In this document: one piece after another, positions 1 to 64,000 of the stretch | Layout: each line of letters opens with the position of its first letter | Position numbering within the stretch: the first letter of the stretch is position 1 | NCBI GenBank assembly: GCA_003164785.1 | Contig: PLUE01000037.1 | Coordinates: forward strand, 1-64,000 | Source: Gammaproteobacteria bacterium | GTDB lineage: Bacteria > Pseudomonadota > Gammaproteobacteria > Steroidobacterales > Steroidobacteraceae | Direction of reading: 5' to 3' | Length of the DNA: 64,000 nt | Program-made: the position numbers and the translations under genes | Notes under the pieces: generated by a model | What the model was told of the DNA's origin: nothing | Databases searched by the model: none | The model's input: the letters and a program-made list of their open reading frames with translations, nothing else

Positions 1-1
1 C

Positions 2-1021
2 TACACCAACATCTGCCTGTATCACTGCGGGTTCTGCGCTTTCTCGAAGGGCCAAGGATCGAAGGATCTACGCGGGCCTGCGTACAATCTCGATCTCGAC
101 GAGGTCGCGCGACGCACGGTGGAGGCGTGGGCCGCGGGGGCCACGGAGGTGTGCCTGCAGGGCGGCATTCATCCGAGCTTCACCGGCAATACCTATTTGA
201 ACATCGTGCGCGCGGTCAAGGCGGCAGTTCCTGCGATGCACGTGCACGCCTTCTCGCCGCTGGAGGTGCAGCACGGCGCGAGCACGCTCGATCTGCCGCT
301 CGCCGCGTATCTGGAACAGCTGCGCGATGCCGGCCTCTCGACCTTGCCGGGCACCGCCGCCGAGATTCTGGACGATGAGATCCGCGACATCATCTGCCCG
401 GACAAATTGCGCACGGACGAGTGGCTGACCGTGATCGGCACCGCGCACGAGGTCGGGCTGCGCACCACCTCGACCATCATGTACGGGCATGTCGAGCAGC
501 CGGTGCACTGGGCCCGGCACCTGCGGCGGCTGCGGGCGCTGCAGGTGCGGACCGGCGGCATCAGCGAGTTCGTTCCTCTAGGATACGTGCACATGGAGGC
601 GCCGCTGTGGCGCAAGGGGCGCACGCGCTCGGGCCCGACCTTTCGCGAGGCGCTGCTCATGCATGCCGTGCCGCGGTTGGCGCTCAACCCGCTCATCAAG
701 AACATTCAGACCTCCTGGGTCAAGATGGGCGCGGACGGCGCCGCGGCGTGCCTGCAGGCCGGCGCGAATGATTTGGGGGGCACCTTGATGAACGAATCGA
801 TCACCCGCGCGGCGGGCGGCGTTCATGGGCAGGAACTCGACGCGGCCAGGCTCGAGGCGCTCGCGCAGAGCATCGGGCGTCCGGCGCGGCAGCGCAACAC
901 GTTGTACGGCATTCCGGGCGAGAGCGTCCTCGGCGAGAGCATTCTCGGGGCGACGGCCGGCGCGCCGCAGGCCGTCGGCGTGCGGGCCGAGGCCGCACCG
1001 GCAGGGCAGTTCACGTGCTGA
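2..1021 (+). CDS. cofH: FO synthase, CofH half (5' end outside window)
   Basis: Radical-SAM enzyme that joins a tyrosine-derived unit to the pyrimidine precursor to make 7,8-didemethyl-8-hydroxy-5-deazariboflavin (FO), the F420 chromophore. The frame is open from base 2, so the gene starts upstream. The first visible residues hold the iron-sulfur motif CLYHCGFC (CxxxCxxC) followed by AFSKG, which is the CofH rather than the CofG form. 339 residues are visible. It may be a stand-alone cofH or the second half of a fused cofGH (FbiC); the window cannot tell. It overlaps the next gene by 7 bp and so belongs to the F420 operon. Confidence 0.93.
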   Translation, partial: YTNICLYHCGFCAFSKGQGSKDLRGPAYNLDLDEVARRTVEAWAAGATEVCLQGGIHPSFTGNTYLNIVRAVKAAVPAMHVHAFSPLEVQHGASTLDLPLAAYLEQLRDAGLSTLPGTAAEILDDEIRDIICPDKLRTDEWLTVIGTAHEVGLRTTSTIMYGHVEQPVHWARHLRRLRALQVRTGGISEFVPLGYVHMEAPLWRKGRTRSGPTFREALLMHAVPRLALNPLIKNIQTSWVKMGADGAAACLQAGANDLGGTLMNESITRAAGGVHGQELDAARLEALAQSIGRPARQRNTLYGIPGESVLGESILGATAGAPQAVGVRAEAAPAGQFTC

Positions 1022-2019
1022 GACTGGGATACAAGGCATCGGCGGAGCAATTCGGACCGAACGAGCTCCTGGACTTTTCCATCCTGGCCGAGCAGGTTGG
1101 CTTCGATTCGGTTTTCATCAGCGATCACTTCCAGCCCTGGCGCCATACCGGCGGTCATGCGCCGTTCTCGATGGCGTGGATGGGCGCGCTGGGCGCGCGC
1201 ACGTCGCGGGTGCTGATCGGGACCAGCGTGCTCACCCCGACGTTTCGCTACCACCCCTCCGTCGTCGCGCAGGCGTTCGGCACCTTGGGCGTCATGTTCC
1301 CGGGGCGCATGATCCTGGGCGTCGGCACGGGGGAATCGCTGAACGAGGTGCCGGCCTCGGCCATGGCGTGGCCCGAACCGAAGGAACGCACCGCGCGCCT
1401 GAAGGAAGCGGTGGCGTTGATCCGGGCGCTGTGGAGCGGGGAGCGGGTCAGTTTCGAAGGCCAATATTATCGCACCGACAAGGCGACCATCTACGATCGG
1501 CCTGCCTCTCCGGTGCCGATCTACGTGGCGGCTGCAGGCCCGGTGATGGCGAAATATGCCGGTCAGACCGGTGACGGGCTCATCTGCACCAGTGGCAAGG
1601 CGCCCGAGCTGTACCGCGACACGTTGTTGCCGAACGTGGCGGCGGGCCTCGCGGCGGCCGGCCGTGAGCCGCAGGCGGTCGACATGATGATCGAGATGAA
1701 GGTTTCCTTCGATCCGGATCGACAGCGCGCCATGGAGGACACGCGCCATTGGGCCGCGCTCGCGCTCTCGCCCGAGGAGAAGATGTCGGTGGAGGACCCG
1801 ATCGAAATGGAGCGGCTCGCCGACCAGCTCACCGCCGAGCGCGCGGCGACGCGTTGGATCGTATCCACCGATCCGACGGAGCACGTGGAGAAGATTCGAC
1901 CCTATATCGAGATGGGGTTTCGGCACCTCGTGTTCCATGCGCCGGGCACCGAGCAGGCCCGGTTCCTCACTCTCTATTCAGAACAGGTTCTGCCTCGGCT
2001 GCGCGCGGAATTTGGCTGA
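1015..2019 (+). CDS. F420-dependent glucose-6-phosphate dehydrogenase-like LLM oxidoreductase
   Basis: A 334-residue luciferase-like (LLM) flavin/deazaflavin oxidoreductase with the length and N-terminal pattern of the Fgd family (GYKAS near the start, then FISDHFQPW and IGTSVLTPTFRYHP). Fgd enzymes reduce F420 with glucose-6-phosphate; relatives use other alcohols, so the substrate is inferred only from family resemblance. The start is a GTG inside the end of cofH (7-bp overlap). A gap of 19 bp separates it from cofE. A source of F420H2 inside the biosynthesis operon is consistent with the DDN-like and LLM candidates downstream. Confidence 0.85.
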   Translation: MLRLGYKASAEQFGPNELLDFSILAEQVGFDSVFISDHFQPWRHTGGHAPFSMAWMGALGARTSRVLIGTSVLTPTFRYHPSVVAQAFGTLGVMFPGRMILGVGTGESLNEVPASAMAWPEPKERTARLKEAVALIRALWSGERVSFEGQYYRTDKATIYDRPASPVPIYVAAAGPVMAKYAGQTGDGLICTSGKAPELYRDTLLPNVAAGLAAAGREPQAVDMMIEMKVSFDPDRQRAMEDTRHWAALALSPEEKMSVEDPIEMERLADQLTAERAATRWIVSTDPTEHVEKIRPYIEMGFRHLVFHAPGTEQARFLTLYSEQVLPRLRAEFG

Positions 2020-2038
2020 AGCGGCCGCAGGCGGATCG

Positions 2039-2824
2039 ATGATCTTGGCTGAACTGCGGCTCGTTGCGTTGCCGGGTTTCCCGCGCGTCGCGGGCGGCGA
2101 CGATCTGGCGACCTTCACCACCGAATCCCTGGCGCGCGCCGGACTCGCGCTGGCGTCCGACGATGTGCTCGTGTTCGCGCAGAAAATCGTCTCCAAGGCC
2201 GAAGGGCGCTGCATCGACCTGGCGACCGTGACGCCGGGCGCGCGAGCATTGGAGTTGGCGGCGCTGGTGCAGAAGGATCCCCGGCTGGTCGAACTGGTCT
2301 TGAGCGAGTCGCGCCGCGTGGTGCGCACCGCCAAGGACGTGCTGATCGTCGAACATCGGTTGGGACTCATCATGGCCAACGCCGGCATCGATCAATCCAA
2401 CGTCGCGGACCCCGGGCGGGGCGAGTTTGCGCTGTTGCTGCCCGAAGACCCGGACGCCAGCGCGACGCGCTTGCGGGATCGATTGGGCGAGTTGACGGGA
2501 TGCCGGCCCGGTGTGGTGATCAGTGACAGCTTCGGGCGGCCCTGGCGCGTCGGCACGGTCGGGGTCGCGATCGGCTGCGCGGGCGTTGCGGCGACGCTCG
2601 ACCTGCGAGGGCAGCGTGACATGTTCGGTCGCGTGCTGCGCGTGAGTGTCGTCGGGCATGCCGACGAGCTGGCATCGGCCGCCTCCATTCTCATGGGGCA
2701 GGGGAGTGAGGCGCGTCCGGTCGTGCTGATCCGGGGCGTCGGCGGCGCTGCCGTTGGCGGCCCGACGTTGGACCAGCCGGCCAGTGCGCTGATCCGGCCG
2801 CCGCAGCAGGATCTGTTCCGATGA
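2039..2824 (+). CDS. cofE: Coenzyme F420-0:L-glutamate ligase
   Basis: Adds gamma-linked glutamates to F420-0 using GTP. It is 261 residues from the ATG at 2039, close to the roughly 250 residues of single-domain CofE. The frame stays open further upstream, but the family N-terminus (MILAELRLVALPGFP) begins here. Family segments include the VFAQKIVSKAEGR stretch near residue 45, the ANAGIDQSN motif near 115 and SDSFGRPWR near 160. No C-terminal nitroreductase domain is present, unlike actinobacterial FbiB. The last bases overlap the cofD start (ATGA). Confidence 0.94.
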   Translation: MILAELRLVALPGFPRVAGGDDLATFTTESLARAGLALASDDVLVFAQKIVSKAEGRCIDLATVTPGARALELAALVQKDPRLVELVLSESRRVVRTAKDVLIVEHRLGLIMANAGIDQSNVADPGRGEFALLLPEDPDASATRLRDRLGELTGCRPGVVISDSFGRPWRVGTVGVAIGCAGVAATLDLRGQRDMFGRVLRVSVVGHADELASAASILMGQGSEARPVVLIRGVGGAAVGGPTLDQPASALIRPPQQDLFR

Positions 2825-3771
2825 CGGGTCACGTGGTCGCGCTCAGCGGCGGCGTGGGGGGCGCGAAGCTCGCCCATGGACTGGCGCTGGCGTTGGCATC
2901 GGCATCGGAAGACCTGACCCTCATCGTCAACACGGGCGACGACTTCGAGCATCTGGGCCTGCACATCGCGCCGGATCTGGATTCGGTGGTGTACGCCCTG
3001 GCGGGTCTGTCGGATCCCGTGCGCGGCTGGGGCCGACGCGATGAGAGCTGGACCTTCATGAAGGCGCTGGCGGGGTTGGGCGGTGACACCTGGTTTCAAC
3101 TGGGCGATGGCGACCTGGCCATGCACGTGCAGCGCAGCCTGCGCCTCGCGCAAGGCGCGACACTCACTCAGGCGACCGCTGAACTTTGCCAAGCGCTCGG
3201 CATCGTCACGCGGGTGCTGCCGATGAGCGACGACCCCGTGCGCACCCGCGTCCGGACCGAAGAAGGCTGGTTGGATTTCCAGGATTACTTCGTGCGCTTG
3301 CAGTGCCGGCCGGCCGTGCGGGGCTTCACGTTCGCGGGTGCCGAGGGCGCCCGGGCGCAACCCGACGTGCTCGCCGCCCTGCAGCGACCGGATCTGCGCG
3401 CCATCATCATCTGTCCCTCGAATCCGTTCGTGAGCGTCGAGCCTATCCTGGCGGTGCCCGGGATACGCGCGGCCATCGAGCGGGCGGCCGCGCCGGTGAT
3501 TGCCGTCACGCCCATCATCGGCGGCAAGGCGATCAAGGGTCCGGCGGCGAAGATGATGACCGAGCTGGGACTCGAGGTGACCGGTGCGGCGGTCGCCGCA
3601 CGGTACGTGGGCCTCATCGATGGCTTCATCGTCGACCAGGGGGATCCGATTCCGGATGGATTGTCGGGCATCCGATTCTTTCGAACGGCGACGCTGATGA
3701 GTACCACCGACGATCGCCTGAGCCTGGCCCGCGCCGCCCTGGCGGCGGCCGACACGTTCAATACGAGGTGA
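2821..3771 (+). CDS. cofD: 2-phospho-L-lactate transferase
   Basis: Transfers the phospholactyl (or phosphoenolpyruvyl) moiety of its GDP-activated donor to FO, giving F420-0 or its dehydro form. 316 residues. The N-terminal nucleotide-binding loop [12 protein letters not shown] is at residues 9-20, followed by [11 protein letters not shown] near 38 and CPSNPFVSV near 200, all typical of CofD. It is translationally coupled to cofE by ATGA. CofC, which makes the GDP-activated donor, is not in the window and is presumably elsewhere. Confidence 0.95.
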
Positions 3772-3884
3772 CGGCCAACGCTGAGGTGATGCCGATTCGA
3801 CGGGCATGCCTGCCTGTCGCATAAAGCCGGCCGCGGGCGTATCGTAAGGCATCATCACGACCCAAGCACATTCCGGAGACCATC

Positions 3885-4340
3885 ATGGCTGAAACTACCT
3901 TACCCGCCGAACTCCCCGATTGGATCAAGAACCATCTCGCGCGCTACATCGAGACCGACGGCGAGGACGGATATTACTGGGACGCCACCGTGGGCGGCGG
4001 CAAGGGCCTGGTGACCACGTTGCTGCTCACGACCACCGGGCGCAAGTCCGGACGGGTGTTGACCCTGCCCCTGATCTTCGGCGAGTTCGACGGCAAGTAT
4101 GTCGTTGTCGCGTCCAAAGGCGGCGCGCCGGAGCATCCGGCGTGGTATTTGAATCTGGCGGCCAATCCCGAGGTGCATGTCCAGGTGAAGGCGGACAAGT
4201 TCAAGGCGGTGGCGCATACCGCGGACGCGACGGAGCGCGCGGCGCTTTGGCCCAAGATGGTCGAGATCTATGGGCCGTACGCGGACTACCAGAAGAAGAC
4301 CGACCGGCAGATTCCGGTGGTCGTGCTGACGCGCGCGTAA
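3885..4340 (+). CDS. Deazaflavin (F420)-dependent nitroreductase/quinone reductase, DDN family
   Basis: A 151-residue split-barrel protein of the DDN / F420H2-quinone reductase family. Recognisable segments are TTTGRKSGRVLTLPL (residues 49-63), VVASKGGAPEHPAWYLNL (about 74-91) and a C-terminal PVVVLTR strand. Members use F420H2 to reduce quinones or nitro compounds; the substrate here is unknown. The gene follows cofD after 113 bp and has a GGAG-like ribosome site before the ATG. Its position beside F420 biosynthesis supports F420 as the cofactor. Confidence 0.88.
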   Translation: MAETTLPAELPDWIKNHLARYIETDGEDGYYWDATVGGGKGLVTTLLLTTTGRKSGRVLTLPLIFGEFDGKYVVVASKGGAPEHPAWYLNLAANPEVHVQVKADKFKAVAHTADATERAALWPKMVEIYGPYADYQKKTDRQIPVVVLTRA

Positions 4341-4354
4341 GCGCGCTAGGGCTT

Positions 4355-4370
4355 GGGCGCTTGCGCGCCC
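4355..4370. terminator. Hairpin between convergent genes
   Basis: GGGCGC, loop TTGC, then GCGCCC: a perfect 6-bp GC stem between the ends of the DDN-like gene (+) and the LLM gene (-). No U-tract follows on either strand, so terminator function is inferred from position and stem only. Confidence 0.4.
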
Positions 4371-4404
4371 GGGCTCGTGGGCGCGGCGCAAAGCGAGGCG
4401 CGCT

Positions 4405-5280
4405 TCAAAACCCAGCCACCGCCGGGATGATGTCGCGGCCGAACGTCTCCAGCGGCGTGATGTCCTGGACATTGGGGATGTTGAAGATGGCCTGGTGCAC
4501 GCCGATGGCGGCGAGCGTCCGGCAATGCTCGATCACGTCGTTCGCGCCCATCTTGCCGGGTCGAAGATCGACCGTGCCCAGCGTGGTCTTTTCGATCGAG
4601 TCGTAATCGCGGCCCAGCGCATCGCAGTGCTGCCGCAGGATCGCGAGCTTCGCCCGCACCGTCTCGGGCGGTCCAAACAAGTTGCAGGCATCCGCGTATT
4701 GCGCCACCAGCCGCAGCGTCTTCTTCTCGCCGCCGCCCGCCACGAGGATCGGCGGATGCGGGCGGGAAAGTGGCTGCGGGCTGCACAGGGTTTCCTCGAG
4801 TTGGTTGTGCTTGCCGTGATAAGGACCGTTGTTGGCCGACCACATCTGCTTGGCGATCTGCAGCGCTTCTTCCAGCAGTTCGAACCGCACACCGAGCGGC
4901 GGAAACGGCGTGCCGAGCCCCTTCGCTTCCTTTTCGTTCCACGCGGCGCCGATGGCGAAGTAGGCGCGTCCGCCGGATAGCACATCGAGCGTCGTCGCGG
5001 TCTTGACGAGGATGCCGGGATAGCGATAGATCACGCCGGTCACGAGGGTGCCGAGCTTGACGCTGTCCGTGACGGCCGCCAGGTAGCCCAGTGTGCTGTA
5101 GCCTTCGAGCATGTCGTTCTCGGGCGGCCCGATCATGCTGATCTGGAAGAAGTGGTCCATCACCCACACGCTGTAGAAGCCTGCATGCTCGGCCGCCCGG
5201 GCAATGCGCGTCAAGGTGGCGGAAATGTTCGCCGGACCGCCGGGCCAGGTGAAATTCGGGATTTGCAGGCCGATTTTCAT
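4405..5280 (-). CDS. LLM-class F420-dependent oxidoreductase
   Basis: A 291-residue luciferase-like monooxygenase-family protein starting MKIGLQIPNFTWPGG, with VWVMDHFFQ near residue 39, LGTLVTGVIYRYP near 77 and GAAWNEKEAKGLG near 111. This is the form annotated as F420-dependent rather than FMN-dependent. The reaction is not predictable. A strong ribosome site (GGAGG, 4 bp spacing) decides the start. It is convergent with the DDN-like gene and is the third F420-linked candidate here (with the Fgd-like and DDN-like genes). Confidence 0.82.
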   Translation of the reverse strand: MKIGLQIPNFTWPGGPANISATLTRIARAAEHAGFYSVWVMDHFFQISMIGPPENDMLEGYSTLGYLAAVTDSVKLGTLVTGVIYRYPGILVKTATTLDVLSGGRAYFAIGAAWNEKEAKGLGTPFPPLGVRFELLEEALQIAKQMWSANNGPYHGKHNQLEETLCSPQPLSRPHPPILVAGGGEKKTLRLVAQYADACNLFGPPETVRAKLAILRQHCDALGRDYDSIEKTTLGTVDLRPGKMGANDVIEHCRTLAAIGVHQAIFNIPNVQDITPLETFGRDIIPAVAGF

Positions 5281-5509
5281 GTCGCCTCCTCGTGGAAAAA
5301 CAGGCGTCCACTATAAGTCAACGCGTCGCGCTTCGTTGTCAATCTTACGAACTCGAACGTCTGATGGTTGCCCGTCGGCCCCCGCTTTGTGCGCTACGAT
5401 CCGCGCGCGAGGCGCATGCGCCAACCCTCGCCATGCAGGCGGCCCGGCCGAAGGTTTGGTAATAACGGGTGAAGAATGCGAGCATAGCCTCAGTGGATCA
5501 CGGTGCCCT

Positions 5510-6595
5510 GTGTTGAACTTTGAATTTGTTGCTCAACCGGCGGCTCGCCCCGCGCGAGGTAGTCTGTTCTCGCGAGGGGAGTGGACTCGTTTGAGCCTCC
5601 TGTATGGGTTTATTGCTCTCCTTCATGTAGTGGGTTGGGGGACCTATCTGCATTATGCCGCCAGCTATCCGCAACTCGTAGGCCTCGGTTTCGTCGCTTA
5701 TATGTTCGGATTGCGACACGCATTCGATGCCGACCACATTGCGGCGGTCGACGATACGGTCCGCTTCATGTTGCAGAAGGGCAAGCAGCCTTTGAGCGTC
5801 GGCTTTTTCTTCTCATTGGGTCACTCCACCATCGTGCTCATTCTTGCCATTTGTATCGCGTTCGCAGCAACCGCCGTCAAAACCGGGATGCCCTATCTCA
5901 AAAGCTGGGGAGCGATCATCGGAGCCAGCGTCTCCGGGACGTTTTTATGGATTATCGGCATCATCAACCTTTTGGTGCTCCTTGATATCCTAAAAATTTG
6001 GACGAAGGCGAAATCGGGCAATCACAACCACGCACATCTCGAGGCTCTCCTTCAAAAAAGGGGATTTCTGAATCGCCTTTTCGGGGGCAGCCTGCAAAGG
6101 CTCATGAATCACAGCTGGCAAATGTACCCTTTGGGCCTGTTGTTTGGGCTTGGCTTCGACACGGCATCAGAAGTAGGTCTGCTCGCCATGACAGCGGGGG
6201 CCTCGGCGGGGAATCTCCCGATCCCTGCGGTCCTGTGCCTACCCATCCTATTCGCGGCTGGTATGACGCTTATGGACACCACCGATGGCGTACTGATGTC
6301 TAAAGCCTACAACTGGGCCTTTCTGAATCCGTTGCGAAAAATCTTCTACAACATCACCACAACGGGACTCTCGGTAACGGTGGCACTGGGCGTCGGCACT
6401 ATCGAGTTGCTGCAGGTATTGATCGGTCTTTTAGATCTCCATGGAAACTTATTTGACTTCGTGGCCGCGTTGAATTTTGGTGTGTTGGGATACGTCATCG
6501 CCGGCATGTTCCTCCTGGCATGGGGTTTGTCGGTGGCATTTTGGAAATTTGGGCGCGTCGAGCAGCGCTGTTCCACGCAAGACACGACAGGATGA
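5510..6595 (+). CDS. Nickel/cobalt permease, NiCoT (HoxN/NixA) family
   Basis: Inner-membrane high-affinity Ni2+/Co2+ transporter with about eight membrane segments. The family signature RHAFDADHI lies at residues 69-77 in the second helix, with the further motifs GLGFDTASEVGLL and MTLMDTTDG, so the transporter is intact. The open frame runs upstream to 5204, but sequence before about 5510 does not resemble the family; I chose the GTG at 5510 (TTG at 5513 is possible). Codon usage is clearly AT-richer than the F420 genes, which suggests acquisition from elsewhere. No nickel enzyme or cobalamin gene adjoins it, so Ni versus Co is open. Confidence 0.9.
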   Translation: MLNFEFVAQPAARPARGSLFSRGEWTRLSLLYGFIALLHVVGWGTYLHYAASYPQLVGLGFVAYMFGLRHAFDADHIAAVDDTVRFMLQKGKQPLSVGFFFSLGHSTIVLILAICIAFAATAVKTGMPYLKSWGAIIGASVSGTFLWIIGIINLLVLLDILKIWTKAKSGNHNHAHLEALLQKRGFLNRLFGGSLQRLMNHSWQMYPLGLLFGLGFDTASEVGLLAMTAGASAGNLPIPAVLCLPILFAAGMTLMDTTDGVLMSKAYNWAFLNPLRKIFYNITTTGLSVTVALGVGTIELLQVLIGLLDLHGNLFDFVAALNFGVLGYVIAGMFLLAWGLSVAFWKFGRVEQRCSTQDTTG

Positions 6596-6627
6596 GCGTC
6601 ATACGGCGAGCGAGGCTGGGCTTCGCG

Positions 6628-6948
6628 CTACTCGGTAAATATTTCCCGCAGCGTGCTCAACGTGGCCGCCAGTGTCTTGGTCGAAACAGTCCCAAGCCTT
6701 TTGGTGAGTCTTGATTTGTCGACCGTCCGCACTTGGTCCAACAGGAGCAGCCCGCTTTTGCCGCCGTGAGTAAGGGCGACGCGAAACGGCGCAGCCCTGC
6801 TCTTGGTGGTCATCGGTGCAAGGATGACGGTCCGCAGGTTGTCGTGCAATTCGGGTGGCGATATCACCACGCAAGGTCTGGATTTTCGGATTTCGCTGCC
6901 GATGGTGGGGTCGAGATTGACGAGCCAAATATCCCCGCGTGCTACCAC
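6628..6948 (-). CDS. mazF: MazF/PemK-type endoribonuclease toxin (module 1)
   Basis: A 106-residue MazF-family mRNA interferase: RGDIWLVNLDPTIGSE at the N-terminus, then RPCVVISPPE and TVILAPMTTK, the core strands of the PemK/MazF fold. It should cleave mRNA when released from its antitoxin. The GTG start overlaps the end of the antitoxin gene by 7 bp, the usual antitoxin-first coupling. Full family length, with no sign of decay. Confidence 0.92.
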   Translation of the reverse strand: MVARGDIWLVNLDPTIGSEIRKSRPCVVISPPELHDNLRTVILAPMTTKSRAAPFRVALTHGGKSGLLLLDQVRTVDKSRLTKRLGTVSTKTLAATLSTLREIFTE

Positions 6949-7199
6949 GCCAAGTCCTCGTCGCTGGCATTGCCGAATTCGCCCAAGACCAGGTCATCAT
7001 CGCCTCTTTCCGCGATACTCTTGGCCGCCTCTGCCCATCCCGAGCGCGCCGGCTTCGCGGCACGTCGCAGCACGAGTGCATCTCCCTCCACGGTTACCTC
7101 GGCATACCCTTCGAGGCCTATCTGGGCCAAAAGAGGCTTCGGAATGACGATCCCCTGCGAGTTGCCGATTTGTCGAATAGCAATTTGAAGGCGCTTCAT
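6942..7199 (-). CDS. mazE: MazE/AbrB-type antitoxin (module 1)
   Basis: An 85-residue antitoxin. The N-terminal AbrB-like DNA-binding fold is visible as IRQIGNSQGIVIPKPLL (residues 8-24); the acidic C-terminus (SDEDLAW) is the expected toxin-binding tail. I chose the ATG at 7199 although the frame opens earlier, because the fold starts at this methionine and a promoter with an overlapping palindrome lies just upstream. Confidence 0.9.
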   Translation of the reverse strand: MKRLQIAIRQIGNSQGIVIPKPLLAQIGLEGYAEVTVEGDALVLRRAAKPARSGWAEAAKSIAERGDDDLVLGEFGNASDEDLAW

Positions 7200-7203
7200 A
7201 ATA

Positions 7204-7237
7204 ATAACAATGTTATACCGAAACCGGGTCGCGTCAA
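7204..7237 (-). promoter_or_regulatory. mazEF module 1 promoter and operator
   Basis: On the minus strand, TTGACG (7237-7232) is followed 16 bp later by TAACAT, a plausible sigma-70 pair. Overlapping the -10 is a perfect palindrome ATAACA-A-TGTTAT (7204-7216), only 5 bp from the mazE start. Its position fits autorepression by the MazEF complex. Confidence 0.6.
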
Positions 7238-7292
7238 GTTCCACGGCATCGCGGTGGTCCGGGCGGAATCGCGCCCCGACGGCCTGCGGACC

Positions 7293-8474
7293 CTAGCCGA
7301 ATTTGACCGGCGCCTGCGCCAGCCGAAATTCCGGAATGCGCTCGCGCAGCAGGTCGTGAAACTCGAGCATGCAATGCTCGAGCGTCGACAGCGGGCCCGG
7401 TCTGTAGCTGCTCGATTCGAGCCCGCGCTGCACCCGCTCGCACAGCCACTTGTCCTCGTTGTTGACGGACGCGTTGATGCGGCCGCTCAAAAAGCGCACG
7501 GCGCGCATCTCGCGGCTCGCGCCGGGAAGCCCGAATACGGCGCCGCGAATGATGCACTTGCCCGGGCCGGCCGGCAGCACCTGAAAGAAATCCATCTGGT
7601 CGGGATACACGTCGATGCCGAGATTCGGCAGCGCGCTATAGAACCGCCAGCAGCGGCGTTGATCCTCGGGCAGATACGTGGCGGCACGCCCGATCAGCGA
7701 TTGATACAGGCCCTCGGACCAGCGCGAGGAGCGGTTCGCACGCAGCCAGCTAGTGCCGCGCGCGACGCCCGGCACCGTGACTTGGTCGTCATAGTCCGGC
7801 GTGAACATCCGATACAGGCCGGGATGTCCGATGGGCACGTGGTACGACTCGAGATAGTTGTCCATCGCGATCTTCCAGTCGACGTTCCATACATCCGACG
7901 TGATGGGGCCGAGCGGCATCATCTCGTCGGTGCGATAGGGCTTCAGTTCCTCGCCGAGTTTGCCCCATACCGTTGACACGGGCGGCGGATAGCTGCCGTC
8001 CGGCTGGGCGGCGAGGCACACGAACACGAAACCGAAGGCGAGATCGACGCGCACGGTGCGCAGCCCATGCTCGGATCGATCCAGCCCGGGAAAGCTGTCG
8101 CGCACCGGCATGCCGATGAGACCGCCGTCGTGACGGTAGGTCCAGCCGTGATACGGGCAGGTGATGGTGGCGGGGCAATTTCCCGAGCCATCGAGCAGGC
8201 GTGCGCCGCGATGCCGGCACACGTTATGGAAGGCCCGGATCGAGCCGTCACGGTCGCGCAGCACGAGCACGCTCTCGGAACCTAAGTCGAAGGTTTCGTA
8301 GTCGCCGGCCTTGGGGATCGAGTTCACGTGACACACGATCTGCCAGCTGGGCATGAGGATGCGCTCATGCTCGAGGCGGGTCATTTCCGGGTGGTTGTAC
8401 ACCCACGCCGGCAGCGCATGCGCCAGGCGGGGTTCGAGTCGGGGCGCGAGAGTCGCGGCGGCGGGGCTGTTCAC
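7293..8474 (-). CDS. Rieske non-heme iron oxygenase, alpha subunit
   Basis: A 393-residue terminal oxygenase. The Rieske [2Fe-2S] ligands are C86/H88 and C106/H109 (CRHRG and CPYHGW). The catalytic domain has DNYLESYHVPIGH near residue 215, giving the Asp that bridges to the neighbouring Rieske centre and two His ligands of the mononuclear iron. The substrate is unknown; aromatic and quaternary-amine oxygenases both fit. The start is GTG with GGAG 8 bp upstream. No reductase or beta-subunit gene adjoins it. It is divergent from the PotA-like ATPase across a region with two matched palindromes. Confidence 0.88.
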   Translation of the reverse strand: MNSPAAATLAPRLEPRLAHALPAWVYNHPEMTRLEHERILMPSWQIVCHVNSIPKAGDYETFDLGSESVLVLRDRDGSIRAFHNVCRHRGARLLDGSGNCPATITCPYHGWTYRHDGGLIGMPVRDSFPGLDRSEHGLRTVRVDLAFGFVFVCLAAQPDGSYPPPVSTVWGKLGEELKPYRTDEMMPLGPITSDVWNVDWKIAMDNYLESYHVPIGHPGLYRMFTPDYDDQVTVPGVARGTSWLRANRSSRWSEGLYQSLIGRAATYLPEDQRRCWRFYSALPNLGIDVYPDQMDFFQVLPAGPGKCIIRGAVFGLPGASREMRAVRFLSGRINASVNNEDKWLCERVQRGLESSSYRPGPLSTLEHCMLEFHDLLRERIPEFRLAQAPVKFG

Positions 8475-8786
8475 GGGGACGTCTCCGTCACGATTATATG
8501 AGCATACAATCTACCCCTATGGCGGAAAACAGGCAAGAAAAGCCGAAAAGTCGTGATCGTTATATAGTCATATAATAGAACTGGACGCGCGGCGACGCCA
8601 ATGATACGTTCCGGACCGATTGCGCACCCGCCGGCGCTACCCGCTTGCGGCGTCCACATGACGCTTGCTATGGTCGATCGGATGGTGAGTCGTCGAATCG
8701 GGAATCGAGGTGGGGCCTGACATGTTATTTGCATCATTTGCATCGCAGCACGGACGGTTGGATCAGCAGAGCGAGTCCTGAGGCAC
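8475..8786. promoter_or_regulatory. Divergent promoter region with twin palindromic operators
   Basis: A 312-bp gene-free, AT-rich region between the Rieske gene (-) and the ATPase gene (+). It contains TTATAT-N4-ATACAA at 8494-8509 and TTATAT-N4-ATATAA at 8560-8575: the same 16-bp palindrome twice, 66 bp apart, the second perfect and the first with one mismatch. The left copy lies 20 bp upstream of the Rieske start. No regulator gene adjoins it. The rest (8600-8786) shows nothing I recognise. Confidence 0.5.
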
Positions 8787-9929
8787 GTGCTGTCCCCCCA
8801 GCAGCAGTCGGCCGACCGGCCGTGGCTCGATCCTGACGCGACGCCGCAAATCGTCATCGAAGGCGTCAACAAAACCTTCGGCAGCTTTACCGCCGTCGAC
8901 ACCGTCAACCTGAAGATCTTCAAGGGCGAGATGTTCGCCTTGGTCGGGGCGTCGGGCTGCGGCAAGACCACCTTGCTGCGCATGCTGGCGGGATTCGCCA
9001 CACCCACCGGCGGTCGCATTCTGATCGAAGGCGTGGACATGACGGCCGTCCCGCCGCATGAGCGTCCCGTCAACATGATGTTTCAGTCCTATGCCTTGTT
9101 TCCGCACATGACCGTGGCGCAGAACGTGGGCTACGGCCTGCGCCGCATGAAGCTCGACGGCTCGGTCAGAACCAAACGGGTGGAGGAGGCATTGGAGATG
9201 GTGCAGCTCGGTGCGCTCGGCAAGCGCAAGCCGCATCAGCTCTCGGGCGGCCAGCGGCAACGGGTGGCCTTGGCCCGCGCGCTCATCCGGCGGCCGAAGG
9301 TGCTGCTGCTGGATGAACCCCTGAGCGCGCTCGACAAGAAGCTGCGCGAACAAACCCAGTTCGAGCTCATGAACATTCAATTCCAGGTGGGGATCACGTT
9401 CGTGTTCGTCACCCACGATCAAGACGAGGCGATGGCGTTGTCCACGCGGATCGCGGTCATGAACCGCGGCCAGGTGGTGCAGGTCGGCACGCCCGCGGAG
9501 ATCTACGAGTTCCCGCAAAGCCGCTTCGTCGCCGATTTCATCGGCACGACCAACCTGTTCGAGGGAACCGTGAGCGGCAATCAGCCCGGGCACATCGTGG
9601 TGCGCAGCGCCGAGGCGGGTTGCGATCTCATCGTCGACGAGACGGGGCGTTTCGGCAGCGGCCAACGCGTGTGGGTGGCGCTGCGCCCGGAGAAGATCCG
9701 GCTGAGCAAGCAGCCGCTCGGCGGCGATCGTGTGAATCAGGTCAAGGGGGTGGTATGGGAGTTGGGGTATCTCGGCAATCGGTCCACGTACCGCATCAAG
9801 ACCGAGACCGGGAAACTGGTCACGGTGTTCGCGCAGAACGAGCGGCGCACCTCGGAGTGGTCGATCGACTGGAGCGACGAGGTCTATCTGAGCTGGACGG
9901 CGAACTGCGCCGTGGTGCTGCACCAATGA
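8787..9929 (+). CDS. PotA-type ABC transporter ATP-binding protein
   Basis: A 380-residue importer ATPase of the polyamine/iron/sulfonate (PotA/PotG) type. Walker A GASGCGKTT (about residues 54-62), Q-loop FQSYALFPHM, signature LSGGQRQR, Walker B VLLLDEP, H-loop VTHD, then a C-terminal TOBE-like regulatory domain (about 290-380) including RPEKIRLS. The GTG start at 8787 is the first in frame. It overlaps the next gene by ATGA. No permease or binding protein adjoins it, so it must work with parts encoded elsewhere or be left over from a dismantled operon. Confidence 0.9.
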   Translation: MLSPQQQSADRPWLDPDATPQIVIEGVNKTFGSFTAVDTVNLKIFKGEMFALVGASGCGKTTLLRMLAGFATPTGGRILIEGVDMTAVPPHERPVNMMFQSYALFPHMTVAQNVGYGLRRMKLDGSVRTKRVEEALEMVQLGALGKRKPHQLSGGQRQRVALARALIRRPKVLLLDEPLSALDKKLREQTQFELMNIQFQVGITFVFVTHDQDEAMALSTRIAVMNRGQVVQVGTPAEIYEFPQSRFVADFIGTTNLFEGTVSGNQPGHIVVRSAEAGCDLIVDETGRFGSGQRVWVALRPEKIRLSKQPLGGDRVNQVKGVVWELGYLGNRSTYRIKTETGKLVTVFAQNERRTSEWSIDWSDEVYLSWTANCAVVLHQ

Positions 9930-11086
9930 AGGCGGCCTGGGCGCTCGCGATCCTGGGTCTGGGGTTGGCCGCGGGTTCGGCGATGGCGGCTTCGGCCGCG
10001 CCGGCGATTCCGGCGATGGGGATCGCCAAACCCGCGGTGCTGCGGGCCCCGGCCCTCAAGACCAAGACGGTCGTGCTGATCGTGAGCGACGGCCTGCGCT
10101 GGCAGGAAATTTTCACGGGAGCCGAGGCGGATCTGCTCAACGACAAGGAGGGCGGCAGCTGGGTGCCGGCCGACGTGCTGCGCCAACGCTATTGGCGGGA
10201 CGATCCGGACCAGCGCCGTGCGCTGCTGTTCCCCTTTCTGTGGGGGACCGTCGCCAAGCAGGGCCAGATATTCGGCAATCAGGCGCGGGGCAGCGTGGCG
10301 CACGTCACCAACGGCAAGGCGTTCTCGTATCCGGGCTATAACGAGATGAGCACGGGATACCCCAACGATGCGATCGACAGCAACGAATTCGGACCGAACC
10401 CGAACGCCTCGGTGTTCGAGTGGTTGAACAAGAGCGACGAGTTTCGCGGCCGGGTGGCGATTTATGGGACGTGGAACGCCTACGACGACATCTTCAACCG
10501 CAAGCGCAGCGGCCTCGTGATGCAGACGGGCTGGTCGCTGCCCAAGAAGGATCACGAGACGCCGCGGGATGCGCTGCTGCGCGAGCTGTTCGCGACCACG
10601 ACGCAATTCGACGAGGAGGATTCGCCGAATTCGTTTCTGCAGATTCCGCTCATCGACTACGTGAAGTCCGGCAAGCCGCGCGTGCTCTTCGTGGGCTACG
10701 GCGAGACCGACAACTGGGCGCATCAGGGGCGCTATGACCTGGTGCTCGACAGCGCGCACCGCTTCGATCGTCTGGTCGAGCAGTTGTGGAACACGATGCA
10801 GGCCATGCCGCAATATCGCGGCACCACGACGTTCATCATCACCGCCGACCATGGCCGCGGCAGCGGCCTCACGGAATGGAAGGAGCACGGGGTCGAGGAG
10901 AAGGGATCCGAGAACATCTGGATCGCGGTAATGGGGCCCGACACGGCACCCCTCGGCGAGCGCACCCAGGTGCCGCCGGTGGCCCAGGCCCAGATCGCCG
11001 CCACCGTCGCGGCGTTCGTCGGCAAGGATTATCACGCTGCGGTGCCGAAGGCGGCGGCGCCCATCGCGGCCGTGCTGCCACACTGA
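9926..11086 (+). CDS. Secreted alkaline-phosphatase-superfamily protein
   Basis: A 386-residue protein with an N-terminal signal peptide (cleavage near AMAASA, about residues 20-25). Metal-site segments of the alkaline phosphatase superfamily are VVLIVSDGLRW near residue 50, GYGETDNWAHQGRYD near 256 and TADHGRG near 308, i.e. the Asp/His pairs for two divalent metals. The substrate (phosphate monoester, diester or phosphonate) is not predictable. It is translationally coupled (ATGA) to the orphan ABC ATPase, which hints at periplasmic hydrolysis followed by uptake, but this is inference. Confidence 0.8.
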   Translation: MKAAWALAILGLGLAAGSAMAASAAPAIPAMGIAKPAVLRAPALKTKTVVLIVSDGLRWQEIFTGAEADLLNDKEGGSWVPADVLRQRYWRDDPDQRRALLFPFLWGTVAKQGQIFGNQARGSVAHVTNGKAFSYPGYNEMSTGYPNDAIDSNEFGPNPNASVFEWLNKSDEFRGRVAIYGTWNAYDDIFNRKRSGLVMQTGWSLPKKDHETPRDALLRELFATTTQFDEEDSPNSFLQIPLIDYVKSGKPRVLFVGYGETDNWAHQGRYDLVLDSAHRFDRLVEQLWNTMQAMPQYRGTTTFIITADHGRGSGLTEWKEHGVEEKGSENIWIAVMGPDTAPLGERTQVPPVAQAQIAATVAAFVGKDYHAAVPKAAAPIAAVLPH

Positions 11087-11154
11087 CGCATGTGGCGGCC
11101 GGCGGCCGCGGTCCGCCGCCCCCGCGCCGATTTTTATATTATACTCGTGACATT

Positions 11155-11168
11155 ACAACGTTCGTTGT
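11155..11168. promoter_or_regulatory. Inverted repeat upstream of the carnitine dehydrogenase fusion
   Basis: ACAACG-TT-CGTTGT, perfect 6-bp arms, centred 22 bp before the ATG at 11184 and just after an AT-rich stretch with TATATT and TATACT. A candidate operator for the TetR regulator encoded at 12681; binding is inferred. Confidence 0.45.
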
Positions 11169-11183
11169 GCTCGCGGGGATTTC

Positions 11184-12671
11184 ATGCGGAAAGTCAAGAC
11201 ATTGGGGCTTCTTGGGACGGGGGTCATCGGTGGCGGTTGGGCGGCGCGGGCGCTGCACTTCGGCATCGACGTCATTGCGGCGGATGTGAAGCCCGAAATG
11301 GAAGCCTGGATACGCGGCGCCATCGCCAACGCCGAGCCGGCGCTGGCGCGTCTGACCTTCGCGCCCCTGCCGCCGAAGGGCACGCTGTCCTTCACCACGG
11401 ACATGCGCGCCATGGCGCAGAAGGCGGACTTCATCCAGGAGAACATCCCCGAGCAGCTCGAGCTGAAGCAGCGCATGTTGGCGGAGGTGAGCCGCTATGC
11501 GGCGCCTGACGTCATCATCGCGTCGAGCACATCGGGTCTGACGCCCACGGATCTGCAGCGGGACATGGTCGCACCGGAGCGCTTCCTGGTTGCTCATCCG
11601 TTCAATCCCGTGTATCTGCTGCCCCTGGTGGAGCTGGTGGGAGGCGCGAAGACGACGCCGGAGACCATCGAGGCGGCCGCGACCTTCCTGACCTATATCG
11701 GCATGCATGCGCTGCGCGTGCGGCGCGAGGTTCCCGGCCATCTCACCGATCGGCTGCAGGAGGCCATTTGGCGGGAAATCCTGCACATGGTGAACGAGGG
11801 TGTCGCCACCACCGGTGAGTTGGACGAATCCATCATCTACGGTCCGGGACTGCGGTGGGCCGCGATGGGCACGAACATGATTTATCACCTGGCGGGCGGC
11901 GAGTCGGGCATGCGCCACATGCTCGCCCAATTCGGTCCGGCGCTGAAATGGCCGTGGACCAAGCTCGAGGCGCCGGAACTCACCGACAAGTTGATCGACA
12001 GCATGGTCGAAGGCACGCGGGCCCAGGCGGCCGGGCGCTCGATCCGCGAACTGGAGCGGCTGCGCGACGATTACCTGGTCGCCATCCAGCAGGTGCTGCG
12101 GCAATACGACATCGGCGCGGGATCGACGCTGAAGGCGCTCGAGGAGCGCCTCTACAAGGACGCGGGCACCGCGGCGGCGGCCGCGACGTCGGCGTCGGGG
12201 CAGGCGCTGCCGCGTTTCGATGCGGTGGTCCGGCCGGAGTGGGCGGATTACAACCTGCACATGACCGACTTCCGCTACGGCCAGTTGTTCGGCGATGCGA
12301 TGGATGCGATCTACCGGCAGAACGGCGTCGACTCCGAGTATCGCAAGGCAGGGCGGATGTTCTACACCGTCGAGAGCCACGTGAAGCATCTGGGCGAAGC
12401 GAAGGTGGGTGAACCGTTGTACGTGACGACGCAGGTGCTCGGCGTCGATGACAAGCGGTTGCACGTGTTTCACCGGTTGTATCGCGCCGGCGACGATACG
12501 CTGCTTGCCACCGGCGAACAGATGCACCTGCATGTCGACACGGCGGCGGCGAAGGCGGCGCCCATGGATGCCGCGGTCCGCGTCAAGCTGGAGGCCCTGC
12601 ATCAGGCGCACGCCAGGTTGCCGCAGCCGGTCGAGGCGGGCAAGCCGGTCGGCTCGCCGAAGCAGCGCTAG
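11184..12671 (+). CDS. lcdH: L-carnitine dehydrogenase fused to a hotdog thioesterase
   Basis: A 495-residue two-domain enzyme. Residues 1-320 are a 3-hydroxyacyl-CoA-dehydrogenase-type fold with NAD loop GLLGTGVIGGG (8-18), SSTSG near 114 and AHPFNPVYLLPLVELVGG near 135-152, as in L-carnitine 3-dehydrogenase (carnitine to 3-dehydrocarnitine). From about 343 a hotdog thioesterase domain begins (RPEWADYNLHMTDF), the type that hydrolyses betainyl-CoA. Dehydrogenase-thioesterase fusions of this kind occur in carnitine-degrading bacteria. A second, stand-alone thioesterase lies at 18563. The TetR gene follows after 9 bp. Confidence 0.9.
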   Translation: MRKVKTLGLLGTGVIGGGWAARALHFGIDVIAADVKPEMEAWIRGAIANAEPALARLTFAPLPPKGTLSFTTDMRAMAQKADFIQENIPEQLELKQRMLAEVSRYAAPDVIIASSTSGLTPTDLQRDMVAPERFLVAHPFNPVYLLPLVELVGGAKTTPETIEAAATFLTYIGMHALRVRREVPGHLTDRLQEAIWREILHMVNEGVATTGELDESIIYGPGLRWAAMGTNMIYHLAGGESGMRHMLAQFGPALKWPWTKLEAPELTDKLIDSMVEGTRAQAAGRSIRELERLRDDYLVAIQQVLRQYDIGAGSTLKALEERLYKDAGTAAAAATSASGQALPRFDAVVRPEWADYNLHMTDFRYGQLFGDAMDAIYRQNGVDSEYRKAGRMFYTVESHVKHLGEAKVGEPLYVTTQVLGVDDKRLHVFHRLYRAGDDTLLATGEQMHLHVDTAAAKAAPMDAAVRVKLEALHQAHARLPQPVEAGKPVGSPKQR

Positions 12672-12680
12672 GGACCCCTC

Positions 12681-13292
12681 ATGCCAAAAATCGTCGATCA
12701 CGCAAAACGCCGCGAGGAAATCGCGCTCGTGGCCTGCCAGGTCGTTGCCGATAACGGCTTCGAACAGGCCACCGTCGCGCGCATCGCGCGCGCCGCCGGC
12801 TACACCACCGGCATGGTGGCCCATTATTACGACTCCAAGCAGGACATCATTCTTGCCGCGCTGCGGTTGATGTTGTTGCGCATCGAGGAGCGCCTGACGC
12901 GGGCTCGGGACGGCAGCGAGGCGAGCTTGCTTGCGGTGCTGTCTGAAGCGCTCGCCGTCGACAAGCAGCGCTTCACCGAGTGTGCCTTCTGGATGGCCTT
13001 CTGGGGCCAGGTGTCCGCGGACAAGAAGCTGAAGAAGCTCAACGTCTGGGTGCACCGCGAGTACATGCGTCTCTACGAGCGATGTTTTTCGGCGCATTGG
13101 CCGGAATGGGCCGTGCTGCCGCAAGCCGCTCGGGACCAGGTGCTGCGTTCGGTCGCCATCACCATGAACGGCCTGACCGTGAGCGCGGTGACGAGCCCGC
13201 GCGACTGGCCGGCGGCCACGCAGATCGAGCACCTGAATTTCCATCTGGATCTGCTGCGACGCTGGGCAAAGCCGAAGCGCGCCAAGACTTAA
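12681..13292 (+). CDS. TetR-family regulator, BetI-like
   Basis: A 203-residue TetR repressor with helix-turn-helix at about residues 27-56 (ARAAGYTTGMVAHYYDSKQDI) and a BetI-like ligand domain (AFWMAFWGQV near 97). BetI members sense choline; this one sits in a carnitine operon, so its ligand may be carnitine, a betaine or a CoA ester (inference). It is encoded between the dehydrogenase fusion and the acyl-CoA dehydrogenase and likely controls both. It is separate from the BetI moiety fused to BetB at 23422. Confidence 0.85.
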   Translation: MPKIVDHAKRREEIALVACQVVADNGFEQATVARIARAAGYTTGMVAHYYDSKQDIILAALRLMLLRIEERLTRARDGSEASLLAVLSEALAVDKQRFTECAFWMAFWGQVSADKKLKKLNVWVHREYMRLYERCFSAHWPEWAVLPQAARDQVLRSVAITMNGLTVSAVTSPRDWPAATQIEHLNFHLDLLRRWAKPKRAKT

Positions 13293-13328
13293 GTCACGGC
13301 AACACCTGAACTTCGAAAGGGGATGGCG

Positions 13329-14492
13329 ATGGATTTTTCTCTCAGCGACGAACAGCAGATGATCGTCAAGACCACGCGCGAGTTCGTCTTGAAGGAACTC
13401 TATCCCTACGAGCAGGAGGTCGAGGAGACCGGCGTGCTGCGCGATGACCTGCATCGCGAGCTGAAGGCGAAGGCCATCGATGCGGGTCTGTATGCCGCCA
13501 ACATGCCGGTGGAGGTGGGCGGCGCGGGGCTCGATACCGTGAGCTGGGTGCTGTACGAGAAGGAACTCGGCCGCACCAACTATGCGCTGCATTATTCGTG
13601 CGTCGGGCGGCCCTCCAACATCCTGCTGGCATGCACCGGGGCGCAGCGCGAGGAATATCTCCTGCCGACCGTGCGCGGCGACCGCACCGAATGTCTGGCG
13701 ATGACGGAGCCTGGGGCGGGCTCGGATCTGCGTGGCATGAAGACCTCGGCGGTGGCGTCGGGCGATGACTTCGTGATCAATGGCACCAAGCATTTCATCA
13801 GTCACGCGGACCACTCTGACTACGTGATTTTGTTCGCGGCGACCGGTGAGGAAACCACCTCGCACGGCACGCGCAAGAAAATGACCGCATTCCTGGTGGA
13901 CATGGGACACCCGGGCTTCGTGGTGCGCCCGGGTTACAAGAACGTCTCACACCGCGGCTACACGAACAGCATTCTCGAATTCAACGATTGCCGGGTGCCC
14001 AAGTCCGCGATTCTCGGCGCGTTGCACCACGGTTTCGATGTCGCCAATACATGGCTGGGATCGACCCGGTTGCAGGTCGCGGCCACCTGCCTCGGCCGTG
14101 CGGAGCGGGCGCTCGAGTTGTCGACCCAGTGGTCGGTCGATCGCGTGCAGTTTGGCCAGCCCATCGGCAAGTTTCAGGGCGTGAGCTTCAAGCTGGCCGA
14201 CATGGCGATCGAACTGCGGGCGGCGGAGTTGATGGTGCTGGAAGCGGCCTGGAAGCGCGACCAGAAGATCGACACCGACATGGACATGGCGATGGCGAAG
14301 GTCAAGGCGACGGAAATGCTCGCGATGGTGTCCGATGAGGCGCTGCAGATCCATGGCGGCATGGGTCTGATGAGCGATCTGCCGCTCGAGCGAATCTGGC
14401 GCGACGCCCGCATCGAGCGTATCTGGGACGGCACCAGCGAGGTGCAGCGGCACATCATCTCCCGAGGCATGCTCCGCCCGCTGGGTGGATGA
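13329..14492 (+). CDS. Acyl-CoA dehydrogenase (probable gamma-butyrobetainyl-CoA dehydrogenase)
   Basis: A 387-residue FAD acyl-CoA dehydrogenase, full length, with MTEPGAGSD (about residues 122-130), NGTKHFISHAD and the C-terminal IHGGMGLMSD. In context (CaiD-like hydratase, carnitine dehydrogenase) the likely reaction is gamma-butyrobetainyl-CoA to crotonobetainyl-CoA. I chose the ATG at 13329 because AAAGGGG sits 6 bp before it; the ATG at 13323 abuts that site. At the position of the catalytic Glu of MCAD/SCAD (in YEGT) this protein reads WDGT, with Asp at about residue 367. Confidence 0.82.
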   Translation: MDFSLSDEQQMIVKTTREFVLKELYPYEQEVEETGVLRDDLHRELKAKAIDAGLYAANMPVEVGGAGLDTVSWVLYEKELGRTNYALHYSCVGRPSNILLACTGAQREEYLLPTVRGDRTECLAMTEPGAGSDLRGMKTSAVASGDDFVINGTKHFISHADHSDYVILFAATGEETTSHGTRKKMTAFLVDMGHPGFVVRPGYKNVSHRGYTNSILEFNDCRVPKSAILGALHHGFDVANTWLGSTRLQVAATCLGRAERALELSTQWSVDRVQFGQPIGKFQGVSFKLADMAIELRAAELMVLEAAWKRDQKIDTDMDMAMAKVKATEMLAMVSDEALQIHGGMGLMSDLPLERIWRDARIERIWDGTSEVQRHIISRGMLRPLGG

Positions 14493-14643
14493 TCGTTCGG
14501 GCAAACCCTGCCGCGCGGACGGCACGGGAACGTCTGATTTGTCCTACAACAGTCGCTGTGATCGACGGACCGAAATTGTGCGCTGGATCACAGATAGTCG
14601 TCCACAGGTAGGTCGGATTTCGGCCGGAACGAGGAGAATGTCG

Positions 14644-14955
14644 ATGAGTAATGTCGCAGATCGGAACGTCGTCCGTTTGAGGGATCGTAGCAACGAGATG
14701 GTCGACCAAGTTGCGAAAACGGTCAGTTCGATGGCCGATCAATTGACCGACAGCCTGCAGAACTGGCGTTCCCGCGCCAAGGGCGTCGCAACCTCGACCG
14801 ACGGTTTCGTGCGGTCGAGTCCGTGGCAGGCCGTGGGGCTGGTTGCGCTGGCCGGCCTGGCGGCTGGCTTGGTGGTCTCCTACGGCGCGCGCAGTGTGCG
14901 CGCTCGTCGGCAACGCGCCAATGGGGCGGATTACGACGAGATGTCGGGAGGATGA
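14644..14955 (+). CDS. ElaB/YqjD-like membrane-anchored small protein
   Basis: A 103-residue protein with an amphipathic helical N-terminus (DQVAKTVSSMADQLTDSLQNW) and one C-terminal membrane segment (AVGLVALAGLAAGLVVSYG) followed by basic residues, as in the YqjD/ElaB/DUF883 family, some of which bind ribosomes in stationary phase. The start at 14644 is set by GAGGAG 7 bp upstream; the ATG at 14638 would be too close. It is unrelated to the carnitine genes on both sides. Confidence 0.7.
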   Translation: MSNVADRNVVRLRDRSNEMVDQVAKTVSSMADQLTDSLQNWRSRAKGVATSTDGFVRSSPWQAVGLVALAGLAAGLVVSYGARSVRARRQRANGADYDEMSGG

Positions 14956-15140
14956 GCATGCATAGGTACCGTAACGAGACCGTTCCGTCGCAGCCCAGCC
15001 CGGAAGAACCGCCTCTTGCCCCGTACGATCCGCCTGAGCCCGCCCCGCAAGCCATCGCCTGGCGCCGGGCGCTCAAGGTGGTCCTCGCGCAAGGGTCACG
15101 CCAACCGGTGGAATCGTCGCGGGCGCGGCATTACGCCTGA
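14952..15140 (+). CDS. Small proline-rich protein of unknown function
   Basis: 62 residues, not recognised. The N-terminal half is proline-rich (PSQPSPEEPPLAPYDPPEP), followed by a basic segment (WRRALKVVLAQGSRQ). It is coupled to the membrane-anchored protein by an ATGA overlap with GGGAGG just upstream, which supports it being translated. A hairpin follows its stop. Confidence 0.5.
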   Translation: MSMHRYRNETVPSQPSPEEPPLAPYDPPEPAPQAIAWRRALKVVLAQGSRQPVESSRARHYA

Positions 15141-15156
15141 GGATTCATCGACGACA

Positions 15157-15186
15157 CAAGTCCGGCCAGTCACCTGGCCGCACTTG
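15157..15186. terminator. Bidirectional hairpin between convergent genes
   Basis: CAAGT-c-CGGCCAG, loop TCAC, CTGGCCG-c-ACTTG: a 12-bp stem with one C-C mismatch, placed between the small proline-rich gene (+) and the receiver gene (-). No clear U-tract. Confidence 0.55.
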
Positions 15187-15236
15187 CGATGAGTGATGCA
15201 TGGCATGACGGCGGGGCGAATGGCGTCGCCCAGCCA

Positions 15237-15605
15237 TCAGGCATGAGCGGACTCCGTGACCTGCGCCAGCGTCTTCTGGAGCGCGTCCAAATCGTAGGGT
15301 TTTGTCAGAACCAGCACGTTGCTCTGGCCCTGGCCTAGCAGGAATTCCAGGTTCAACGAGCCATATCCAGAGGCGATCACGACGGGCAATTTCGGAAACT
15401 GCTTGATGAGTTCCTTCGCCAGATCGATGCCGGACATGCCGGGAAGGCTCACATCGGTCATCACGGCGTCGAAACTGCGCCGTGCGACTTCTGCCACGGC
15501 CAGTTCCGCGTCCGCGACCGCCACCACCTCATGACCGAGTTCATGGAGGTATTCGACGGTAATCATCGACACTTCCGGGCTATCTTCCACCAACAATATT
15601 TGCAT
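15237..15605 (-). CDS. Stand-alone response-regulator receiver domain
   Basis: A 122-residue CheY-like receiver: acidic pair E7/D8, phospho-acceptor D51 (in MTDVSLPGMSG), Ser79 and Lys102 (TKPYD). There is no output domain, so it acts as a phosphorelay or protein-binding module. No histidine kinase adjoins it; a kinase remnant lies at 27519. Its place between two carnitine operons seems incidental. Confidence 0.9.
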   Translation of the reverse strand: MQILLVEDSPEVSMITVEYLHELGHEVVAVADAELAVAEVARRSFDAVMTDVSLPGMSGIDLAKELIKQFPKLPVVIASGYGSLNLEFLLGQGQSNVLVLTKPYDLDALQKTLAQVTESAHA

Positions 15606-15660
15606 GCGCGCACTTTGGACGCAAACTTAGGCCATGGCTAGGGGGTGCGCTGATTATAGA

Positions 15661-16437
15661 TCAGCGGCCCGTCCACCGCGGCTTGCGTTTCTCGGAAAAA
15701 GCGCGGGTGCCTTCCTTGAGGTCGTCCGAGCGGATCACCTGTTGGACGAGGTCCAAGGAGTCATGCAATTGAAATGCCTCATGTTCCGGCAGCATTTCCG
15801 AATGTCGGAGCAGTTGCTTGATCGCGGGGAAGAGCAGCGGCGGCCCATCCGCGAGCTGGCGGGCGATTTCCCGGGCTTTCGTCATCGATTGACCCTTGGG
15901 AACCACGTGATTGGCGAGACCCCAGTGCTTGGCCTCCGTCGCATCCATCCATCGGCCGGTGAGCAGAAATTCGACGGCCACGTGGTAGGGGATGCGCCGG
16001 CGTAGTTTCACGGTGCCCGCGTCGGGCAGGACGCCCACGTTGATTTCGGGCAGTGCGAATTTCGCGTGTTCCTCCATCACGATGATGTCCGTGCCCAACA
16101 CCACTTCGAATCCGCCGCCGCAGGCGATCCCGTTCACGGCGGCGATGATGGGCTTGTTGAGATTTCGCGGATAATTCAAGCCGCCGAAACCGCCGACGCC
16201 CCAATCCTCATTCGACGCTTCGCCCGCCGCGGCCGCTTTCAAATCCCAGCCCGGCGAGAAGAACTTCTCCCCGGCGCCGGTGATGATCGCGATCTTCAGC
16301 GACTTGTCGTCGCGAAACTCGGTGAAGATGTCGTTGAGGCGGCGGCTCGCCGCCAGATCGATGGCGTTGGCCTTCGGCCTGTCGATGGTGACTTCCAAGA
16401 TGCCGTCGGCTTTGACGACGTTGACTCCGTCCGACAT
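15661..16437 (-). CDS. caiD: Carnitinyl-CoA dehydratase / enoyl-CoA hydratase
   Basis: A 258-residue crotonase-fold enzyme close to E. coli CaiD in key segments: FFSPGWDLKAAAAGEA (59-74), VNGIACGGGFE (101-111), FALPE (127-131) and C-terminal EKRKPRWTGR. The two catalytic glutamates fall at residues 111 and 131, the same numbers as in CaiD. Predicted reaction: crotonobetainyl-CoA plus water to carnitinyl-CoA. It is the last gene of a tightly packed leftward operon; the upstream ligase ends 3 bp before its start. Confidence 0.88.
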   Translation of the reverse strand: MSDGVNVVKADGILEVTIDRPKANAIDLAASRRLNDIFTEFRDDKSLKIAIITGAGEKFFSPGWDLKAAAAGEASNEDWGVGGFGGLNYPRNLNKPIIAAVNGIACGGGFEVVLGTDIIVMEEHAKFALPEINVGVLPDAGTVKLRRRIPYHVAVEFLLTGRWMDATEAKHWGLANHVVPKGQSMTKAREIARQLADGPPLLFPAIKQLLRHSEMLPEHEAFQLHDSLDLVQQVIRSDDLKEGTRAFSEKRKPRWTGR

Positions 16438-16440
16438 GTG

Positions 16441-18558
16441 CTACCCCTTCGTTTTCGGTTGGTGTTTGAGACGAATCATCGAGTCGACCGCCACGGCACC
16501 CTTGCCCGTGGGGCGCACGATGACCGGGTTGACGTCGATTTCCACGAGCGTCGCCAGGTTGGCGCTCGCATAGCGGCCCACGCCCAGGATCGTTTCGACC
16601 AGCGCGGGCACGTCACCGGCCGGCTTGCCGCGATAGCCCGACAACAGCTTCGCCACGTTGAGCCGCCGCAACCCGGCGTTGATGGTCTCGCTCGTCCAGG
16701 GCGGCAACAAGGTCACGCTGTCGGACAACAGCTCGGTCAATACGCCGCCGGCGCCGATCACGAGGACCTGGCCGAACTGCGCGTCGACGATGACGCCGAC
16801 CAGAATTTCGGCGACCCCGTCGGTGGTCATCTCCTCGACCAGCAGCGTGTCCGAGAGTGGCGCCAGTCGCGCGGCGGCGGCCGCGGCATCGGCGGCGGTG
16901 CGAACGTTGAGCGCGACCCCGCCGACCTCGGTCTTGTGCTCGAGATGCGCGCCGACGGCCTTGATGACCACCGGAAATCCGATTGCCGCGGCGCTGCTCG
17001 CCGCCGCCGTGGGGGCGACCACGCTGCCCTGGGGGACGCGCACGCCGAAAGCCGCGAGCGCGCGCTTGCCGTCGGCTTCGGTGAGGCTGTAGACCGCAAC
17101 GTTGCACGCAGCGTCACCCGTGGCGTCGCCGGCGGTGGTGTCCGCGGCGTCGCGCGGGGGCACCTGCAATGCCACGCCCGCGCCCGCGCGCCAGGCCTCG
17201 CCCACGCGGCCTGCGCCGGCGAAGGCTTCGAGCGCCTCGCGCTGACCCTGAAGGGGGACGACGCCGCCATCCAGGCACCGTTTGCGTATCGGCGCGCTGA
17301 TGGTTTCGGGCAACGAGGCGATGAGGGCGGCGCGCGTGCTCGCGCCCTGCGCCGCGGCGATGAACTCGTCGATCACCATGTCGTACGAGGTGGTGTCGGC
17401 CTCGAGGTCGGGAGGCCGGTCGAGCATGAACCCGACGGCGTCGTAACCCGTGCGCAGCGCCGTCGAGAACACGCGGCCGAGGGCGGGCGGGTCGAACCAC
17501 AGGTAGGTGTGGATATCGAACGGATTGGCGACGGTCACGCGATCGGTGAGCTGACGCTGCAGGTCGGCGGCGGTGTCCGCGGGGATGGCGGCGAAGTCGA
17601 GATCGAGATCGCGCGCGACATCGGCGGTCATGGCCATGTCGCCGCCCGAGGCGCCCATCACCAGCACCTTGCGGCCCGGAATCACGCCGCCCACATGAAA
17701 CATCTTCAGGGTCTCGCACAGCGCGCCCAAGGTATCGCAGCGGGCGAGGCCGGCTTGGCGGCAGAAGGCCTCGAACACGGAGTCCGCGCCAGCCAGGGCA
17801 CCCGTGTGGCTGTGAGCGGTGCGTGCCGCCGCGGCCGTGCGGCCGGACTTGACGACGGCAATGGGTTTGCCCGCGCGACGCGCCTTGTCGGCGGCGCGGG
17901 CGAAGGCTTCGGCGTCCTTGATTCCCTCGAGATACAGGCCGAACGCGCTGACCCGGGGATCGTCGCACAGGATCTCGATGAGATCTTCGACCGCCAACCG
18001 GGTCTGGTTGCCCACCGTGAACAGACAGCCCACGGGCAGGGAGCGGCGGTTGAACATCAGCGTGAGGGCGATGGTGCCGCTCTGGCAGATGAGCGCCACG
18101 CCGCGCTCGACGTGCGCACCGACGATCTGGTCGGGCATCATCGCGACCCGGTCGAAGAAGTTGACGAAGCCGTAGCAGTTCGGCCCGAAGTAGGGCAGCG
18201 AGCCGGCGTTGCCGACCAGATCCCGGGTGAGTTGATGGCCGTGGGCGGTGCCCGTCTCCGAGAAGCCTGCGGTGAAACACACGAAGCCGCCCGCGCCGCG
18301 CGCGGCCAGCGCGCCGGCCACGCCGGGGACCTCCTGGTTGGGGACGGCGATGAAGGCGGCATCCGGTGCCTCGGGCAGATCGGCGACCGAACGATAGTAG
18401 GTGGTCGTCGCTGTCGAGGGCCGCGTGGGGTGCACGCGGTAGAGGGTGCCCTCGTAGCCGACCGCGACGTTGCCGGCAGCCACGGCGTCGGTCCAGGCGC
18501 TCGCACCGATGAGTGCGATGCTGCGCGGTGCAATCAGCCGTTGAATGTCGACCGGCAC
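16441..18558 (-). CDS. ADP-forming acyl-CoA synthetase (probable betaine-type CoA ligase)
   Basis: A 705-residue single-chain NDP-forming acyl-CoA synthetase: CoA-binding Rossmann domain (about 1-130, GYG-type loops), ligase domain with the phospho-His segment SHTGALAG (H251), and a C-terminal ATP-grasp domain (about 490-705, FPVVIKAVGAHLEHKTE). The family activates short acids. Its place between caiD and the thioesterase suggests it activates gamma-butyrobetaine or carnitine in place of CaiC/CaiB; this is inference. GTG start, 4 bp after the thioesterase gene. Confidence 0.82.
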   Translation of the reverse strand: MPVDIQRLIAPRSIALIGASAWTDAVAAGNVAVGYEGTLYRVHPTRPSTATTTYYRSVADLPEAPDAAFIAVPNQEVPGVAGALAARGAGGFVCFTAGFSETGTAHGHQLTRDLVGNAGSLPYFGPNCYGFVNFFDRVAMMPDQIVGAHVERGVALICQSGTIALTLMFNRRSLPVGCLFTVGNQTRLAVEDLIEILCDDPRVSAFGLYLEGIKDAEAFARAADKARRAGKPIAVVKSGRTAAAARTAHSHTGALAGADSVFEAFCRQAGLARCDTLGALCETLKMFHVGGVIPGRKVLVMGASGGDMAMTADVARDLDLDFAAIPADTAADLQRQLTDRVTVANPFDIHTYLWFDPPALGRVFSTALRTGYDAVGFMLDRPPDLEADTTSYDMVIDEFIAAAQGASTRAALIASLPETISAPIRKRCLDGGVVPLQGQREALEAFAGAGRVGEAWRAGAGVALQVPPRDAADTTAGDATGDAACNVAVYSLTEADGKRALAAFGVRVPQGSVVAPTAAASSAAAIGFPVVIKAVGAHLEHKTEVGGVALNVRTAADAAAAAARLAPLSDTLLVEEMTTDGVAEILVGVIVDAQFGQVLVIGAGGVLTELLSDSVTLLPPWTSETINAGLRRLNVAKLLSGYRGKPAGDVPALVETILGVGRYASANLATLVEIDVNPVIVRPTGKGAVAVDSMIRLKHQPKTKG

Positions 18559-18562
18559 CGGA

Positions 18563-19084
18563 TCAACGCCGCTTGATTTCGATTTTGCGCGAGGTGGGTC
18601 CCCACGCCGCAGCGGCCCCGGGCGACAACTTCAGCGATTGCAGCGCCCGATCCACCTCGTCGGGAAACGCCGCGCTCGTGACCTTCTCTCCCTGATGCAC
18701 GTGCATCAGCATGACGTCGGCGGTGGCCACCGCGCCGTCGACCCGCGGGCAGGTGAACCGGCAGCCGGCATGGATGCGCTTATGGTCGGCGTCGAGAACC
18801 GACGTCTCCACGTCGAGCTCGTCCGTGCTCTTGACCTCGTGGAGGTAATGCAGGTGCAGTTCCAGCGTGTACAGCGTGCAGGCGGTGCGCGCGCGGTACG
18901 CCGCATCCAGGCCAAGATGATCCATCACGTCGTCGATGGCGTAGCTCACGATCAGGCCATAGAAGGCATCCCGCAGATGCCCGTTGTAATCGATCCACGA
19001 CGGCTCGATCGTCGCGCGATACCGGGGTATCGCGCCCGAGGAGTCGTCGTTCCGGCGGCCGGCGTCCTGGGCGTCGTCGTTCAT
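18563..19084 (-). CDS. Hotdog-fold thioesterase, CdhB-like (betainyl-CoA)
   Basis: A 173-residue 4-hydroxybenzoyl-CoA-thioesterase-like protein with PSWIDYNGHLRDAFY at about residues 28-42, carrying the catalytic-region Asp, and YTLELHLHYLHEV. It resembles the betainyl-CoA thioesterase CdhB that frees glycine betaine after 3-dehydrocarnitine cleavage. It directly follows the BKACE gene (10-bp gap), as expected for consecutive steps. It duplicates the function predicted for the C-terminal domain of the 11184 fusion. Confidence 0.8.
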   Translation of the reverse strand: MNDDAQDAGRRNDDSSGAIPRYRATIEPSWIDYNGHLRDAFYGLIVSYAIDDVMDHLGLDAAYRARTACTLYTLELHLHYLHEVKSTDELDVETSVLDADHKRIHAGCRFTCPRVDGAVATADVMLMHVHQGEKVTSAAFPDEVDRALQSLKLSPGAAAAWGPTSRKIEIKRR

Positions 19085-19094
19085 CCGATCGCGC

Positions 19095-19994
19095 TCAGCG
19101 CAGCTGCAGTTTTTCGCGCGCCTGGGCGGCGGTCAGCACGCGGGCGCCCATCGCCTCGATGATGCCGCGGGCCTTCTCGACGAGCTGCGCATTGCTGGCG
19201 TAGACACCCTTGCTCAGGTACAGGTTGTCCTCGAGACCGACGCGGACATTGCCGCCGGCCAGTACCGACTGCGCGACCCACGGCATCTGCATGCGGCTGA
19301 TGGCGAACGTGCCCCAGTTGCAATTCTCCGGCAGCGTGTTGACCATCGCCAGCAGATGACCGATGTCGGCCGGCATGCCCCAGGGAATCCCCATGCACAG
19401 CTGGATCAGCGCCCGGCCGGTCACCAGGCCTTCCTTGATCATCTGCTTCACGAACCAGAGATTGCCGGTGTCGAAGACTTCCATTTCCGGCTTGACGCCG
19501 AGGTCGCGGGCGATGGCGGCGCCCTGGCGCAGGTAGTTCGGCGTCGAGACATAGGCGCGGTTGCTGTCGCCGAAGTTCAGGCTGCCGCAATCCAGCGTCG
19601 CGATGTCGGGGCGGTACAGACCCTCCTGGCACAGATCGATCACGTGCCGCATGCGATCTTCCTGGGTCACGAAATCGCTGCCCGGCGCCGGGGTGTCCTT
19701 CAGGCCGTTCTCGCCGATGACGATGTAGCCGCCCATGCCGCAGGTCAGGTTGACGATCACGTCGACCTTGCTCTCGCGGATGAGCTTGACCACTTCACGG
19801 TAGTGGCGCGTTTCCATGCTGAAGTTGCCGGTCTCGGGATCGCGCACGTGGATGTGGACGATGGCGGCGCCGGCCTTTGCGGCCTCGATGGCGGTGGCGG
19901 CAATCTGCTCAGGGGTGACGGCGCAGTGCGGGCTCTTGGTCACCTTGGTGTCGTCGCCGGTAACGGCGCAGGAAATGATGACGTCATGGTTCAT
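19095..19994 (-). CDS. cdhC: BKACE-family 3-dehydrocarnitine:acetyl-CoA cleavage enzyme
   Basis: A 299-residue beta-keto acid cleavage enzyme. Zn-binding HIHVRDPETG has H47 and H49, and a conserved Glu lies in VRVGLEDNLYLS near residue 232. With acetyl-CoA, CdhC converts 3-dehydrocarnitine to betainyl-CoA and acetoacetate. The thioesterase, ligase and hydratase genes follow with gaps of 10, 4 and 3 bp, so this is the first gene of the operon. A GAGG site precedes the ATG by 8 bp. An inverted repeat lies about 45 bp upstream. Confidence 0.87.
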   Translation of the reverse strand: MNHDVIISCAVTGDDTKVTKSPHCAVTPEQIAATAIEAAKAGAAIVHIHVRDPETGNFSMETRHYREVVKLIRESKVDVIVNLTCGMGGYIVIGENGLKDTPAPGSDFVTQEDRMRHVIDLCQEGLYRPDIATLDCGSLNFGDSNRAYVSTPNYLRQGAAIARDLGVKPEMEVFDTGNLWFVKQMIKEGLVTGRALIQLCMGIPWGMPADIGHLLAMVNTLPENCNWGTFAISRMQMPWVAQSVLAGGNVRVGLEDNLYLSKGVYASNAQLVEKARGIIEAMGARVLTAAQAREKLQLR

Positions 19995-20038
19995 AAGAGC
20001 ATCCTCGGGCGGCGGTAAGTGTTGGCGGGGGAGTTTAT

Positions 20039-20055
20039 ATTATCTCAATGATAAT
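20039..20055. promoter_or_regulatory. Inverted repeat upstream of cdhC
   Basis: ATTATC-TCAAT-GATAAT, perfect 6-bp arms with 5-bp centre, 45 bp upstream of the cdhC start. AT-rich flanks (TTTATATT, AATAATTAA) suggest the promoter is here. The candidate operator differs from the one at 11155, so the two carnitine operons may answer to different regulators. Confidence 0.45.
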
Positions 20056-20063
20056 AATTAAGA

Positions 20064-20099
20064 GAAATTGGGGCGCCTTTCGAAATTGGGGCGTCGTTC
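20064..20099. repeat. Two-copy 18-bp tandem repeat
   Basis: GAAATTGGGGCG occurs at 20064-20075 and 20082-20093, followed by CCTTTC and TCGTTC. It lies in the 199-bp gap between the importer ATPase gene and the cdhC promoter; the gap holds no gene that I can support. Confidence 0.6.
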
Positions 20100-20193
20100 G
20101 CGTTTGTGCGCCCGGGGGGTCCCTTCGGGGTGCAGCAGCGCATGATGACCCACCATCCGTCCCGCTCCAGGACGGCGAGAATATCGGAGAGGG

Positions 20194-21396
20194 CTACTGC
20201 CGGCTCCCCGCCAATGCCCGGATGATGTCGGTCTCGCAGCACACCCCGATGATCTTGCCGCCGTCCGACAGCAACACGGGATGGCCGCTCGACTGCCGCA
20301 GCTGGATGATGGATTGCAGCGAGAAGGAGGCGGGCGCCACCACGAGCCCGGGCTCGATGTTCGCGATGCCGGCATCGTCGTGGACGTGCCGCAGCGCATG
20401 GGCGACGCCGTCCAGCTCGAGATCGAGCGCCTCATCGTTGGCGCTCATCGACAACCGGTAGCGGTGCCGCTCGTCCAGCCACAGGGTATTGCCTTCGCCC
20501 TGCATGTTCGCGCGTTGGTTCATGATCATGCTGCCCGTGAGCACGTCGAGCGGGTTCATGTGACGCACGAATTCGGCGACATAATCGTCGGCCGGCGCCA
20601 GGACGATGTCCTCGGCCGTGCCGGTCTGAATGATGCGGCCGTTCTGCAGGATCGAGATGCGGTCACCGAGCCGCAGCGCCTCGTCCAAGTCGTGGCTGAC
20701 GAACAGGATGGTCTTCTTGACGCGCTCCTGCAGCGCCAGCAGCTCGTCCTGGAGCTTGCCGCGAATCAACGGGTCGAGGGCGGAGAACGGTTCGTCCATC
20801 AACAGGATGTCGGCGTCGGTGGCGAAGGCGCGTGCCAGGCCGACGCGCTGTTGCATGCCGCCGGACAGCTCGCTCACGTAACGTTCGGCCCATTGCGACA
20901 GACCGACCAGCTCGAGCTTGTCGTCGACGATGGTCTTGCGCGTGGCGGCGCTCTCGCCACGCAGTTCCAGGCCGAAGCCCACATTCTCCCGCACGGTTCG
21001 CCAGGGCAGCAGTCCGAACTGTTGGAACACCATGGCCACGCGCTCGCGCCGCACCTTGCGCATCTGGGCCGTGTCGCAGGTCGCCACGTCGATGGCCGAG
21101 TCGCCAGCGCGCACGAGCACATGGCCGCGGGTGACCGGGTTGAGGCCGTTCGCCGCGCGCAGCAGCGTGGACTTGCCGGAGCCCGACAGGCCCATGAGCA
21201 CGGATATTTCACCGCGCGCCACGCTCAGCGAGGCGCCGGCCACGCCGACGATCACGCCGAACTTGTCCTGGATGTCGGTGCGGGTACCGCCGGCGTCCAG
21301 GGCGGCCAGTGCCTTAGTCGTGGCCTTGCGGCCGTCGCGGCCCGGTTCCCGGGCGAACAGGATGTCGACGTTCTGAAACTCAATTGCTGCAGTCAT
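20194..21396 (-). CDS. Choline/betaine/carnitine ABC importer ATPase, ProV/ChoV type
   Basis: A 400-residue ATPase of the OpuA/ProV family: Walker A GLSGSGKST (about 75-83), FQQFGLLPWRTV, signature LSGGMQQR, Walker B ILLMDEPFSALDP, and a C-terminal CBS-like region (SGHPVLLSDGGKIIGV) typical of osmolyte importers. The ATG at 21396 overlaps the end of the fused permease gene (ATGA) and has GGAG 7 bp upstream; the frame continues further up but only as a shadow. It energises the fused transporter encoded just before it. Confidence 0.9.
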   Translation of the reverse strand: MTAAIEFQNVDILFAREPGRDGRKATTKALAALDAGGTRTDIQDKFGVIVGVAGASLSVARGEISVLMGLSGSGKSTLLRAANGLNPVTRGHVLVRAGDSAIDVATCDTAQMRKVRRERVAMVFQQFGLLPWRTVRENVGFGLELRGESAATRKTIVDDKLELVGLSQWAERYVSELSGGMQQRVGLARAFATDADILLMDEPFSALDPLIRGKLQDELLALQERVKKTILFVSHDLDEALRLGDRISILQNGRIIQTGTAEDIVLAPADDYVAEFVRHMNPLDVLTGSMIMNQRANMQGEGNTLWLDERHRYRLSMSANDEALDLELDGVAHALRHVHDDAGIANIEPGLVVAPASFSLQSIIQLRQSSGHPVLLSDGGKIIGVCCETDIIRALAGSRQ

Positions 21397-23357
21397 CGCG
21401 ATGCTCCGCGCTCTTTGGGCCTGCTGATACGATCCAAGATGATGGCGAGCAACACGATGGTGAAGCCCGCCTCGAATCCCATGCCAACCTGCACCGAATT
21501 GAGTGCGCGCACCACCGGCACGCCCAAGCCGCCGGCCCCGACGAGCGCCGCGATGACCACCATCGACAGGCTGAGCATGATGCACTGAGTGATGCCGGCA
21601 ATGATGGTTCCGGCCGCGCTCGGCAATTCGATTTTCCACAGCAATTGCATGGAGGTAGCGCCGAAAGATTGTCCCGCTTCGATGAGGGTTTTCGGCACCG
21701 ACGAGATGCCGAGGTGAGTCATGCGAATGGGTGCCGGCAGGGCGAAGATCACGGTGGAGATGAGGCCGGGGACCACCCCCAGGCCGAACAGCACCAGGGT
21801 CGGGATCAGGTAGACGAAGGTCGGCAGGGTCTGCATCAAATCGAGCACCGGGCGCAGCGCGGCGAACAGCCGCGGCCGGTGCGCCGCCGCGATCCCCAGG
21901 GGCACGCCGATGGCGGCCGACGCGAAGGTGGCGACCACCACGAGCGCCAGCGTCTCGAGGGTCGCGATCCAATAGCCCTGATTGAGGATGAACAGCAGCG
22001 CGAGGCCGACGAACGCCGTCAAGGTGAGGGAGCGGCGCAGCACGTAGGCAAGGACAGCGATCGCGAGGATCAGCGCCGGCGCGGGGATGGCGCGCAGCCC
22101 GGCGGTCACCCCGTTCACCATCCCGCGAATCACGATCGAGATGCCGTCGAACACGAACATGCCGTGATTCTTCACGTTGTCGATGAAGGTCGCCATCGCA
22201 TCGCCGACCGGGATCTTGTGGCTGACGATCCATTGCTCGAAGCCGCCCGGCACCGGCGGCGGTGCGGCGTGCGCCAGGGCGGTGGCGGCGGCCTTGCCGT
22301 CGAAGGTGGTGACGCCTTTGAGCCATGCTTTGGTCACCGTCGGATTGGCCTTGAGCCACTCGGCGGCCGCAATCTCGGGCTGCTCGTGGCGATCGAGGAT
22401 GGCCGCCATCATTTCGCTTTCACCGCGCAGGCTGAACTTCAAATTCATGAGCAGACGTCCGACGTTGGGGCACTGCTCGCTGAAGCCCTTGCGGGTGAGG
22501 GTGTAGATGGTGGCGCCGCCGTAATTCTGGCCGAAGATCGCATCGCCGCCCTCGAGATATTTGATGTCGAAGCGCATGTTCATGGGATGCGGCTCCCATG
22601 CCAGAAACACGATCGGCTGCTTGTTGCGGATGGAGCGCTCGACCTGCGCGAGCATGCCTTGCTCGCTCGACTCCACCAATTTGAAATCGCCCAGGCCGAA
22701 GGCGTCCTGCTTGAGCATCTTGAGGACCAGCCGGTTGCCGTCGTTGCCCGCCTCGATGCCATAAATCTCTTTGTTAAGACCTAGTTCGAACTTCTTGATA
22801 TCGTTGAAGTCACGCAGCCCCGACGCATAGCTGTAGGCGGGCACGGCGAGCGAATATTTTGCGCCCTCGAGGTTCGCGCCCAAGACCACCACCGAGCCGT
22901 CGGCCAGGTAGGGGGCGCGGTCGCCCTCCTGGGCCGGCATCCAGTCGCCGAGGAACACGTCGACGTCCTTGTTCTGCATCGAGGCGAAGGTCACCGGCAC
23001 GGAGAGCACCGTGATGGTCGGCGAGTAGCCGATCGTTTTCAGCAGCTGCGCCGCCAACGCGGTCGTGGCGGTGACATCGGTCCAGCCGACATCCGAGAAC
23101 CGCACGTTGCGGCAGGTCGCCGGGTCGCCGGCCGCCGCGTCGCGGGCCACCACGCCGGGCGGCGCGATGGCGCCGGGCGCCGTGTCGGGGGCCGTATCGG
23201 CCGCCGCCGCGCGCTCGCCGGCGGCGAGCAGGACGGCGGCGAGCAGCAGCAGCAGGGCGGCCGAGGCCCACTTGACCCCGCGGCCGGCGGAGCGGCATGA
23301 TCCGATTAGAGAATTAGCATTTGAATGGTTGTTTAACGAGATCTGGTTGGCGCTCAA
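21393..23357 (-). CDS. Substrate-binding protein fused to ABC permease (ChoX-ChoW type)
   Basis: A 654-residue fusion. Residues 1-52 are a signal/anchor segment. About 80-345 is a quaternary-amine binding protein with aromatic-box motifs DVGWTDVTA, FLGDWMPAQEGD, PAYSYASG and LAWEPHPMN, as in choline-binding ChoX or carnitine-binding CaiX. About 395-645 is a ProW-type permease with several helices and the EAA-like loop (KTLIEAGQSFGAT). Cys residues near 82 and 303 could form the disulfide reported for ChoX. The start is TTG with AGGA 7 bp upstream. The binding domain precedes the permease, the reverse of the OpuA order. Confidence 0.88.
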   Translation of the reverse strand: MSANQISLNNHSNANSLIGSCRSAGRGVKWASAALLLLLAAVLLAAGERAAAADTAPDTAPGAIAPPGVVARDAAAGDPATCRNVRFSDVGWTDVTATTALAAQLLKTIGYSPTITVLSVPVTFASMQNKDVDVFLGDWMPAQEGDRAPYLADGSVVVLGANLEGAKYSLAVPAYSYASGLRDFNDIKKFELGLNKEIYGIEAGNDGNRLVLKMLKQDAFGLGDFKLVESSEQGMLAQVERSIRNKQPIVFLAWEPHPMNMRFDIKYLEGGDAIFGQNYGGATIYTLTRKGFSEQCPNVGRLLMNLKFSLRGESEMMAAILDRHEQPEIAAAEWLKANPTVTKAWLKGVTTFDGKAAATALAHAAPPPVPGGFEQWIVSHKIPVGDAMATFIDNVKNHGMFVFDGISIVIRGMVNGVTAGLRAIPAPALILAIAVLAYVLRRSLTLTAFVGLALLFILNQGYWIATLETLALVVVATFASAAIGVPLGIAAAHRPRLFAALRPVLDLMQTLPTFVYLIPTLVLFGLGVVPGLISTVIFALPAPIRMTHLGISSVPKTLIEAGQSFGATSMQLLWKIELPSAAGTIIAGITQCIMLSLSMVVIAALVGAGGLGVPVVRALNSVQVGMGFEAGFTIVLLAIILDRISRPKERGASR

Positions 23358-23382
23358 ACAAGCTTCCTAATAGATTGAAATT

Positions 23383-23390
23383 ATACGTAT
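23383..23390. promoter_or_regulatory. Palindrome in the importer/betI-betB divergent promoter
   Basis: ATACGTAT, perfect 8-bp palindrome inside ATTATACGTATTAC, centred in the 64-bp gap between the leftward importer operon and the rightward betI-betB fusion. A single site here could control both directions, as BetI operators do in other bet loci. The sequence match to known BetI sites is not established. Confidence 0.4.
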
Positions 23391-23421
23391 TACTCGTCGC
23401 ATCCCATCTTAGACGGTAGTC

Positions 23422-25557
23422 ATGCCGTGCGTCCACAACCACATTTTGCAAGCAGTGAAGGCACCAACATTGAACACCCAGTCAGTCCTCCCTGCACGCA
23501 CTTCGACCGAACCGCCGGAAGACTCGCGTCGCCGTCAGTTGATCGAGGTCACCATCGACAGCCTAGCTGAACTTGGCTACGTCGGCACCACGCTTGCGCA
23601 GGTAACGGGACGGGCCGGGGTGACGCCGGGGTTGGTGGCGCACTACTTCGGCGACAAGGACGGGCTGATGGATGCGGCGTTTCGATCGCTGGCGCGGCGG
23701 GTCGGTGCGCATGTCCGGGCGCGATTGCGGATGGTGAGTACTCCGCGGGGACGAATTCAAGCGGTCATCGATGCCAATCTGGCGCCCGAGGAATTTGCGC
23801 AAAGAACCGGCACGGCGTGGCTCGCCTTCTGGGGCCAGGTGTTGCAGGTGCCCAGCCTGAAGCGCGTGCAAGCGGTCTATCAGCGCCGCACGCTCACCAA
23901 TCTGCGCGCCGCGCTCAAGCTGCTCGTTCCCGCGGACGAGGCCCAGCGTCTGGCGGCGATGATCGCGGCGATGATCGACGGCGTCTGGTTGCGGGCGGCG
24001 CTCTCCGGATGGCGCGAGGCGGACAGCGAAAGTGCGCGTGCGTTGCTCACGGAATTCGTCGATGGGCGTTTGGCCGGGAAGGCCGCCGCGTCGGACGCCC
24101 CAAGTCGGGGCATGGGCGCGAGCCTGCCGCCGGCCGGCGAGCGTTTCGCCTCCGTCAATCCGGCCACCGGCGAGGTATTGGGGTACGTCAAGGTTGCCGG
24201 TGCGGCCGAGATCGACGCGGCGGTGCGTGCCGCGCAGAAGGCGCAGCCGGCGTGGGGCGCCAGCACCGGCGCGGAACGGGCGCGCATCCTGCGGCGCGCG
24301 GCGCAGATCCTGCGATCGCGAAACCAGGAACTCGCGGAACTCGAAACGCGCGACACCGGCAAGCCCATCCAGGAAACCCGGGTCGTCGACGTGATCTCCG
24401 GCGCGGATTGCTTCGAGTACTTTGCCTCGCTCGCGCAGAGCCTCAGCGGCGAACACATCGATCTGGGTCCGACGGCCTTCGGGTACACGCGGCGCGAGCC
24501 GCTGGGTGTGGTGGCCGGGATCGGCGCGGCCGGCCTAGGCGCCTGGAATTATCCGCTGCAGATCGCCTGCTGGAAGGCGGCGCCGGCGCTGGCCTGCGGC
24601 AACGCCATGATCTTCAAGCCGGCGGACCTCACACCGCTCACGGCGGTCAAGCTCGAGGCGATTCTGCTGGAGGCGGGGTTGCCTGCCGGGGTGTTTCAAG
24701 TCGTGCAAGGCTTTGCGGAAACCGGCCGGTTGCTGGCGCGGCATCCGGACATCCGCAAGATATCGCTCACCGGCGCGGTCGCCACGGGCAGGGTGGTGAT
24801 GACCGACGCGGCGCAGACGCTGAAGAGCGTGACGCTGGAACTCGGCGGCAAGTCGCCCCTGATCATCTTCGAGGACGCGAAGCTGGACAATGCGGTGTCC
24901 GGCGCGCTGCTCGCCAATTTCTATTCGTCGGGGCAGGTGTGTTCGAATGCCACGCGCGTGTTCGTTCACCGGGCCGTGAAGGCCGAGTTTCTGGCGCGCC
25001 TGGTCAAGCGGGTCGGGGCGATGCGCATCGGCGATCCGATGGACTCGGCCACGCAGGTGGGCGCGTTGGCCTCGGAGCAGCACATGCACAAGGTGCTCGG
25101 CTACATCGAGCGCGGCCGGGCGGAGGGCGCGAGACTGTTGATCGGCGGCCATCGGGTGACCACCGGGGAGCTGGCGAAGGGCTTTTTCGTCGCGCCGGCC
25201 ATCTTCGACGGATGCCGTGACGACATGGGCATCGTGCGCGAGGAGATCTTCGGGCCGGTGATGTCGGTCATGGAGTTCGAGGAGGAAGCCGAGGTGATCG
25301 CGCGCGCCAACTCCACGGAGTTCGGGCTTGCGGCGGGCGTATTCACCAACGATCTGACCCGAGCCCATCGCGTGATCGCCCAATTGCAGGCCGGAACCTG
25401 CTGGATCAACCACTACAACGTGACGCCGATCGAGCTGCCGTTCGGCGGCGTGAAGATGTCCGGCCTGGGCAGGGAGAACGGTCGCGCGGCCATCGAGCAT
25501 TACACGCAGCTGAAGAGCGTTTACGTCGCCATGGGCGATGTCGACGCGCCATATTGA
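23422..25557 (+). CDS. betI-betB: BetI repressor fused to betaine aldehyde dehydrogenase (BetI-BetB)
   Basis: One 711-residue open frame. Residues about 36-225 are a complete Bet[45 protein letters not shown] and [15 protein letters not shown]. Residues about 240-711 are Bet[11 protein letters not shown], catalytic Glu473 (LELGGKSP), catalytic Cys507 ([11 protein letters not shown]) and C-terminal [15 protein letters not shown]. BetB lacks its usual first ~18 residues, as a true fusion would. An internal ATG at 24112 could yield BetB alone but has no clear ribosome site. Near residue 370 there is a 5-residue insertion next to the WNYP oxyanion motif. Predicted: choline-responsive repression plus betaine aldehyde oxidation. 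betA follows after 25 bp. Confidence 0.85.
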
Positions 25558-25582
25558 ACTCAAGGAGCCAAAGGAACACCGC

Positions 25583-27244
25583 ATGAGCAATGAGACTTTC
25601 GATACCGTGATCGTCGGCGCCGGATCCGCGGGATGCGTGCTGGCGAATCGATTGAGCGCGGGCGGCACGCGCCGGGTGCTGGTGCTCGAATACGGCGGCT
25701 CCGACCGCTCCATCTTCATCCAGATGCCCTCGGCGCTGTCGATTCCGATGAACATGCCGAAGTACAACTGGTTCTATCACACCGAGCCCGAGCCGCACCT
25801 GGGCGGGCGCAGCATGCACACGCCGCGCGGCAAGGTGCTGGGCGGATCGTCCTCGATCAACGGACTGGTGTACATCCGCGGCAACCCGCAGGATTTCGAG
25901 CGCTGGGACAGTGAAGGCGCGGCAGGGTGGTCATATCGAGACGTGTTGCCGTATTTCAAACGCGCCGAGAACCGCGACGAAGGGGGCGACGAGTATCGCG
26001 GCAGCGGCGGCCCGCTGCAGACGCGGTACGGCACACTGAAGAATCCGCTGCACGCCGCGTGGCTCAAGGCGGGAACCGAAGCGGGATACCCGCCCTCGAC
26101 GGACGTCAACGGCTTCCGGCAGGAAGGCTTCGGCCGCATGGACATGACCGTGGGCGACGGCCGGCGCAGCAGCGCGTCGAACGTGTACCTGCGGCCGATC
26201 ATGTCGCGCCCCAATCTCAAGGTGCTGACGCATGCGCTGGCGACGCGCATCGTGTTCGACGGCCGGCGCGCCAAGGCGCTCGAATACACCCACGGCGGCA
26301 CCACGCACCGGGTGAACATCGGCCGTGAGTTGATCCTCGCGGGAGGCCCGATCAACTCGCCGCAGCTGTTGAAGCTGTCCGGCGTGGGTCCGGCGGCGGA
26401 GCTGCGGGCGCTCGGCATCGACGTGGTGCACGACCTGCCGGGGGTGGGCGAGAACCTCCAGGATCATCTGGAATTTTACTTTCAAGTCGCGTGCAAGGAG
26501 CCCATCAGCCTGTATTCGTCGATCAATCTGTGGAGCCGCGCGCTGATCGGTGCGCGCTGGCTGCTGCGCAAGGACGGCCTGGGCGCCACGAACCACTTCG
26601 AGACCTGTGGATTCATCCGCAGCCGGGCGGGGATCGCGTACCCCGACATTCAATATCATTTCCTGCCCATGGCGGTGGCCTACGATGGCTCGACACTGGC
26701 GCAGGAACATGGCTTCCAGGCCCACGTGGGACCGATGCGCACCAAGAGCCGCGGCTGGGTGCATCTCGCCTCGAAGAATCCCTTGGACAAGCCGAAGATC
26801 CTGTTCAACTACCTGAGCGAACCCGATGACTGGACCGAAATGCGGGCCTGCGTCCGACTCACCCGCGAGATTTTTGCGCAACCCGCCTTCGACCGCTATC
26901 GCGGCCGCGAGATCCAGCCGGGCCCCGACGTGCAGACCGATGCGCAGATCGATGAGTTCATCCGTGCCAAGGTGGAGAGTGCCTACCATCCCTCGTGTTC
27001 GTGCAAGATGGGCGCGGCGGATGACAAGATGGCCGTGGTCGATCCGCAGACGCGGGTGTATGGACTGAAGAACCTGCATGTGGTGGACTCGTCCATCATG
27101 CCCTCGGTGACGACCGGCAACCTGAACGCGCCGACCATCATGCTCGCCGAGAAGGCGGCGGATCATATCTTGGGCAAGGGGATGCTCGCGCCGGAGGACG
27201 CGCCGTTTTACTCGGCGTTGAACTGGCGGGAGGCGCAGCGCTGA
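25583..27244 (+). CDS. betA: Choline dehydrogenase, GMC family
   Basis: A 553-residue FAD flavoprotein that oxidises choline to betaine aldehyde at the inner membrane. FAD loop VIVGAGSAGCVLANRLS (8-24), GMC signature 1 (PRGKVLGGSSSINGLVYIRG), signature 2 (GGPINSPQLLKLSGVGP) and the C-terminal catalytic His region (SAYHPSCSCKMG, then VVDSSIMPSVTTGNLNAP). The ATG at 25583 is chosen for its AAAGGAA site and the family N-terminus. It directly follows the betI-betB fusion, giving a bet operon order of (IB)A. Confidence 0.93.
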   Translation: MSNETFDTVIVGAGSAGCVLANRLSAGGTRRVLVLEYGGSDRSIFIQMPSALSIPMNMPKYNWFYHTEPEPHLGGRSMHTPRGKVLGGSSSINGLVYIRGNPQDFERWDSEGAAGWSYRDVLPYFKRAENRDEGGDEYRGSGGPLQTRYGTLKNPLHAAWLKAGTEAGYPPSTDVNGFRQEGFGRMDMTVGDGRRSSASNVYLRPIMSRPNLKVLTHALATRIVFDGRRAKALEYTHGGTTHRVNIGRELILAGGPINSPQLLKLSGVGPAAELRALGIDVVHDLPGVGENLQDHLEFYFQVACKEPISLYSSINLWSRALIGARWLLRKDGLGATNHFETCGFIRSRAGIAYPDIQYHFLPMAVAYDGSTLAQEHGFQAHVGPMRTKSRGWVHLASKNPLDKPKILFNYLSEPDDWTEMRACVRLTREIFAQPAFDRYRGREIQPGPDVQTDAQIDEFIRAKVESAYHPSCSCKMGAADDKMAVVDPQTRVYGLKNLHVVDSSIMPSVTTGNLNAPTIMLAEKAADHILGKGMLAPEDAPFYSALNWREAQR

Positions 27245-27262
27245 GACGGCGGGTTTAATGCC

Positions 27263-27291
27263 GTTCCACAATTATGGAATGACGTTCCATA
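27263..27291. promoter_or_regulatory. IclR-type operator cluster
   Basis: Three alternating half-sites: TTCCA (27264-27268), TGGAA (27275-27279) and TTCCA (27285-27289). The last two form TATGGAA-TGACG-TTCCATA (27273-27291), a perfect 7-bp inverted repeat with TGGAA-N5-TTCCA spacing, as in the E. coli IclR box. It lies just after betA; no IclR gene is in the window. The rest of 27292-27518 shows no gene I can support. Confidence 0.45.
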
Positions 27292-27518
27292 GTTGTCTGT
27301 GGAGTTCCCGGTGACTGCCCTGGCCTGTTTTCACGAACTCGGTGAAGGCATTCCAGCCGCTCAATCTCTTGTCCGGCACAGGGTCCGCCACCCTCTGCAA
27401 AGGGATGGCAGCGCCCTGTTGAATGCACTCGTTCTTCAATCAAATCGACTTTGCCAGCTATAGCGCGCATAGTGGTTATTCGCCAGAAAGCGCCGTGCCT
27501 CTCGAGTACTTGATTTGA

Positions 27519-27707
27519 GCGATTCACTTCGCAACCGAGGGCGCCGCGTTGGATACGCTTTCAACCGATCCATCGATTCTGCAGGCTTGGACGGACGTCC
27601 TCGAGAACCTGCCTGACGCGGTGTTCATTGTCGCTATTCTGCCCAAGCCGGTGGACGTCAACGTGCTGCTGCGTGAGATTGCCGCTCTACTTGGCACGCA
27701 GCACTGA
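27519..27707 (+). pseudogene. Remnant of a PAS-containing hybrid histidine kinase
   Basis: An open stretch whose first part (ILQAWTDVLENLPDAVFIV) looks like the start of a PAS domain and whose last part (LPKPVDVNVLLREIAALLG) is the end of a receiver domain, with the conserved Lys-Pro. Everything between (the rest of PAS, the kinase and most of the receiver) is missing. The simplest reading is one large in-frame deletion in a hybrid sensor kinase. No good start codon or ribosome site; TTG at 27549 is possible. Confidence 0.55.
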
Positions 27708-27743
27708 CGTGCATTTCAAACCAGGATTCAATACGGGAGATCT

Positions 27744-27818
27744 ATGAGTGCATCATCAAGAACGCGGGCGCCGCTCCGTCTTCCTGAAATTCAAGCGCTC
27801 GAGCAGCTATCGACATGA
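27744..27818 (+). CDS. 24-residue leader ORF coupled to the diguanylate cyclase
   Basis: MSASSRTRAPLRLPEIQALE plus four residues, with GGGAG about 6 bp before the ATG and its stop overlapping the next start (ATGA). It may be a translational-coupling leader for the cyclase, or the preserved 5' end of a deleted gene. No homology recognised. Confidence 0.35.
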   Translation: MSASSRTRAPLRLPEIQALEQLST

Positions 27819-29164
27819 CGCGGATTACAGAATACGCCCGAGAATTGCTCGATGCAGCTCCTGACGCCATGATCATTGCCGACTCGTGCGGAACAATTAT
27901 TTACGCAAATGACCAAACGGAAGTTCTGTTTGGCTACATCCATGGCGCGCTGCTTGGCAAGCAAATAGAAATGCTCCTTCCCGAGCGGTTTCGGACAGCC
28001 CATCCGGGCCTACGCGATTCTTATGCGCACAATCCACGTTTGCGCCTCATGGGTGAGAACCGGGAGTTGTACGCGCAACATCAGGACGGCTCGGAGTTCC
28101 GGGTCGAAATCCGCTTGAGTGCCCTGCAAACCGACGAGGGACTACTCATTTCCAGCACCATCCGAGACATCAGCGCGCGTGGGGATCTCTCGCTGAAGAC
28201 GCGTCTCCTGATTCAGCCCGCCGATTCTGAGCGTCCGGGTCAAGCGGGCGAATTGCTCGAGGCAAGGGAACGCGCCCAAGGCACGCTGAACTCTATCGGC
28301 GACGCGGTCATCAGCACCGACCTGGCGGGTAATGTGAGCTATCTCAATCCGGTCGCTGAAAAGTTGACTGGCTGGTCGCTAGCAGACGCGACTGGGCGGC
28401 CTCTTCAAGAGGTACTGACGATCATCAATGACAGTGAAACTGCACCCATGCTCAGCCTTCAGTCGGCCCTGGCAGAGATCGGCATCGTGAACACATCGGC
28501 AAGCGGGATCTTGAGCCGGCGCGACGGAGCGGAATTCGCGATTGAACACTCCGCAGCGCCCATGCAGGATGACGGCGGAGAAGACATCGGTGCGGTGATG
28601 GTGTTTCGCGACGTGAGCGTCGCGCGTGCCATCACGCAGAAACTTGCCTATGCCGTTCACCACGACGCGCTCACGGGGTTGCCAAACCGCCTGCTGTTGG
28701 ATTCTCGGTTGACGCAAGCCCTGGCGTTGGCTCGCCGTCACAATCATGCGGTTGCCGTTCTATTCTTGGATTTAGATGGCTTCAAATTGGTCAACGATAC
28801 CTTGGGTCACCCGGTCGGCGACCGCCTCTTGGAGTCGGTCGCTCGCCTTTTGCAGCGATGCGTACGTAGCACTGACACCGTCAGTCGCTACGGAGGCGAT
28901 GAATTCGTGGTGCTGTTGTCGGAAATCTCGCTTCCGGCCGATGCCGTTATCTTTGCTGAGAAGATCCTCGATGCCCTGCGCATGCCACATACGATCGACG
29001 CGCATACCCTTCTCGTTACCGCGAGTATCGGAATTGGGTTCTTCCCCCACGACGGCAATGATCCACAAACGTTGCTGCGCAACGCAGACGATGCAATGTT
29101 CGAAGCAAAGCGCCCCGGAGGAAACACTTACCAACTGTGGAGCCGATCTGGAAAATATGTGTGA
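27815..29164 (+). CDS. PAS-PAS-GGDEF diguanylate cyclase
   Basis: A 449-residue soluble enzyme making cyclic di-GMP. PAS1 spans about 8-125 (LLDAAPDAMIIADSCG), PAS2 about 150-275 (TLNSIGDAVISTDLAGNV), and GGDEF about 285-445, with the intact active-site motif YGGDEF at about 358-363. RSTD five residues before it matches the RxxD inhibitory site, so product feedback is expected. No EAL domain. No membrane segments, so it senses cytoplasmic signals. The codon usage is AT-richer than the bet genes. Confidence 0.92.
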   Translation: MTRITEYARELLDAAPDAMIIADSCGTIIYANDQTEVLFGYIHGALLGKQIEMLLPERFRTAHPGLRDSYAHNPRLRLMGENRELYAQHQDGSEFRVEIRLSALQTDEGLLISSTIRDISARGDLSLKTRLLIQPADSERPGQAGELLEARERAQGTLNSIGDAVISTDLAGNVSYLNPVAEKLTGWSLADATGRPLQEVLTIINDSETAPMLSLQSALAEIGIVNTSASGILSRRDGAEFAIEHSAAPMQDDGGEDIGAVMVFRDVSVARAITQKLAYAVHHDALTGLPNRLLLDSRLTQALALARRHNHAVAVLFLDLDGFKLVNDTLGHPVGDRLLESVARLLQRCVRSTDTVSRYGGDEFVVLLSEISLPADAVIFAEKILDALRMPHTIDAHTLLVTASIGIGFFPHDGNDPQTLLRNADDAMFEAKRPGGNTYQLWSRSGKYV

Positions 29165-29224
29165 TCGATGCGCGATCGCAGGGATGTGATCAGGGGCGGG
29201 TATTGATCGCTCGAAACGTATTGC

Positions 29225-29267
29225 TTGACCCGTTCCCCGTAACGCGTTACGGTGTAACGCGTTACAC
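29225..29267 (+). promoter_or_regulatory. mazEF module 2 promoter with twin palindromes
   Basis: TTGACC at 29225-29230 is a -35-like hexamer; a weak -10 (TACGGT) follows after 17 bp. Two perfect 16-bp palindromes abut: CCGTAACGCGTTACGG (29237-29252) and GTGTAACGCGTTACAC (29252-29267), sharing the core GTAACGCGTTAC with 15-bp periodicity. They cover the -10 region and end 14 bp before the antitoxin ATG. Confidence 0.7.
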
Positions 29268-29281
29268 AATGGAGAAAGACC

Positions 29282-29485
29282 ATGGCACAGACTGCCGAGC
29301 GAATGAAAGCGATGCGTGAACGGCGCCGTGCTCGTGGCTTGCGGGAATTGCGTTTGGTCGTACCGGATGCGCGCTCGAAGGCAGTCCAAAAGCGCGTCGC
29401 CAAGCAGGTGGCGGGTCTGGATCGTTCGCGCGAGTCGGAGGCAATGCGGTGGACAGAGTCGGTTGCGGAATTTGATGCCCAATGA
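29282..29485 (+). CDS. MazE-like antitoxin, DUF3018 type (module 2)
   Basis: A 67-residue basic protein (ERMKAMRERRRARGLRELRL) of the antitoxin family found upstream of MazF toxins, with a short acidic end (SVAEFDAQ). The N-terminal ribbon-like basic region probably binds the tandem palindromes just upstream. GGAG lies 9 bp before the ATG. It is coupled to the toxin gene by ATGA. Confidence 0.8.
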   Translation: MAQTAERMKAMRERRRARGLRELRLVVPDARSKAVQKRVAKQVAGLDRSRESEAMRWTESVAEFDAQ

Positions 29486-29811
29486 AGCGCGGCGATGTCG
29501 TGACAGTTGCGGCTGCCGGCGACTATGGCAAGCCGCGTCCCGCAGTGATTGTCCAGACGGATGCACTCCCGGCCGAGCATGCCTCTGTCGTTATCTGCCA
29601 GATGACCTCCGAATGCAACGATGCGCCTGATTTTCGGGTGACGATTGATCCGACCAAGCAGAACGGATTGCGGGTGAGGTCTCAGGTGATGGCCGACAAA
29701 CCGGTCACCGTTCGGCGGGAGCGAATTGGTCGGCAGGTCGGTCATCTCGATGACAAGGATATCTCGAGACTGAATGTCGCTTTGGCATTCGTCATGGGCC
29801 TGGCGGACTAG
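29482..29811 (+). CDS. MazF/PemK-type endoribonuclease toxin (module 2)
   Basis: A 109-residue MazF-family toxin: MKRGDVVTVAAAGDYGKPRP at the N-terminus (RGDVV and the KPRPAVIVQ strand), VVICQMTSE, and DKPVTVRRERIGRQVGHL. Sequence and antitoxin type differ from module 1 at 6628, so the two modules are not recent duplicates and should not cross-neutralise. It appears intact. Confidence 0.87.
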   Translation: MKRGDVVTVAAAGDYGKPRPAVIVQTDALPAEHASVVICQMTSECNDAPDFRVTIDPTKQNGLRVRSQVMADKPVTVRRERIGRQVGHLDDKDISRLNVALAFVMGLAD

Positions 29812-29844
29812 CAACGTCCGCTCCATCAGAATTCCCGACGTCGC

Positions 29845-31722
29845 CTATTCCAGCGCCTCGAGCCACGGTAACGGGCTGCGCCCGCGCTTCAACAGCGCCA
29901 GACGATAGGTCGCCTCGGGCAGCAGATAGTCGAAGTAGAAAGCGGCCGTCGTCAGCTTGTCGCGATAAAAGGCGTCCGACTGCGCCTTGGGTGCGGCGAT
30001 GCGCGCCATGCGCGCCCACAGGACGCCGAGGAGGCTGAGGCCCACCAGCCGGAGAAAGTCGCTCGCGACTCGATGCGGCAATTCCGGATCGCGCATGGCG
30101 TCGTCGACGATGGCGGCGGTTGCCTCGCTGAGGCCTGCATGGAGCTCCGACAGCGCATTGCCCATGGCGAGCGCGCTGCCGATGGATTGGTGCTTCGGGC
30201 TCGCGTTGCACGCAGCGGCTTCATCGCGAAGTTCGTCCAGCACCAGGTTGAATTTTGCGCCCTTGTCGCCCACCACCTTCCTGACCAGCAGGTCGATGGC
30301 CTGAATCTCGTTGGTGCCCTCGTAGATCATGGCGATGCGCGAGTCGCGCACCGTCTGCTCGATGCCGAACTCCCGGACATACCCGTAGCCGCCCCAGATC
30401 TGCAGCGCGGCGCTCGACAGCTCGAAGCCGTTCTCCGTGAGGAAGGCCTTGACCACCGGCGTGAGCAGCGCCACGAGGTCGTGGGCGCCGGCGCGACGCG
30501 CCGCGTCGGGATGGTGATCGGCGACGTCGAGCAAGTGGGCGGACCAGTAGGCGAGGGCGCGGCCGCCCTGCACCATGGCCTGCAGCGTCATCAGCGTGCG
30601 CCGCACGCCGGCGTGCTGAATGATGGGGCTCGCGGCCGGCCCGGCGGCGGGTGCCGGCGTGCCGGCGGGCGCCGTGGTCGCCATCGACTCGGTTCGCCGC
30701 GGCAGGGCGCGCATCTGTACGCGTTCGGCCGCGTAGCGATGGGCGTTTTGATAGGCAGCCTCGGCATGGCCGAGGCCTTGCAGTCCGACGTGCAGCCGGG
30801 CGGCATTCATCATGACGAACATGGCGGCAAGGCCGCGATGCGGCTGGCCGATCAGCCAGCCGTGGGCGTCCTTGAAGCGCAGGACGCAGGTGGCGCTGCC
30901 CTTGATGCCCATCTTGTGTTCGATGCCGTCGCAGCACACGCCGTTCGGTTGGTCGTGGTGCTCGCCCTGGAATTTCGGGACGAGGAACAGGGAAATGCCG
31001 CGGCTGCCGGCGGGTGCATCGGGCAGGCGTGCGAGGACCAGGTGGACGATGTTCGGCGACATGTCTTGATCGCCGCCGGAGATGAAGATCTTCGAGCCGT
31101 TGAGGGCATAGCGCTCGTTGAGGGCATCGCGCTGCTCGCCGAGGGGCAGCGCACCGACGGGCCGCGCGCCGACGTGCACCGCCTGCGTGCGCAGCAGTCC
31201 GACGTCCGTGCCTGCCTGGGGTTCGGTCAGGCACATGGTGGCGAGCCATTCGCCGCTGACGATCTTCGGCAAATAGGTGGACTTCAGGAACTCGGAACCG
31301 TGCGCGCGGATGCATTCGTGGGCGCCGTGGGCGAGTCCGGCGTACATGGTCCAGGCGTGGTTGGTCGAGTTCAGCATTTCGTAAACCGCGGCGTTCAACA
31401 GCTGGGGCAGGCCTTGGCCGCCGTTTTCCGGGTCGCAGGCCAGCGCCGGCCAGCCGCCCTCGCAATATTGCCGATACACCGCGGGAAATCCGGCCGGGGT
31501 GATGACGTGCCCGTCGACCAGGCGGCAGCCCTGGGCGTCGCCATCGGCGTTGGTGGGCGCCAGCACGTCCGTGGCGAAGCGGCTGGCTTCGCCGAGGATC
31601 TGCGGCACGGTATCGCCGTCCACCTCGGCAAATCGTGGGATCTTCTGCCATTCGGACGGTGCGTCGAGCAGTTCGTTGATGACGAACTGCATGTCGCGAA
31701 CGGGGGCGATGTAATTCCACAT
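29845..31722 (-). CDS. Large acyl-CoA dehydrogenase (DmdC/AidB-like, about 600 residues)
   Basis: A 625-residue acyl-CoA dehydrogenase with the extended C-terminal domain of the DmdC/3-methylmercaptopropionyl-CoA dehydrogenase group. CLTEPQAGTDVG near residue 165, a middle FAD domain, and the catalytic-region MIYEGTNEIQ with the usual Glu near 450. A low-complexity Ala/Pro/Gly stretch (TTAPAGTPAPAAGPAA) near 355-370 is an unusual insert. The start at 31722 has AGGAA 8 bp upstream. It is the last gene of the leftward cluster; the substrate is unknown. Confidence 0.88.
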   Translation of the reverse strand: MWNYIAPVRDMQFVINELLDAPSEWQKIPRFAEVDGDTVPQILGEASRFATDVLAPTNADGDAQGCRLVDGHVITPAGFPAVYRQYCEGGWPALACDPENGGQGLPQLLNAAVYEMLNSTNHAWTMYAGLAHGAHECIRAHGSEFLKSTYLPKIVSGEWLATMCLTEPQAGTDVGLLRTQAVHVGARPVGALPLGEQRDALNERYALNGSKIFISGGDQDMSPNIVHLVLARLPDAPAGSRGISLFLVPKFQGEHHDQPNGVCCDGIEHKMGIKGSATCVLRFKDAHGWLIGQPHRGLAAMFVMMNAARLHVGLQGLGHAEAAYQNAHRYAAERVQMRALPRRTESMATTAPAGTPAPAAGPAASPIIQHAGVRRTLMTLQAMVQGGRALAYWSAHLLDVADHHPDAARRAGAHDLVALLTPVVKAFLTENGFELSSAALQIWGGYGYVREFGIEQTVRDSRIAMIYEGTNEIQAIDLLVRKVVGDKGAKFNLVLDELRDEAAACNASPKHQSIGSALAMGNALSELHAGLSEATAAIVDDAMRDPELPHRVASDFLRLVGLSLLGVLWARMARIAAPKAQSDAFYRDKLTTAAFYFDYLLPEATYRLALLKRGRSPLPWLEALE

Positions 31723-31735
31723 GGGGTTCGTTCCT

Positions 31736-32803
31736 TTACGTGTATGGCCACACCGCGAGACCGTGCACGGCATTGCGGATGTCCATCGATAGATTCAGAT
31801 GCATGAGCCGCCGGCCGGCGTCGATGTCGTAGACGGCGATCGTCGACGGCGATGAGCCGCCGGCCACCAGACCCTCGCCGAGGGCGCACAGGCCGCGCGC
31901 GAATCGTGGTCGGGCCACGTCCGAGGCGAAGCGTGCGGCGTTGATGATGGCGGCGGGGTCGAAGTCCGGGACCGACATGCCGGCGGATTTGCCGCGGCTG
32001 CGATAACAGACGCGTTCACCGGCCGTGTCATTGTAAATCACACCCTCACCCAGCATCTGGGCGTTGTGGGTGCCCGCGGGCAGTTCGGCGGCCAGGGACA
32101 GGCCGTTCGCATCCGCGTACAGCAGGCCGGGGGTGCGCAGGCCGCTGAACCAGAACCCGGACGGCGCTGCGGTGACGGAGTTGATGTGAAATCGATTGAT
32201 CGGTGTCGGGACGGCGGGACTCGACCCAGCCGCCGCTCGGGGCGACGACCCTGATTCCGCTCCGGCCTGACTGGCCTGATGGGCCGAGCCGGCCGCGCTG
32301 GCAGACGCCGGCGAGCCCGCTGAGCCGGCCGGGCCGACCGGATTGGCCGGCCCGGGTTCGAGCGAAGGGACGAAAGGCCGCAGTTCGAGGGTGTTATCGC
32401 GGGCGGCGAGCTGCCAGGCGCCGGTGAAGCGCCGGGTCCGTAGATCGAACATGAGCACGCTGTCGAAACCGGTGGACGTGAGCAACACGCGGCCGGCGGC
32501 GACGCTGATCTCGTGGCAGTGCTGCAGATAGGGGTTGCCGTAGGATTCCAGCACGGTGAAGTTGCGGTCGAGGATCAGCAGTTCGGCATTCGCGGCGACC
32601 AGGATGTGTTCGCCGTCATAGGCGATCCCGCGCAGGCCGCGATCGCCGCCGCGTCCGGCAATATCGATGTTGGTGGTATTCCAATCGAGCTTCAGTTCGG
32701 CGCTGCCGCGCTCGAGATCGACGAGATAGAGGCCGCCGTGGCTCTCGCCGAGATGGGAGCCTCGAATCACCGATGAGGCCAGAAGCATTGGTAGCCGGCC
32801 CAT
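31736..32803 (-). CDS. Beta-propeller-like protein of unknown function (TIGR03032/DUF4915-like)
   Basis: A 355-residue protein with repeated strand motifs (GGLYLVDLERG, LLILDRNFTVLESYG, VLMFDLRTRRF, GFWFSGLRTPG, IAVYDIDAGRR) suggesting an SMP-30/NHL-like propeller. It is interrupted near residues 145-200 by a low-complexity Ser/Ala/Gly/Pro insert. The enzymatic role is unknown. I chose the ATG at 32803; a TTG at 32836 would overlap the upstream hydroxylase gene by 23 bp; neither has a good ribosome site. It pairs with the Asp/Asn-hydroxylase-like gene. Confidence 0.6.
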   Translation of the reverse strand: MGRLPMLLASSVIRGSHLGESHGGLYLVDLERGSAELKLDWNTTNIDIAGRGGDRGLRGIAYDGEHILVAANAELLILDRNFTVLESYGNPYLQHCHEISVAAGRVLLTSTGFDSVLMFDLRTRRFTGAWQLAARDNTLELRPFVPSLEPGPANPVGPAGSAGSPASASAAGSAHQASQAGAESGSSPRAAAGSSPAVPTPINRFHINSVTAAPSGFWFSGLRTPGLLYADANGLSLAAELPAGTHNAQMLGEGVIYNDTAGERVCYRSRGKSAGMSVPDFDPAAIINAARFASDVARPRFARGLCALGEGLVAGGSSPSTIAVYDIDAGRRLMHLNLSMDIRNAVHGLAVWPYT

Positions 32804-32813
32804 GGCGGGGGTG

Positions 32814-33350
32814 CTAATCGGGCGCGTAGTCGACAATGAGATGGATGCGGGCGGTATCGCCGTGGTTCTCGACGCTGTGGGGCAGCTTGTTGTTGAGCTC
32901 GAATGCCTGGCCGGGTTGGGTGGCGATGCGCTCCGAGCCGACCATGAACTGCACCTTCGGGTTGGTCACGAGCGGCACGTGAATGCGGTGCGAGATGGAG
33001 AACGAGGAGTGCTGATCGACGTGCGCGTCGATGCTGCAATCCGGCAGCACGCGGGCGAGCACGGCCCGCAGGATCAGGCCGCCCGGCGGGTAATGCGTGG
33101 CGACGATCTGGTCGATGATCGGCATGGTCACGTCGTTGAACGCGTCCCATGCGTGCGCGTGCGTGACGTGGACTTCGGGCCAGCCGGTGAAGAACACGAG
33201 GATGATGGATTGGGTCTGGGCGTGGACTTCATAGTCGTCCTGCCGTCGATTGTCCGTGTACCACGCACGTTCCTCGGTGGCGAGCACGCGCTCGATCAAC
33301 CGCGAACTGTCGACGAACCCCAGGGGCCGGATGGCGGTGTCAATCTGCAC
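32814..33350 (-). CDS. Aspartyl/asparaginyl beta-hydroxylase-like dioxygenase
   Basis: A 178-residue 2-oxoglutarate/Fe(II) oxygenase-like protein. SIDAHVDQHSSFSISHRIHV (about 113-132) and KLPHSVENHGDTARIHLIVD near the C-terminus carry the two-His iron site of the AspH family (PF05118), with the Arg that binds 2-oxoglutarate. It is small compared with animal AspH, as usual for bacterial members. GTG start. The target may be a protein or free metabolite; it neighbours a propeller-like protein, and a TPR-sulfotransferase gene is divergent at 42366. Confidence 0.75.
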   Translation of the reverse strand: MQIDTAIRPLGFVDSSRLIERVLATEERAWYTDNRRQDDYEVHAQTQSIILVFFTGWPEVHVTHAHAWDAFNDVTMPIIDQIVATHYPPGGLILRAVLARVLPDCSIDAHVDQHSSFSISHRIHVPLVTNPKVQFMVGSERIATQPGQAFELNNKLPHSVENHGDTARIHLIVDYAPD

Positions 33351-33477
33351 GGGTTGCTCGCCGGGTCATGGGGCGAGTTTACGAAATGGGCGCAGGGCCC
33401 ACAAGCAAAGGGCCCGGCAGCCCAGGTTCGGGCCGCTGCGGAACAGGGTATTCAACGACGCGGCCCGGGTACGGGTC

Positions 33478-34032
33478 TCAGCGACCCGGATAAAACTCTG
33501 CCGCAATTTCCTGCAGGACGCCGGTGACGTAGCCGCTGAACGAACGCCAGACCTCGATGTGGAACGTGTCCGAGCCGCGTCGCCACAGGACGATATCGGC
33601 CTTCGCGAATACCGTGCGCGTGCACATGCCGACGGGGAACGCCGCCATATCGAGATCCAAGGGGCACGCGCCGCTCAGGATGGTCGTGGCGAACGGTCCG
33701 CTCACCTCGAGCGCAAACTGGCGGTGACTGACGTCGACCAGGGCATGCGGGACATGGGCGAGCGCGTTTTCGAGCGCGGCTAAGAGGGCGCCTGCGTCGG
33801 GCTCGCGGGCGAAATCCAGCATCAGGTATTCATCCGGCCCCAGCCACAGGCTCGCGTGGGTCGAGTGAACATTGGACCGGCAGGCGTCCTCCGGAAACGG
33901 GGTGCCCCAGACGGCGAGCGCGGCGCGCTGCGCCGTGGCGTCACCGTTGAAGGCCAGGCGGACGGCGGGCGGCAGCACCTTGAGCCAGGGGGTACTGAGG
34001 GCAGTCGCTGCTCGACGCGCGATTTCAACCAT
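33478..34032 (-). CDS. soxG: Sarcosine oxidase gamma subunit (copy 1)
   Basis: A 184-residue SoxG-like subunit related to the GcvT fold: NVHSTHASLWLGPDEYLM near residue 55, HALVDVSHRQFALEVSG near 97, and C-terminal FHIEVWRSFSGYVTGVLQEI. It completes the heterotetramer with SoxA, B and D. I chose the ATG at 34032 because GGAG lies 9 bp upstream; it overlaps soxA by 8 bp. An ATG at 34056 is possible. Confidence 0.85.
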   Translation of the reverse strand: MVEIARRAATALSTPWLKVLPPAVRLAFNGDATAQRAALAVWGTPFPEDACRSNVHSTHASLWLGPDEYLMLDFAREPDAGALLAALENALAHVPHALVDVSHRQFALEVSGPFATTILSGACPLDLDMAAFPVGMCTRTVFAKADIVLWRRGSDTFHIEVWRSFSGYVTGVLQEIAAEFYPGR

Positions 34033-37018
34033 TGATGCGGGCTCCGGTCGGGTCATAGAACACCGGCGAGGTAACTTCGACTTCGAGGTCGCCTCCCGGC
34101 ATCGGTACGTAAAGGGTCTGGCCGAGCTTGGCCCGGCCGCCGGCGACGAGGGCGAGCGCGATCGGGTAGCCCAGCACGCTGCTGGCATACGAGGAGGTCA
34201 CATGGCCGATAAGTTCCATCGGCGGCGTCTGCCCCTGCTTGGCGGCAACCTGCGCGCCTTCCTCGAGCACGATGTCCGGGCTCTTGGTGCGCAGGCCCAC
34301 CAGCTGTTTGCGATTGGCGGCATTCATCGACGGCCGCTGCAGCGAGCGCTTGCCGACGAAGTCGGGCTTGGTCTTGCCGATGGCCCAGGTCAGGCCTGCG
34401 TCGTCGGGGGTGACCGTGCCGTCCGTGTCCTGGCCCACGATGATGTAGCCCTTCTCGGCGCGCAGCACGTGCATGCTCTCGGTGCCGTACTCGACCATGC
34501 CGTGCGGCTGTCCCGCCGCGTGGATGGCTTCCCACACCGCGGCGCCGTAATCGGCCGGCACGTTGACCTCGAAGCCGAGTTCGCCGGTGAAGCTCACCCG
34601 GAACAGCAGCATCGGGATGCCGCAGATGGCGCCGCGTTCGACGCTCATGTGCGGCATGGCGGCGGCGCTGATGTCGATGCCCGAGACCAGGGGCTCGAGC
34701 ACCTTGCGGGCATTCGGTCCCTGCACCGCGATCACCGCCCATTGCTCGGTGGTCGACGTGAGCCAGACCTTGAGCTGCGGCCATTCGGTCTGTCGGTAAT
34801 CTTCCATCATGGCCAGCACGCGCGGCGCGCCGCCGGTGGTGGTGGTGACGTGGAAGCGATCGGCGGCGAGTCGGGCCACGACGCCGTCGTCATAAATGAA
34901 CCCATCGTCGCGGCACAGGATGCCGTAGCGTGAGCGGCCGATGCCGAGGTTGGTCCAGTTGTTGATGTACAGCCGGTTCATGAACTCGGCGGCGTCAGCG
35001 CCGACCACCTCGATCTTGCCGAGCGTCGAGGCATCGAAGACGCCGCAGCCCTGGCGGACGGCCACGCATTCGCGCGCGACTGCGGCATGCATGTCTTCGC
35101 CGTTGCGCGGGAAGTAACGTGCGCGTTTCCACAACCCGACGTTCTCGAACACGGCGCCCTTGGCGGCCGCCCATTCGTGCGTGGGCGTGGTGCGCAGCGG
35201 ATCGAACAGATCGCCGCGCGAGATGCCGGCGAAGCTGCCGAACGTCACCGGCGTGTAGGGCATGCGGAACGTGGTGAGCCCGACCTTCGGCAGGGCGACG
35301 TCGAGCTTCTGCGCGACGATGGCCATGGCATTGAGATTCGAGGTCTTGCCCTGATCGGTGGCCATGCCGGTGGTGGTGAAGCGCTTGACGTGTTCGATGG
35401 ACTGGAAGCCCTCGCGGGTGGCCAATGCCAGGTCCTTCGTCGTGACGTCGTGCTGCCAATCCACGAAGGACTTGGCTCTGGGGGGCGCCTCGGCGAGCGG
35501 CAGCGTGCCGAGATACGCATCGTTGCTGCGGATCGCCGTCTCGACCACGAAGCGTCGCGTGGCGTGTTGCGGCCCGGGCTCCGGCGCGGCCGCGGCGCCC
35601 GCCGACCAACCGTCCGCCAGCGCGTCCTCGAGATCGTAGATGCCGCGACAGGCGCCGGCCGAGCGTTCGTTCTCCGCCGACTGGCCGGGCACGAAGCACT
35701 TGAGCGCATCGCTCCAGGCGAGCTTGCCGCGCGATTGCGAGAACAGATGCACGCTCGGCGTGAAGCCGCCCGACATCAGCACGACGTCGCAATTGCATTT
35801 CTGCGTGGCGCGCACACTGCCGTTCTCCAGCCGGCCCAGCGAGATGCGGCTGACGCGCAGGTTGCCGTCGGTGCCGAGCACCGTCGAGGCGGGTATGACC
35901 TCGATGCCGGCGCGCCGCGCGGCTTCCGGCAATGCGCCGGTCGCGGTGGGCCTGACGTCGGCGATCGCGGCGATCGTCACGCCGGCGGCATGCAGATCGA
36001 GGGCGGTCTGGTAGGCGCCGTCGGCGGCCGTAACGATCACGGCGCGGCTGCCGACGCGCACGCCGTAGCGATTCAGATAGGTTTGACCGGCGCCGGCCAG
36101 CAGGATCCCGGGGCGGTCGTTGCCGGGGAATACCAGCGGCCGTTCGATGGCGCCGGCAGCGATGACCACCGCGGCCGCGCGCACCTGCCAGAGGCGCTCG
36201 CGTGGCTGGCCCACGGCCGGCTGCTGGAGGTGCTCGGTGAGGCGCTCGTTCAAGCCGATCAGGTTGTGCGGGAAATAGCCGAACGCTGTCGTGCGATGCA
36301 GCAGCGTCACGCGTGGGTTCGCACGCAGCGTGGCGAGCGAGCGTTCCACCCAGGCGAGCGCCGGCTCGCCATCGATGGTAGCCGCGTTGTCGCCCAGCAG
36401 GCTGCCGCCGAATTCGGGTTGTTCGTCGCACAGCAGGACGCGCGCGCCGCTCTGCGCCGCGGCCAATGCTGCCGCGATGCCGGCGGGGCCGGAGCCCACC
36501 ACGAGCACGTCGCAGTGCGCGTAGCGCTGTGCATAACGGTCCGGATCGGGCAGGGTCGGCGCCTCGCCCAGGCCGGCGGCGCGGCGGATGATGGGTTCGT
36601 ACAGGGACTTCCAGGCTTTCTTCGGCCACATGAAGGTCTTGTAATAGAAGCCGGCCGGGAAGAACGGCGACAACACATCGTTCACGCGCCCGAGATCGAG
36701 GCGCAGGCTGGGCCAGCGATTTTGGCTGATGGCCGTCAGGCCGTCGTACAACTCGACCTGGGTGGCGCGCAGGTTCGGCGTGACCCGCGCGGCATCGCGG
36801 CTCACCGTGACGAGCGCGTTCGGCTCTTCGGACCCCGCGGCCAGGATGCCGCGAGGCCGGTGGTATTTGAACGATCGCCCGACGAGGTGGACGCCGTTGG
36901 CCAGGAGCCCGGAGGCGAGGCTGTCGCCGGCGAATCCTCGATAGGTCTTGCCGTCGAAGGTGAAGCGCAGCGGCTTGGTGCGGTCGATGCGACCGCCGCT
37001 CGCGGTACGGCCGCTCAC
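34025..37018 (-). CDS. soxA: Sarcosine oxidase alpha subunit (copy 1)
   Basis: A 997-residue subunit, full family length. The N-terminal 2Fe-2S-ferredoxin-like/NAD-binding part has GRSFKYHRPRGI near 48 and the dinucleotide loop VVGSGPAGIAAALAAA near 173. The C-terminal third is a GcvT-like folate-binding domain (RVSFTGELGFEVNVP, HVLRAEKGYIIVGQDTDG). It takes the methyl group of sarcosine as 5,10-methylene-tetrahydrofolate while SoxB oxidises the amine. GTG start, GTGA overlap with soxD. TTTGMATDQGKTSN matches the alpha-subunit family. Confidence 0.94.
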   Translation of the reverse strand: MSGRTASGGRIDRTKPLRFTFDGKTYRGFAGDSLASGLLANGVHLVGRSFKYHRPRGILAAGSEEPNALVTVSRDAARVTPNLRATQVELYDGLTAISQNRWPSLRLDLGRVNDVLSPFFPAGFYYKTFMWPKKAWKSLYEPIIRRAAGLGEAPTLPDPDRYAQRYAHCDVLVVGSGPAGIAAALAAAQSGARVLLCDEQPEFGGSLLGDNAATIDGEPALAWVERSLATLRANPRVTLLHRTTAFGYFPHNLIGLNERLTEHLQQPAVGQPRERLWQVRAAAVVIAAGAIERPLVFPGNDRPGILLAGAGQTYLNRYGVRVGSRAVIVTAADGAYQTALDLHAAGVTIAAIADVRPTATGALPEAARRAGIEVIPASTVLGTDGNLRVSRISLGRLENGSVRATQKCNCDVVLMSGGFTPSVHLFSQSRGKLAWSDALKCFVPGQSAENERSAGACRGIYDLEDALADGWSAGAAAAPEPGPQHATRRFVVETAIRSNDAYLGTLPLAEAPPRAKSFVDWQHDVTTKDLALATREGFQSIEHVKRFTTTGMATDQGKTSNLNAMAIVAQKLDVALPKVGLTTFRMPYTPVTFGSFAGISRGDLFDPLRTTPTHEWAAAKGAVFENVGLWKRARYFPRNGEDMHAAVARECVAVRQGCGVFDASTLGKIEVVGADAAEFMNRLYINNWTNLGIGRSRYGILCRDDGFIYDDGVVARLAADRFHVTTTTGGAPRVLAMMEDYRQTEWPQLKVWLTSTTEQWAVIAVQGPNARKVLEPLVSGIDISAAAMPHMSVERGAICGIPMLLFRVSFTGELGFEVNVPADYGAAVWEAIHAAGQPHGMVEYGTESMHVLRAEKGYIIVGQDTDGTVTPDDAGLTWAIGKTKPDFVGKRSLQRPSMNAANRKQLVGLRTKSPDIVLEEGAQVAAKQGQTPPMELIGHVTSSYASSVLGYPIALALVAGGRAKLGQTLYVPMPGGDLEVEVTSPVFYDPTGARING

Positions 37019-37371
37019 GCGCCGCTCCGCGGCGTCGCCGCGGCCGATGGCGTCGCCGCGGCCGATGGCGTCGTGGCTGCCGGCGGCGTCAGCCCGGGAG
37101 TCGGCGGCTGCGGCGTGCCCGACTTGTAGGTCGCCAGGAAGTGATCCGTGGTGGTGTCGCGTACGGCATTGAAAAACCGGCCGCAGCCACGCGCATGGCG
37201 CCAGCGTTCGGCGTAGATGCCCTTGGTGTTCGTGCGCATGTACAGAAAATCGGTCCAGGCCTGATCGTCGAGCTCGGCGGGCCTTGCGGGCCGCGCCAGA
37301 TGCGCCTGACCTCCGTAGGTGAACTCGAGTTCGGGACGTTTACCGCAATAGGGACAATCGATCAGCAGCAT
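37015..37371 (-). CDS. soxD: Sarcosine oxidase delta subunit (copy 1)
   Basis: A 118-residue zinc subunit. Ligands C6, C9 (CPYCG), H59 and C63 (RHARGCG) match the Cys-Cys-His-Cys site of known delta subunits in both spacing and number. After residue 85 the family fold ends and a low-complexity tail (TPPAATTPSAAATPSAAATP) follows, produced by a perfect 18-bp tandem duplication. The tail directly precedes the soxA start. It lies between soxB and soxA, the usual BDAG order. Confidence 0.92.
   Translation of the reverse strand: MLLIDCPYCGKRPELEFTYGGQAHLARPARPAELDDQAWTDFLYMRTNTKGIYAERWRHARGCGRFFNAVRDTTTDHFLATYKSGTPQPPTPGLTPPAATTPSAAATPSAAATPRSGA
37037..37072. repeat. Perfect 18-bp tandem duplication in the soxD tail
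   Basis: Two exact copies of an 18-bp unit (37037-37054 and 37055-37072; GCCGCGGCCGATGGCGTC) encode SAAATP twice in the C-terminal tail of SoxD. The repeat is in frame and prone to slippage in multiples of six residues. Confidence 0.85.
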
Positions 37372-37381
37372 GGTGGAGAGC

Positions 37382-38641
37382 TCAGTGGGCCACGGCTGCC
37401 GCCGCGGCCTCGTCGATCAAATAGCCGTCGCGGAAGCGTTCGATGGTGAACGGCGCGTTGATGGGATGCGGTTCGTCGTGCGCAATGGTATGTGCGAAGA
37501 CGTGCGCCGAGCCCGGTGTCGCCTTGAAGCCGCCCGTGCCCCAGCCGCAATTCACGTACAGGCCCTTCACCGGCGTCTTGGCGATGATGGGCGAGCGGTC
37601 GGGCGTCACGTCGACGATGCCGCCCCAGTTGCGCATCATGCGCATCCGGCGAAAGTTCGGGAACAATTCGCAGATGGCGTCGAGCGTGTGGGTGTTGATG
37701 TGCAGCGCGCCGCGCTGCGTGTACGAGGTGTATGCGTCGGTGCCCGCGCCGATGACCAGCTCGCCCTTGTCGGACTGGCTGATGTAGGCATGGATGGTGT
37801 TCGACATCACCACGCACGGGAAAATCGGCTTGACCGGCTCGGACACCAGCGCCTGCAGCGGATAGCTTTCGAGCGGCAGCTGCACGCCCGCGAGCGCGAG
37901 CACCACGCTGGTGTTGCCCGCGGCGGAGACGCCGATTTTCGCTGAGCGGATCACGCCGCGCGAGGTCTGCACGCCTTCCACCGCGCCGGCGGCGTCGCGC
38001 ATGATACCGGTGACCTCGCAATTCTCGATGATGTCCACGCCCAACTCGTCGGCCGCGCGCGCGTAGCCCCAGGCCACCGCATCGTGGCGCGCCGTGCCGC
38101 CGCGACGCTGCAACGCTGCGCCCAACACCGGATAGCGGATGTTGCCTTCGATGTTGAGCAGGGGGCAGAACTCCTTCGCTTGGGCGGGCTCCAGCCACTC
38201 GTTGTCGACGCCGTTGCAGCGATTGGCGTGCACATGGCGCTTGAACACCTGGATGTCGTGGACCGTATGCGCCAGCATCATGACGCCGCGCGGCGAGAAC
38301 ATGACGTTGTAGTTGAGCTCCTGCGACAGGTTCTCCCACAGCTTGACCGAGTGGTCATAGAGCGCGGCGCTCTCGTTGAACAGGTAATTCGAGCGGATGA
38401 TCGTCGTGTTCCGCCCGGTGTTGCCGCCGCCGATCCAGCCCTTCTCGAGAACCGCGACATTGGTGAGGCCGTGCTCCTTCGCCAGATAGTACGCGGCCCC
38501 GAGGCCATGGCCGCCGCCGCCCACGATGATGGCGTCATAGGCGGGCTTCGGCTCGGGCTTGCGCCATTGCTTCTGCCAGCCGAGGTGACCCGACAGGCCG
38601 CGTCGAATCAGCGCCAATGCGGAAAAGGATTGCCTGCTCAT
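37382..38641 (-). CDS. soxB: Sarcosine oxidase beta subunit (copy 1)
   Basis: A 419-residue FAD/FMN subunit that oxidises the amine. FAD loop [17 protein letters not shown] (38-54), the [18 protein letters not shown] signature (71-88) and [17 protein letters not shown], where H186 corresponds to the covalent-FMN histidine. It ends [13 protein letters not shown] and [11 protein letters not shown]. First gene of soxBDAG copy 1; it follows the dimethylglycine dehydrogenase gene by 13 bp, so dimethylglycine and sarcosine oxidation are cotranscribed. Confidence 0.94.
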
Positions 38642-38654
38642 GGCGTGCGGTCAC

Positions 38655-41114
38655 TTAAGCCCGTAGTTCCTTGTTCTCTGGATCATAAGGCGAGTCCACC
38701 AGAACCGTCGCCTGCTTGCGTTCTCCGAGGATCTCGATCTGCAGTTCGCCGCCGACGGCCGCGAACTCAGGGGTCACGTAGCCCAACCCGAGGCTCTTGC
38801 CGAGCGCATGGCCATAATAACCCGCGGTGGCACGGCCTACGAGATTGCCGTGGGCGTCGAACAGCGGCTCGTTGCCGAGCGCGTCGGCCTCGGTGACGCC
38901 GTGGACCTCGAACGTGATGAAGCGGTGCGGCACGCCGGCCTGCAGCTGCTTCTCGAGCGCTTCCTTGCCGATGAACGGCCCCTTGTTCAAGCGCACGAAA
39001 CGATCCAGACCCGACTCGTAGGGTGTGTAATCCGGGCTCAAATCCGAGCCCCACATGCGGTAGGACTTCTCGAGCCGCAGCGATTCCATGGCGCGCATGC
39101 CGGCCATGCCGATGCCGAACTCGGCCCCGGCGGCGAACACCGCATCGAACAGGTGATGCGCGTATTCGATCGGGAAGTGCAGCTCCCAGCCCAGGGAGCC
39201 GACGAAGTTCACGCGCAGCAGGTACACGTCGACGGCGAGCCCGACCTCGGCCACCTGGCCCGTGAGCCAGGGGAAGGCCGCGTTGTCCAACGGCGTGTCG
39301 GTGAGCTTGGCCAGCACCTCGCGCGAACGCGGACCTGCCAGGACGAACACGCCGCGGCTGGTGGTGGTGTTGCGCAGGGTGACGCTGCCGTCGGTGGGCA
39401 GCTTCTGCTGCAGATAGTCGGCGTCGTAGCGCTCGGCCGCGCCGGCGCTCACCACGTAGAAATGGTCGTTCGCGATCTTGGTGATCGTGAATTCCGAGCG
39501 GATGCCGCCCTTGCGCGTCAACGCATGGCACAGCGCGATGCGACCGATCTTGGTCGGCACCTTGTTCGCGACCAGGCCGTCGAGCCAGGCTTCGGCGCCG
39601 GGACCGGTGACTTCGTGCTTGGTGAACGGCGACAGATCGATCACGCCGACGGATTCGCGCAGGCGCTTCGCCTCGTTGCCGACGTGCTCGAAGTAGTTCG
39701 AGCGGCGGAAGCTCCACTTGTCCTTGGGCTCCACGCCCGCGGGCGCGAACCAGTTGGCGCGCTCCCAGCCGTAGCGCTGACCGAACACGGCGCCCATGCG
39801 CGCCAGCTTGTCGTAGATCGGCGTGGTCTTGGCGGGGCGTGCATCGCTGCGCTCTTCATCCGGATAGTGGATGACGAACACGTTGCGATACGTTTCCTCG
39901 TTCTTCTGCACGACGTAGCGCTTGCTGGTGTAGGGACCGTAGCGGCGCGGATCGGTGGCCATCATGTCGATGCCGGGCTCGCCCTCGACGATCCACTCGG
40001 CCAGCTGCCAGCCCGAACCGCCGGCGGCGGTGATGCCGAAGCTGTGGCCTTCGTTGAGCCACAGGTTCTTCGCGCCCCAGGCGGGTCCGACCAACGGGCT
40101 GCCGTCGGGCGTGTAGGCGATGGGGCCGTTGACGATGTCCTTGATGCCGCAGGTGGCGAGCGACGGGACGCGCCGCTGGGCCGCTTCGATGTGCGGCAAC
40201 AAGCGCTCGAGATCGCCTTCGAACAGGCTCTTGCCGAACCAGTCGGGCACGCCGTCGGCGAAGCGGGCGGGAGCGCCGGCCTCGTAGGGGCCGAGGATCC
40301 AGCCCATGCGCTCCTCGCGCAGGTAGTACGACTGGTCGGATTCGCGCAGCACGGCCAGTTCGCGGCCGCCGTTCTGGCGGTAGGCCTTCAGTTCGGGGGA
40401 TTCGTCGTACACGATGTATTGGTGTTCGACCGGGATCGAGGGCACGTTGATGCCGAACATCCGGCCGGTCTGGCGGGCGTAGTTGCCGGTGGCGCACACC
40501 ACGTGCTCGGCGATGATGTCGCCCTTGTTGGTGGTCAGGTGCCATTCGCCCGACGGGGTGCGCTTCACCGCCGTGACTTCGGTCTGCTCGTAGATCTCGG
40601 CGCCGCGGCTGCGGGCGCCCTTGCGCAGCGCCATGGTCAGGTCGGCCGGTGCGATGTGGCCGTCGTCCGGGTGGTACAGCGCGCCCACGATGTTCGGGGT
40701 GTCGCCACCGTTGCCGATCTCGGCCAGGGGCCACAGCTCTTTGACTTGCCTAGGTCCGATGACCTGGAAGGGCACGCCGATGGTGTTGGCCGTGCCGCAG
40801 TACTTCAGATATTCGTCCATGCGGTCGCGGTTCGTGGCGAGGCGTAGATTGCCGGTGACGTGGAAGCTCACGTCCTGGCCGGTCTCGGCGGGGAGGCGCT
40901 TGTAGAGATCGACCGAGTACTTGTGCAGCTGCCCGACCGTGTAGCTCATATTAAAGAGCGGTAGGAGACCGGCGGCGTGCCAGGTCGATCCTGCGGTCAA
41001 TTCGGCACGCTCCAACAGAACGACGTCGGACCATCCTTTGAGGGCTAGATGATAGAGCGTGCTGACGCCTACCACACCGCCGCCAATGACGACGACGCGG
41101 GCATGAGTTTTCAT
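38655..41114 (-). CDS. Dimethylglycine dehydrogenase-type FAD/GcvT protein
   Basis: An 819-residue enzyme: DAO-type FAD domain (loop VVVIGGGVVGVSTLYHLA, 7-24; GSTWHAAGL with the flavin-linking His46) up to about 380, then FAO_M and GcvT-like folate domains (MAGMRAMESLRLEKSYRMWG, YESGLDRFVRLNKG). This is the dimethylglycine/sarcosine dehydrogenase architecture of mitochondria and many proteobacteria. Predicted: N,N-dimethylglycine to sarcosine, C1 unit to folate. The start is MKTHARVVV; the frame upstream is unsupported. It stands in for the two-subunit DgcAB of Pseudomonas. Confidence 0.88.
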   Translation of the reverse strand: MKTHARVVVIGGGVVGVSTLYHLALKGWSDVVLLERAELTAGSTWHAAGLLPLFNMSYTVGQLHKYSVDLYKRLPAETGQDVSFHVTGNLRLATNRDRMDEYLKYCGTANTIGVPFQVIGPRQVKELWPLAEIGNGGDTPNIVGALYHPDDGHIAPADLTMALRKGARSRGAEIYEQTEVTAVKRTPSGEWHLTTNKGDIIAEHVVCATGNYARQTGRMFGINVPSIPVEHQYIVYDESPELKAYRQNGGRELAVLRESDQSYYLREERMGWILGPYEAGAPARFADGVPDWFGKSLFEGDLERLLPHIEAAQRRVPSLATCGIKDIVNGPIAYTPDGSPLVGPAWGAKNLWLNEGHSFGITAAGGSGWQLAEWIVEGEPGIDMMATDPRRYGPYTSKRYVVQKNEETYRNVFVIHYPDEERSDARPAKTTPIYDKLARMGAVFGQRYGWERANWFAPAGVEPKDKWSFRRSNYFEHVGNEAKRLRESVGVIDLSPFTKHEVTGPGAEAWLDGLVANKVPTKIGRIALCHALTRKGGIRSEFTITKIANDHFYVVSAGAAERYDADYLQQKLPTDGSVTLRNTTTSRGVFVLAGPRSREVLAKLTDTPLDNAAFPWLTGQVAEVGLAVDVYLLRVNFVGSLGWELHFPIEYAHHLFDAVFAAGAEFGIGMAGMRAMESLRLEKSYRMWGSDLSPDYTPYESGLDRFVRLNKGPFIGKEALEKQLQAGVPHRFITFEVHGVTEADALGNEPLFDAHGNLVGRATAGYYGHALGKSLGLGYVTPEFAAVGGELQIEILGERKQATVLVDSPYDPENKELRA

Positions 41115-41368
41115 GGACTTAAAATCTCCCAACGCAAATGCGCTCCGCAGTGTAACCAGCGCGCGGGTAAACACGAGGCTAATTGCGACAATCCCTTATA
41201 GAAACGCGCCAGCGTGGCCGCGCGGGGCGTCGCGGCCCATCATGCCGGGCGCCGATTCTGTCCGGAATACGACGTCGGCTTGTCAAAATAGGCTATCCCG
41301 ATGCAGGAATGGCATAATGGATTGCCTGACCGTGCTCCCCGCTCCCGCTGATTCGATCCGGAGGCCCT
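41115..41368. promoter_or_regulatory. Divergent intergenic region, dimethylglycine-sox operon / regulator
   Basis: 254 bp without a gene between the leftward dimethylglycine-sarcosine operon and the rightward GbdR-like regulator. TTGTCA at 41280-41285 and CATAAT at 41313-41318 are visible but badly spaced for one sigma-70 promoter. Because GbdR proteins activate such catabolic operons, a binding site is expected here; I could not identify a convincing one. Confidence 0.35.
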
Positions 41369-42397
41369 TTGGAATCACCCGCCGTGCTGCGCAAATGCAA
41401 GTACGCGTTTCTGACGTTGCCCAACTACTCGCTGATCGCGGTGGCCAATGCCCTGGAGCCACTGCGCATGGCCAACCGGGTGGTGGGCCGGGAAGTCTAC
41501 GAGTGGTCCGTCATCAGCATGGACGGCCGGGCGGCGGAGGCCAGCAGCGGCCTGACCTTGTCGCCCAGCGGGGCGCTCGACAAATTGGGGGCCGTGGACA
41601 TTCTGTTCGTCTGCGGCGGCATCAACGTGCGCGAGGCGGTGTCGCCCGCCCTGCTGGCCGCGCTGCGCCGGCTGGCGGAGCGGAAGGTGCCGCTGGGGGC
41701 GCTGTGCACGGGCGGGTATGCGCTGGCGCGGGCCGGCCTGCTCGATAATTTCCGCGCCACCATCCATTGGGAGAACCTCTCGGCGCTGCGCGAGGAGTTC
41801 CCGCGCGTCCTCATCAGCGACCAGCTGTTCACCATCGATCGTGACCGGTTCACGTGCTCCGGCGGCACGGCGCCGCTCGATCTCATGCTGAACCTGATCC
41901 AGGCCAAACTCGGTCAGCGCATCTCGCAGCTGGTGTCCGAGCAATTCATCGTCGACCGGGTGCGCAAGGACACGGATCGGCAGTACATACCGCTGCGCGC
42001 CCAGATCGGCGTGTCGCACCGGGGCTTGATCCGCGTTGCGCAGCTGATGGAAGAGAACATCGAGAAGCCGCTGTCGCTCGAGAAGATCGCAAAGGCGACG
42101 GGGCTGTCCAGGCGGCAGATAGAGCGGCTGTTCAAGCGCGACCTGAACTGCGTGCCCAAGCGTTACTATTTGGAAATGCGTCTGCGGCGCGCGCGGGAAT
42201 TGCTGCTGCAAACCTCCATGCCCATCATGGCCATCACCGCCGCGTGCGGATTTCAGTCGCCGCCGCATTTCTCCAAATGCTATCGCAACCAGTTCGGGCA
42301 TCCCCCCAGTGCGGAGCGCAAGATCGGCGAGACCGAGGCGCAGATGGCTGTCGGCAGCAGGATCGGTGTCGCGGAGCGGGCGGGCCTTGCGGGCTGA
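41369..42397 (+). CDS. gbdR: GbdR-like GATase1/AraC transcriptional activator
   Basis: A 342-residue regulator of the GbdR/CdhR/SouR group: an N-terminal class-I glutamine-amidotransferase-like sensor domain (FLTLPNYSLIAVANALEPLR near 14-33, FVCGGINV, GALCTGGYALARAGLL) and a C-terminal AraC helix-turn-helix pair (about 215-315, ISQLVSEQFIVDRVR; EKIAKATGLSRRQIERLF). GbdR senses betaine or dimethylglycine and activates betaine catabolism. The TTG start has GGAG 5 bp upstream; non-ATG start suggests low expression. Divergent from the dimethylglycine-sox operon. Confidence 0.88.
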   Translation: MESPAVLRKCKYAFLTLPNYSLIAVANALEPLRMANRVVGREVYEWSVISMDGRAAEASSGLTLSPSGALDKLGAVDILFVCGGINVREAVSPALLAALRRLAERKVPLGALCTGGYALARAGLLDNFRATIHWENLSALREEFPRVLISDQLFTIDRDRFTCSGGTAPLDLMLNLIQAKLGQRISQLVSEQFIVDRVRKDTDRQYIPLRAQIGVSHRGLIRVAQLMEENIEKPLSLEKIAKATGLSRRQIERLFKRDLNCVPKRYYLEMRLRRARELLLQTSMPIMAITAACGFQSPPHFSKCYRNQFGHPPSAERKIGETEAQMAVGSRIGVAERAGLAG

Positions 42398-44450
42398 TGA
42401 GTCCGAGCGCGCCGCCTGGTTCAAGGAGGCGTATGGTCGGGCCTTGGCGTCGCTCGAGCGCGGCGACCCGGGCGCGGCCGAGGCGCAGCTGCGCCGCATT
42501 CAGGAGGCATGGCCCGGCGAGGTGAACAGTCTGCGCTTGCTGGGACTGGCCGTGGGGGCGCAGGGGCGCGGTGCCGAGGCGGTGCAATGGCTCGAGCAGG
42601 CCGTGGCCGCCGCGCCGGGATTCGTCCACGCGCACGTGGATCTGGCCAACGCCTATCGGGGCGAGGGGTTGGTCGCCGACGCCGCGGCGTCGTTGCGCAA
42701 GGCCGTTGCCCTCGAGCCCAACGGTCATGACCACTGGCGCCTGCTCGGCGATCTGCTGGTCGCCTGCGGCGAGTTCGGCGAGGCGAATCTGGCCTATGAT
42801 CGCTTCATCGCCACGGATCCGCAGCTCAAGATCTTGGAGAACGCCGGCGCGCTCATGCACAGCGGCCGGCGCCCCGAGGCCGAGGCGATCTTCCGGCAGA
42901 TTCTGCGCGGCAATCAGCAGCACATCGGGGCGCTATGCGGACTGGCCGCGGTGTCGTTGAGTGCGGGGTATCCGGTGGATGCCGAGCGGCTGCTGCGCCA
43001 TGCGCTCAAGCAATCGCGGCACATGCCGTTGATCTGGCGCGGCCTCGCGCAAACCCTGTCGGAGGCGAGCCGGCCGGCGGAGGCGGAGACGGCGATCCGC
43101 CATTCGCTCCTGGTCGACCCGGGTGCGCCGGCCAGCTGGGTGCTGCTCGGCACGATCCTCGCCCACACCATGCGCCAGGAATTGGCGCTGGAGGCCTATC
43201 AACGGGCGCTCGACATCGACCCCTCGCAGATCCGCGTGGTTCTGTCCCAAGGGCATGTATTGAAGACGCTGGGGCGGCGCGCCGACGCCGAGGCGACGTA
43301 CCGCGAGTGCATCAGGCGGGAACCGGACTTCGGGGAGGCCTATTACAGCCTCGCGGACCTGAAGAACTACACGTTCCCCGACGCGGATGTCGCGGCCATG
43401 CAGGCGGTTCTCGCCGCGGCGAAGACCTCGCGGCGGCCCACCGCGCAGCTGCAGTTCGCGTTGGGCCGCGCCTACGAGCAGCGGGAGCGACACGCGGAAT
43501 CCTTTGCCCACTACGCGGCGGGCAATGCCGAGCGGCGGCTCGAAACGCCGTTCGACATCGCCGCCTTCGAGTTCAAGTCCAGGCGGGTCGCCGCGTTTTT
43601 CGACCGGGCGTTCTTCGGGGCGCGGGCCGGGCAGGGTTTCGTGGGGGCGGGTGGCGGGGCGGGCGGCGGGGTAGCCTACGGCGTACCCTTCGGGGGTCCC
43701 TACGGGGTACCGATATTCATCGTGGGGTTGCCGCGTTCGGGCTCGACGCTGGTCGAACAGGTGCTCGCCAGCCACTCGCAGGTGGAGGGCACGATGGAGT
43801 TGCCGAACCTGCTGACGCTGGTGCGCGAATTCGACCAGGCGGATCGCGCGGGCGACGCGTACCCGGAGTCGGTGGCGCGCGCGACGTCCGAGCGGCTGCG
43901 CGAGCTGGGGGCGCGGTACCTCGACGAGACGCGCATCTTTCGCAGCGACCGCCCGCGGTTCATCGACAAGATGCCCAACAATTTCAGCCACGTCGGGTTG
44001 ATACACGCCATCCTGCCGGAAGCTTTCATCATCGACGTGCGCCGGCATCCCCTGGATGCGTGCTGGAGCGCGTACAAGCAGTACTTCGCGCAGGGGCAGT
44101 CGTTCACCTACGACCTCGAGGACCTCGGCCGCTACTACCGGGCCTATCTTGCCTTGATGGACCATTGGGACGCGGTGCTGCCGGGAAGGGTATTGCAAGT
44201 GTCATACGAAGCGCTGGTCGCCGACACGGAAGGGCAGGTGCGGCGCTTGCTGGCGCATTGCGGGCTCGCCTTCGAGGCGGCGTGCCTGCGTTTCCACGAC
44301 AACAAGCGGGCCGTGCGCACCGCGAGTTCGGAGCAGGTGAGGATGCCGATCTACCGCTCAGGCATCGGTCAGTGGCGGCGTGTCGCGGCGCAGCTCGAGC
44401 CGCTGCGCCGGGTGCTCGGCGACAGCCTGGAGCGCTTCGAGCGATCCTAG
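42366..44450 (+). CDS. TPR-repeat sulfotransferase-family protein
   Basis: About 694 residues. TPR repeats fill the first ~420 residues (pattern W..LG..L...G....A...Y..AL..DP). Then a sulfotransferase domain with the PAPS loop IFIVGLPRSGSTLVEQVLASH and the 3'-phosphate region VDVRRHPLDACWSAYKQYF. A Gly-rich repeat insert sits just before the PAPS loop. Similar TPR-sulfotransferases are widespread, with unknown targets. The start is uncertain: GTG at 42366 (used) or TTG at 42387, both inside the end of the regulator gene. Confidence 0.8.
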   Translation: MSRSGRALRADESERAAWFKEAYGRALASLERGDPGAAEAQLRRIQEAWPGEVNSLRLLGLAVGAQGRGAEAVQWLEQAVAAAPGFVHAHVDLANAYRGEGLVADAAASLRKAVALEPNGHDHWRLLGDLLVACGEFGEANLAYDRFIATDPQLKILENAGALMHSGRRPEAEAIFRQILRGNQQHIGALCGLAAVSLSAGYPVDAERLLRHALKQSRHMPLIWRGLAQTLSEASRPAEAETAIRHSLLVDPGAPASWVLLGTILAHTMRQELALEAYQRALDIDPSQIRVVLSQGHVLKTLGRRADAEATYRECIRREPDFGEAYYSLADLKNYTFPDADVAAMQAVLAAAKTSRRPTAQLQFALGRAYEQRERHAESFAHYAAGNAERRLETPFDIAAFEFKSRRVAAFFDRAFFGARAGQGFVGAGGGAGGGVAYGVPFGGPYGVPIFIVGLPRSGSTLVEQVLASHSQVEGTMELPNLLTLVREFDQADRAGDAYPESVARATSERLRELGARYLDETRIFRSDRPRFIDKMPNNFSHVGLIHAILPEAFIIDVRRHPLDACWSAYKQYFAQGQSFTYDLEDLGRYYRAYLALMDHWDAVLPGRVLQVSYEALVADTEGQVRRLLAHCGLAFEAACLRFHDNKRAVRTASSEQVRMPIYRSGIGQWRRVAAQLEPLRRVLGDSLERFERS
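43675..43711. repeat. 24-bp-period direct repeat in Gly-rich insert
   Basis: CCTACGGCGTACC (43675-43687) and CCTACGGGGTACC (43699-43711) are near-identical, 24 bp apart, encoding AYGVP and PYGVP. They follow a run of GGC/GGG glycine codons and immediately precede the PAPS loop of the sulfotransferase domain. Confidence 0.7.
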
Positions 44451-44452
44451 CT

Positions 44453-44470
44453 GTTGTACAACCGTATAAT
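44453..44470 (+). promoter_or_regulatory. TonB receptor promoter with operator
   Basis: GTTGTACAAC, a perfect 10-bp palindrome (44453-44462), ends 2 bp before a consensus -10 TATAAT (44465-44470). There is no good -35, so activation or repression through the palindrome is likely. The sulfotransferase gene ends just upstream at 44450. Confidence 0.55.
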
Positions 44471-44546
44471 TTCGATTGACGTGCGGCTTTCCAGCAAGTA
44501 ATCATTGCGGCAGGGTTGCGGGACATCGGCAAGTGGGAGAGTCGGG

Positions 44547-46904
44547 ATGAGACCACGCGCTAGTACGATCGGCGAGGATCCGCGGAGCGGGACCCTGCGC
44601 CTCGCCATTGCCGCCATTCTGTCGGGAGCGGCCATGGGTGGAGGAATGGCCGCCCACGCGGTAGACGCACCGGACGCGAGCCTGGAGGAGGTCGTCGTCA
44701 CGGCCCGCAAGCACAGCGAGAATCTCCAGGACGTGCCGCAGAGCATCGATGTGTTCTCGAGCAAGGACCTGCAGAACCTCGACATCAGCCAGTTCGAGGA
44801 TTACGCCACCCGTTCGCCCTCGATCTCGTACATCAGCATCGGCCCGGGTTACCAGCAGTTCTTCATGCGCGGCGTGTCGGACGGGAGCAACCCGAACGTG
44901 CAGAACACCTCAACCACCGGCCTGTATCTGGACGAGCAGTCGTTGGGTTACTTCGGCGGCATCCCCGATCTGCACATGTACGATCTGGAGAGAATCGAGG
45001 TCCTGAACGGTCCTCAGGGCACGCTGTATGGCGCCAGTTCCATGTCGGGGGCGGTGAAACTCATCACCAACAAGCCCGATCCGGACACTGTCAGCGGCGG
45101 ACTCGACTACGACGGCGGTCAGATCGACGGCGGGGAGCGCAACAACACCGTCGAAGGATATCTGAACCTGCCGCTGATCGACGGCACCACGGCGCTGCGG
45201 GTGTCGGGCTTCTACATGCATCAGGGCGGCTTCATCGACAACCTGCTGAAGACCCGCGACTGGGTGGACGGTGCCGTCAGCAACAACGCGGAGTGGGCCG
45301 GCAACAACTACAACCGGGACACCACGTCGGGTGGACGCCTGGCGCTGCTGCACAAGTTCAGCGACGACTGGAAGGTGACCTTCTCCGGGGATTTTCAACA
45401 TCAGAAGACCCACGGGGCCTGGGACCAGAACCCGAGCGTCGATGGCGAGCGCAACGTGGCGCGCTTCGGCCCGGAGGCCGGCGAGCGCTACAACCGACTC
45501 GCATCGCTGACCGTCGAGGGCGATGTGGGCATCGCCGACCTGATCTACGTCGGGGGCTATTGGAACCGCACGAACCATACGGTCAACGAATATTCGGAGT
45601 ACGCGCAGTACGTCAACACGCCGAGCGTCACCGCCGCCAAGGTGCAGGGGTTCGCGTGCCAGACGTCGACCCCTGCGTACACCGGTTGCGCCGTGCCGAC
45701 CATGTACACGGACTACCGCGACCACACCGACCGCTGGTCGCATGAGGTGCGGCTGCAATCGAAGCCGGGCGGCTCGACCCATTGGACCGTCGGCGCGTAT
45801 CTCGAGCAGACCAAGGACCAGTACACCGACTTTTATCATTACCCCAACATCAATTTCCAAGGCCAGCAGGCGGCACAATACCTCGACTATTACGGCGGCA
45901 CGCCGCTTCCGGAAGAGTGGTACAGCTACGTCTCGCGCACCGACAATCATCAGGTCGCGGCGTTCGGCGAGGTCACCCAGGATCTCACCGACAAGTGGAG
46001 CGTGATCTTCGGGCTGCGTTATTTCAGGTCGCACGACTCCAGTTCCAGCGAGTGGAGCGGCTATTTCTATGAGCCCAAGGTGCCGACGCCCACCGAGACC
46101 GTGTCGTTCTCCAAGGTCAACTTCAAGGGTGGCTTGAACTACAAGTACAGCGACAACACGTTGTACTACCTGTCGTTCGCGCAGGGCTTCCGCGACGGCG
46201 GGTTCAACACGGGCGCGGCGGGCAATCCCTTGGTGCCGCAGTCCTACCAGCCCGACACGCTCGACAGCTACGAGGCCGGCTGGAAGACCACGTTCGACGG
46301 CGGCCGGCTGCGCTGGAACGGCGCGGTGTACTACATGCCGTGGAAGGACTATCAGACGGCGGTGTTCGATCTCGCGATCTCGCCGGTGTCGTTCGACGCG
46401 AACATCGGGACGGCCCGCGTCTATGGCATCGAAACCAACATCGAGGCCACGCCGATCCGGGGCCTGACCGTGTCGTTGAGCTTGAGCTACAACGATTCGA
46501 AGATCACCAGCGACAAATATGCCAACGCGGATTTTCTGGTCGAGGCCGGCGAGCGGCTGCCGTTCGTGCCCCTGCTGAAGGGTACCTTCACGACGCGCTA
46601 CGAATGGCCGCTGGGGCCCAATTTCAATGCCTATGGGCAGTTCGACGTTGCGCACACCGGCGACATGTGGAGCGATCTGAACGAGGCCAATCGGGAATTG
46701 CAACCGGCCTACAACCTGAGCAATATCCGCTGGGGCGTGAACAATGCGAAGGACACCTACGGTGTCGAGGCGTACATCGCGAATCTCGACAACACGCGGG
46801 CGGTGGTGTACATCAATCGGTACAACTACGACGGCCGTCAGACGACCAACGAACCGCGCGTCTTCGGCGTGAGGCTCAAGTATCGGTTTGGAGGGAAGAC
46901 CTAG
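44547..46904 (+). CDS. TonB-dependent outer-membrane receptor
   Basis: A 785-residue receptor: signal peptide ending near AAHA (about residue 38), TonB box EEVVVTARK, plug domain (VPQSIDVFSSKDLQNLD; LNGPQGTLYGASSMSGAVKL) and a 22-strand-type barrel ending in aromatic GVRLKYRFGGKT. The substrate is unknown. Its place in a quaternary-amine island suggests a carnitine- or betaine-related ligand, but such receptors also take oligosaccharides or metal chelates. The start has GGGAGA upstream. It looks intact, with its own promoter. Confidence 0.92.
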   Translation: MRPRASTIGEDPRSGTLRLAIAAILSGAAMGGGMAAHAVDAPDASLEEVVVTARKHSENLQDVPQSIDVFSSKDLQNLDISQFEDYATRSPSISYISIGPGYQQFFMRGVSDGSNPNVQNTSTTGLYLDEQSLGYFGGIPDLHMYDLERIEVLNGPQGTLYGASSMSGAVKLITNKPDPDTVSGGLDYDGGQIDGGERNNTVEGYLNLPLIDGTTALRVSGFYMHQGGFIDNLLKTRDWVDGAVSNNAEWAGNNYNRDTTSGGRLALLHKFSDDWKVTFSGDFQHQKTHGAWDQNPSVDGERNVARFGPEAGERYNRLASLTVEGDVGIADLIYVGGYWNRTNHTVNEYSEYAQYVNTPSVTAAKVQGFACQTSTPAYTGCAVPTMYTDYRDHTDRWSHEVRLQSKPGGSTHWTVGAYLEQTKDQYTDFYHYPNINFQGQQAAQYLDYYGGTPLPEEWYSYVSRTDNHQVAAFGEVTQDLTDKWSVIFGLRYFRSHDSSSSEWSGYFYEPKVPTPTETVSFSKVNFKGGLNYKYSDNTLYYLSFAQGFRDGGFNTGAAGNPLVPQSYQPDTLDSYEAGWKTTFDGGRLRWNGAVYYMPWKDYQTAVFDLAISPVSFDANIGTARVYGIETNIEATPIRGLTVSLSLSYNDSKITSDKYANADFLVEAGERLPFVPLLKGTFTTRYEWPLGPNFNAYGQFDVAHTGDMWSDLNEANRELQPAYNLSNIRWGVNNAKDTYGVEAYIANLDNTRAVVYINRYNYDGRQTTNEPRVFGVRLKYRFGGKT

Positions 46905-46906
46905 GC

Positions 46907-47208
46907 GGTGGGCACCATCGCCCGATCGATCCTCATCCTGGCCGCGGTCGCCGCGGCGCTTTCGCTTCTTTCCGGTGCGCTGGTTGCTCCTGGATAAATT
47001 CGAATCGTGGCGCTATGCGCCGCAGGTGACGGCGCCGACGCTGCTGCTCGCGGCCGAGTACGACGACATCATTCCGAGTGCGAGCACCCGGCTTCTCTAC
47101 GAGCATTTGCCGAAGTCACTGGCCACCCTGATCGTCGTTCCGGACGCGGGTCACAACACCATCTCCGACACGAGCGAGTACGTGGGGCTGTTGCGCGGGA
47201 GTCCGTGA
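46907..47208 (+). pseudogene. Remnant of a membrane-anchored alpha/beta hydrolase
   Basis: Begins with a membrane anchor (ARSILILAAVAAALSLLSGA) in one frame ending at 46998, and continues in another frame with the C-terminal third of a BEM46/YfhR-type hydrolase: RWLLLDKFESW, VTAPTLLLAAEYDDIIP (Asp of the triad) and VVPDAGHNTISD (His). The nucleophile domain is missing and the halves are out of frame. This indicates an internal deletion with frameshift. Confidence 0.65.
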
Positions 47209-47379
47209 GCCGGCGGGGCCGTCGCCGGGCCATCCGGCAACGAGACCACCCTGGTGTTGCACCATAACGGCTCGGGACCTCAAATTGTCATGAAGCGTCG
47301 CGACACTACACCTCGTTCGAGGGAATCCGCTGTCAAGTAATCGCCTGAGATATCGTGAGTGCGTCTCCTACGTGTTTCA

Positions 47380-47409
47380 GTTGACAATAAATCCCGTGCG
47401 GACTATGTT
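47380..47409 (+). promoter_or_regulatory. Sigma-70-like promoter
   Basis: Consensus -35 TTGACA (47380-47385), 18-bp spacer, -10 TATGTT (47404-47409), in AT-richer DNA 63 bp before the small ORF at 47472. The 47209-47379 stretch before it shows no gene that I can support. Confidence 0.5.
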
Positions 47410-47471
47410 TTCTGTGACGGAGTTCCATCGACGGTTTGTTTCTCAACGATTGAGTAACGAGGTAGCGCAAC

Positions 47472-47669
47472 ATGGAAGAAACTGCACTCGGTGCAAGGCC
47501 GGCGCAATCACCGTGGCAATCGATGACCATCGACACGCCGCGTATCCATATTCCCTTGGACGCGGCCTGTGCCAAGCGGTCGGCGCAAAACATCCGGCGA
47601 TGGCAGGACTATCTGCCCACCGAGTGCGTTCGCACAATGGTCAGGTTGGGGTGGGATTACACGACCTAA
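47472..47669 (+). CDS. Small conserved-type protein of unknown function
   Basis: 65 residues ending YLPTECVRTMVRLGWDYTT, a C-terminal pattern (YLP..CV..M...GWD) that I associate with short uncharacterised proteins in proteobacteria. GAGG lies 9 bp before the ATG, and a good promoter lies upstream, so expression is plausible. A longer in-frame-shifted ORF over the same DNA is less convincing. Function unknown; the neighbours are a hydrolase remnant and a toxin remnant. Confidence 0.45.
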   Translation: MEETALGARPAQSPWQSMTIDTPRIHIPLDAACAKRSAQNIRRWQDYLPTECVRTMVRLGWDYTT

Positions 47670-47718
47670 GCTGAGTCTGATTACCCACATTCTTGCGCTG
47701 CAATCATCCGTCTGAGTC

Positions 47719-48015
47719 ATGCGTGAACCCAACGGATGGAACTGTCTCCGATTGATGCGTCGCGACGAGACTTTAACGAACGCACGGGCATACTCCGGCT
47801 TACCGATGACCACCGCAGCGTATAACGAAACCAACCCGTTTGCTGTCAGATTCAATGGCCCGAAGGGTGTGACAAGCTACCTACTTGGCCATCAGCCGAA
47901 GTCGTTCGATTGGCGTGCCCGGAGCGCGAAACCGCATCCGCTCAAAAAGGTTCCGGAAGATGCTTATCGCCTCGCCTGCGAGACGTTGAACCAAATCATC
48001 GATATCGGAAATTGA
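47719..48015 (+). pseudogene. C-terminal remnant of a MazF-type toxin
   Basis: From about residue 30 the product reads as the second half of a MazF toxin: PMTTAAYNETNPFAVRF, then SYLLGHQPKSFDWRARSA and KKVPEDAYRLACETLNQIID, corresponding to the family's QVKSLDWRAR segment and final helix. The N-terminal strands (GDIV.LDF, RPALVLSP) are absent, replaced by unrelated sequence. No antitoxin gene precedes it. A third, dead MazF locus in this window. Confidence 0.6.
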
Positions 48016-48036
48016 CCCCTGTCGACGCCGTCTACG

Positions 48037-50109
48037 CTAGGGCGCCGGCATCCGCGCCGCCACCTTCGCGGCCGCGAATGACCCGTCGATCGTCGCGGTC
48101 GCGCCATCCACGCCCTCGGGCCACCTGACGCGTAATCGTCCTCGTCCGCCCTCGGGGCCGGACCCCGTAACGACCAGGCTCGCGCGCACGATGCCGTGGC
48201 GTCCCGGCGGGCGGTCGATGCGGCCGCTGACCGAGACGTCCTCGACCCAGCGCACGGCGTTCAGGCTCACGCGAGCGAGATCGTTGCCGCCCTCGGCCGC
48301 GGCGTCGCCCGTGCGGGTGATGCGGAATGTTCCGCCCCGCAAGCCGACGCCCGTTCCCGACGAGTTGTAGTTGATGCGCGGGACCAGGTCGCCCGCCGTG
48401 AGCACGGCCGCCGCGACCATTCGCAATTGCTCCGCGTTCGCCTGGTTGCCCGGCATCGCGAGCGCAGGTTCCAGCCCGCTCACGTGCGCCGCGAACCGCG
48501 ACACCAGCCGCAGCGGCGGCACCTGCGCCGCACACGTCGTGTCGCCGAGCGACGTCGTCGCGAAGAAGCGTTGCACGATGCCGGCCGCACAGGCGCTGCG
48601 TCCGTGGGGGAGGGCGTTCACATGGAACCCATTCGCGATCCGCACCTGCATGCCGTGTTTGAACGCCGCCGCCACCGCGGCGCCGTCGGCCAGGGTGGTA
48701 ATGTTGTCGAGTTCACCCGAGATGACCAGTGCCGGGATGTCTGGATACACGGCATCCAGACCCACCCGCGAAGCGGGATGGGTGGCCGGCGCCACCGGCC
48801 ATCCGACACATTGGTCAAGGAAACTATAATCCAGTGGCATGGCGCGGTATTCATCGATGGTGAAGGGCGCGTAGGTGTCCGGATGGGTGCGTTGTCGCTC
48901 CGCGACGGCGCGATCACGATCGAGCCTGCGCTCCGCGGGCGGCAGTTGCATGTCGACGATCTGCGGCGGGTCCTGGCACATGACGGCGGCCGCCAGACCC
49001 GCACTCCACTTGGTTGCGTCGGCCGTGGGGTCGCGCGAGTCCACGGCGGACACCGTTTCCGCCATCAGCCGCAGCAAGGGCGCGCGATCACCGTGGGCGA
49101 ACGCGCGCGCCGCGGCGTCGGTCTCGCGCGCGGTGGTGAGGGTGGGCGCGCTGCCATACATGACGATGGCCAGTTGGGTGGCATCGGCACGAAACTCGCG
49201 CGGGCGGCCGTCGACGTCGGGCGCCGTCGCCGGGACGGGGTGAGCACGCAGCTCCGTGAGCGCGGCCTCGATGTGTTCGATCGACGAGCCGGGCAGCGCC
49301 CTGCATCCGGGCGAGCGTTCGCAGGCAAGATTGAATTTCTCGCGCATGGCGGGGGCGTAGCTCGGATACCAGGCGTAGTCGGCTCCATTCAGAGGATAGG
49401 CGCCGTCGAGCACGATGGATCGCAGCGCGTCGGGATGCCGCACCGCGAACACCTGCTCGAAATAGGTGCCGTACGAATCGCCGTAGAGGTCGACCTTGCC
49501 GACGCGCAGGGCGTCCAAAATCGCCGCCAGATCATCCGCGGCATATGTGGTGCTGTAGAGCGATGCTCGCTCGCCCAAGGATTCGCCGCAGCGCGCGACC
49601 AACTCGACGGTCCAGTGGTCCCCCGTTTGCAGCGCCCGGCAATCCAGCGCGCCGGATCGGCCGGTGCCGCGGTTGTCCATGATGAGGACGTCGCGCGTCG
49701 CTCGCAGCGGTTCGAACAGGGCGAGATATTCGTCGCGGGACTGCGTGGCGGGATAACCGGGGCCGCCCTCGGTGGCGACCAGCGTGCCCTGGGCCTTGCC
49801 GCGCCGCGTATGCGGATAGAACTCGACCTGGATCGTGACCGTGCCCGGCACGGCGCCCATGGGGTCGAGCGGCCGTTCGAGCTTGCCACAGAGGGCCACG
49901 ACGTCTTCACAGGGACGCAGTTCCAAAGAACCGACCCGCCGGGGCGCTGCTGGGGGCGCCTTCTCGATCCAGGGGTTGACGTGGCCAAGGCCGGGCGTGG
50001 GCAAGGTTATGGTGAACGCAAGCGCGAGCGCCGCGGGCAGGGCGAGGCGGCGGCGGCTCCGTGGGCCGGCGAAACCGACGGGCTGCCAGCTAAAAATTCG
50101 ATCGGTCAA
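48037..50109 (-). CDS. Secreted S33-family alpha/beta hydrolase (aminopeptidase-like)
   Basis: A 690-residue protein with an N-terminal signal sequence (RLALPAALALAFTITLPTPG), TEGGPGYPA oxyanion region, nucleophile elbow YGDSYGTYFEQ (Ser near 211), acid GELDNIT and His in GFHVNALPHG: the tripeptidyl-aminopeptidase/SCO7095 type. The C-terminal 130 residues form an extra beta-rich domain. TTG start at 50109, weakly supported. Divergent from gbcA; the substrate is unknown. Confidence 0.8.
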   Translation of the reverse strand: MTDRIFSWQPVGFAGPRSRRRLALPAALALAFTITLPTPGLGHVNPWIEKAPPAAPRRVGSLELRPCEDVVALCGKLERPLDPMGAVPGTVTIQVEFYPHTRRGKAQGTLVATEGGPGYPATQSRDEYLALFEPLRATRDVLIMDNRGTGRSGALDCRALQTGDHWTVELVARCGESLGERASLYSTTYAADDLAAILDALRVGKVDLYGDSYGTYFEQVFAVRHPDALRSIVLDGAYPLNGADYAWYPSYAPAMREKFNLACERSPGCRALPGSSIEHIEAALTELRAHPVPATAPDVDGRPREFRADATQLAIVMYGSAPTLTTARETDAAARAFAHGDRAPLLRLMAETVSAVDSRDPTADATKWSAGLAAAVMCQDPPQIVDMQLPPAERRLDRDRAVAERQRTHPDTYAPFTIDEYRAMPLDYSFLDQCVGWPVAPATHPASRVGLDAVYPDIPALVISGELDNITTLADGAAVAAAFKHGMQVRIANGFHVNALPHGRSACAAGIVQRFFATTSLGDTTCAAQVPPLRLVSRFAAHVSGLEPALAMPGNQANAEQLRMVAAAVLTAGDLVPRINYNSSGTGVGLRGGTFRITRTGDAAAEGGNDLARVSLNAVRWVEDVSVSGRIDRPPGRHGIVRASLVVTGSGPEGGRGRLRVRWPEGVDGATATIDGSFAAAKVAARMPAP

Positions 50110-50262
50110 GTCGCCGCCATGGGGTTTGTGTTCCGAACGGGCGCTCGGGCGATCCGCTGTCGTTTATATTGTCGAAAAGGTCGCTTCGGAGCAATGGCTC
50201 CGCCCCGAATGTTGCTATCTTAATAAGCATCTGAAATCTCGATGAAAACCAGGAACCTGTGT

Positions 50263-51507
50263 ATGAACGCTCGCCCTGTATTTAACGCCCGTGAAGAGAT
50301 GTTGAGCCGGCTGCGCGCTCGCAAACCTGCCACCGCCCTGGAGCGGGACTTCTATGTGAGCCCCGAGGACTATCAGATCGATCTCGAGATGATCTGGTAC
50401 CGAGATTGGTTGTTCATCGGCCACGATTGCGAAGTCGCCAAGACCGGCGACTACCTCACCGTACAGATCGGCGAATACCCGGTCATCGTCGTGCGTGATC
50501 GCGAGGGCGCACTGCGTGGCTTCCACAACTCGTGCCGCCATCGCGGCTCACGCATCTGCTCCGAGGAACATGGCAAGGCTGCGCGGCTCGTGTGCCCGTA
50601 CCACCAGTGGACCTACGCTCTCGACGGCCGGTTGCTGGCGGCGCGCGAGATGGGCGAGACGTTCGACAAGACCCAGTACGGGCTGAAGCCCGTCCACGTG
50701 GCCAGCGTCGCCGGCTACATCTTCGTCTGTGTCGCGAAGGTCGCGCCCGATTTCGAACCGGTGCGCAAGCACCTCGAGCCGTACTTCGCGCCGCACAAGT
50801 TGGAGAACACCAAGGTCGCCTTCGAGATCACGATCGTCGAGAACGCCAATTGGAAGCTCGTGTGGGAGAACAACCGCGAGTGTTACCACTGCGCCGGCAA
50901 CCATCCTGAATTGATCATCACCTTCCCGGAAGACCCGACCATCACCGGTGTCGATGGTGGCTTCAGCAATCCGCACATCGCATCGAAGTGGAAGCATTGG
51001 GAGTCGATCGGCCTGCCGAGCAAATTCCACATCTCGGACGACGGCCAGTACCGCACCGCGCGGTATCCGCTGAACCCGGGCACCACGTGCTACACCATGG
51101 ACGGCAAGGCCGCCGTGGCGCGCCCCTTGACCGACACGATCACCGAGCCCGACATCGGCTCCTTGCTGCTGTTCCACTTCCCGACGACCTGGAACCACAT
51201 CATGGCCGATCACGCGACGACCTTCCGTCTGTTGCCCCTGTCGCCGACCACCACCCAGTTGACGACCAAATGGCTGGTACACAAGGATGCCGTGGAAGGC
51301 GTCGATTACGACGTGAAGCGCTTGACGGAAGTGTGGTTGGCGACCAACGATGAGGATCGCCGGGTGTGCCAGGAGAATCAGATCGGCGTCAACTCGCCGG
51401 CGTATGCTCCTGCTCCTTACTCGACCATCCACGAAGCCGGCGTCACGCAGTTCGTCGACTGGTATGCAACGCACCTCGAAGAGCGTTTGACCGAAGATGC
51501 GAAGTAA
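50263..51507 (+). CDS. gbcA: Glycine betaine monooxygenase oxygenase subunit
   Basis: A 414-residue Rieske oxygenase of the GbcA/CntA/stachydrine group, predicted to demethylate glycine betaine to dimethylglycine plus formaldehyde. Rieske ligands C91/H93 and C111/H114 (CRHRG, CPYHQW). The catalytic motif is WENNRECYHCAGNHPEL, with Glu rather than Asp as the bridging residue, as in quaternary-amine oxygenases. The ATG at 50263 has AGGAA 7 bp upstream. No GbcB reductase gene is in the window. It is followed after 44 bp by soxBDAG copy 2. Confidence 0.9.
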   Translation: MNARPVFNAREEMLSRLRARKPATALERDFYVSPEDYQIDLEMIWYRDWLFIGHDCEVAKTGDYLTVQIGEYPVIVVRDREGALRGFHNSCRHRGSRICSEEHGKAARLVCPYHQWTYALDGRLLAAREMGETFDKTQYGLKPVHVASVAGYIFVCVAKVAPDFEPVRKHLEPYFAPHKLENTKVAFEITIVENANWKLVWENNRECYHCAGNHPELIITFPEDPTITGVDGGFSNPHIASKWKHWESIGLPSKFHISDDGQYRTARYPLNPGTTCYTMDGKAAVARPLTDTITEPDIGSLLLFHFPTTWNHIMADHATTFRLLPLSPTTTQLTTKWLVHKDAVEGVDYDVKRLTEVWLATNDEDRRVCQENQIGVNSPAYAPAPYSTIHEAGVTQFVDWYATHLEERLTEDAK

Positions 51508-51551
51508 CGCGGTTTGATGCGACACGCAGGGCCCTTCTTCGGGAAGGGCCC

Positions 51552-52799
51552 GTGAAGTACTCCGCATGGTCGTTGGTGCGTGGCGCCCTGTCCGGGCATC
51601 GCCACTGGGCACCGGCGTGGCGCGACGCTTCCCCGAAACCCCGCTACGACGTCATCATCGTGGGCGGCGGCGGCCATGGGCTGGCGACGGCGTATTACCT
51701 TGCCAAGAATCACCGCATCACCAATGTCGCGGTCATCGAGCGGGGATGGATCGGCGGCGGCAACACCGGGCGCAACACCACCATCGTGCGCTCCAATTAC
51801 CTGTTCCCCGAAAGCGCGCGTCTCTACGATTTCTCGCTGAAATTGTACGAGGGGCTGTCCCACGATCTGAATTTCAACATCATGTTGAGCCAGCGCGGAC
51901 TCGTGATGCTGGCGCACAGCCGCCACGATCTCGATTCCATGTCGCGCTGGGCGAATGCCATGCGCATGAACGGCATCACCGCCGAGATCCTGACGCGCGA
52001 TCAAGTGCAGGAGATGGCGCCCGCCCTCGACATGTCGGCGAACGCGCGCCTGCCGATTCTCGGCGGTTTCACCCAGCGCCGCGCCGGCACGGCGCGCCAC
52101 GATGCCGTTGCCTGGGGTTATGCGCGCGCGGCCTCGGCCTTGGGCGTCGACATCATCCAGAACTGCGAAGTGCGCGGCTTTCTGCAGCAGGACGGCAAGG
52201 TCGTGGGGGTGGACACGACGCGCGGTGAGATTCGCGCCGAGCGGGTGGGCATCGCCGCGGCGGGACACAGCTCCGTGCTCGCGAAGCTGGCCGGCGTCAA
52301 ACTTCCGGTCACCAGCTACGCCCTGCAGGCCATGGTGAGTGAGCCCATCAAGCCGATCCTGGACACCGTGGTGCTGTCGCCCGGCACCGGCGCCTATGTC
52401 AGCCAGTCCGACAAGGGCGAGATCGTGCTGGGCGCCATGCTCGACCTCTATCCTTCGTACGCGCAGCGCGGCAGCTTTGCCGTGAAGCAGGCCATCCTCG
52501 CGGCGTCTCTGGAGCTCTTTCCATCGTTCAGCCGCTTGCAGTTGCTGCGCCAATGGGCGGGCATCGTCGATGTGGTGCACGACTCGAGTCCCATCATCGG
52601 ACCCTTGCCGATTCCGGGCTTGTTCATCAATTGCGGCTGGGGCACGGGCGGGTTCAAGGCCATTCCGGTCGGCGGCTGGACGCTCGCGCACGTGCTCGCC
52701 ACCGGCAAGAGTCATCCGCTCGCGGAGCCGTTCCAGCTGGAGCGCTTCATCACCGGCCGGTTGATCGACGAAGCCGCCGCGTCGGGCATCGCGCACTAG
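51552..52799 (+). CDS. soxB: Sarcosine oxidase beta subunit (copy 2)
   Basis: A 415-residue SoxB paralogue of the gene at 37382. [17 protein letters not shown] (35-51), [18 protein letters not shown] and [17 protein letters not shown] with H183 at the covalent-FMN position, so catalytically intact. GTG start with GGGAAGGG upstream. Differences from copy 1 are spread along the whole protein, which points to an old duplication or separate acquisition. It is in an operon with gbcA, so it may handle the product of betaine demethylation. Confidence 0.92.
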   Translation: MKYSAWSLVRGALSGHRHWAPAWRDASPKPRYDVIIVGGGGHGLATAYYLAKNHRITNVAVIERGWIGGGNTGRNTTIVRSNYLFPESARLYDFSLKLYEGLSHDLNFNIMLSQRGLVMLAHSRHDLDSMSRWANAMRMNGITAEILTRDQVQEMAPALDMSANARLPILGGFTQRRAGTARHDAVAWGYARAASALGVDIIQNCEVRGFLQQDGKVVGVDTTRGEIRAERVGIAAAGHSSVLAKLAGVKLPVTSYALQAMVSEPIKPILDTVVLSPGTGAYVSQSDKGEIVLGAMLDLYPSYAQRGSFAVKQAILAASLELFPSFSRLQLLRQWAGIVDVVHDSSPIIGPLPIPGLFINCGWGTGGFKAIPVGGWTLAHVLATGKSHPLAEPFQLERFITGRLIDEAAASGIAH

Positions 52800-52816
52800 C
52801 GGCGGGACATGATCTC

Positions 52817-53128
52817 ATGATGCAAATTCCCTGTATCTGCTGTGGTCCGCGCGACGAGAGCGAATTCGTCTGCGGCGGCACCTCCCACATGCGGCGTCCC
52901 GAGCTGGGCGAAAGCGATGCGGCGTGGGGTGATTATTTGTTCTTCCGCGACAATCCCAAGGGGCTGCACCTGGAGCGTTGGCGACATGTGAATGGCTGCG
53001 GCGTGTGGTTCAACGTGGCGCGCAACACCGTGAGCCATGAGGTGACGGCGGTCTACGCCATGACCGATGCGCCGCCGACCGGGTCTGTGCCGACTGCGTC
53101 TGTGCCGCCGACTGGGTCGTCATCATGA
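52817..53128 (+). CDS. soxD: Sarcosine oxidase delta subunit (copy 2)
   Basis: A 103-residue zinc subunit: C6, C9 (CICCG), H57 and C61 (RHVNGCG), the same ligand set as copy 1 but with the His-Cys pair two residues closer. Extra cysteines at 8 and 19 are absent from copy 1. The tail after residue 85 is again low-complexity (PPTGSVPTASVPPTGS). Start ATG at 52817; stop overlaps the soxA start by ATGA. Confidence 0.88.
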   Translation: MMQIPCICCGPRDESEFVCGGTSHMRRPELGESDAAWGDYLFFRDNPKGLHLERWRHVNGCGVWFNVARNTVSHEVTAVYAMTDAPPTGSVPTASVPPTGSSS

Positions 53129-56052
53129 GCGGCAAGCGTCTCGACGCGCCGCACGGTTCGCGGATCGAGCGCACGCGCCGCCTGTCGTTCGAGTTCAACG
53201 GCGCGCCCCTGACCGGGTTTGCGGGCGACACGCTGGCGTCGGCGCTGCTCGCGAACGGCGTGCAACGGGTGGGGCGCAGCTTCAAGCTGCATCGGCCGCG
53301 CGGGATCTTTTCGTGCGGCGTCGAGGAGCCCAGCGCCTTGGTGGATGTGGGTGTCGGCGGCCGTCGGACGCCGAATCAGCGGGCGACCTTGGTCGAACTG
53401 CAGGAAGGACTCACCGCGGTCAGTGTGAATTGTTGGCCGAGCGTGGGCTTCGATCTGGGCGCCATCAACAGCAAGATGTCCGCGCTGCTGCCTGCGGGCT
53501 TTTACTACAAGACGTTCAAGTGGCCGAACTGGCATGTGTTCGAGCCTGCGATTCGCCGCATGGCCGGGTTGGGCCGCGCGTCCGGTGAGCTGGACCCCGA
53601 TCGCTACGAGGAGGTTGCCGCCACCGCGGACGTGCTGGTGGTGGGCGGCGGCATCGCGGGGCTGACGGCCGCGGTGTCGGCGGCCACGGCGGGCGCGCGA
53701 ACCGTCTTGTTGACGAGTGGTGCGTCGCTCGGCGGTTCGCTCGGTTGGCGCGGCGATACGAGGGTGGAGGAGCTCGTTGCCCGGGTTGAGCGTGCGGGCG
53801 TGCAGATCCTGACACGGACCATGGCGTTCGGCGTCTACGATCACGGCCTGGTCTGTGCGCGCGAGACGCTGCCGCAGCCCGCGACCCTGCCGCAGCCCGG
53901 GCTGTCCGCGGGCGGCGTCCTGCGCGAACGCTTGTGGAAGATCCGCGCGCGCCACATCGTGGCCGCCGCCGGGGCGTTCGAGCGGCCCATGCTGTTTCCC
54001 AACAACGATCTGCCGGGCGTGATGCTGGCGGGCGCCGTCGACAAGTATGCGCATGCCTACGGCGTAGCCTGCGGCGAGCGCGTGGTCATCGCCGCGAACA
54101 GCGATTCGGCCTATCGCGTGGCCGAGTCGTTGCGCGCCGCCGGCGTGAACGTGACCGCGCTGATCGATCGTCGTTTGCCCGTCGACATCGGCGCGACCGT
54201 CGCGGGTGTGCGCGTGCTGACCGGCGCCGGCATCGCGAAGGTCAGCGGCTCGCGGGCGGTCAAGAGTTGCCGGATCATTGCCACCGAGTCCGACGGGGTG
54301 CCCGCCGAAACCTTGGAATGCGATCTGATCCTGAGCGCCGGCGGCCACGCACCGGCGGTGCACTTGCACTCGCAGGCGGGCGGCAAGCTCACCTGGGTCG
54401 AGGAATCCGCGATGTTCGTGCCCGACGGTTCCGCGCCCGGGTTGTCGAGCGTAGGGGCCTGTGCCGGCATCTTCGATCCTGCGGCGGCCATGGAGCACGC
54501 CGATGCCGTGGGCCGTGCGCTCGCGAGCGGGCGCGCGCCGCCGCCGGCGACCGTGCGGGGCATCGGCCGGTCGCTCGCCGCCACCCATGTGCATGGGGTC
54601 GTCGGCAAGCAGTTCGTCGACCTGCAGAACGACGTGGCGATGGGCGACGTGGGGCTCGCCGCCCAGGAGAATTACCGCTCGGTCGAGCATCTGAAGCGGT
54701 ACACCACGACCGGGATGGGCACCGACCAGGGCAAGACCAGCAACATCAACGCGCTCGTTTTGATGGGCGAGTTCACGGGTCGCGAGCCGGCGGAAGTCGG
54801 CACCACGAAATTCCGTCCGCCGTTCGCACCGGTCACGCTGGGTTTGCTGGTGGGCCGGCGCGTGGGCTCGCTGTATCGGCCGCTCAAGCGATTGCCGGCC
54901 GATCGCTGGCACGAAGAGCGCGGCGCGCTGTTCGAGCAATTCGGCAGTTGGTATCGGCCGGCGGCCTATCCGCTGCCCGGTGAGACGCTGCAGACCGCGG
55001 CACAGCGCGAGGCGCTCGGCGTGCGCCGCCGCGTCGGCATTCTCGATGGGTCACCCTTGGGCAAGCTCGAGATCTTCGGCCCCGACGCGGCGGCGTTTCT
55101 CGATCTGATGTATGTCGGCACGATGTCGACGCTGGCTGTCGGCCAGGCGCGGTACGGCGTGCTGCTCAACGAAAACGGCATCGTGATGGACGATGGCATC
55201 GTCGCGCGGCTGGGCGAGCACCACTTTTGGGTGAACACCACCAGTGCAGGCGTCGAGCGCACGACGGCTGCCTTCGAAGAGTGGCTGCAGTGCGAGTATA
55301 CGAGCCTGCGCGTGGCGGTCACGTCGGTGACCTCGCGGTGGGGTAATGTCACGGTTGCCGGCCCTGCGGCTTGGAAGCTGCTCGCCGCCGGCGGCTTCGA
55401 TGCTTCATTCGCGCCGCAGACGATGAAGCACATGACGCTGCGCAGCGGCGCGCTCGATGGCGTGCCGTTGCGCGTGCTGCGCGCCAGCTTCAGCGGCGAA
55501 CTCGGCTATGAAATCAATGTACCGGTGGACCATGTGGAGGAGCTGCTGCAGCGCCTGTGGTCTCACGCCGCCGAGTTCGACGCCATTCCCTATGGGATCG
55601 AGGCACTCGAGATCATGCGCACCGAGAAAGGGTTCATTCACATCGGCACGGATACGGACGGCACCACGCTGCCGGGCGATGTGGGTTTCGCCCGGGCGGT
55701 GGATCGCAAGCGTGCCAACTTCGTCGGCCGGCGCTCCTTGCTGCGACCCGCCGCGCTGGATCCGAATCGGGCGCAGTTGGTTGCGCTGTCCCCGAGCGAC
55801 GGACGCACCCAGTTGCCCGTGGGGGCGCAGATCGCGGCGGCCATGCCGCCCACCCAAACCGAGGGACACGTGACGTCGAGCTACATGAGTCCCTCGCTGG
55901 GCGCGCCGGTGGCTCTGGGCATGCTGGTGCGCGGATCTGCGCGCCTGGGTGAACGCGTGCGCGTGCACCACCTCGGCACGACGATCGAGGCGGTGGTGGT
56001 CAAGGCGCCTTTCATCGATCCGACCGGCGCCTTGTTGAGCGCGGCGACATGA
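53125..56052 (+). CDS. soxA: Sarcosine oxidase alpha subunit (copy 2)
   Basis: A 975-residue SoxA, 22 residues shorter than copy 1. GRSFKLHRPRGI near 51, NAD-binding loop VVGGGIAGLTAAVSAATAG near 172, TTTGMGTDQGKTSN near 530, and a C-terminal GcvT-like folate domain (RASFSGELGYEINVP, EIMRTEKGFIHIGTDTDG). The loop is GxGxxG-compatible in both copies (GSGPAG versus GGGIAG). Coupled at both ends by ATGA to soxD and soxG. Confidence 0.93.
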   Translation: MSGKRLDAPHGSRIERTRRLSFEFNGAPLTGFAGDTLASALLANGVQRVGRSFKLHRPRGIFSCGVEEPSALVDVGVGGRRTPNQRATLVELQEGLTAVSVNCWPSVGFDLGAINSKMSALLPAGFYYKTFKWPNWHVFEPAIRRMAGLGRASGELDPDRYEEVAATADVLVVGGGIAGLTAAVSAATAGARTVLLTSGASLGGSLGWRGDTRVEELVARVERAGVQILTRTMAFGVYDHGLVCARETLPQPATLPQPGLSAGGVLRERLWKIRARHIVAAAGAFERPMLFPNNDLPGVMLAGAVDKYAHAYGVACGERVVIAANSDSAYRVAESLRAAGVNVTALIDRRLPVDIGATVAGVRVLTGAGIAKVSGSRAVKSCRIIATESDGVPAETLECDLILSAGGHAPAVHLHSQAGGKLTWVEESAMFVPDGSAPGLSSVGACAGIFDPAAAMEHADAVGRALASGRAPPPATVRGIGRSLAATHVHGVVGKQFVDLQNDVAMGDVGLAAQENYRSVEHLKRYTTTGMGTDQGKTSNINALVLMGEFTGREPAEVGTTKFRPPFAPVTLGLLVGRRVGSLYRPLKRLPADRWHEERGALFEQFGSWYRPAAYPLPGETLQTAAQREALGVRRRVGILDGSPLGKLEIFGPDAAAFLDLMYVGTMSTLAVGQARYGVLLNENGIVMDDGIVARLGEHHFWVNTTSAGVERTTAAFEEWLQCEYTSLRVAVTSVTSRWGNVTVAGPAAWKLLAAGGFDASFAPQTMKHMTLRSGALDGVPLRVLRASFSGELGYEINVPVDHVEELLQRLWSHAAEFDAIPYGIEALEIMRTEKGFIHIGTDTDGTTLPGDVGFARAVDRKRANFVGRRSLLRPAALDPNRAQLVALSPSDGRTQLPVGAQIAAAMPPTQTEGHVTSSYMSPSLGAPVALGMLVRGSARLGERVRVHHLGTTIEAVVVKAPFIDPTGALLSAAT

Positions 56053-56564
56053 ACACGAGTACTGAATTGAACGTGGAAATGGCCGGCCTCTCGGTGTCGC
56101 TGGATCGGTCGCTGTCGGTTGCATCGCTGCGGCACTTCGCGGCCGGCGCGGGCTTTGCCGGTGACATCATCGGTGCGCCGCTGCCGGAGCGTCTGCAGGC
56201 GGTCGCGGTGGCGTCGGGCATCCTCGCCTGGCGCAGCCCGACGGAAACGCTGGTGGTGAGCCAGGACGCCGGCCGCTTCGCGGCGCTGGAGGCAGGATTG
56301 GTCGGACGCACGGACGTGTCCTTCGTAGACCAGACGGGCGGCATTTGGATTTGGAGAATCACGGGCGAGCGGGCTTCCGAAGTGCTCGCGCGGCTGGGCG
56401 CGACGTCGGCCATACCCGCAGTCGGCCACGCGCTGACGAGCCGGCTGGCCGAACTGACCGTCATGGCGCTGTGCATGCGCGCAGGCGAGATCTTGCTTCT
56501 GGTCGATCGGGTCTACAGTGCGCATTTGATGGGATGGGTGCGGGAGACGGTGGCGGATTTCTAA
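56049..56564 (+). CDS. soxG: Sarcosine oxidase gamma subunit (copy 2)
   Basis: A 171-residue SoxG-like protein. The similarity to copy 1 is weak and limited to the GcvT-like core (LAWRSPTETLVVSQDAG; VDQTGGIWIWRITGERASEVL). The terminal AHLMGWVRETVADF replaces the copy 1 FHIEVWRSF segment. Identity rests mainly on position as the last gene of soxBDAG copy 2, with an ATGA overlap to soxA. Confidence 0.75.
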   Translation: MNTSTELNVEMAGLSVSLDRSLSVASLRHFAAGAGFAGDIIGAPLPERLQAVAVASGILAWRSPTETLVVSQDAGRFAALEAGLVGRTDVSFVDQTGGIWIWRITGERASEVLARLGATSAIPAVGHALTSRLAELTVMALCMRAGEILLLVDRVYSAHLMGWVRETVADF

Positions 56565-56590
56565 TGAATGCCTGATCTTGGGGGTGGGAT

Positions 56591-56734
56591 ATGAGTCGAT
56601 TGGTCCTCTGCATGACCTTGATTCTGGCGGGCGTATCGAGCCAGGGCGCTCCCATCGCGACGGTCCCCGGACCCTTGCCAAAGCCGGCGACGTCCCTTTA
56701 CCTCGATGGGCGGGTGCTGTACCAGGCGCCGTGA
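56591..56734 (+). CDS. 47-residue putative exported peptide
   Basis: MSRLVLCMTLILAGVSSQGA resembles a signal peptide; the rest (PKPATSLYLDGRVLYQAP) is short and unrecognised. A G-rich ribosome-like site precedes the ATG. It may be a small secreted protein or the 5' end of a truncated gene. A strong hairpin follows 25 bp after its stop. Confidence 0.35.
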   Translation: MSRLVLCMTLILAGVSSQGAPIATVPGPLPKPATSLYLDGRVLYQAP

Positions 56735-56758
56735 TCTTCTGGCTCGAGTCCCTCTGCG

Positions 56759-56791
56759 GACCGGGCCGCTGCCCGGTGAAGCGGCCCGGTC
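56759..56791. terminator. Bidirectional GC hairpin
   Basis: GACCGGGCCGCT, 9-nt loop, AGCGGCCCGGTC: a perfect 12-bp stem between rightward soxG2/small ORF and the leftward hydroxyacid dehydrogenase gene, 4 bp beyond that gene's stop. No U-tract on either strand. Confidence 0.65.
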
Positions 56792-56795
56792 TAGG

Positions 56796-57758
56796 CTAGG
56801 GGAAGGCTTTGCGCGGGGTGTGCGGTTGGTTGACGAGCGATTCCGGCTTGCTGCCGGCGTCCCAACCCCGAATCACGGCGGCGAGGTACGTCACGGTTCC
56901 CTTCAGCGTGAGATCGGTCTCGCCGGCAATATGCGGCGTGATCAGGGCCTGCGGGAACGCCATCAGGGGATTGCCCGGCTTCCCGGGCGCCGTGCGCAGC
57001 ACGTCCAATCCGACCGCCGAGATTTGACCGCTGCGGATCGCCGCACAGAGGGCCGCCTCGTCCACCACATTGCCGCGCGCGACATTGATGAGAATCGCGC
57101 CGTGTTTCGCGGACGCCAGTACAGAGGCATCGAACAGATTCTCATTCTCGCGGCTGCCCGGTATGCAGATCACGATGTAATCCGCGTCGGCGATGGCACG
57201 CTTCAATTCATGGGCGGGATGGACGGTAACGCCGTCCGGTGGCAGAGCGGTGTCCCCGTTGGTCGCGACCAGGGTCATCCCGAAGGGTCGCAGCCGATCG
57301 ACGAGATGCCGACCGATGCTGCCAAGTCCGACGATGCAGACCGTCTTGCCGCTGAGCGATTGGTTGGAGGTGCCGACTGCGTCCGTGTTGGAGCGCAGTG
57401 CAGCGACGAGGTGCCGCGACGCTCCGATGAGCAGCATGACGGCGAATTCGGCAACGGATGCGGCATTGCCGGTGCGTCCGGCCGGTGCATTCGACACCCA
57501 GATGCCCAAGTCGTCGGCCGCATCCGTGTCGACCGACTCGAAGCCGGCGCTCACGGTCTGTATGAGCTCCAGTTCGGCCAGGGGCTCGACGACTGCCCGC
57601 GAAACGGCGCCAAGCGCGAGCAAAATACGAATGTCTCCGGCCGGTGCCGGTGCGTCCGCAGGCCATGACAGGAACTGGTGGGCGCTCAGAGCCGGGCCGA
57701 GCGCCTTAAACAGCTGGATGGCATACGCGCTCTGAGGATGACGGAAGGCGATTTTCAT
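56796..57758 (-). CDS. D-2-hydroxyacid dehydrogenase family protein
   Basis: A 320-residue NAD-dependent D-2-hydroxyacid dehydrogenase. NAD loop VGLGSIGRHLVDRL near residue 142, INVARGNVVDEAAL (catalytic Arg) near 230 and ITPHIAGETDL (catalytic His) near 282. The usual Glu of the catalytic triad, in LDVFE, is replaced: the protein reads LDVLRTAPGKP. The start ATG at 57758 is the family N-terminus; the open frame upstream is a shadow. Divergent from the aldehyde dehydrogenase gene (162-bp gap). Confidence 0.85.
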   Translation of the reverse strand: MKIAFRHPQSAYAIQLFKALGPALSAHQFLSWPADAPAPAGDIRILLALGAVSRAVVEPLAELELIQTVSAGFESVDTDAADDLGIWVSNAPAGRTGNAASVAEFAVMLLIGASRHLVAALRSNTDAVGTSNQSLSGKTVCIVGLGSIGRHLVDRLRPFGMTLVATNGDTALPPDGVTVHPAHELKRAIADADYIVICIPGSRENENLFDASVLASAKHGAILINVARGNVVDEAALCAAIRSGQISAVGLDVLRTAPGKPGNPLMAFPQALITPHIAGETDLTLKGTVTYLAAVIRGWDAGSKPESLVNQPHTPRKAFP

Positions 57759-57920
57759 GACGCAGTCTGGGGCAAGTATTGCCGCGACACTGTCCGGTAA
57801 CGCACGCGGGCCCGCGGGATACCGCGCGCGTGGGTCAGCGGACAGACGCAACCAGCGCCGCACGCTAGGCTGTTTGCCCATCGCCCACTGTACCGGCCGG
57901 TTGCCCCAAGAGACATCATC

Positions 57921-59303
57921 ATGACCTATCAGAGCCTTAATCCCGCCACGGGGAAAATAATGAAGTCCTACGCGGAGATATCCGATGCCGACTTCGAACG
58001 GAAAATAGTCGCTGCGGCGCAGTGCTACGAGGCATGGCGGCTCAAAAGCTATGCGGAGCGGGCGGTCATCGTCGCCCAAGCGGCGGCCATCCTGAAATCG
58101 CGTGTCGATGAGTTCGCCCACCCCATCACGCTCGAGATGGGCAAGCGCATCGGTGAGGCACGCGCAGAAGTCGAATTCAGCTCGAGGATTCTGACGTACT
58201 ACGCCACGCACGCGGAGACATTCCTGGCGCCGGTCAAACTGAATCCGGAGGTCGGCGAGGCATACCTGGAAAGCAGTCCCATCGGCGTCATTTTCGGGGT
58301 CGAGCCTTGGAATTTTCCGTTTTACCAACTGGCGCGCGTCGCGGGGCCGCATCTGATGGCCGGCAACGTGCTGATCGTCAAGCATGCAAATAGCGTGCCG
58401 CAATGCGCAATCGCCTTCGAGCAACTGTGGGTGGATGCCGGTGCACCGGCGGGTTTGTACACGAACCTGTTCATCTCGCACGAGCAAAGCGACCGAATCA
58501 TCGATGACCCGAGGATCAAAGGTGTCGCGCTCACCGGCAGCGTGGCGGCCGGCCGCTGTCTTGCCGCGCGCGCCGGTAGGAACCTCAAGGTGTCATCGAT
58601 GGAACTCGGCGGCAGCGACGCATTCATCGTTCTGGAGGACGCGGATCTCGAGCACACGGTCAAATGGGCGGTCTGGGGCCGGATGTACAACACGGGCCAG
58701 ACGTGCTGCGCCGCCAAGCGGTTCATCGTCGTGGAGGAACTCGCCGACAAATTCCTCGAGAAATTCCGCGCGGCGTTGGCTGCCCTCACACCGGGCGACC
58801 CGATGGACGAGAACACCACCCTGGGACCTATGTCCAGCGAGTGCGCGTTGGTGGATCTGTTGAATCAAGTCGACGGGGCGGTGGCCGGCGGAGCAACGGT
58901 GCTCCTGGGCGGCAAGCGCATCGATCGGCCCGGCTCGTACATGGAGCCGACCATCCTCACCGATATCCATAAGGACAATCTCGCCTTCAGGCAGGAATTC
59001 TTCGGCCCCGTGGCCTTGTTCTTCCGGGTCAAGAACGAAGAGGAGGCCATCGTGCTCGCGAACGACTCTGACTTCGGGTTGGGAGGCTCGGTCTTCACGA
59101 AGGATGTTGCCCGTGGGAAGCGCGTCGCGACGCGCGTCGAGACCGGCATGATGTTCATCAACAATATTTCCTGGTCCGATGCCGAGTTGCCGTTCGGCGG
59201 CATCAAGGACTCGGGTTATGGACGCGAACTCGGCAGCATGGGTATTCAGGAATTCGTGACCAAGAAACTGATCCGTACGGCGCATCTGGATGCGCCGGTT
59301 TGA
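57921..59303 (+). CDS. NAD(P)-dependent succinate-semialdehyde dehydrogenase-like aldehyde dehydrogenase
   Basis: A 460-residue aldehyde dehydrogenase of the short GabD/Sad group. VEPWNFPFYQLARVAGP (oxyanion Asn) near residue 128, catalytic Glu in MELGGSDAF near 230, catalytic Cys in NTGQTCCAAKR near 264, and C-terminal LPFGGIKDSGYGRELGSMGI. Substrate inferred from subfamily only. It may work with the divergent hydroxyacid dehydrogenase on a hydroxy/oxo-acid pair. Confidence 0.88.
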   Translation: MTYQSLNPATGKIMKSYAEISDADFERKIVAAAQCYEAWRLKSYAERAVIVAQAAAILKSRVDEFAHPITLEMGKRIGEARAEVEFSSRILTYYATHAETFLAPVKLNPEVGEAYLESSPIGVIFGVEPWNFPFYQLARVAGPHLMAGNVLIVKHANSVPQCAIAFEQLWVDAGAPAGLYTNLFISHEQSDRIIDDPRIKGVALTGSVAAGRCLAARAGRNLKVSSMELGGSDAFIVLEDADLEHTVKWAVWGRMYNTGQTCCAAKRFIVVEELADKFLEKFRAALAALTPGDPMDENTTLGPMSSECALVDLLNQVDGAVAGGATVLLGGKRIDRPGSYMEPTILTDIHKDNLAFRQEFFGPVALFFRVKNEEEAIVLANDSDFGLGGSVFTKDVARGKRVATRVETGMMFINNISWSDAELPFGGIKDSGYGRELGSMGIQEFVTKKLIRTAHLDAPV

Positions 59304-59383
59304 CGCTATCCACCGGAGCCCCGTCATGACGATAAGCGCCGCCTTACATCTTTTGAATGGGACTCTCTGTGATTGACAGGGGA

Positions 59384-60184
59384 TCAGGCGACTGCCCGCT
59401 TGGGCTGGCCCACCCAATACTCCGGTCGTTTGTAATGCGCGTATAGGCCGACTTCGGCGTCCCGATCCAGGGGCGCGTCACTGTCGTACGTCGGCGCGTC
59501 CTTGAGGGATTGCCGATCGAGGGCGATGGTGACCGTCGATTCCGACCAGCTTACCTCCTGGATCCACTCCGGCGAAACCAGAACCTGGTGCCCCATCCAC
59601 CAATTGCTCGTGTCCACGATCAGGTAGCGAATCGACCAGGTCAGGTCGTCCACGATAAATCCTTGGACGTGGCCGATCTCACCGTCCTTTGCACGGATGT
59701 GATACCCCTTGACCTCATTGCAGCTGCGCAAATGGGGGTCGGCATTTTCCGTGTCGCCGGTCGGTGCCTTGAGATAGCCCGAATAGCCGGGATAGACATC
59801 GGGGCCCATCCCAGTCGCCAGCGTGCCCGGATAGTTGCCTTCCCCCCACAAACCGGTACTGCCCCAATAATAGGGATAGCCGTAGTAACCGAGATAGCTT
59901 TTCTCGTACTGCCGCGAGATCGGCTTGTCGGTGTCGATGCTGGGACTGTTCTTGACTTGATCGCGCGTCACGTTGACGGGAAGGATGTCCGCGGCCCAAC
60001 CGGGTTGACCGATGGAGTAGGGCGTGATGAGCACTTCGCGGCCACCGAGCCACGTGCTCGTGTCCGCGACGACGTAGCGGATGACCCACGCTTCATCGTC
60101 GAAGTAAAGGTCCACCACCTTCCCGATGGTTCCGTCGGTGGCTCCGATTGCGCAACCTTCCAAATCCTTCACCCGTCGTAACAT
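59384..60184 (-). CDS. Double PRC-barrel domain protein
   Basis: A 266-residue protein with two PRC-barrel domains (about 1-80, KDLEGCAIGATDGTIGKVVD; and 160-240, NEVKGYHIRAKDGEIGHVQG). A Gly/Tyr/Pro-rich linker (YLGYYGYPYYWGSTGLW) joins them. Both repeats end in VDTSNW/ADTSTW followed by VLVSP/VLITP. Such proteins often accompany stress or membrane-adaptation genes; no molecular function is assigned. It is convergent with the aldehyde dehydrogenase. Confidence 0.85.
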   Translation of the reverse strand: MLRRVKDLEGCAIGATDGTIGKVVDLYFDDEAWVIRYVVADTSTWLGGREVLITPYSIGQPGWAADILPVNVTRDQVKNSPSIDTDKPISRQYEKSYLGYYGYPYYWGSTGLWGEGNYPGTLATGMGPDVYPGYSGYLKAPTGDTENADPHLRSCNEVKGYHIRAKDGEIGHVQGFIVDDLTWSIRYLIVDTSNWWMGHQVLVSPEWIQEVSWSESTVTIALDRQSLKDAPTYDSDAPLDRDAEVGLYAHYKRPEYWVGQPKRAVA

Positions 60185-60399
60185 GTGGCGAACTCCGTAT
60201 GGGTCGTTGTGTAACAGTGGATCGATACCCTAGGGCATTGCCTGCTGCACGTCTGTCCGGTGACGCACTTGGGGCCCCTCGTGGGCGTCGGGCGTCAGGG
60301 GGAACCGACCGGAGGAGAGATCCGAAAATATGCAACGCGATGGCGATAAGCGTGTCATCTGTTGGTGGATCCAACGTCCCAGTGTCGTATAGGTGTGCC

Positions 60400-60458
60400 G
60401 CGAGATCGGGTCTGTGCCGGTAGATCACGTCTTGCCGTAGTTGTACGTCGATTTTCAT
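60400..60458 (-). pseudogene. 5' remnant of a BON-domain protein
   Basis: A near-consensus ribosome site (AAGGAGGC) lies 8 bp before an ATG at 60458 whose product starts MKIDVQLRQDVIYR, close to the MKTDAQLQQDVIDE start of BON-domain stress proteins. After about 15 residues the match is lost and the frame runs on meaninglessly into the PRC gene region. The gene body is missing. The remaining 60185-60399 holds nothing I recognise. Confidence 0.5.
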
Positions 60459-60634
60459 TGGCGTCGCCTCCTTGAAGGGGCGTAAAGTGTGCTCCGCCGG
60501 GTGCACACGGTCGGTGCGGCAACACACCGACGTGGTTCGCCGCAGGCCGTTCACGGTATTCACGCATGTCGCTCGCGTCCGTGGACTATTATTGTCCGGG
60601 GCAAATACAAGCGGCTCGACACAAGGACACGCTC

Positions 60635-62014
60635 ATGGCGAGAAAGGGATGTTTACTTTCGGGGAATCTATTCCTGGTGCTTCTCTGCGGCGTTTCCGCG
60701 CCGAGTTGGGCAGTACCAAGCTTCGCCCGTCAGACCGGCATGGCCTGCGCGGCGTGTCATACGGTCTTTCCGGAACTCACGCCGTTCGGGCGCGAGTTCA
60801 AGATCAACGGCTACGTACTCGACAACATCAAGCAGATCACGGGCATCGACGTGGACGACAAGCAGACGCTCGCGCTCAATTCCATCCCGCCGATCAGTGC
60901 GATGCTCCAGGTGTCGTATACGCACACCGCCAAGGCGCTTCCGGACAGCGCCTTGCCCGCCGCATTGGCCAAGGACGGGGAAGTGTTGTTCCCGCAGCAG
61001 GTCAGCCTTTTCTATGCCGGCAAGATCGCCAGCGAGTTGGGTGCCTTCATGCAACTGACCTACGACGGTGCGGCGGATCATTTCGGGTTCGACAATACGG
61101 ACGTCCGCTACGCCCACCATCTGTCTTTCGGAGGCGCGAACGCGAACGACCATCAGATGATCCTCGGCGTGACGCTCAACAATAACCCCACGGTGCAGGA
61201 CCCGTGGAACACGACGCCGGCATGGGGGTTCCCGTATTCGAACAGCAGCGTGGCGCCGGGCCAGATCGCGTCTTCGCAGGTCGATGGCCGCCTGGGCCAG
61301 AGCGTCGCGGGCATTGGTGTCTACACGTGGTTCGACGATCATCTGTATGCGGAGATCACCGGATACACGGCCGCGGTGGTCGGCGGTGCTCATCCGCTCG
61401 ACAGCACCCAGAGCAACGTGATTCACGGTCTGTCTCCTTATTGGCGGTTGGTCTACGAGGAGCGATGGGATCGCAATTCCCTGTCCCTGGGTACGTACGG
61501 CTTGGTCACGCGCGTGCATCCCGGCAACGGTACGGCCCTGCAAGGCGCGACCGATCAATACAAGGATGCGGCCGCGGACGTGCAGTATCAATTTATCGGC
61601 GAGGACCATCTGGCGACGGTGCTGGCGACGTACATCCACGAAAACCAGAACCTGAACGCGAGCCTGGCCGACCAGTTCTCGGCAAACCCCAGCGACACCT
61701 TGAAGACGCTCAAGCTCACGGGCGAGTACATGTATCGCCGGCGGATCGGGGGCACGTTGGGTTATTTCAACACGACAGGCAGCGCCGATACGCTGCTCTA
61801 CACGGCCGCGCCGGTGACCGGCAGTGCCAACAACAGTCCCAACACCAGCGGCTATATTGCCGAGGTCAACTATCTGCCATGGCTCAACGTGAAGCTGCAG
61901 ATGCAGTACGTGGCCTACGAGAAATTCAACGGACTGAAGACCAACTACGACGGGACGGGACGCAACGCGTCCGACAACAACACGTTATACGCGCTCGTCT
62001 GGCTGAATTACTGA
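60635..62014 (+). CDS. Monoheme cytochrome c fused to an outer-membrane barrel (Cyc2-like)
   Basis: A 459-residue exported protein: signal peptide ending SAPSWA (residue 26), then FARQTGMACAACHTVFPELTPFG with one heme site CAACH at 38-42, then about 400 residues of alternating beta-strand sequence with a C-terminal aromatic strand (TLYALVWLNY). This cytochrome-then-porin layout is that of Cyc2-type outer-membrane electron conduits (iron oxidases), though I cannot show Cyc2 orthology. It is followed 9 bp later by a diheme c4-type cytochrome, a plausible periplasmic partner. Start chosen at the signal peptide. Confidence 0.75.
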   Translation: MARKGCLLSGNLFLVLLCGVSAPSWAVPSFARQTGMACAACHTVFPELTPFGREFKINGYVLDNIKQITGIDVDDKQTLALNSIPPISAMLQVSYTHTAKALPDSALPAALAKDGEVLFPQQVSLFYAGKIASELGAFMQLTYDGAADHFGFDNTDVRYAHHLSFGGANANDHQMILGVTLNNNPTVQDPWNTTPAWGFPYSNSSVAPGQIASSQVDGRLGQSVAGIGVYTWFDDHLYAEITGYTAAVVGGAHPLDSTQSNVIHGLSPYWRLVYEERWDRNSLSLGTYGLVTRVHPGNGTALQGATDQYKDAAADVQYQFIGEDHLATVLATYIHENQNLNASLADQFSANPSDTLKTLKLTGEYMYRRRIGGTLGYFNTTGSADTLLYTAAPVTGSANNSPNTSGYIAEVNYLPWLNVKLQMQYVAYEKFNGLKTNYDGTGRNASDNNTLYALVWLNY

Positions 62015-62023
62015 GGGATCCCC

Positions 62024-62656
62024 ATGAAACAGTCACCGATACCTTACGGCGTCTTGATCGGGGCCGCGCTCTATGCGTTCAGCGGTGCGGGTCATGCGGC
62101 TGCGGACGTCGCCGCCGACACGCAGAAGGAGGCCCTGCAAAAGACCATCGAGACCTGCACGATCTGTCACGGTGCCGGTGGTCGAAGCGTCTCGCCCACC
62201 TTCCCGAATCTGGCGGGGCAGATGGCCCCGTACATCGAGTTGCAGTTGCATGCCTTCAAGGATCAAACCCGGGCCGATCCCGATGCGCAGGCCTACATGT
62301 GGGGGATGGCGTCGCAACTGAACGATGGGTCGATCAGCGGTCTCGCCGAGTATTTCTCCAAACAATCCGCTGCGCCGGGCCGAAGCGGCAATGCCGCCCT
62401 CATCGCCAGGGGTAAACAGATCTTCACGGAGGGAGTCCCCGCACGCCAAATCGTCGCCTGTGCATCGTGTCATGGTGCCAATGCCGAGGGGAACGGGCCG
62501 TTTCCGCGCCTGGCCGGGCAGCATGCGCCCTATCTGCTCAAGCAGCTTTTCGTGATTCAAAGTGTGCTGAGGACCGCTCCGGTGATGCACGGCGTGATCA
62601 AGGACCTGACCAAGGAGCAGATGCAGGCTGTGGTCGCCTACTTGGAGTCGGTGTAG
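62024..62656 (+). CDS. Diheme c4-type periplasmic cytochrome
   Basis: A 210-residue exported protein with signal peptide (ALYAFSGAGHAAA) and two class-I heme domains: CTICH at 45-49 and CASCH near 145, each with a downstream Met (YMWGM; APVMHGV) as probable axial ligand. Two-domain c4 cytochromes pass electrons to terminal oxidases. Coupled closely to the fused cytochrome-barrel gene, so the two probably form one electron-transfer path. Confidence 0.87.
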   Translation: MKQSPIPYGVLIGAALYAFSGAGHAAADVAADTQKEALQKTIETCTICHGAGGRSVSPTFPNLAGQMAPYIELQLHAFKDQTRADPDAQAYMWGMASQLNDGSISGLAEYFSKQSAAPGRSGNAALIARGKQIFTEGVPARQIVACASCHGANAEGNGPFPRLAGQHAPYLLKQLFVIQSVLRTAPVMHGVIKDLTKEQMQAVVAYLESV

Positions 62657-62838
62657 GGTGTCGCCTTGGTCGGCCGCCTCTGTGCGGCATTGGACAGAGT
62701 TCGTCGCGACATCGGCGTGAAATTGGCGCATGGTACCGGGCGTTGGACTCATCGAAAACAGGAGCATCGCCATCAGAACATCGAACGACCATGTAGTCGG
62801 CATGCCCTTTTTTCGGGGTCGAATCGGCGCAAGGGGAG

Positions 62839-62991
62839 TTGAGGCGCGATGCGGCCTGGCGTCATGAGCGGGTCGCCACCGCCGCCTACCACCTTGCGCA
62901 GCGCCGTGGCTTCCAGCCGGGCCGGGAGGCGCAGGAATGGCTGGCTGCGGAGCGTCAAACCGACGTGGTCGACGCAGGTGAAGCGCGGTAG
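62839..62991 (+). CDS. Small DUF2934-like protein
   Basis: About 50 residues: RHERVATAAYHLAQRRGFQP followed by GREAQEWLAAERQ, the whole DUF2934 motif (AY..AE.RG..PG.E..DWL.AE). The frame is open back to 62797; a TTG at 62839 is the best start I see but its ribosome site is poor. It ends 3 bp before the phosphorylase gene, so it is probably cotranscribed. Function unknown; DUF2934 proteins often sit beside glycogen genes. Confidence 0.6.
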   Translation: MRRDAAWRHERVATAAYHLAQRRGFQPGREAQEWLAAERQTDVVDAGEAR

Positions 62992-62994
62992 CCC

Positions 62995-64000
62995 ATGAGC
63001 GAGATCCCGGGTTTCGATTCCCTTTCCGAGCTGGCGCTGAATTTGCGATGGTCTTGGAATCATGCCACCGATCGTCTGTGGGAACAGCTCGATCCGGCGC
63101 AGTGGAAGCTCACGCAGAATCCCTGGAGCGTGCTGCAGACCGTTTCCCGGGACAAGCTCCGGGAGGTCCTGGCGGACCCTGAATTTCGCGACACTGTCGG
63201 CAGGTTGGTCGAAGAAAGACGCGCGGCGATCCGAGCGCCGGCATGGTTCCAAAACGTCCACCCGTCCTCGGCGCTCAATTGCGTGGCGTACTTCAGCATG
63301 GAATACATGGTGAGCGAGGCCCTGCCGATCTACTCGGGTGGGCTCGGAAACGTCGCCGGCGACCAGCTGAAAGCGGCCAGCGACTTGGGCGTGCCCATCG
63401 TCGGCGTGGGTCTGCTCTATGCGCAGGGCTATTTCCGGCAGGTGATCGACCGGGCGGGCGCCCAGGAAGCGCTATACCCCTATAACGACCCCGGTCAGCT
63501 GCCCATCGCTCCCCTGCGTCACGCGAACGGCGAGTGGCTGCGATTGGAGGTGGTGCTATCCGGCTATTCGGTGTGGCTGCGCGCCTGGCAGGTCGAGGTG
63601 GGTCGGTTGAAGCTCTACCTGCTCGACAGCAACGATATGGCGAACACGGCGCCATTTCGCGGGATCACGAGCCAGCTCTACGGCGGCGGCTCGGTATTGC
63701 GCCTGCAGCAGGAGTTGATTCTCGGGATCGGCGGTTGGCGGCTACTGACCGCCCTGGGCGTCAGTCCGGACGTGTGCCATCTGAACGAGGGGCATGCCGG
63801 GTTCGCGATTCTCGAGCGGGCGCGAACGAGGATGATGACGACCGGCGAGGCGTTCGAAGCCGCCTTGACGACCACGCGAGCGGGCAACGTCTTCACCACG
63901 CACACCGCGGTGCCCGCCGGTTTCGATTGCTTCGCGCCGCCGTTGATCGAGCAGTATCTCGGTCATTACGCGACAAGCGCGCTGCATATTTCCGTGCCCG
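62995..64000 (+). CDS. glgP: Alpha-glucan (glycogen/maltodextrin) phosphorylase, 5' part
   Basis: The reading frame is open from the ATG at 62995 to the window end (335 residues), so the 3' end is outside. The N-terminus matches the long GlgP form with a DUF3417 domain: SLSELALNLRWSWNHATDRLW near 9-29, FSMEYMVSEALPIYSGGLG near 101, GDQLKAASDLGVPIVGVGLLY near 122, and HLNEGHAGFAILERAR near 262. It phosphorolyses alpha-1,4-glucans to glucose-1-phosphate. The pyridoxal-phosphate lysine lies beyond the window. Confidence 0.92.
   Translation, partial: MSEIPGFDSLSELALNLRWSWNHATDRLWEQLDPAQWKLTQNPWSVLQTVSRDKLREVLADPEFRDTVGRLVEERRAAIRAPAWFQNVHPSSALNCVAYFSMEYMVSEALPIYSGGLGNVAGDQLKAASDLGVPIVGVGLLYAQGYFRQVIDRAGAQEALYPYNDPGQLPIAPLRHANGEWLRLEVVLSGYSVWLRAWQVEVGRLKLYLLDSNDMANTAPFRGITSQLYGGGSVLRLQQELILGIGGWRLLTALGVSPDVCHLNEGHAGFAILERARTRMMTTGEAFEAALTTTRAGNVFTTHTAVPAGFDCFAPPLIEQYLGHYATSALHISVP

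Follow-up and report, generated by a model that had tools for sequence, protein, structure and literature searches.

The window, the whole 64,000-nucleotide stretch of Steroidobacteraceae DNA analysed here, carries a gene, betIB, which we read, with a probability of roughly 0.78, as encoding a choline-responsive repressor and a betaine-aldehyde dehydrogenase in a single chain of one evolutionary origin, so that the repressor is tethered to the enzyme under its control. Five features are observed directly among genomes: the two-part architecture, its conservation, selection on both halves, conserved boxes upstream, and disappearance of the box along with the BetI half. BetIB is a genuine, conserved architecture built from two well-known parts. 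No BetI-BetB fusion is described in the literature searched, with subscription journals and preprints outside its scope.

The fused gene occupies 23422..25557 on the plus strand, where the open reading frame is free of stops throughout and open from an ATG at 23422. Translation is likely to begin at TTG 23470, giving 695 residues, because the first ATG, GTG or TTG in the relative L010, whose frame opens just 9 codons ahead of that start codon, aligns with residue 17; the frames of L009 and L055 could also begin at residue 1. All Pfam matches in the fused chain exceed their cut-offs: TetR_N at residues 40-86 (plus strand), the helix-turn-helix of the BetI half; the BetI-type TetR_C_6 at 108-217; and Aldedh at 239-700. 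An earlier, sequence-only reading of this DNA had claimed a 711-residue protein with BetI and BetB in one frame. The single frame is confirmed by the absence of stops and by both sets of domains, as are the positions given for the catalytic residues, Glu473 and Cys507; the length gives way to the likely 695. On the plus strand, the BetI half spans residues 33-222 (23518..24087; Pfam TetR_N and TetR_C_6, NCBIfam NF001978), the linker residues 223-238 (24088..24135), and the BetB half residues 239-711 (24136..25554). Against NF001978, the BetI half scores 183.8 bits, above the cut-off of 118; against TIGR03384 (cut-off 201.3), the window (190.0) and L055 (192.7) both fall narrowly short, and the Ancylobacter copy, L113 (208.6), lies above. 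The BetB half clears NF009725 (764.6, cut-off 593); for TIGR01804 (cut-off 668.6) the window is just below at 654.6, with L055 (673.8) and L113 (699.3) above. The window's own genome contains no second orthologue of BetI or BetB, the next-best identities being 44% for BetB and 31% for BetI.

Directly 3' of betIB lies a betA-like GMC oxidoreductase gene (choline dehydrogenase; 25583..27244, plus strand; Pfam GMC_oxred_N and GMC_oxred_C), and a choline/betaine ABC transporter gene is transcribed divergently (21393..23357, minus strand; Pfam OpuAC and BPD_transp_1). The transporter gene encodes a single chain that unites the OpuAC substrate-binding part with the permease part. Simple scanning for promoters and terminators returned one match of each kind, and no argument is built on either.

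The same reading had credited the BetB half with a complete catalytic core. While Glu473 and Cys507 are present, this wording is too strong: the NAD/oxyanion motif [PA]-[LVI]-G-x4-[ILV]-G-A-W-N-Y-P has five extra residues, ahead of WNYP, in the window copy. The underlying 15-bp insertion (24523..24537, plus strand; exact placement ambiguous) is found in the window only, 1 of 160 BetB sequences, the other 159 being gap-free at the motif, and by eye it resembles a diverged tandem duplication of the preceding 15 bp. In AlphaFold models, mean confidence is 66 in the insertion block, while the corresponding blocks of the Ancylobacter protein reach 82-85. Because the insertion falls in this motif, the activity of the window's enzyme is uncertain, and with its score just under the TIGR01804 cut-off as well, this copy may be weak or dead; the insertion itself could reflect an error, a change that the enzyme tolerates, or damage to it. 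The family-level conclusions are independent of it. At the BetB N-terminus, a motif for the first strand is recognisable in 30 of 38 alphaproteobacterial fusions and 0 of 56 steroidobacterial or sphingomonad fusions, the two groups having been listed by hand in keeping with the tree. Loss of the BetB N-terminus through the fusion itself, as first supposed, is therefore contradicted by most alphaproteobacterial fusions, and the strand was evidently eroded after fusion. A second domain swap on BetB is seen in three genomes of one Steroidobacteraceae genus, in which a stretch resembling FdsD (formate dehydrogenase delta; PF11390) stands N-terminally in place of BetI, at L209:2283-3953, L210:2289-3959 and L211:1578-3248 (minus); the assignment is a Pfam match for L211 (E 3e-22) and sequence similarity for the other two.

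How widely is the fusion distributed? Among 22 other genomes of the same genus, 12 have the full, stop-free fusion, and three have apparent fusions broken by contig ends (G006, G019, G022); three have BetB alone (G001, G007, G017), two are ambiguous (G003, G012), and two (G010, G014) have no close orthologue. A sample of 200 genomes from the family gave matches at E<=1e-150 in 79, of which 49, the window's own genome included, span the whole fusion, although one of these matches contains a TGA. Across the phylum, evenly sampled, 136 of 397 genomes matched at E<=1e-140, with a stop-free fusion in four besides our own (G354, G305, G443, G461). More broadly, the 80 named loci considered here are the best-scoring of at least 561 confirmed relatives, not a random sample. 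Every one of these best 80, two of which are cut by a contig end (L131, L132), has a single frame that stays open across both halves; betA lies downstream in 78, the remaining two ending at a contig edge, and a divergent transporter is present in 51, some flanks being short. Carriers among the best 80 comprise Steroidobacteraceae and Caulobacteraceae MAGs, Ancylobacter, Methylobrevis, Faunimonas, Bosea, Azorhizobium, Rhodomicrobium, Acidocella and one Sphingomonas MAG. Four of the 80 (L075, L078, L083, L107) have no ATG, GTG or TTG ahead of the helix-turn-helix, so that a CTG start would be needed. No plasmid record covering 80% of the gene was found in a DNA search; a search by protein led to Komagataeibacter (fused) and Indioceanicola (split). 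On the Komagataeibacter saccharivorans plasmid the fused frame (L219:3546-5576) is stop-free and annotated as betB only, for betaine-aldehyde dehydrogenase.

The history of the fusion was read from a BetB tree of 160 rows, with duplicates and truncated rows removed, a BetI-half tree of 122 rows, and a concatenated tree of 75 rows that includes 47 of the 94 fused rows. In the quick BetB tree, all 94 fused rows fall in one 121-row clade (SH-aLRT 98), which also takes in 17 BetB-only rows and 10 that have a separate betI. Eight of these ten, loci L171-L178, lie inside the fused clade in that tree and were considered as re-split genes, a candidate that was rejected: keeping the fused rows and their nested descendants together without L171-L178 raises the likelihood by 28 units (p-AU 0.697), which makes that tree no worse than the unconstrained one, and in the BetI tree these loci form the sister group of the fusions. 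On these two grounds they are treated as an unfused sister. In L205 and L208, the remaining two of the ten, betI is closed by a stop codon and BetB begins anew in a different frame, with the lost strand still missing. That these two are unfused relics was rejected, since a clade of fused rows only has a p-AU of 0.00019, and they are evidently a real re-split inside the fused clade. In the concatenated tree, the clade of fused and re-split rows has an SH-aLRT of only 82. The BetI-half and concatenated trees agree with the single-origin BetB tree. A single origin of the fusion thus has moderate support from the trees, and it probably lay in an alphaproteobacterium.

In the simplest history, adjacent betI and betB genes would have been joined in an alphaproteobacterium when the betI stop codon was lost and the frame ran on into betB; transfer to the Steroidobacteraceae with erosion of the linker, onward transfer to sphingomonads and repeated loss of the BetI half would have followed. 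The basis for the sphingomonad step is the BetB tree; in the BetI tree the sphingomonad rows stand on long branches outside the main steroidobacterial clade. A search of the 17 BetB-only genomes at E<=1e-12 found no BetI above 33% identity. Since the BetI half has been lost repeatedly, the fusion is dispensable.

Evidence that the BetI half has kept a target comes from the DNA upstream. The regions counted, 124 of at least 200 nt and without duplicates, belong to 95 fused and 29 other loci. A search for gapped palindromes upstream of the 95 fused genes, with no preset sequence, returned TTGAA-N6-TTCAA, which occurs with at most one mismatch in 93 of the 95 (shuffles 0-0.4), that is, in 58/58 steroidobacterial or sphingomonad and 35/37 alphaproteobacterial fusions by the same hand-made grouping; the consensus for the fused family is TTGAAYRNNYRTTYAA. 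The window's operator candidate, O1 (23321..23336; TTGAATGGTTGTTTAA), has one mismatch to TTGAA-N6-TTCAA and is the one place in the 5.85-Mb genome that fits the family consensus exactly. A reversed control pattern matches the genome twice, so it is the place of O1 that counts and not the number of matches. The transporter start is not certain, and TTG 23357 as the start would put O1 within the transporter gene. The 64 bp between the two genes, 23358-23421, had been proposed to contain the operator; the best candidates flank that region instead.

Unfused BetI loci outside the clade present a different spacing. An abutting TTGAA-N2-TTCAA is found in 12 of 19, among them L028, a broken fusion, and nine of the 19 come within one mismatch of the N6 form, since two N6 dyads overlap in the longer unfused box, TTGATTGAACGTTCAATCAA. 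The half-sites of the BetIB box are thus 4 bp further apart than the abutting TTGAAC-GTTCAA of unfused BetI, and we infer that the fusion may bind as a single dimer, as against two for BetI. Of the unfused sister loci, 3/8 have N6-type boxes with one mismatch, so the change in spacing may predate the fusion. For comparison, the footprinted BetI box of Ruegeria is given as ATTGACG*CGTCAAT (PMC12442346). In the BetB-only descendants, a box with at most one mismatch was found in just 2 of 17 in the 500 nt ahead of BetB (shuffles 0.07), and one of these, L216, looks like a true remnant.

A second, weaker operator candidate, O2 (23470..23485; TTGAACACCCAGTCAG), overlaps the likely TTG start. With a pattern drawn from the same fused loci as were scored, O2 occurs near the start codon with at most one mismatch in 60/95 fused loci (shuffles 0.0). 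The window, with an O1-O2 distance of 149 bp, has a poor copy, which carries one mismatch to the O2 pattern and falls short of the general type used to count paired boxes. The peptide motif that O2 encodes can be found by amino acids alone in 46 of the 95, and its Ser codon is TCA in 46/46, compared with 68 TCA codons among the 1612 for Ser in the BetB parts, a bias that points to constraint on O2 as DNA, beyond the peptide. The first codon of the motif is TTG in 38 and CTG in 8. In L052, L051, L048 and L045, the genome copies of the four loci without a conventional start (L075, L078, L083, L107), CTG occupies the place in this second box that is TTG elsewhere, a hint that those four may start at CTG.

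Paired boxes raise the prospect of DNA looping. BetB-type aldehyde dehydrogenases are usually tetrameric, and a BetB tetramer with two BetI dimers could bridge O1 and O2 and loop the divergent promoters; the fusion would then supply a dimeric repressor with a second DNA-binding head. This proposal, which is compatible with a tethered repressor, we hold tentatively, and the odds are somewhat against it. It is favoured by the TCA bias, by the presence of at least two general-type boxes that do not overlap in 57/95 fused but 0/18 unfused loci, and by an O1-O2 distance that stays within 133-168 bp at 47 of the 51 loci in which both were scored. However, such pairs also occur in 3/8 unfused sisters and in neither re-split locus (each has one box), 37/95 fused loci, the window included, have a single box of the general type and 1/95 has none, and O2-like sites are found in 5/29 loci not scored as fused, including the broken fusion L028. 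Helical phasing of O1 and O2 was sought and is unconvincing (mean vector 0.39 at 10.5 bp, 0.42 at 12 bp), and paired sites may just serve two promoters.

For a tethered repressor, the reading we prefer, the mechanism could be simple. In the absence of choline, the BetI heads of BetIB dimers would sit on O1, and possibly on O2, around the divergent promoters, silencing both the choline transporter and betIB-betA; choline would free the heads from DNA, and the BetIB then made would serve as dehydrogenase. Binding to DNA, choline as the effector, enzyme activity and feedback behaviour are all predictions of this scheme. With repressor and enzyme locked at 1:1, every enzyme molecule would also be a repressor, ready when choline runs out. 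Since the BetI domain is conserved, with 29/36 signature positions retained in at least 90% of fusions and 28/36 in the window, ordinary choline sensing would be sufficient.

To our knowledge, few enzymes repress their own operon. The DNA-binding part of PutA, one such protein, is not a TetR-type ligand sensor. As described in one account (PMC8249747), PutA, like BetIB, combines a repressor and a catabolic dehydrogenase in one chain beside a divergent transporter, and its switch is membrane binding with proline. By its domains BetIB likewise places repressor and catabolic enzyme in one polypeptide, its DNA binding being predicted from the boxes. The likeness is not one of homology: the chain shows TetR_N, TetR_C_6 and Aldedh only, with none of the RHH, proline dehydrogenase and P5C dehydrogenase domains of PutA, and the Aldedh part scores 282 bits against the P5C dehydrogenase model TIGR01237 (cut-off 660), the BetB models fitting instead.

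Two versions of a PutA-like function can be envisaged. In one, which we consider improbable, BetIB is a self-limiting enzyme-repressor whose BetB tetramer makes BetI bivalent, so that it loops O1 to O2 over the transporter and bet promoters, and whose BetB active-site state feeds back on the loop, making it a TetR-type counterpart of PutA created by the loss of a single stop codon. In the other, put forward by the sequence-only reading and marginally less probable still, the enzyme is the trigger: the BetI half would change with the occupancy or the redox state of BetB's active site (betaine aldehyde, NAD+/NADH), so that the protein reports pathway flux, instead of or besides choline. The layout resembles that of PutA (PMC8249747): the chain holds both repressor and enzyme, the transporter is divergent, and the genome has just one exact box. 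Nevertheless, the retained BetI signature speaks against an enzymatic trigger, as does a DNA-binding part that, unlike that of PutA, is a complete ligand-sensing repressor, and the hypervariable, low-confidence linker does not suggest a tight allosteric interface.

Other known systems share single features with BetIB. With BetI (NF001978, TIGR03384) it has in common a whole-domain match, the signature positions, adjacent targets and a box with TTGAAY half-sites, and it differs in its covalent joining to BetB. With BetB (NF009725) it shares a score above cut-off and the catalytic Glu and Cys; it differs in having BetI N-terminally, in the first strand lost in the window's group, and in the insertion of the window copy alone. 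BdhE and AdhE are fusions of an aldehyde dehydrogenase with an alcohol dehydrogenase, and BdhE resembles BetIB in being a fusion with an aldehyde dehydrogenase close to betaine-aldehyde dehydrogenase; unlike BetIB, these join two channelling enzymes with no regulator, as far as the accessible text of PMC12454647 describes them. Roseobacter BetI2 also has boxes off the usual BetI consensus and forms a divergon with choline transport, but it is a stand-alone protein with two overlapping palindromes, and no fusion is mentioned in the accessible text (PMC12442346).

In the AlphaFold monomer of the window protein, the BetI half folds with confidence, the linker is loose, and confidence is high for most of the aldehyde dehydrogenase part (mean pLDDT 85.9, pTM 0.68); the Ancylobacter monomer has the same layout plus extra N-terminal strands (mean pLDDT 82.1). 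In both, confidence is poor for one hairpin and for roughly the final 50 residues. The models, built on alignments of 74 and 49 sequences, are of monomers, from which domain orientation and oligomer state are not readable. The best fold matches are solved BetB enzymes, with about 58% identity to solved bacterial BetB structures. The window's linker is poorly conserved in the alignment, with pLDDT block means of 62 and 55, and may be cleaved in the cell.

We consider it improbable that translation also begins within the linker and yields BetB as a protein of its own, the fusion being in part a translational overlap. The alphaproteobacterial fusions lend this idea some substance, since 22 of 38 have an in-frame ATG in the linker, perhaps a relic of the old betB start, and 8 of 38 a start codon with a Shine-Dalgarno-like stretch; the window, too, has an in-frame linker ATG, at 24112, which is poorly conserved. 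In the window's group, by contrast, the ATG is present in 2/56 linkers, any of ATG, GTG or TTG in 22/56, and a start with a Shine-Dalgarno-like stretch in 1/56.

Does the BetI half still matter, or is it a passenger on a protein that works as BetB only? Among 11 chosen pairs, 9 fused and 2 unfused, the fused pairs have dN/dS of 0.03-0.09 for BetI and 0.04-0.11 for BetB, values that are rough because dS is about 0.8 or more in 7/11 pairs, and that indicate purifying selection on both halves. At a given BetB identity, BetI identity is much the same with or without fusion (65% fused versus 60% unfused in the 75-80% bin, 58% versus 60% in the 70-75% bin), with just 6 and 7 unfused pairs in these bins. 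The recognition helix reads mostly S-P-G-L-V-A in the fusions (P in 73/94) and mostly S-S/T-G-I-I-S in unfused BetI. L193, L213 and L214 have very long BetI-half branches, yet exact N6 boxes lie upstream of all three. The constraint on both halves, together with the box and its loss where BetI is gone, suggests a BetI half that is still a DNA-binding regulator of the bet locus, alongside a BetB half under selection. A passenger would account for the 17 BetB-only rows within the fused clade, for the fast evolution of the BetI half in a few fused lineages (L193, L213/L214) and for the four of the best-scoring 80 loci that lack a conventional start before the helix-turn-helix. We nonetheless regard it as very improbable, given the low dN/dS of the BetI half, its near-normal divergence relative to BetB, and a box that is retained with the BetI half and lost without it.

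Finally, although the source is a draft assembly in 75 contigs whose contamination is estimated at 6.45%, an assembly or sequencing error at the junction has a negligible chance of explaining the fusion and is ruled out by relatives with the same fused frame, which recurs in 94 non-redundant loci. The sequence-only reading had named a stop or frameshift at the junction, or a lack of homologous fusions in sister genomes, as grounds for refuting the fusion, and this recurrence answers both.

These observations carry a practical warning, as well as an opportunity. A fused gene listed as betB only hides betI, and genomes that carry such annotations can therefore appear to lack it. At the same time, the family offers a natural experiment, in which the unfused sister, the fusion, eroded fusions, the re-split and BetB-only descendants are all extant, and across these states the box mostly tracks the presence of the BetI half. 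This makes it testable whether a 1:1 lock between repressor and enzyme, or an oligomeric body on a dimeric TetR-type repressor, changes control.
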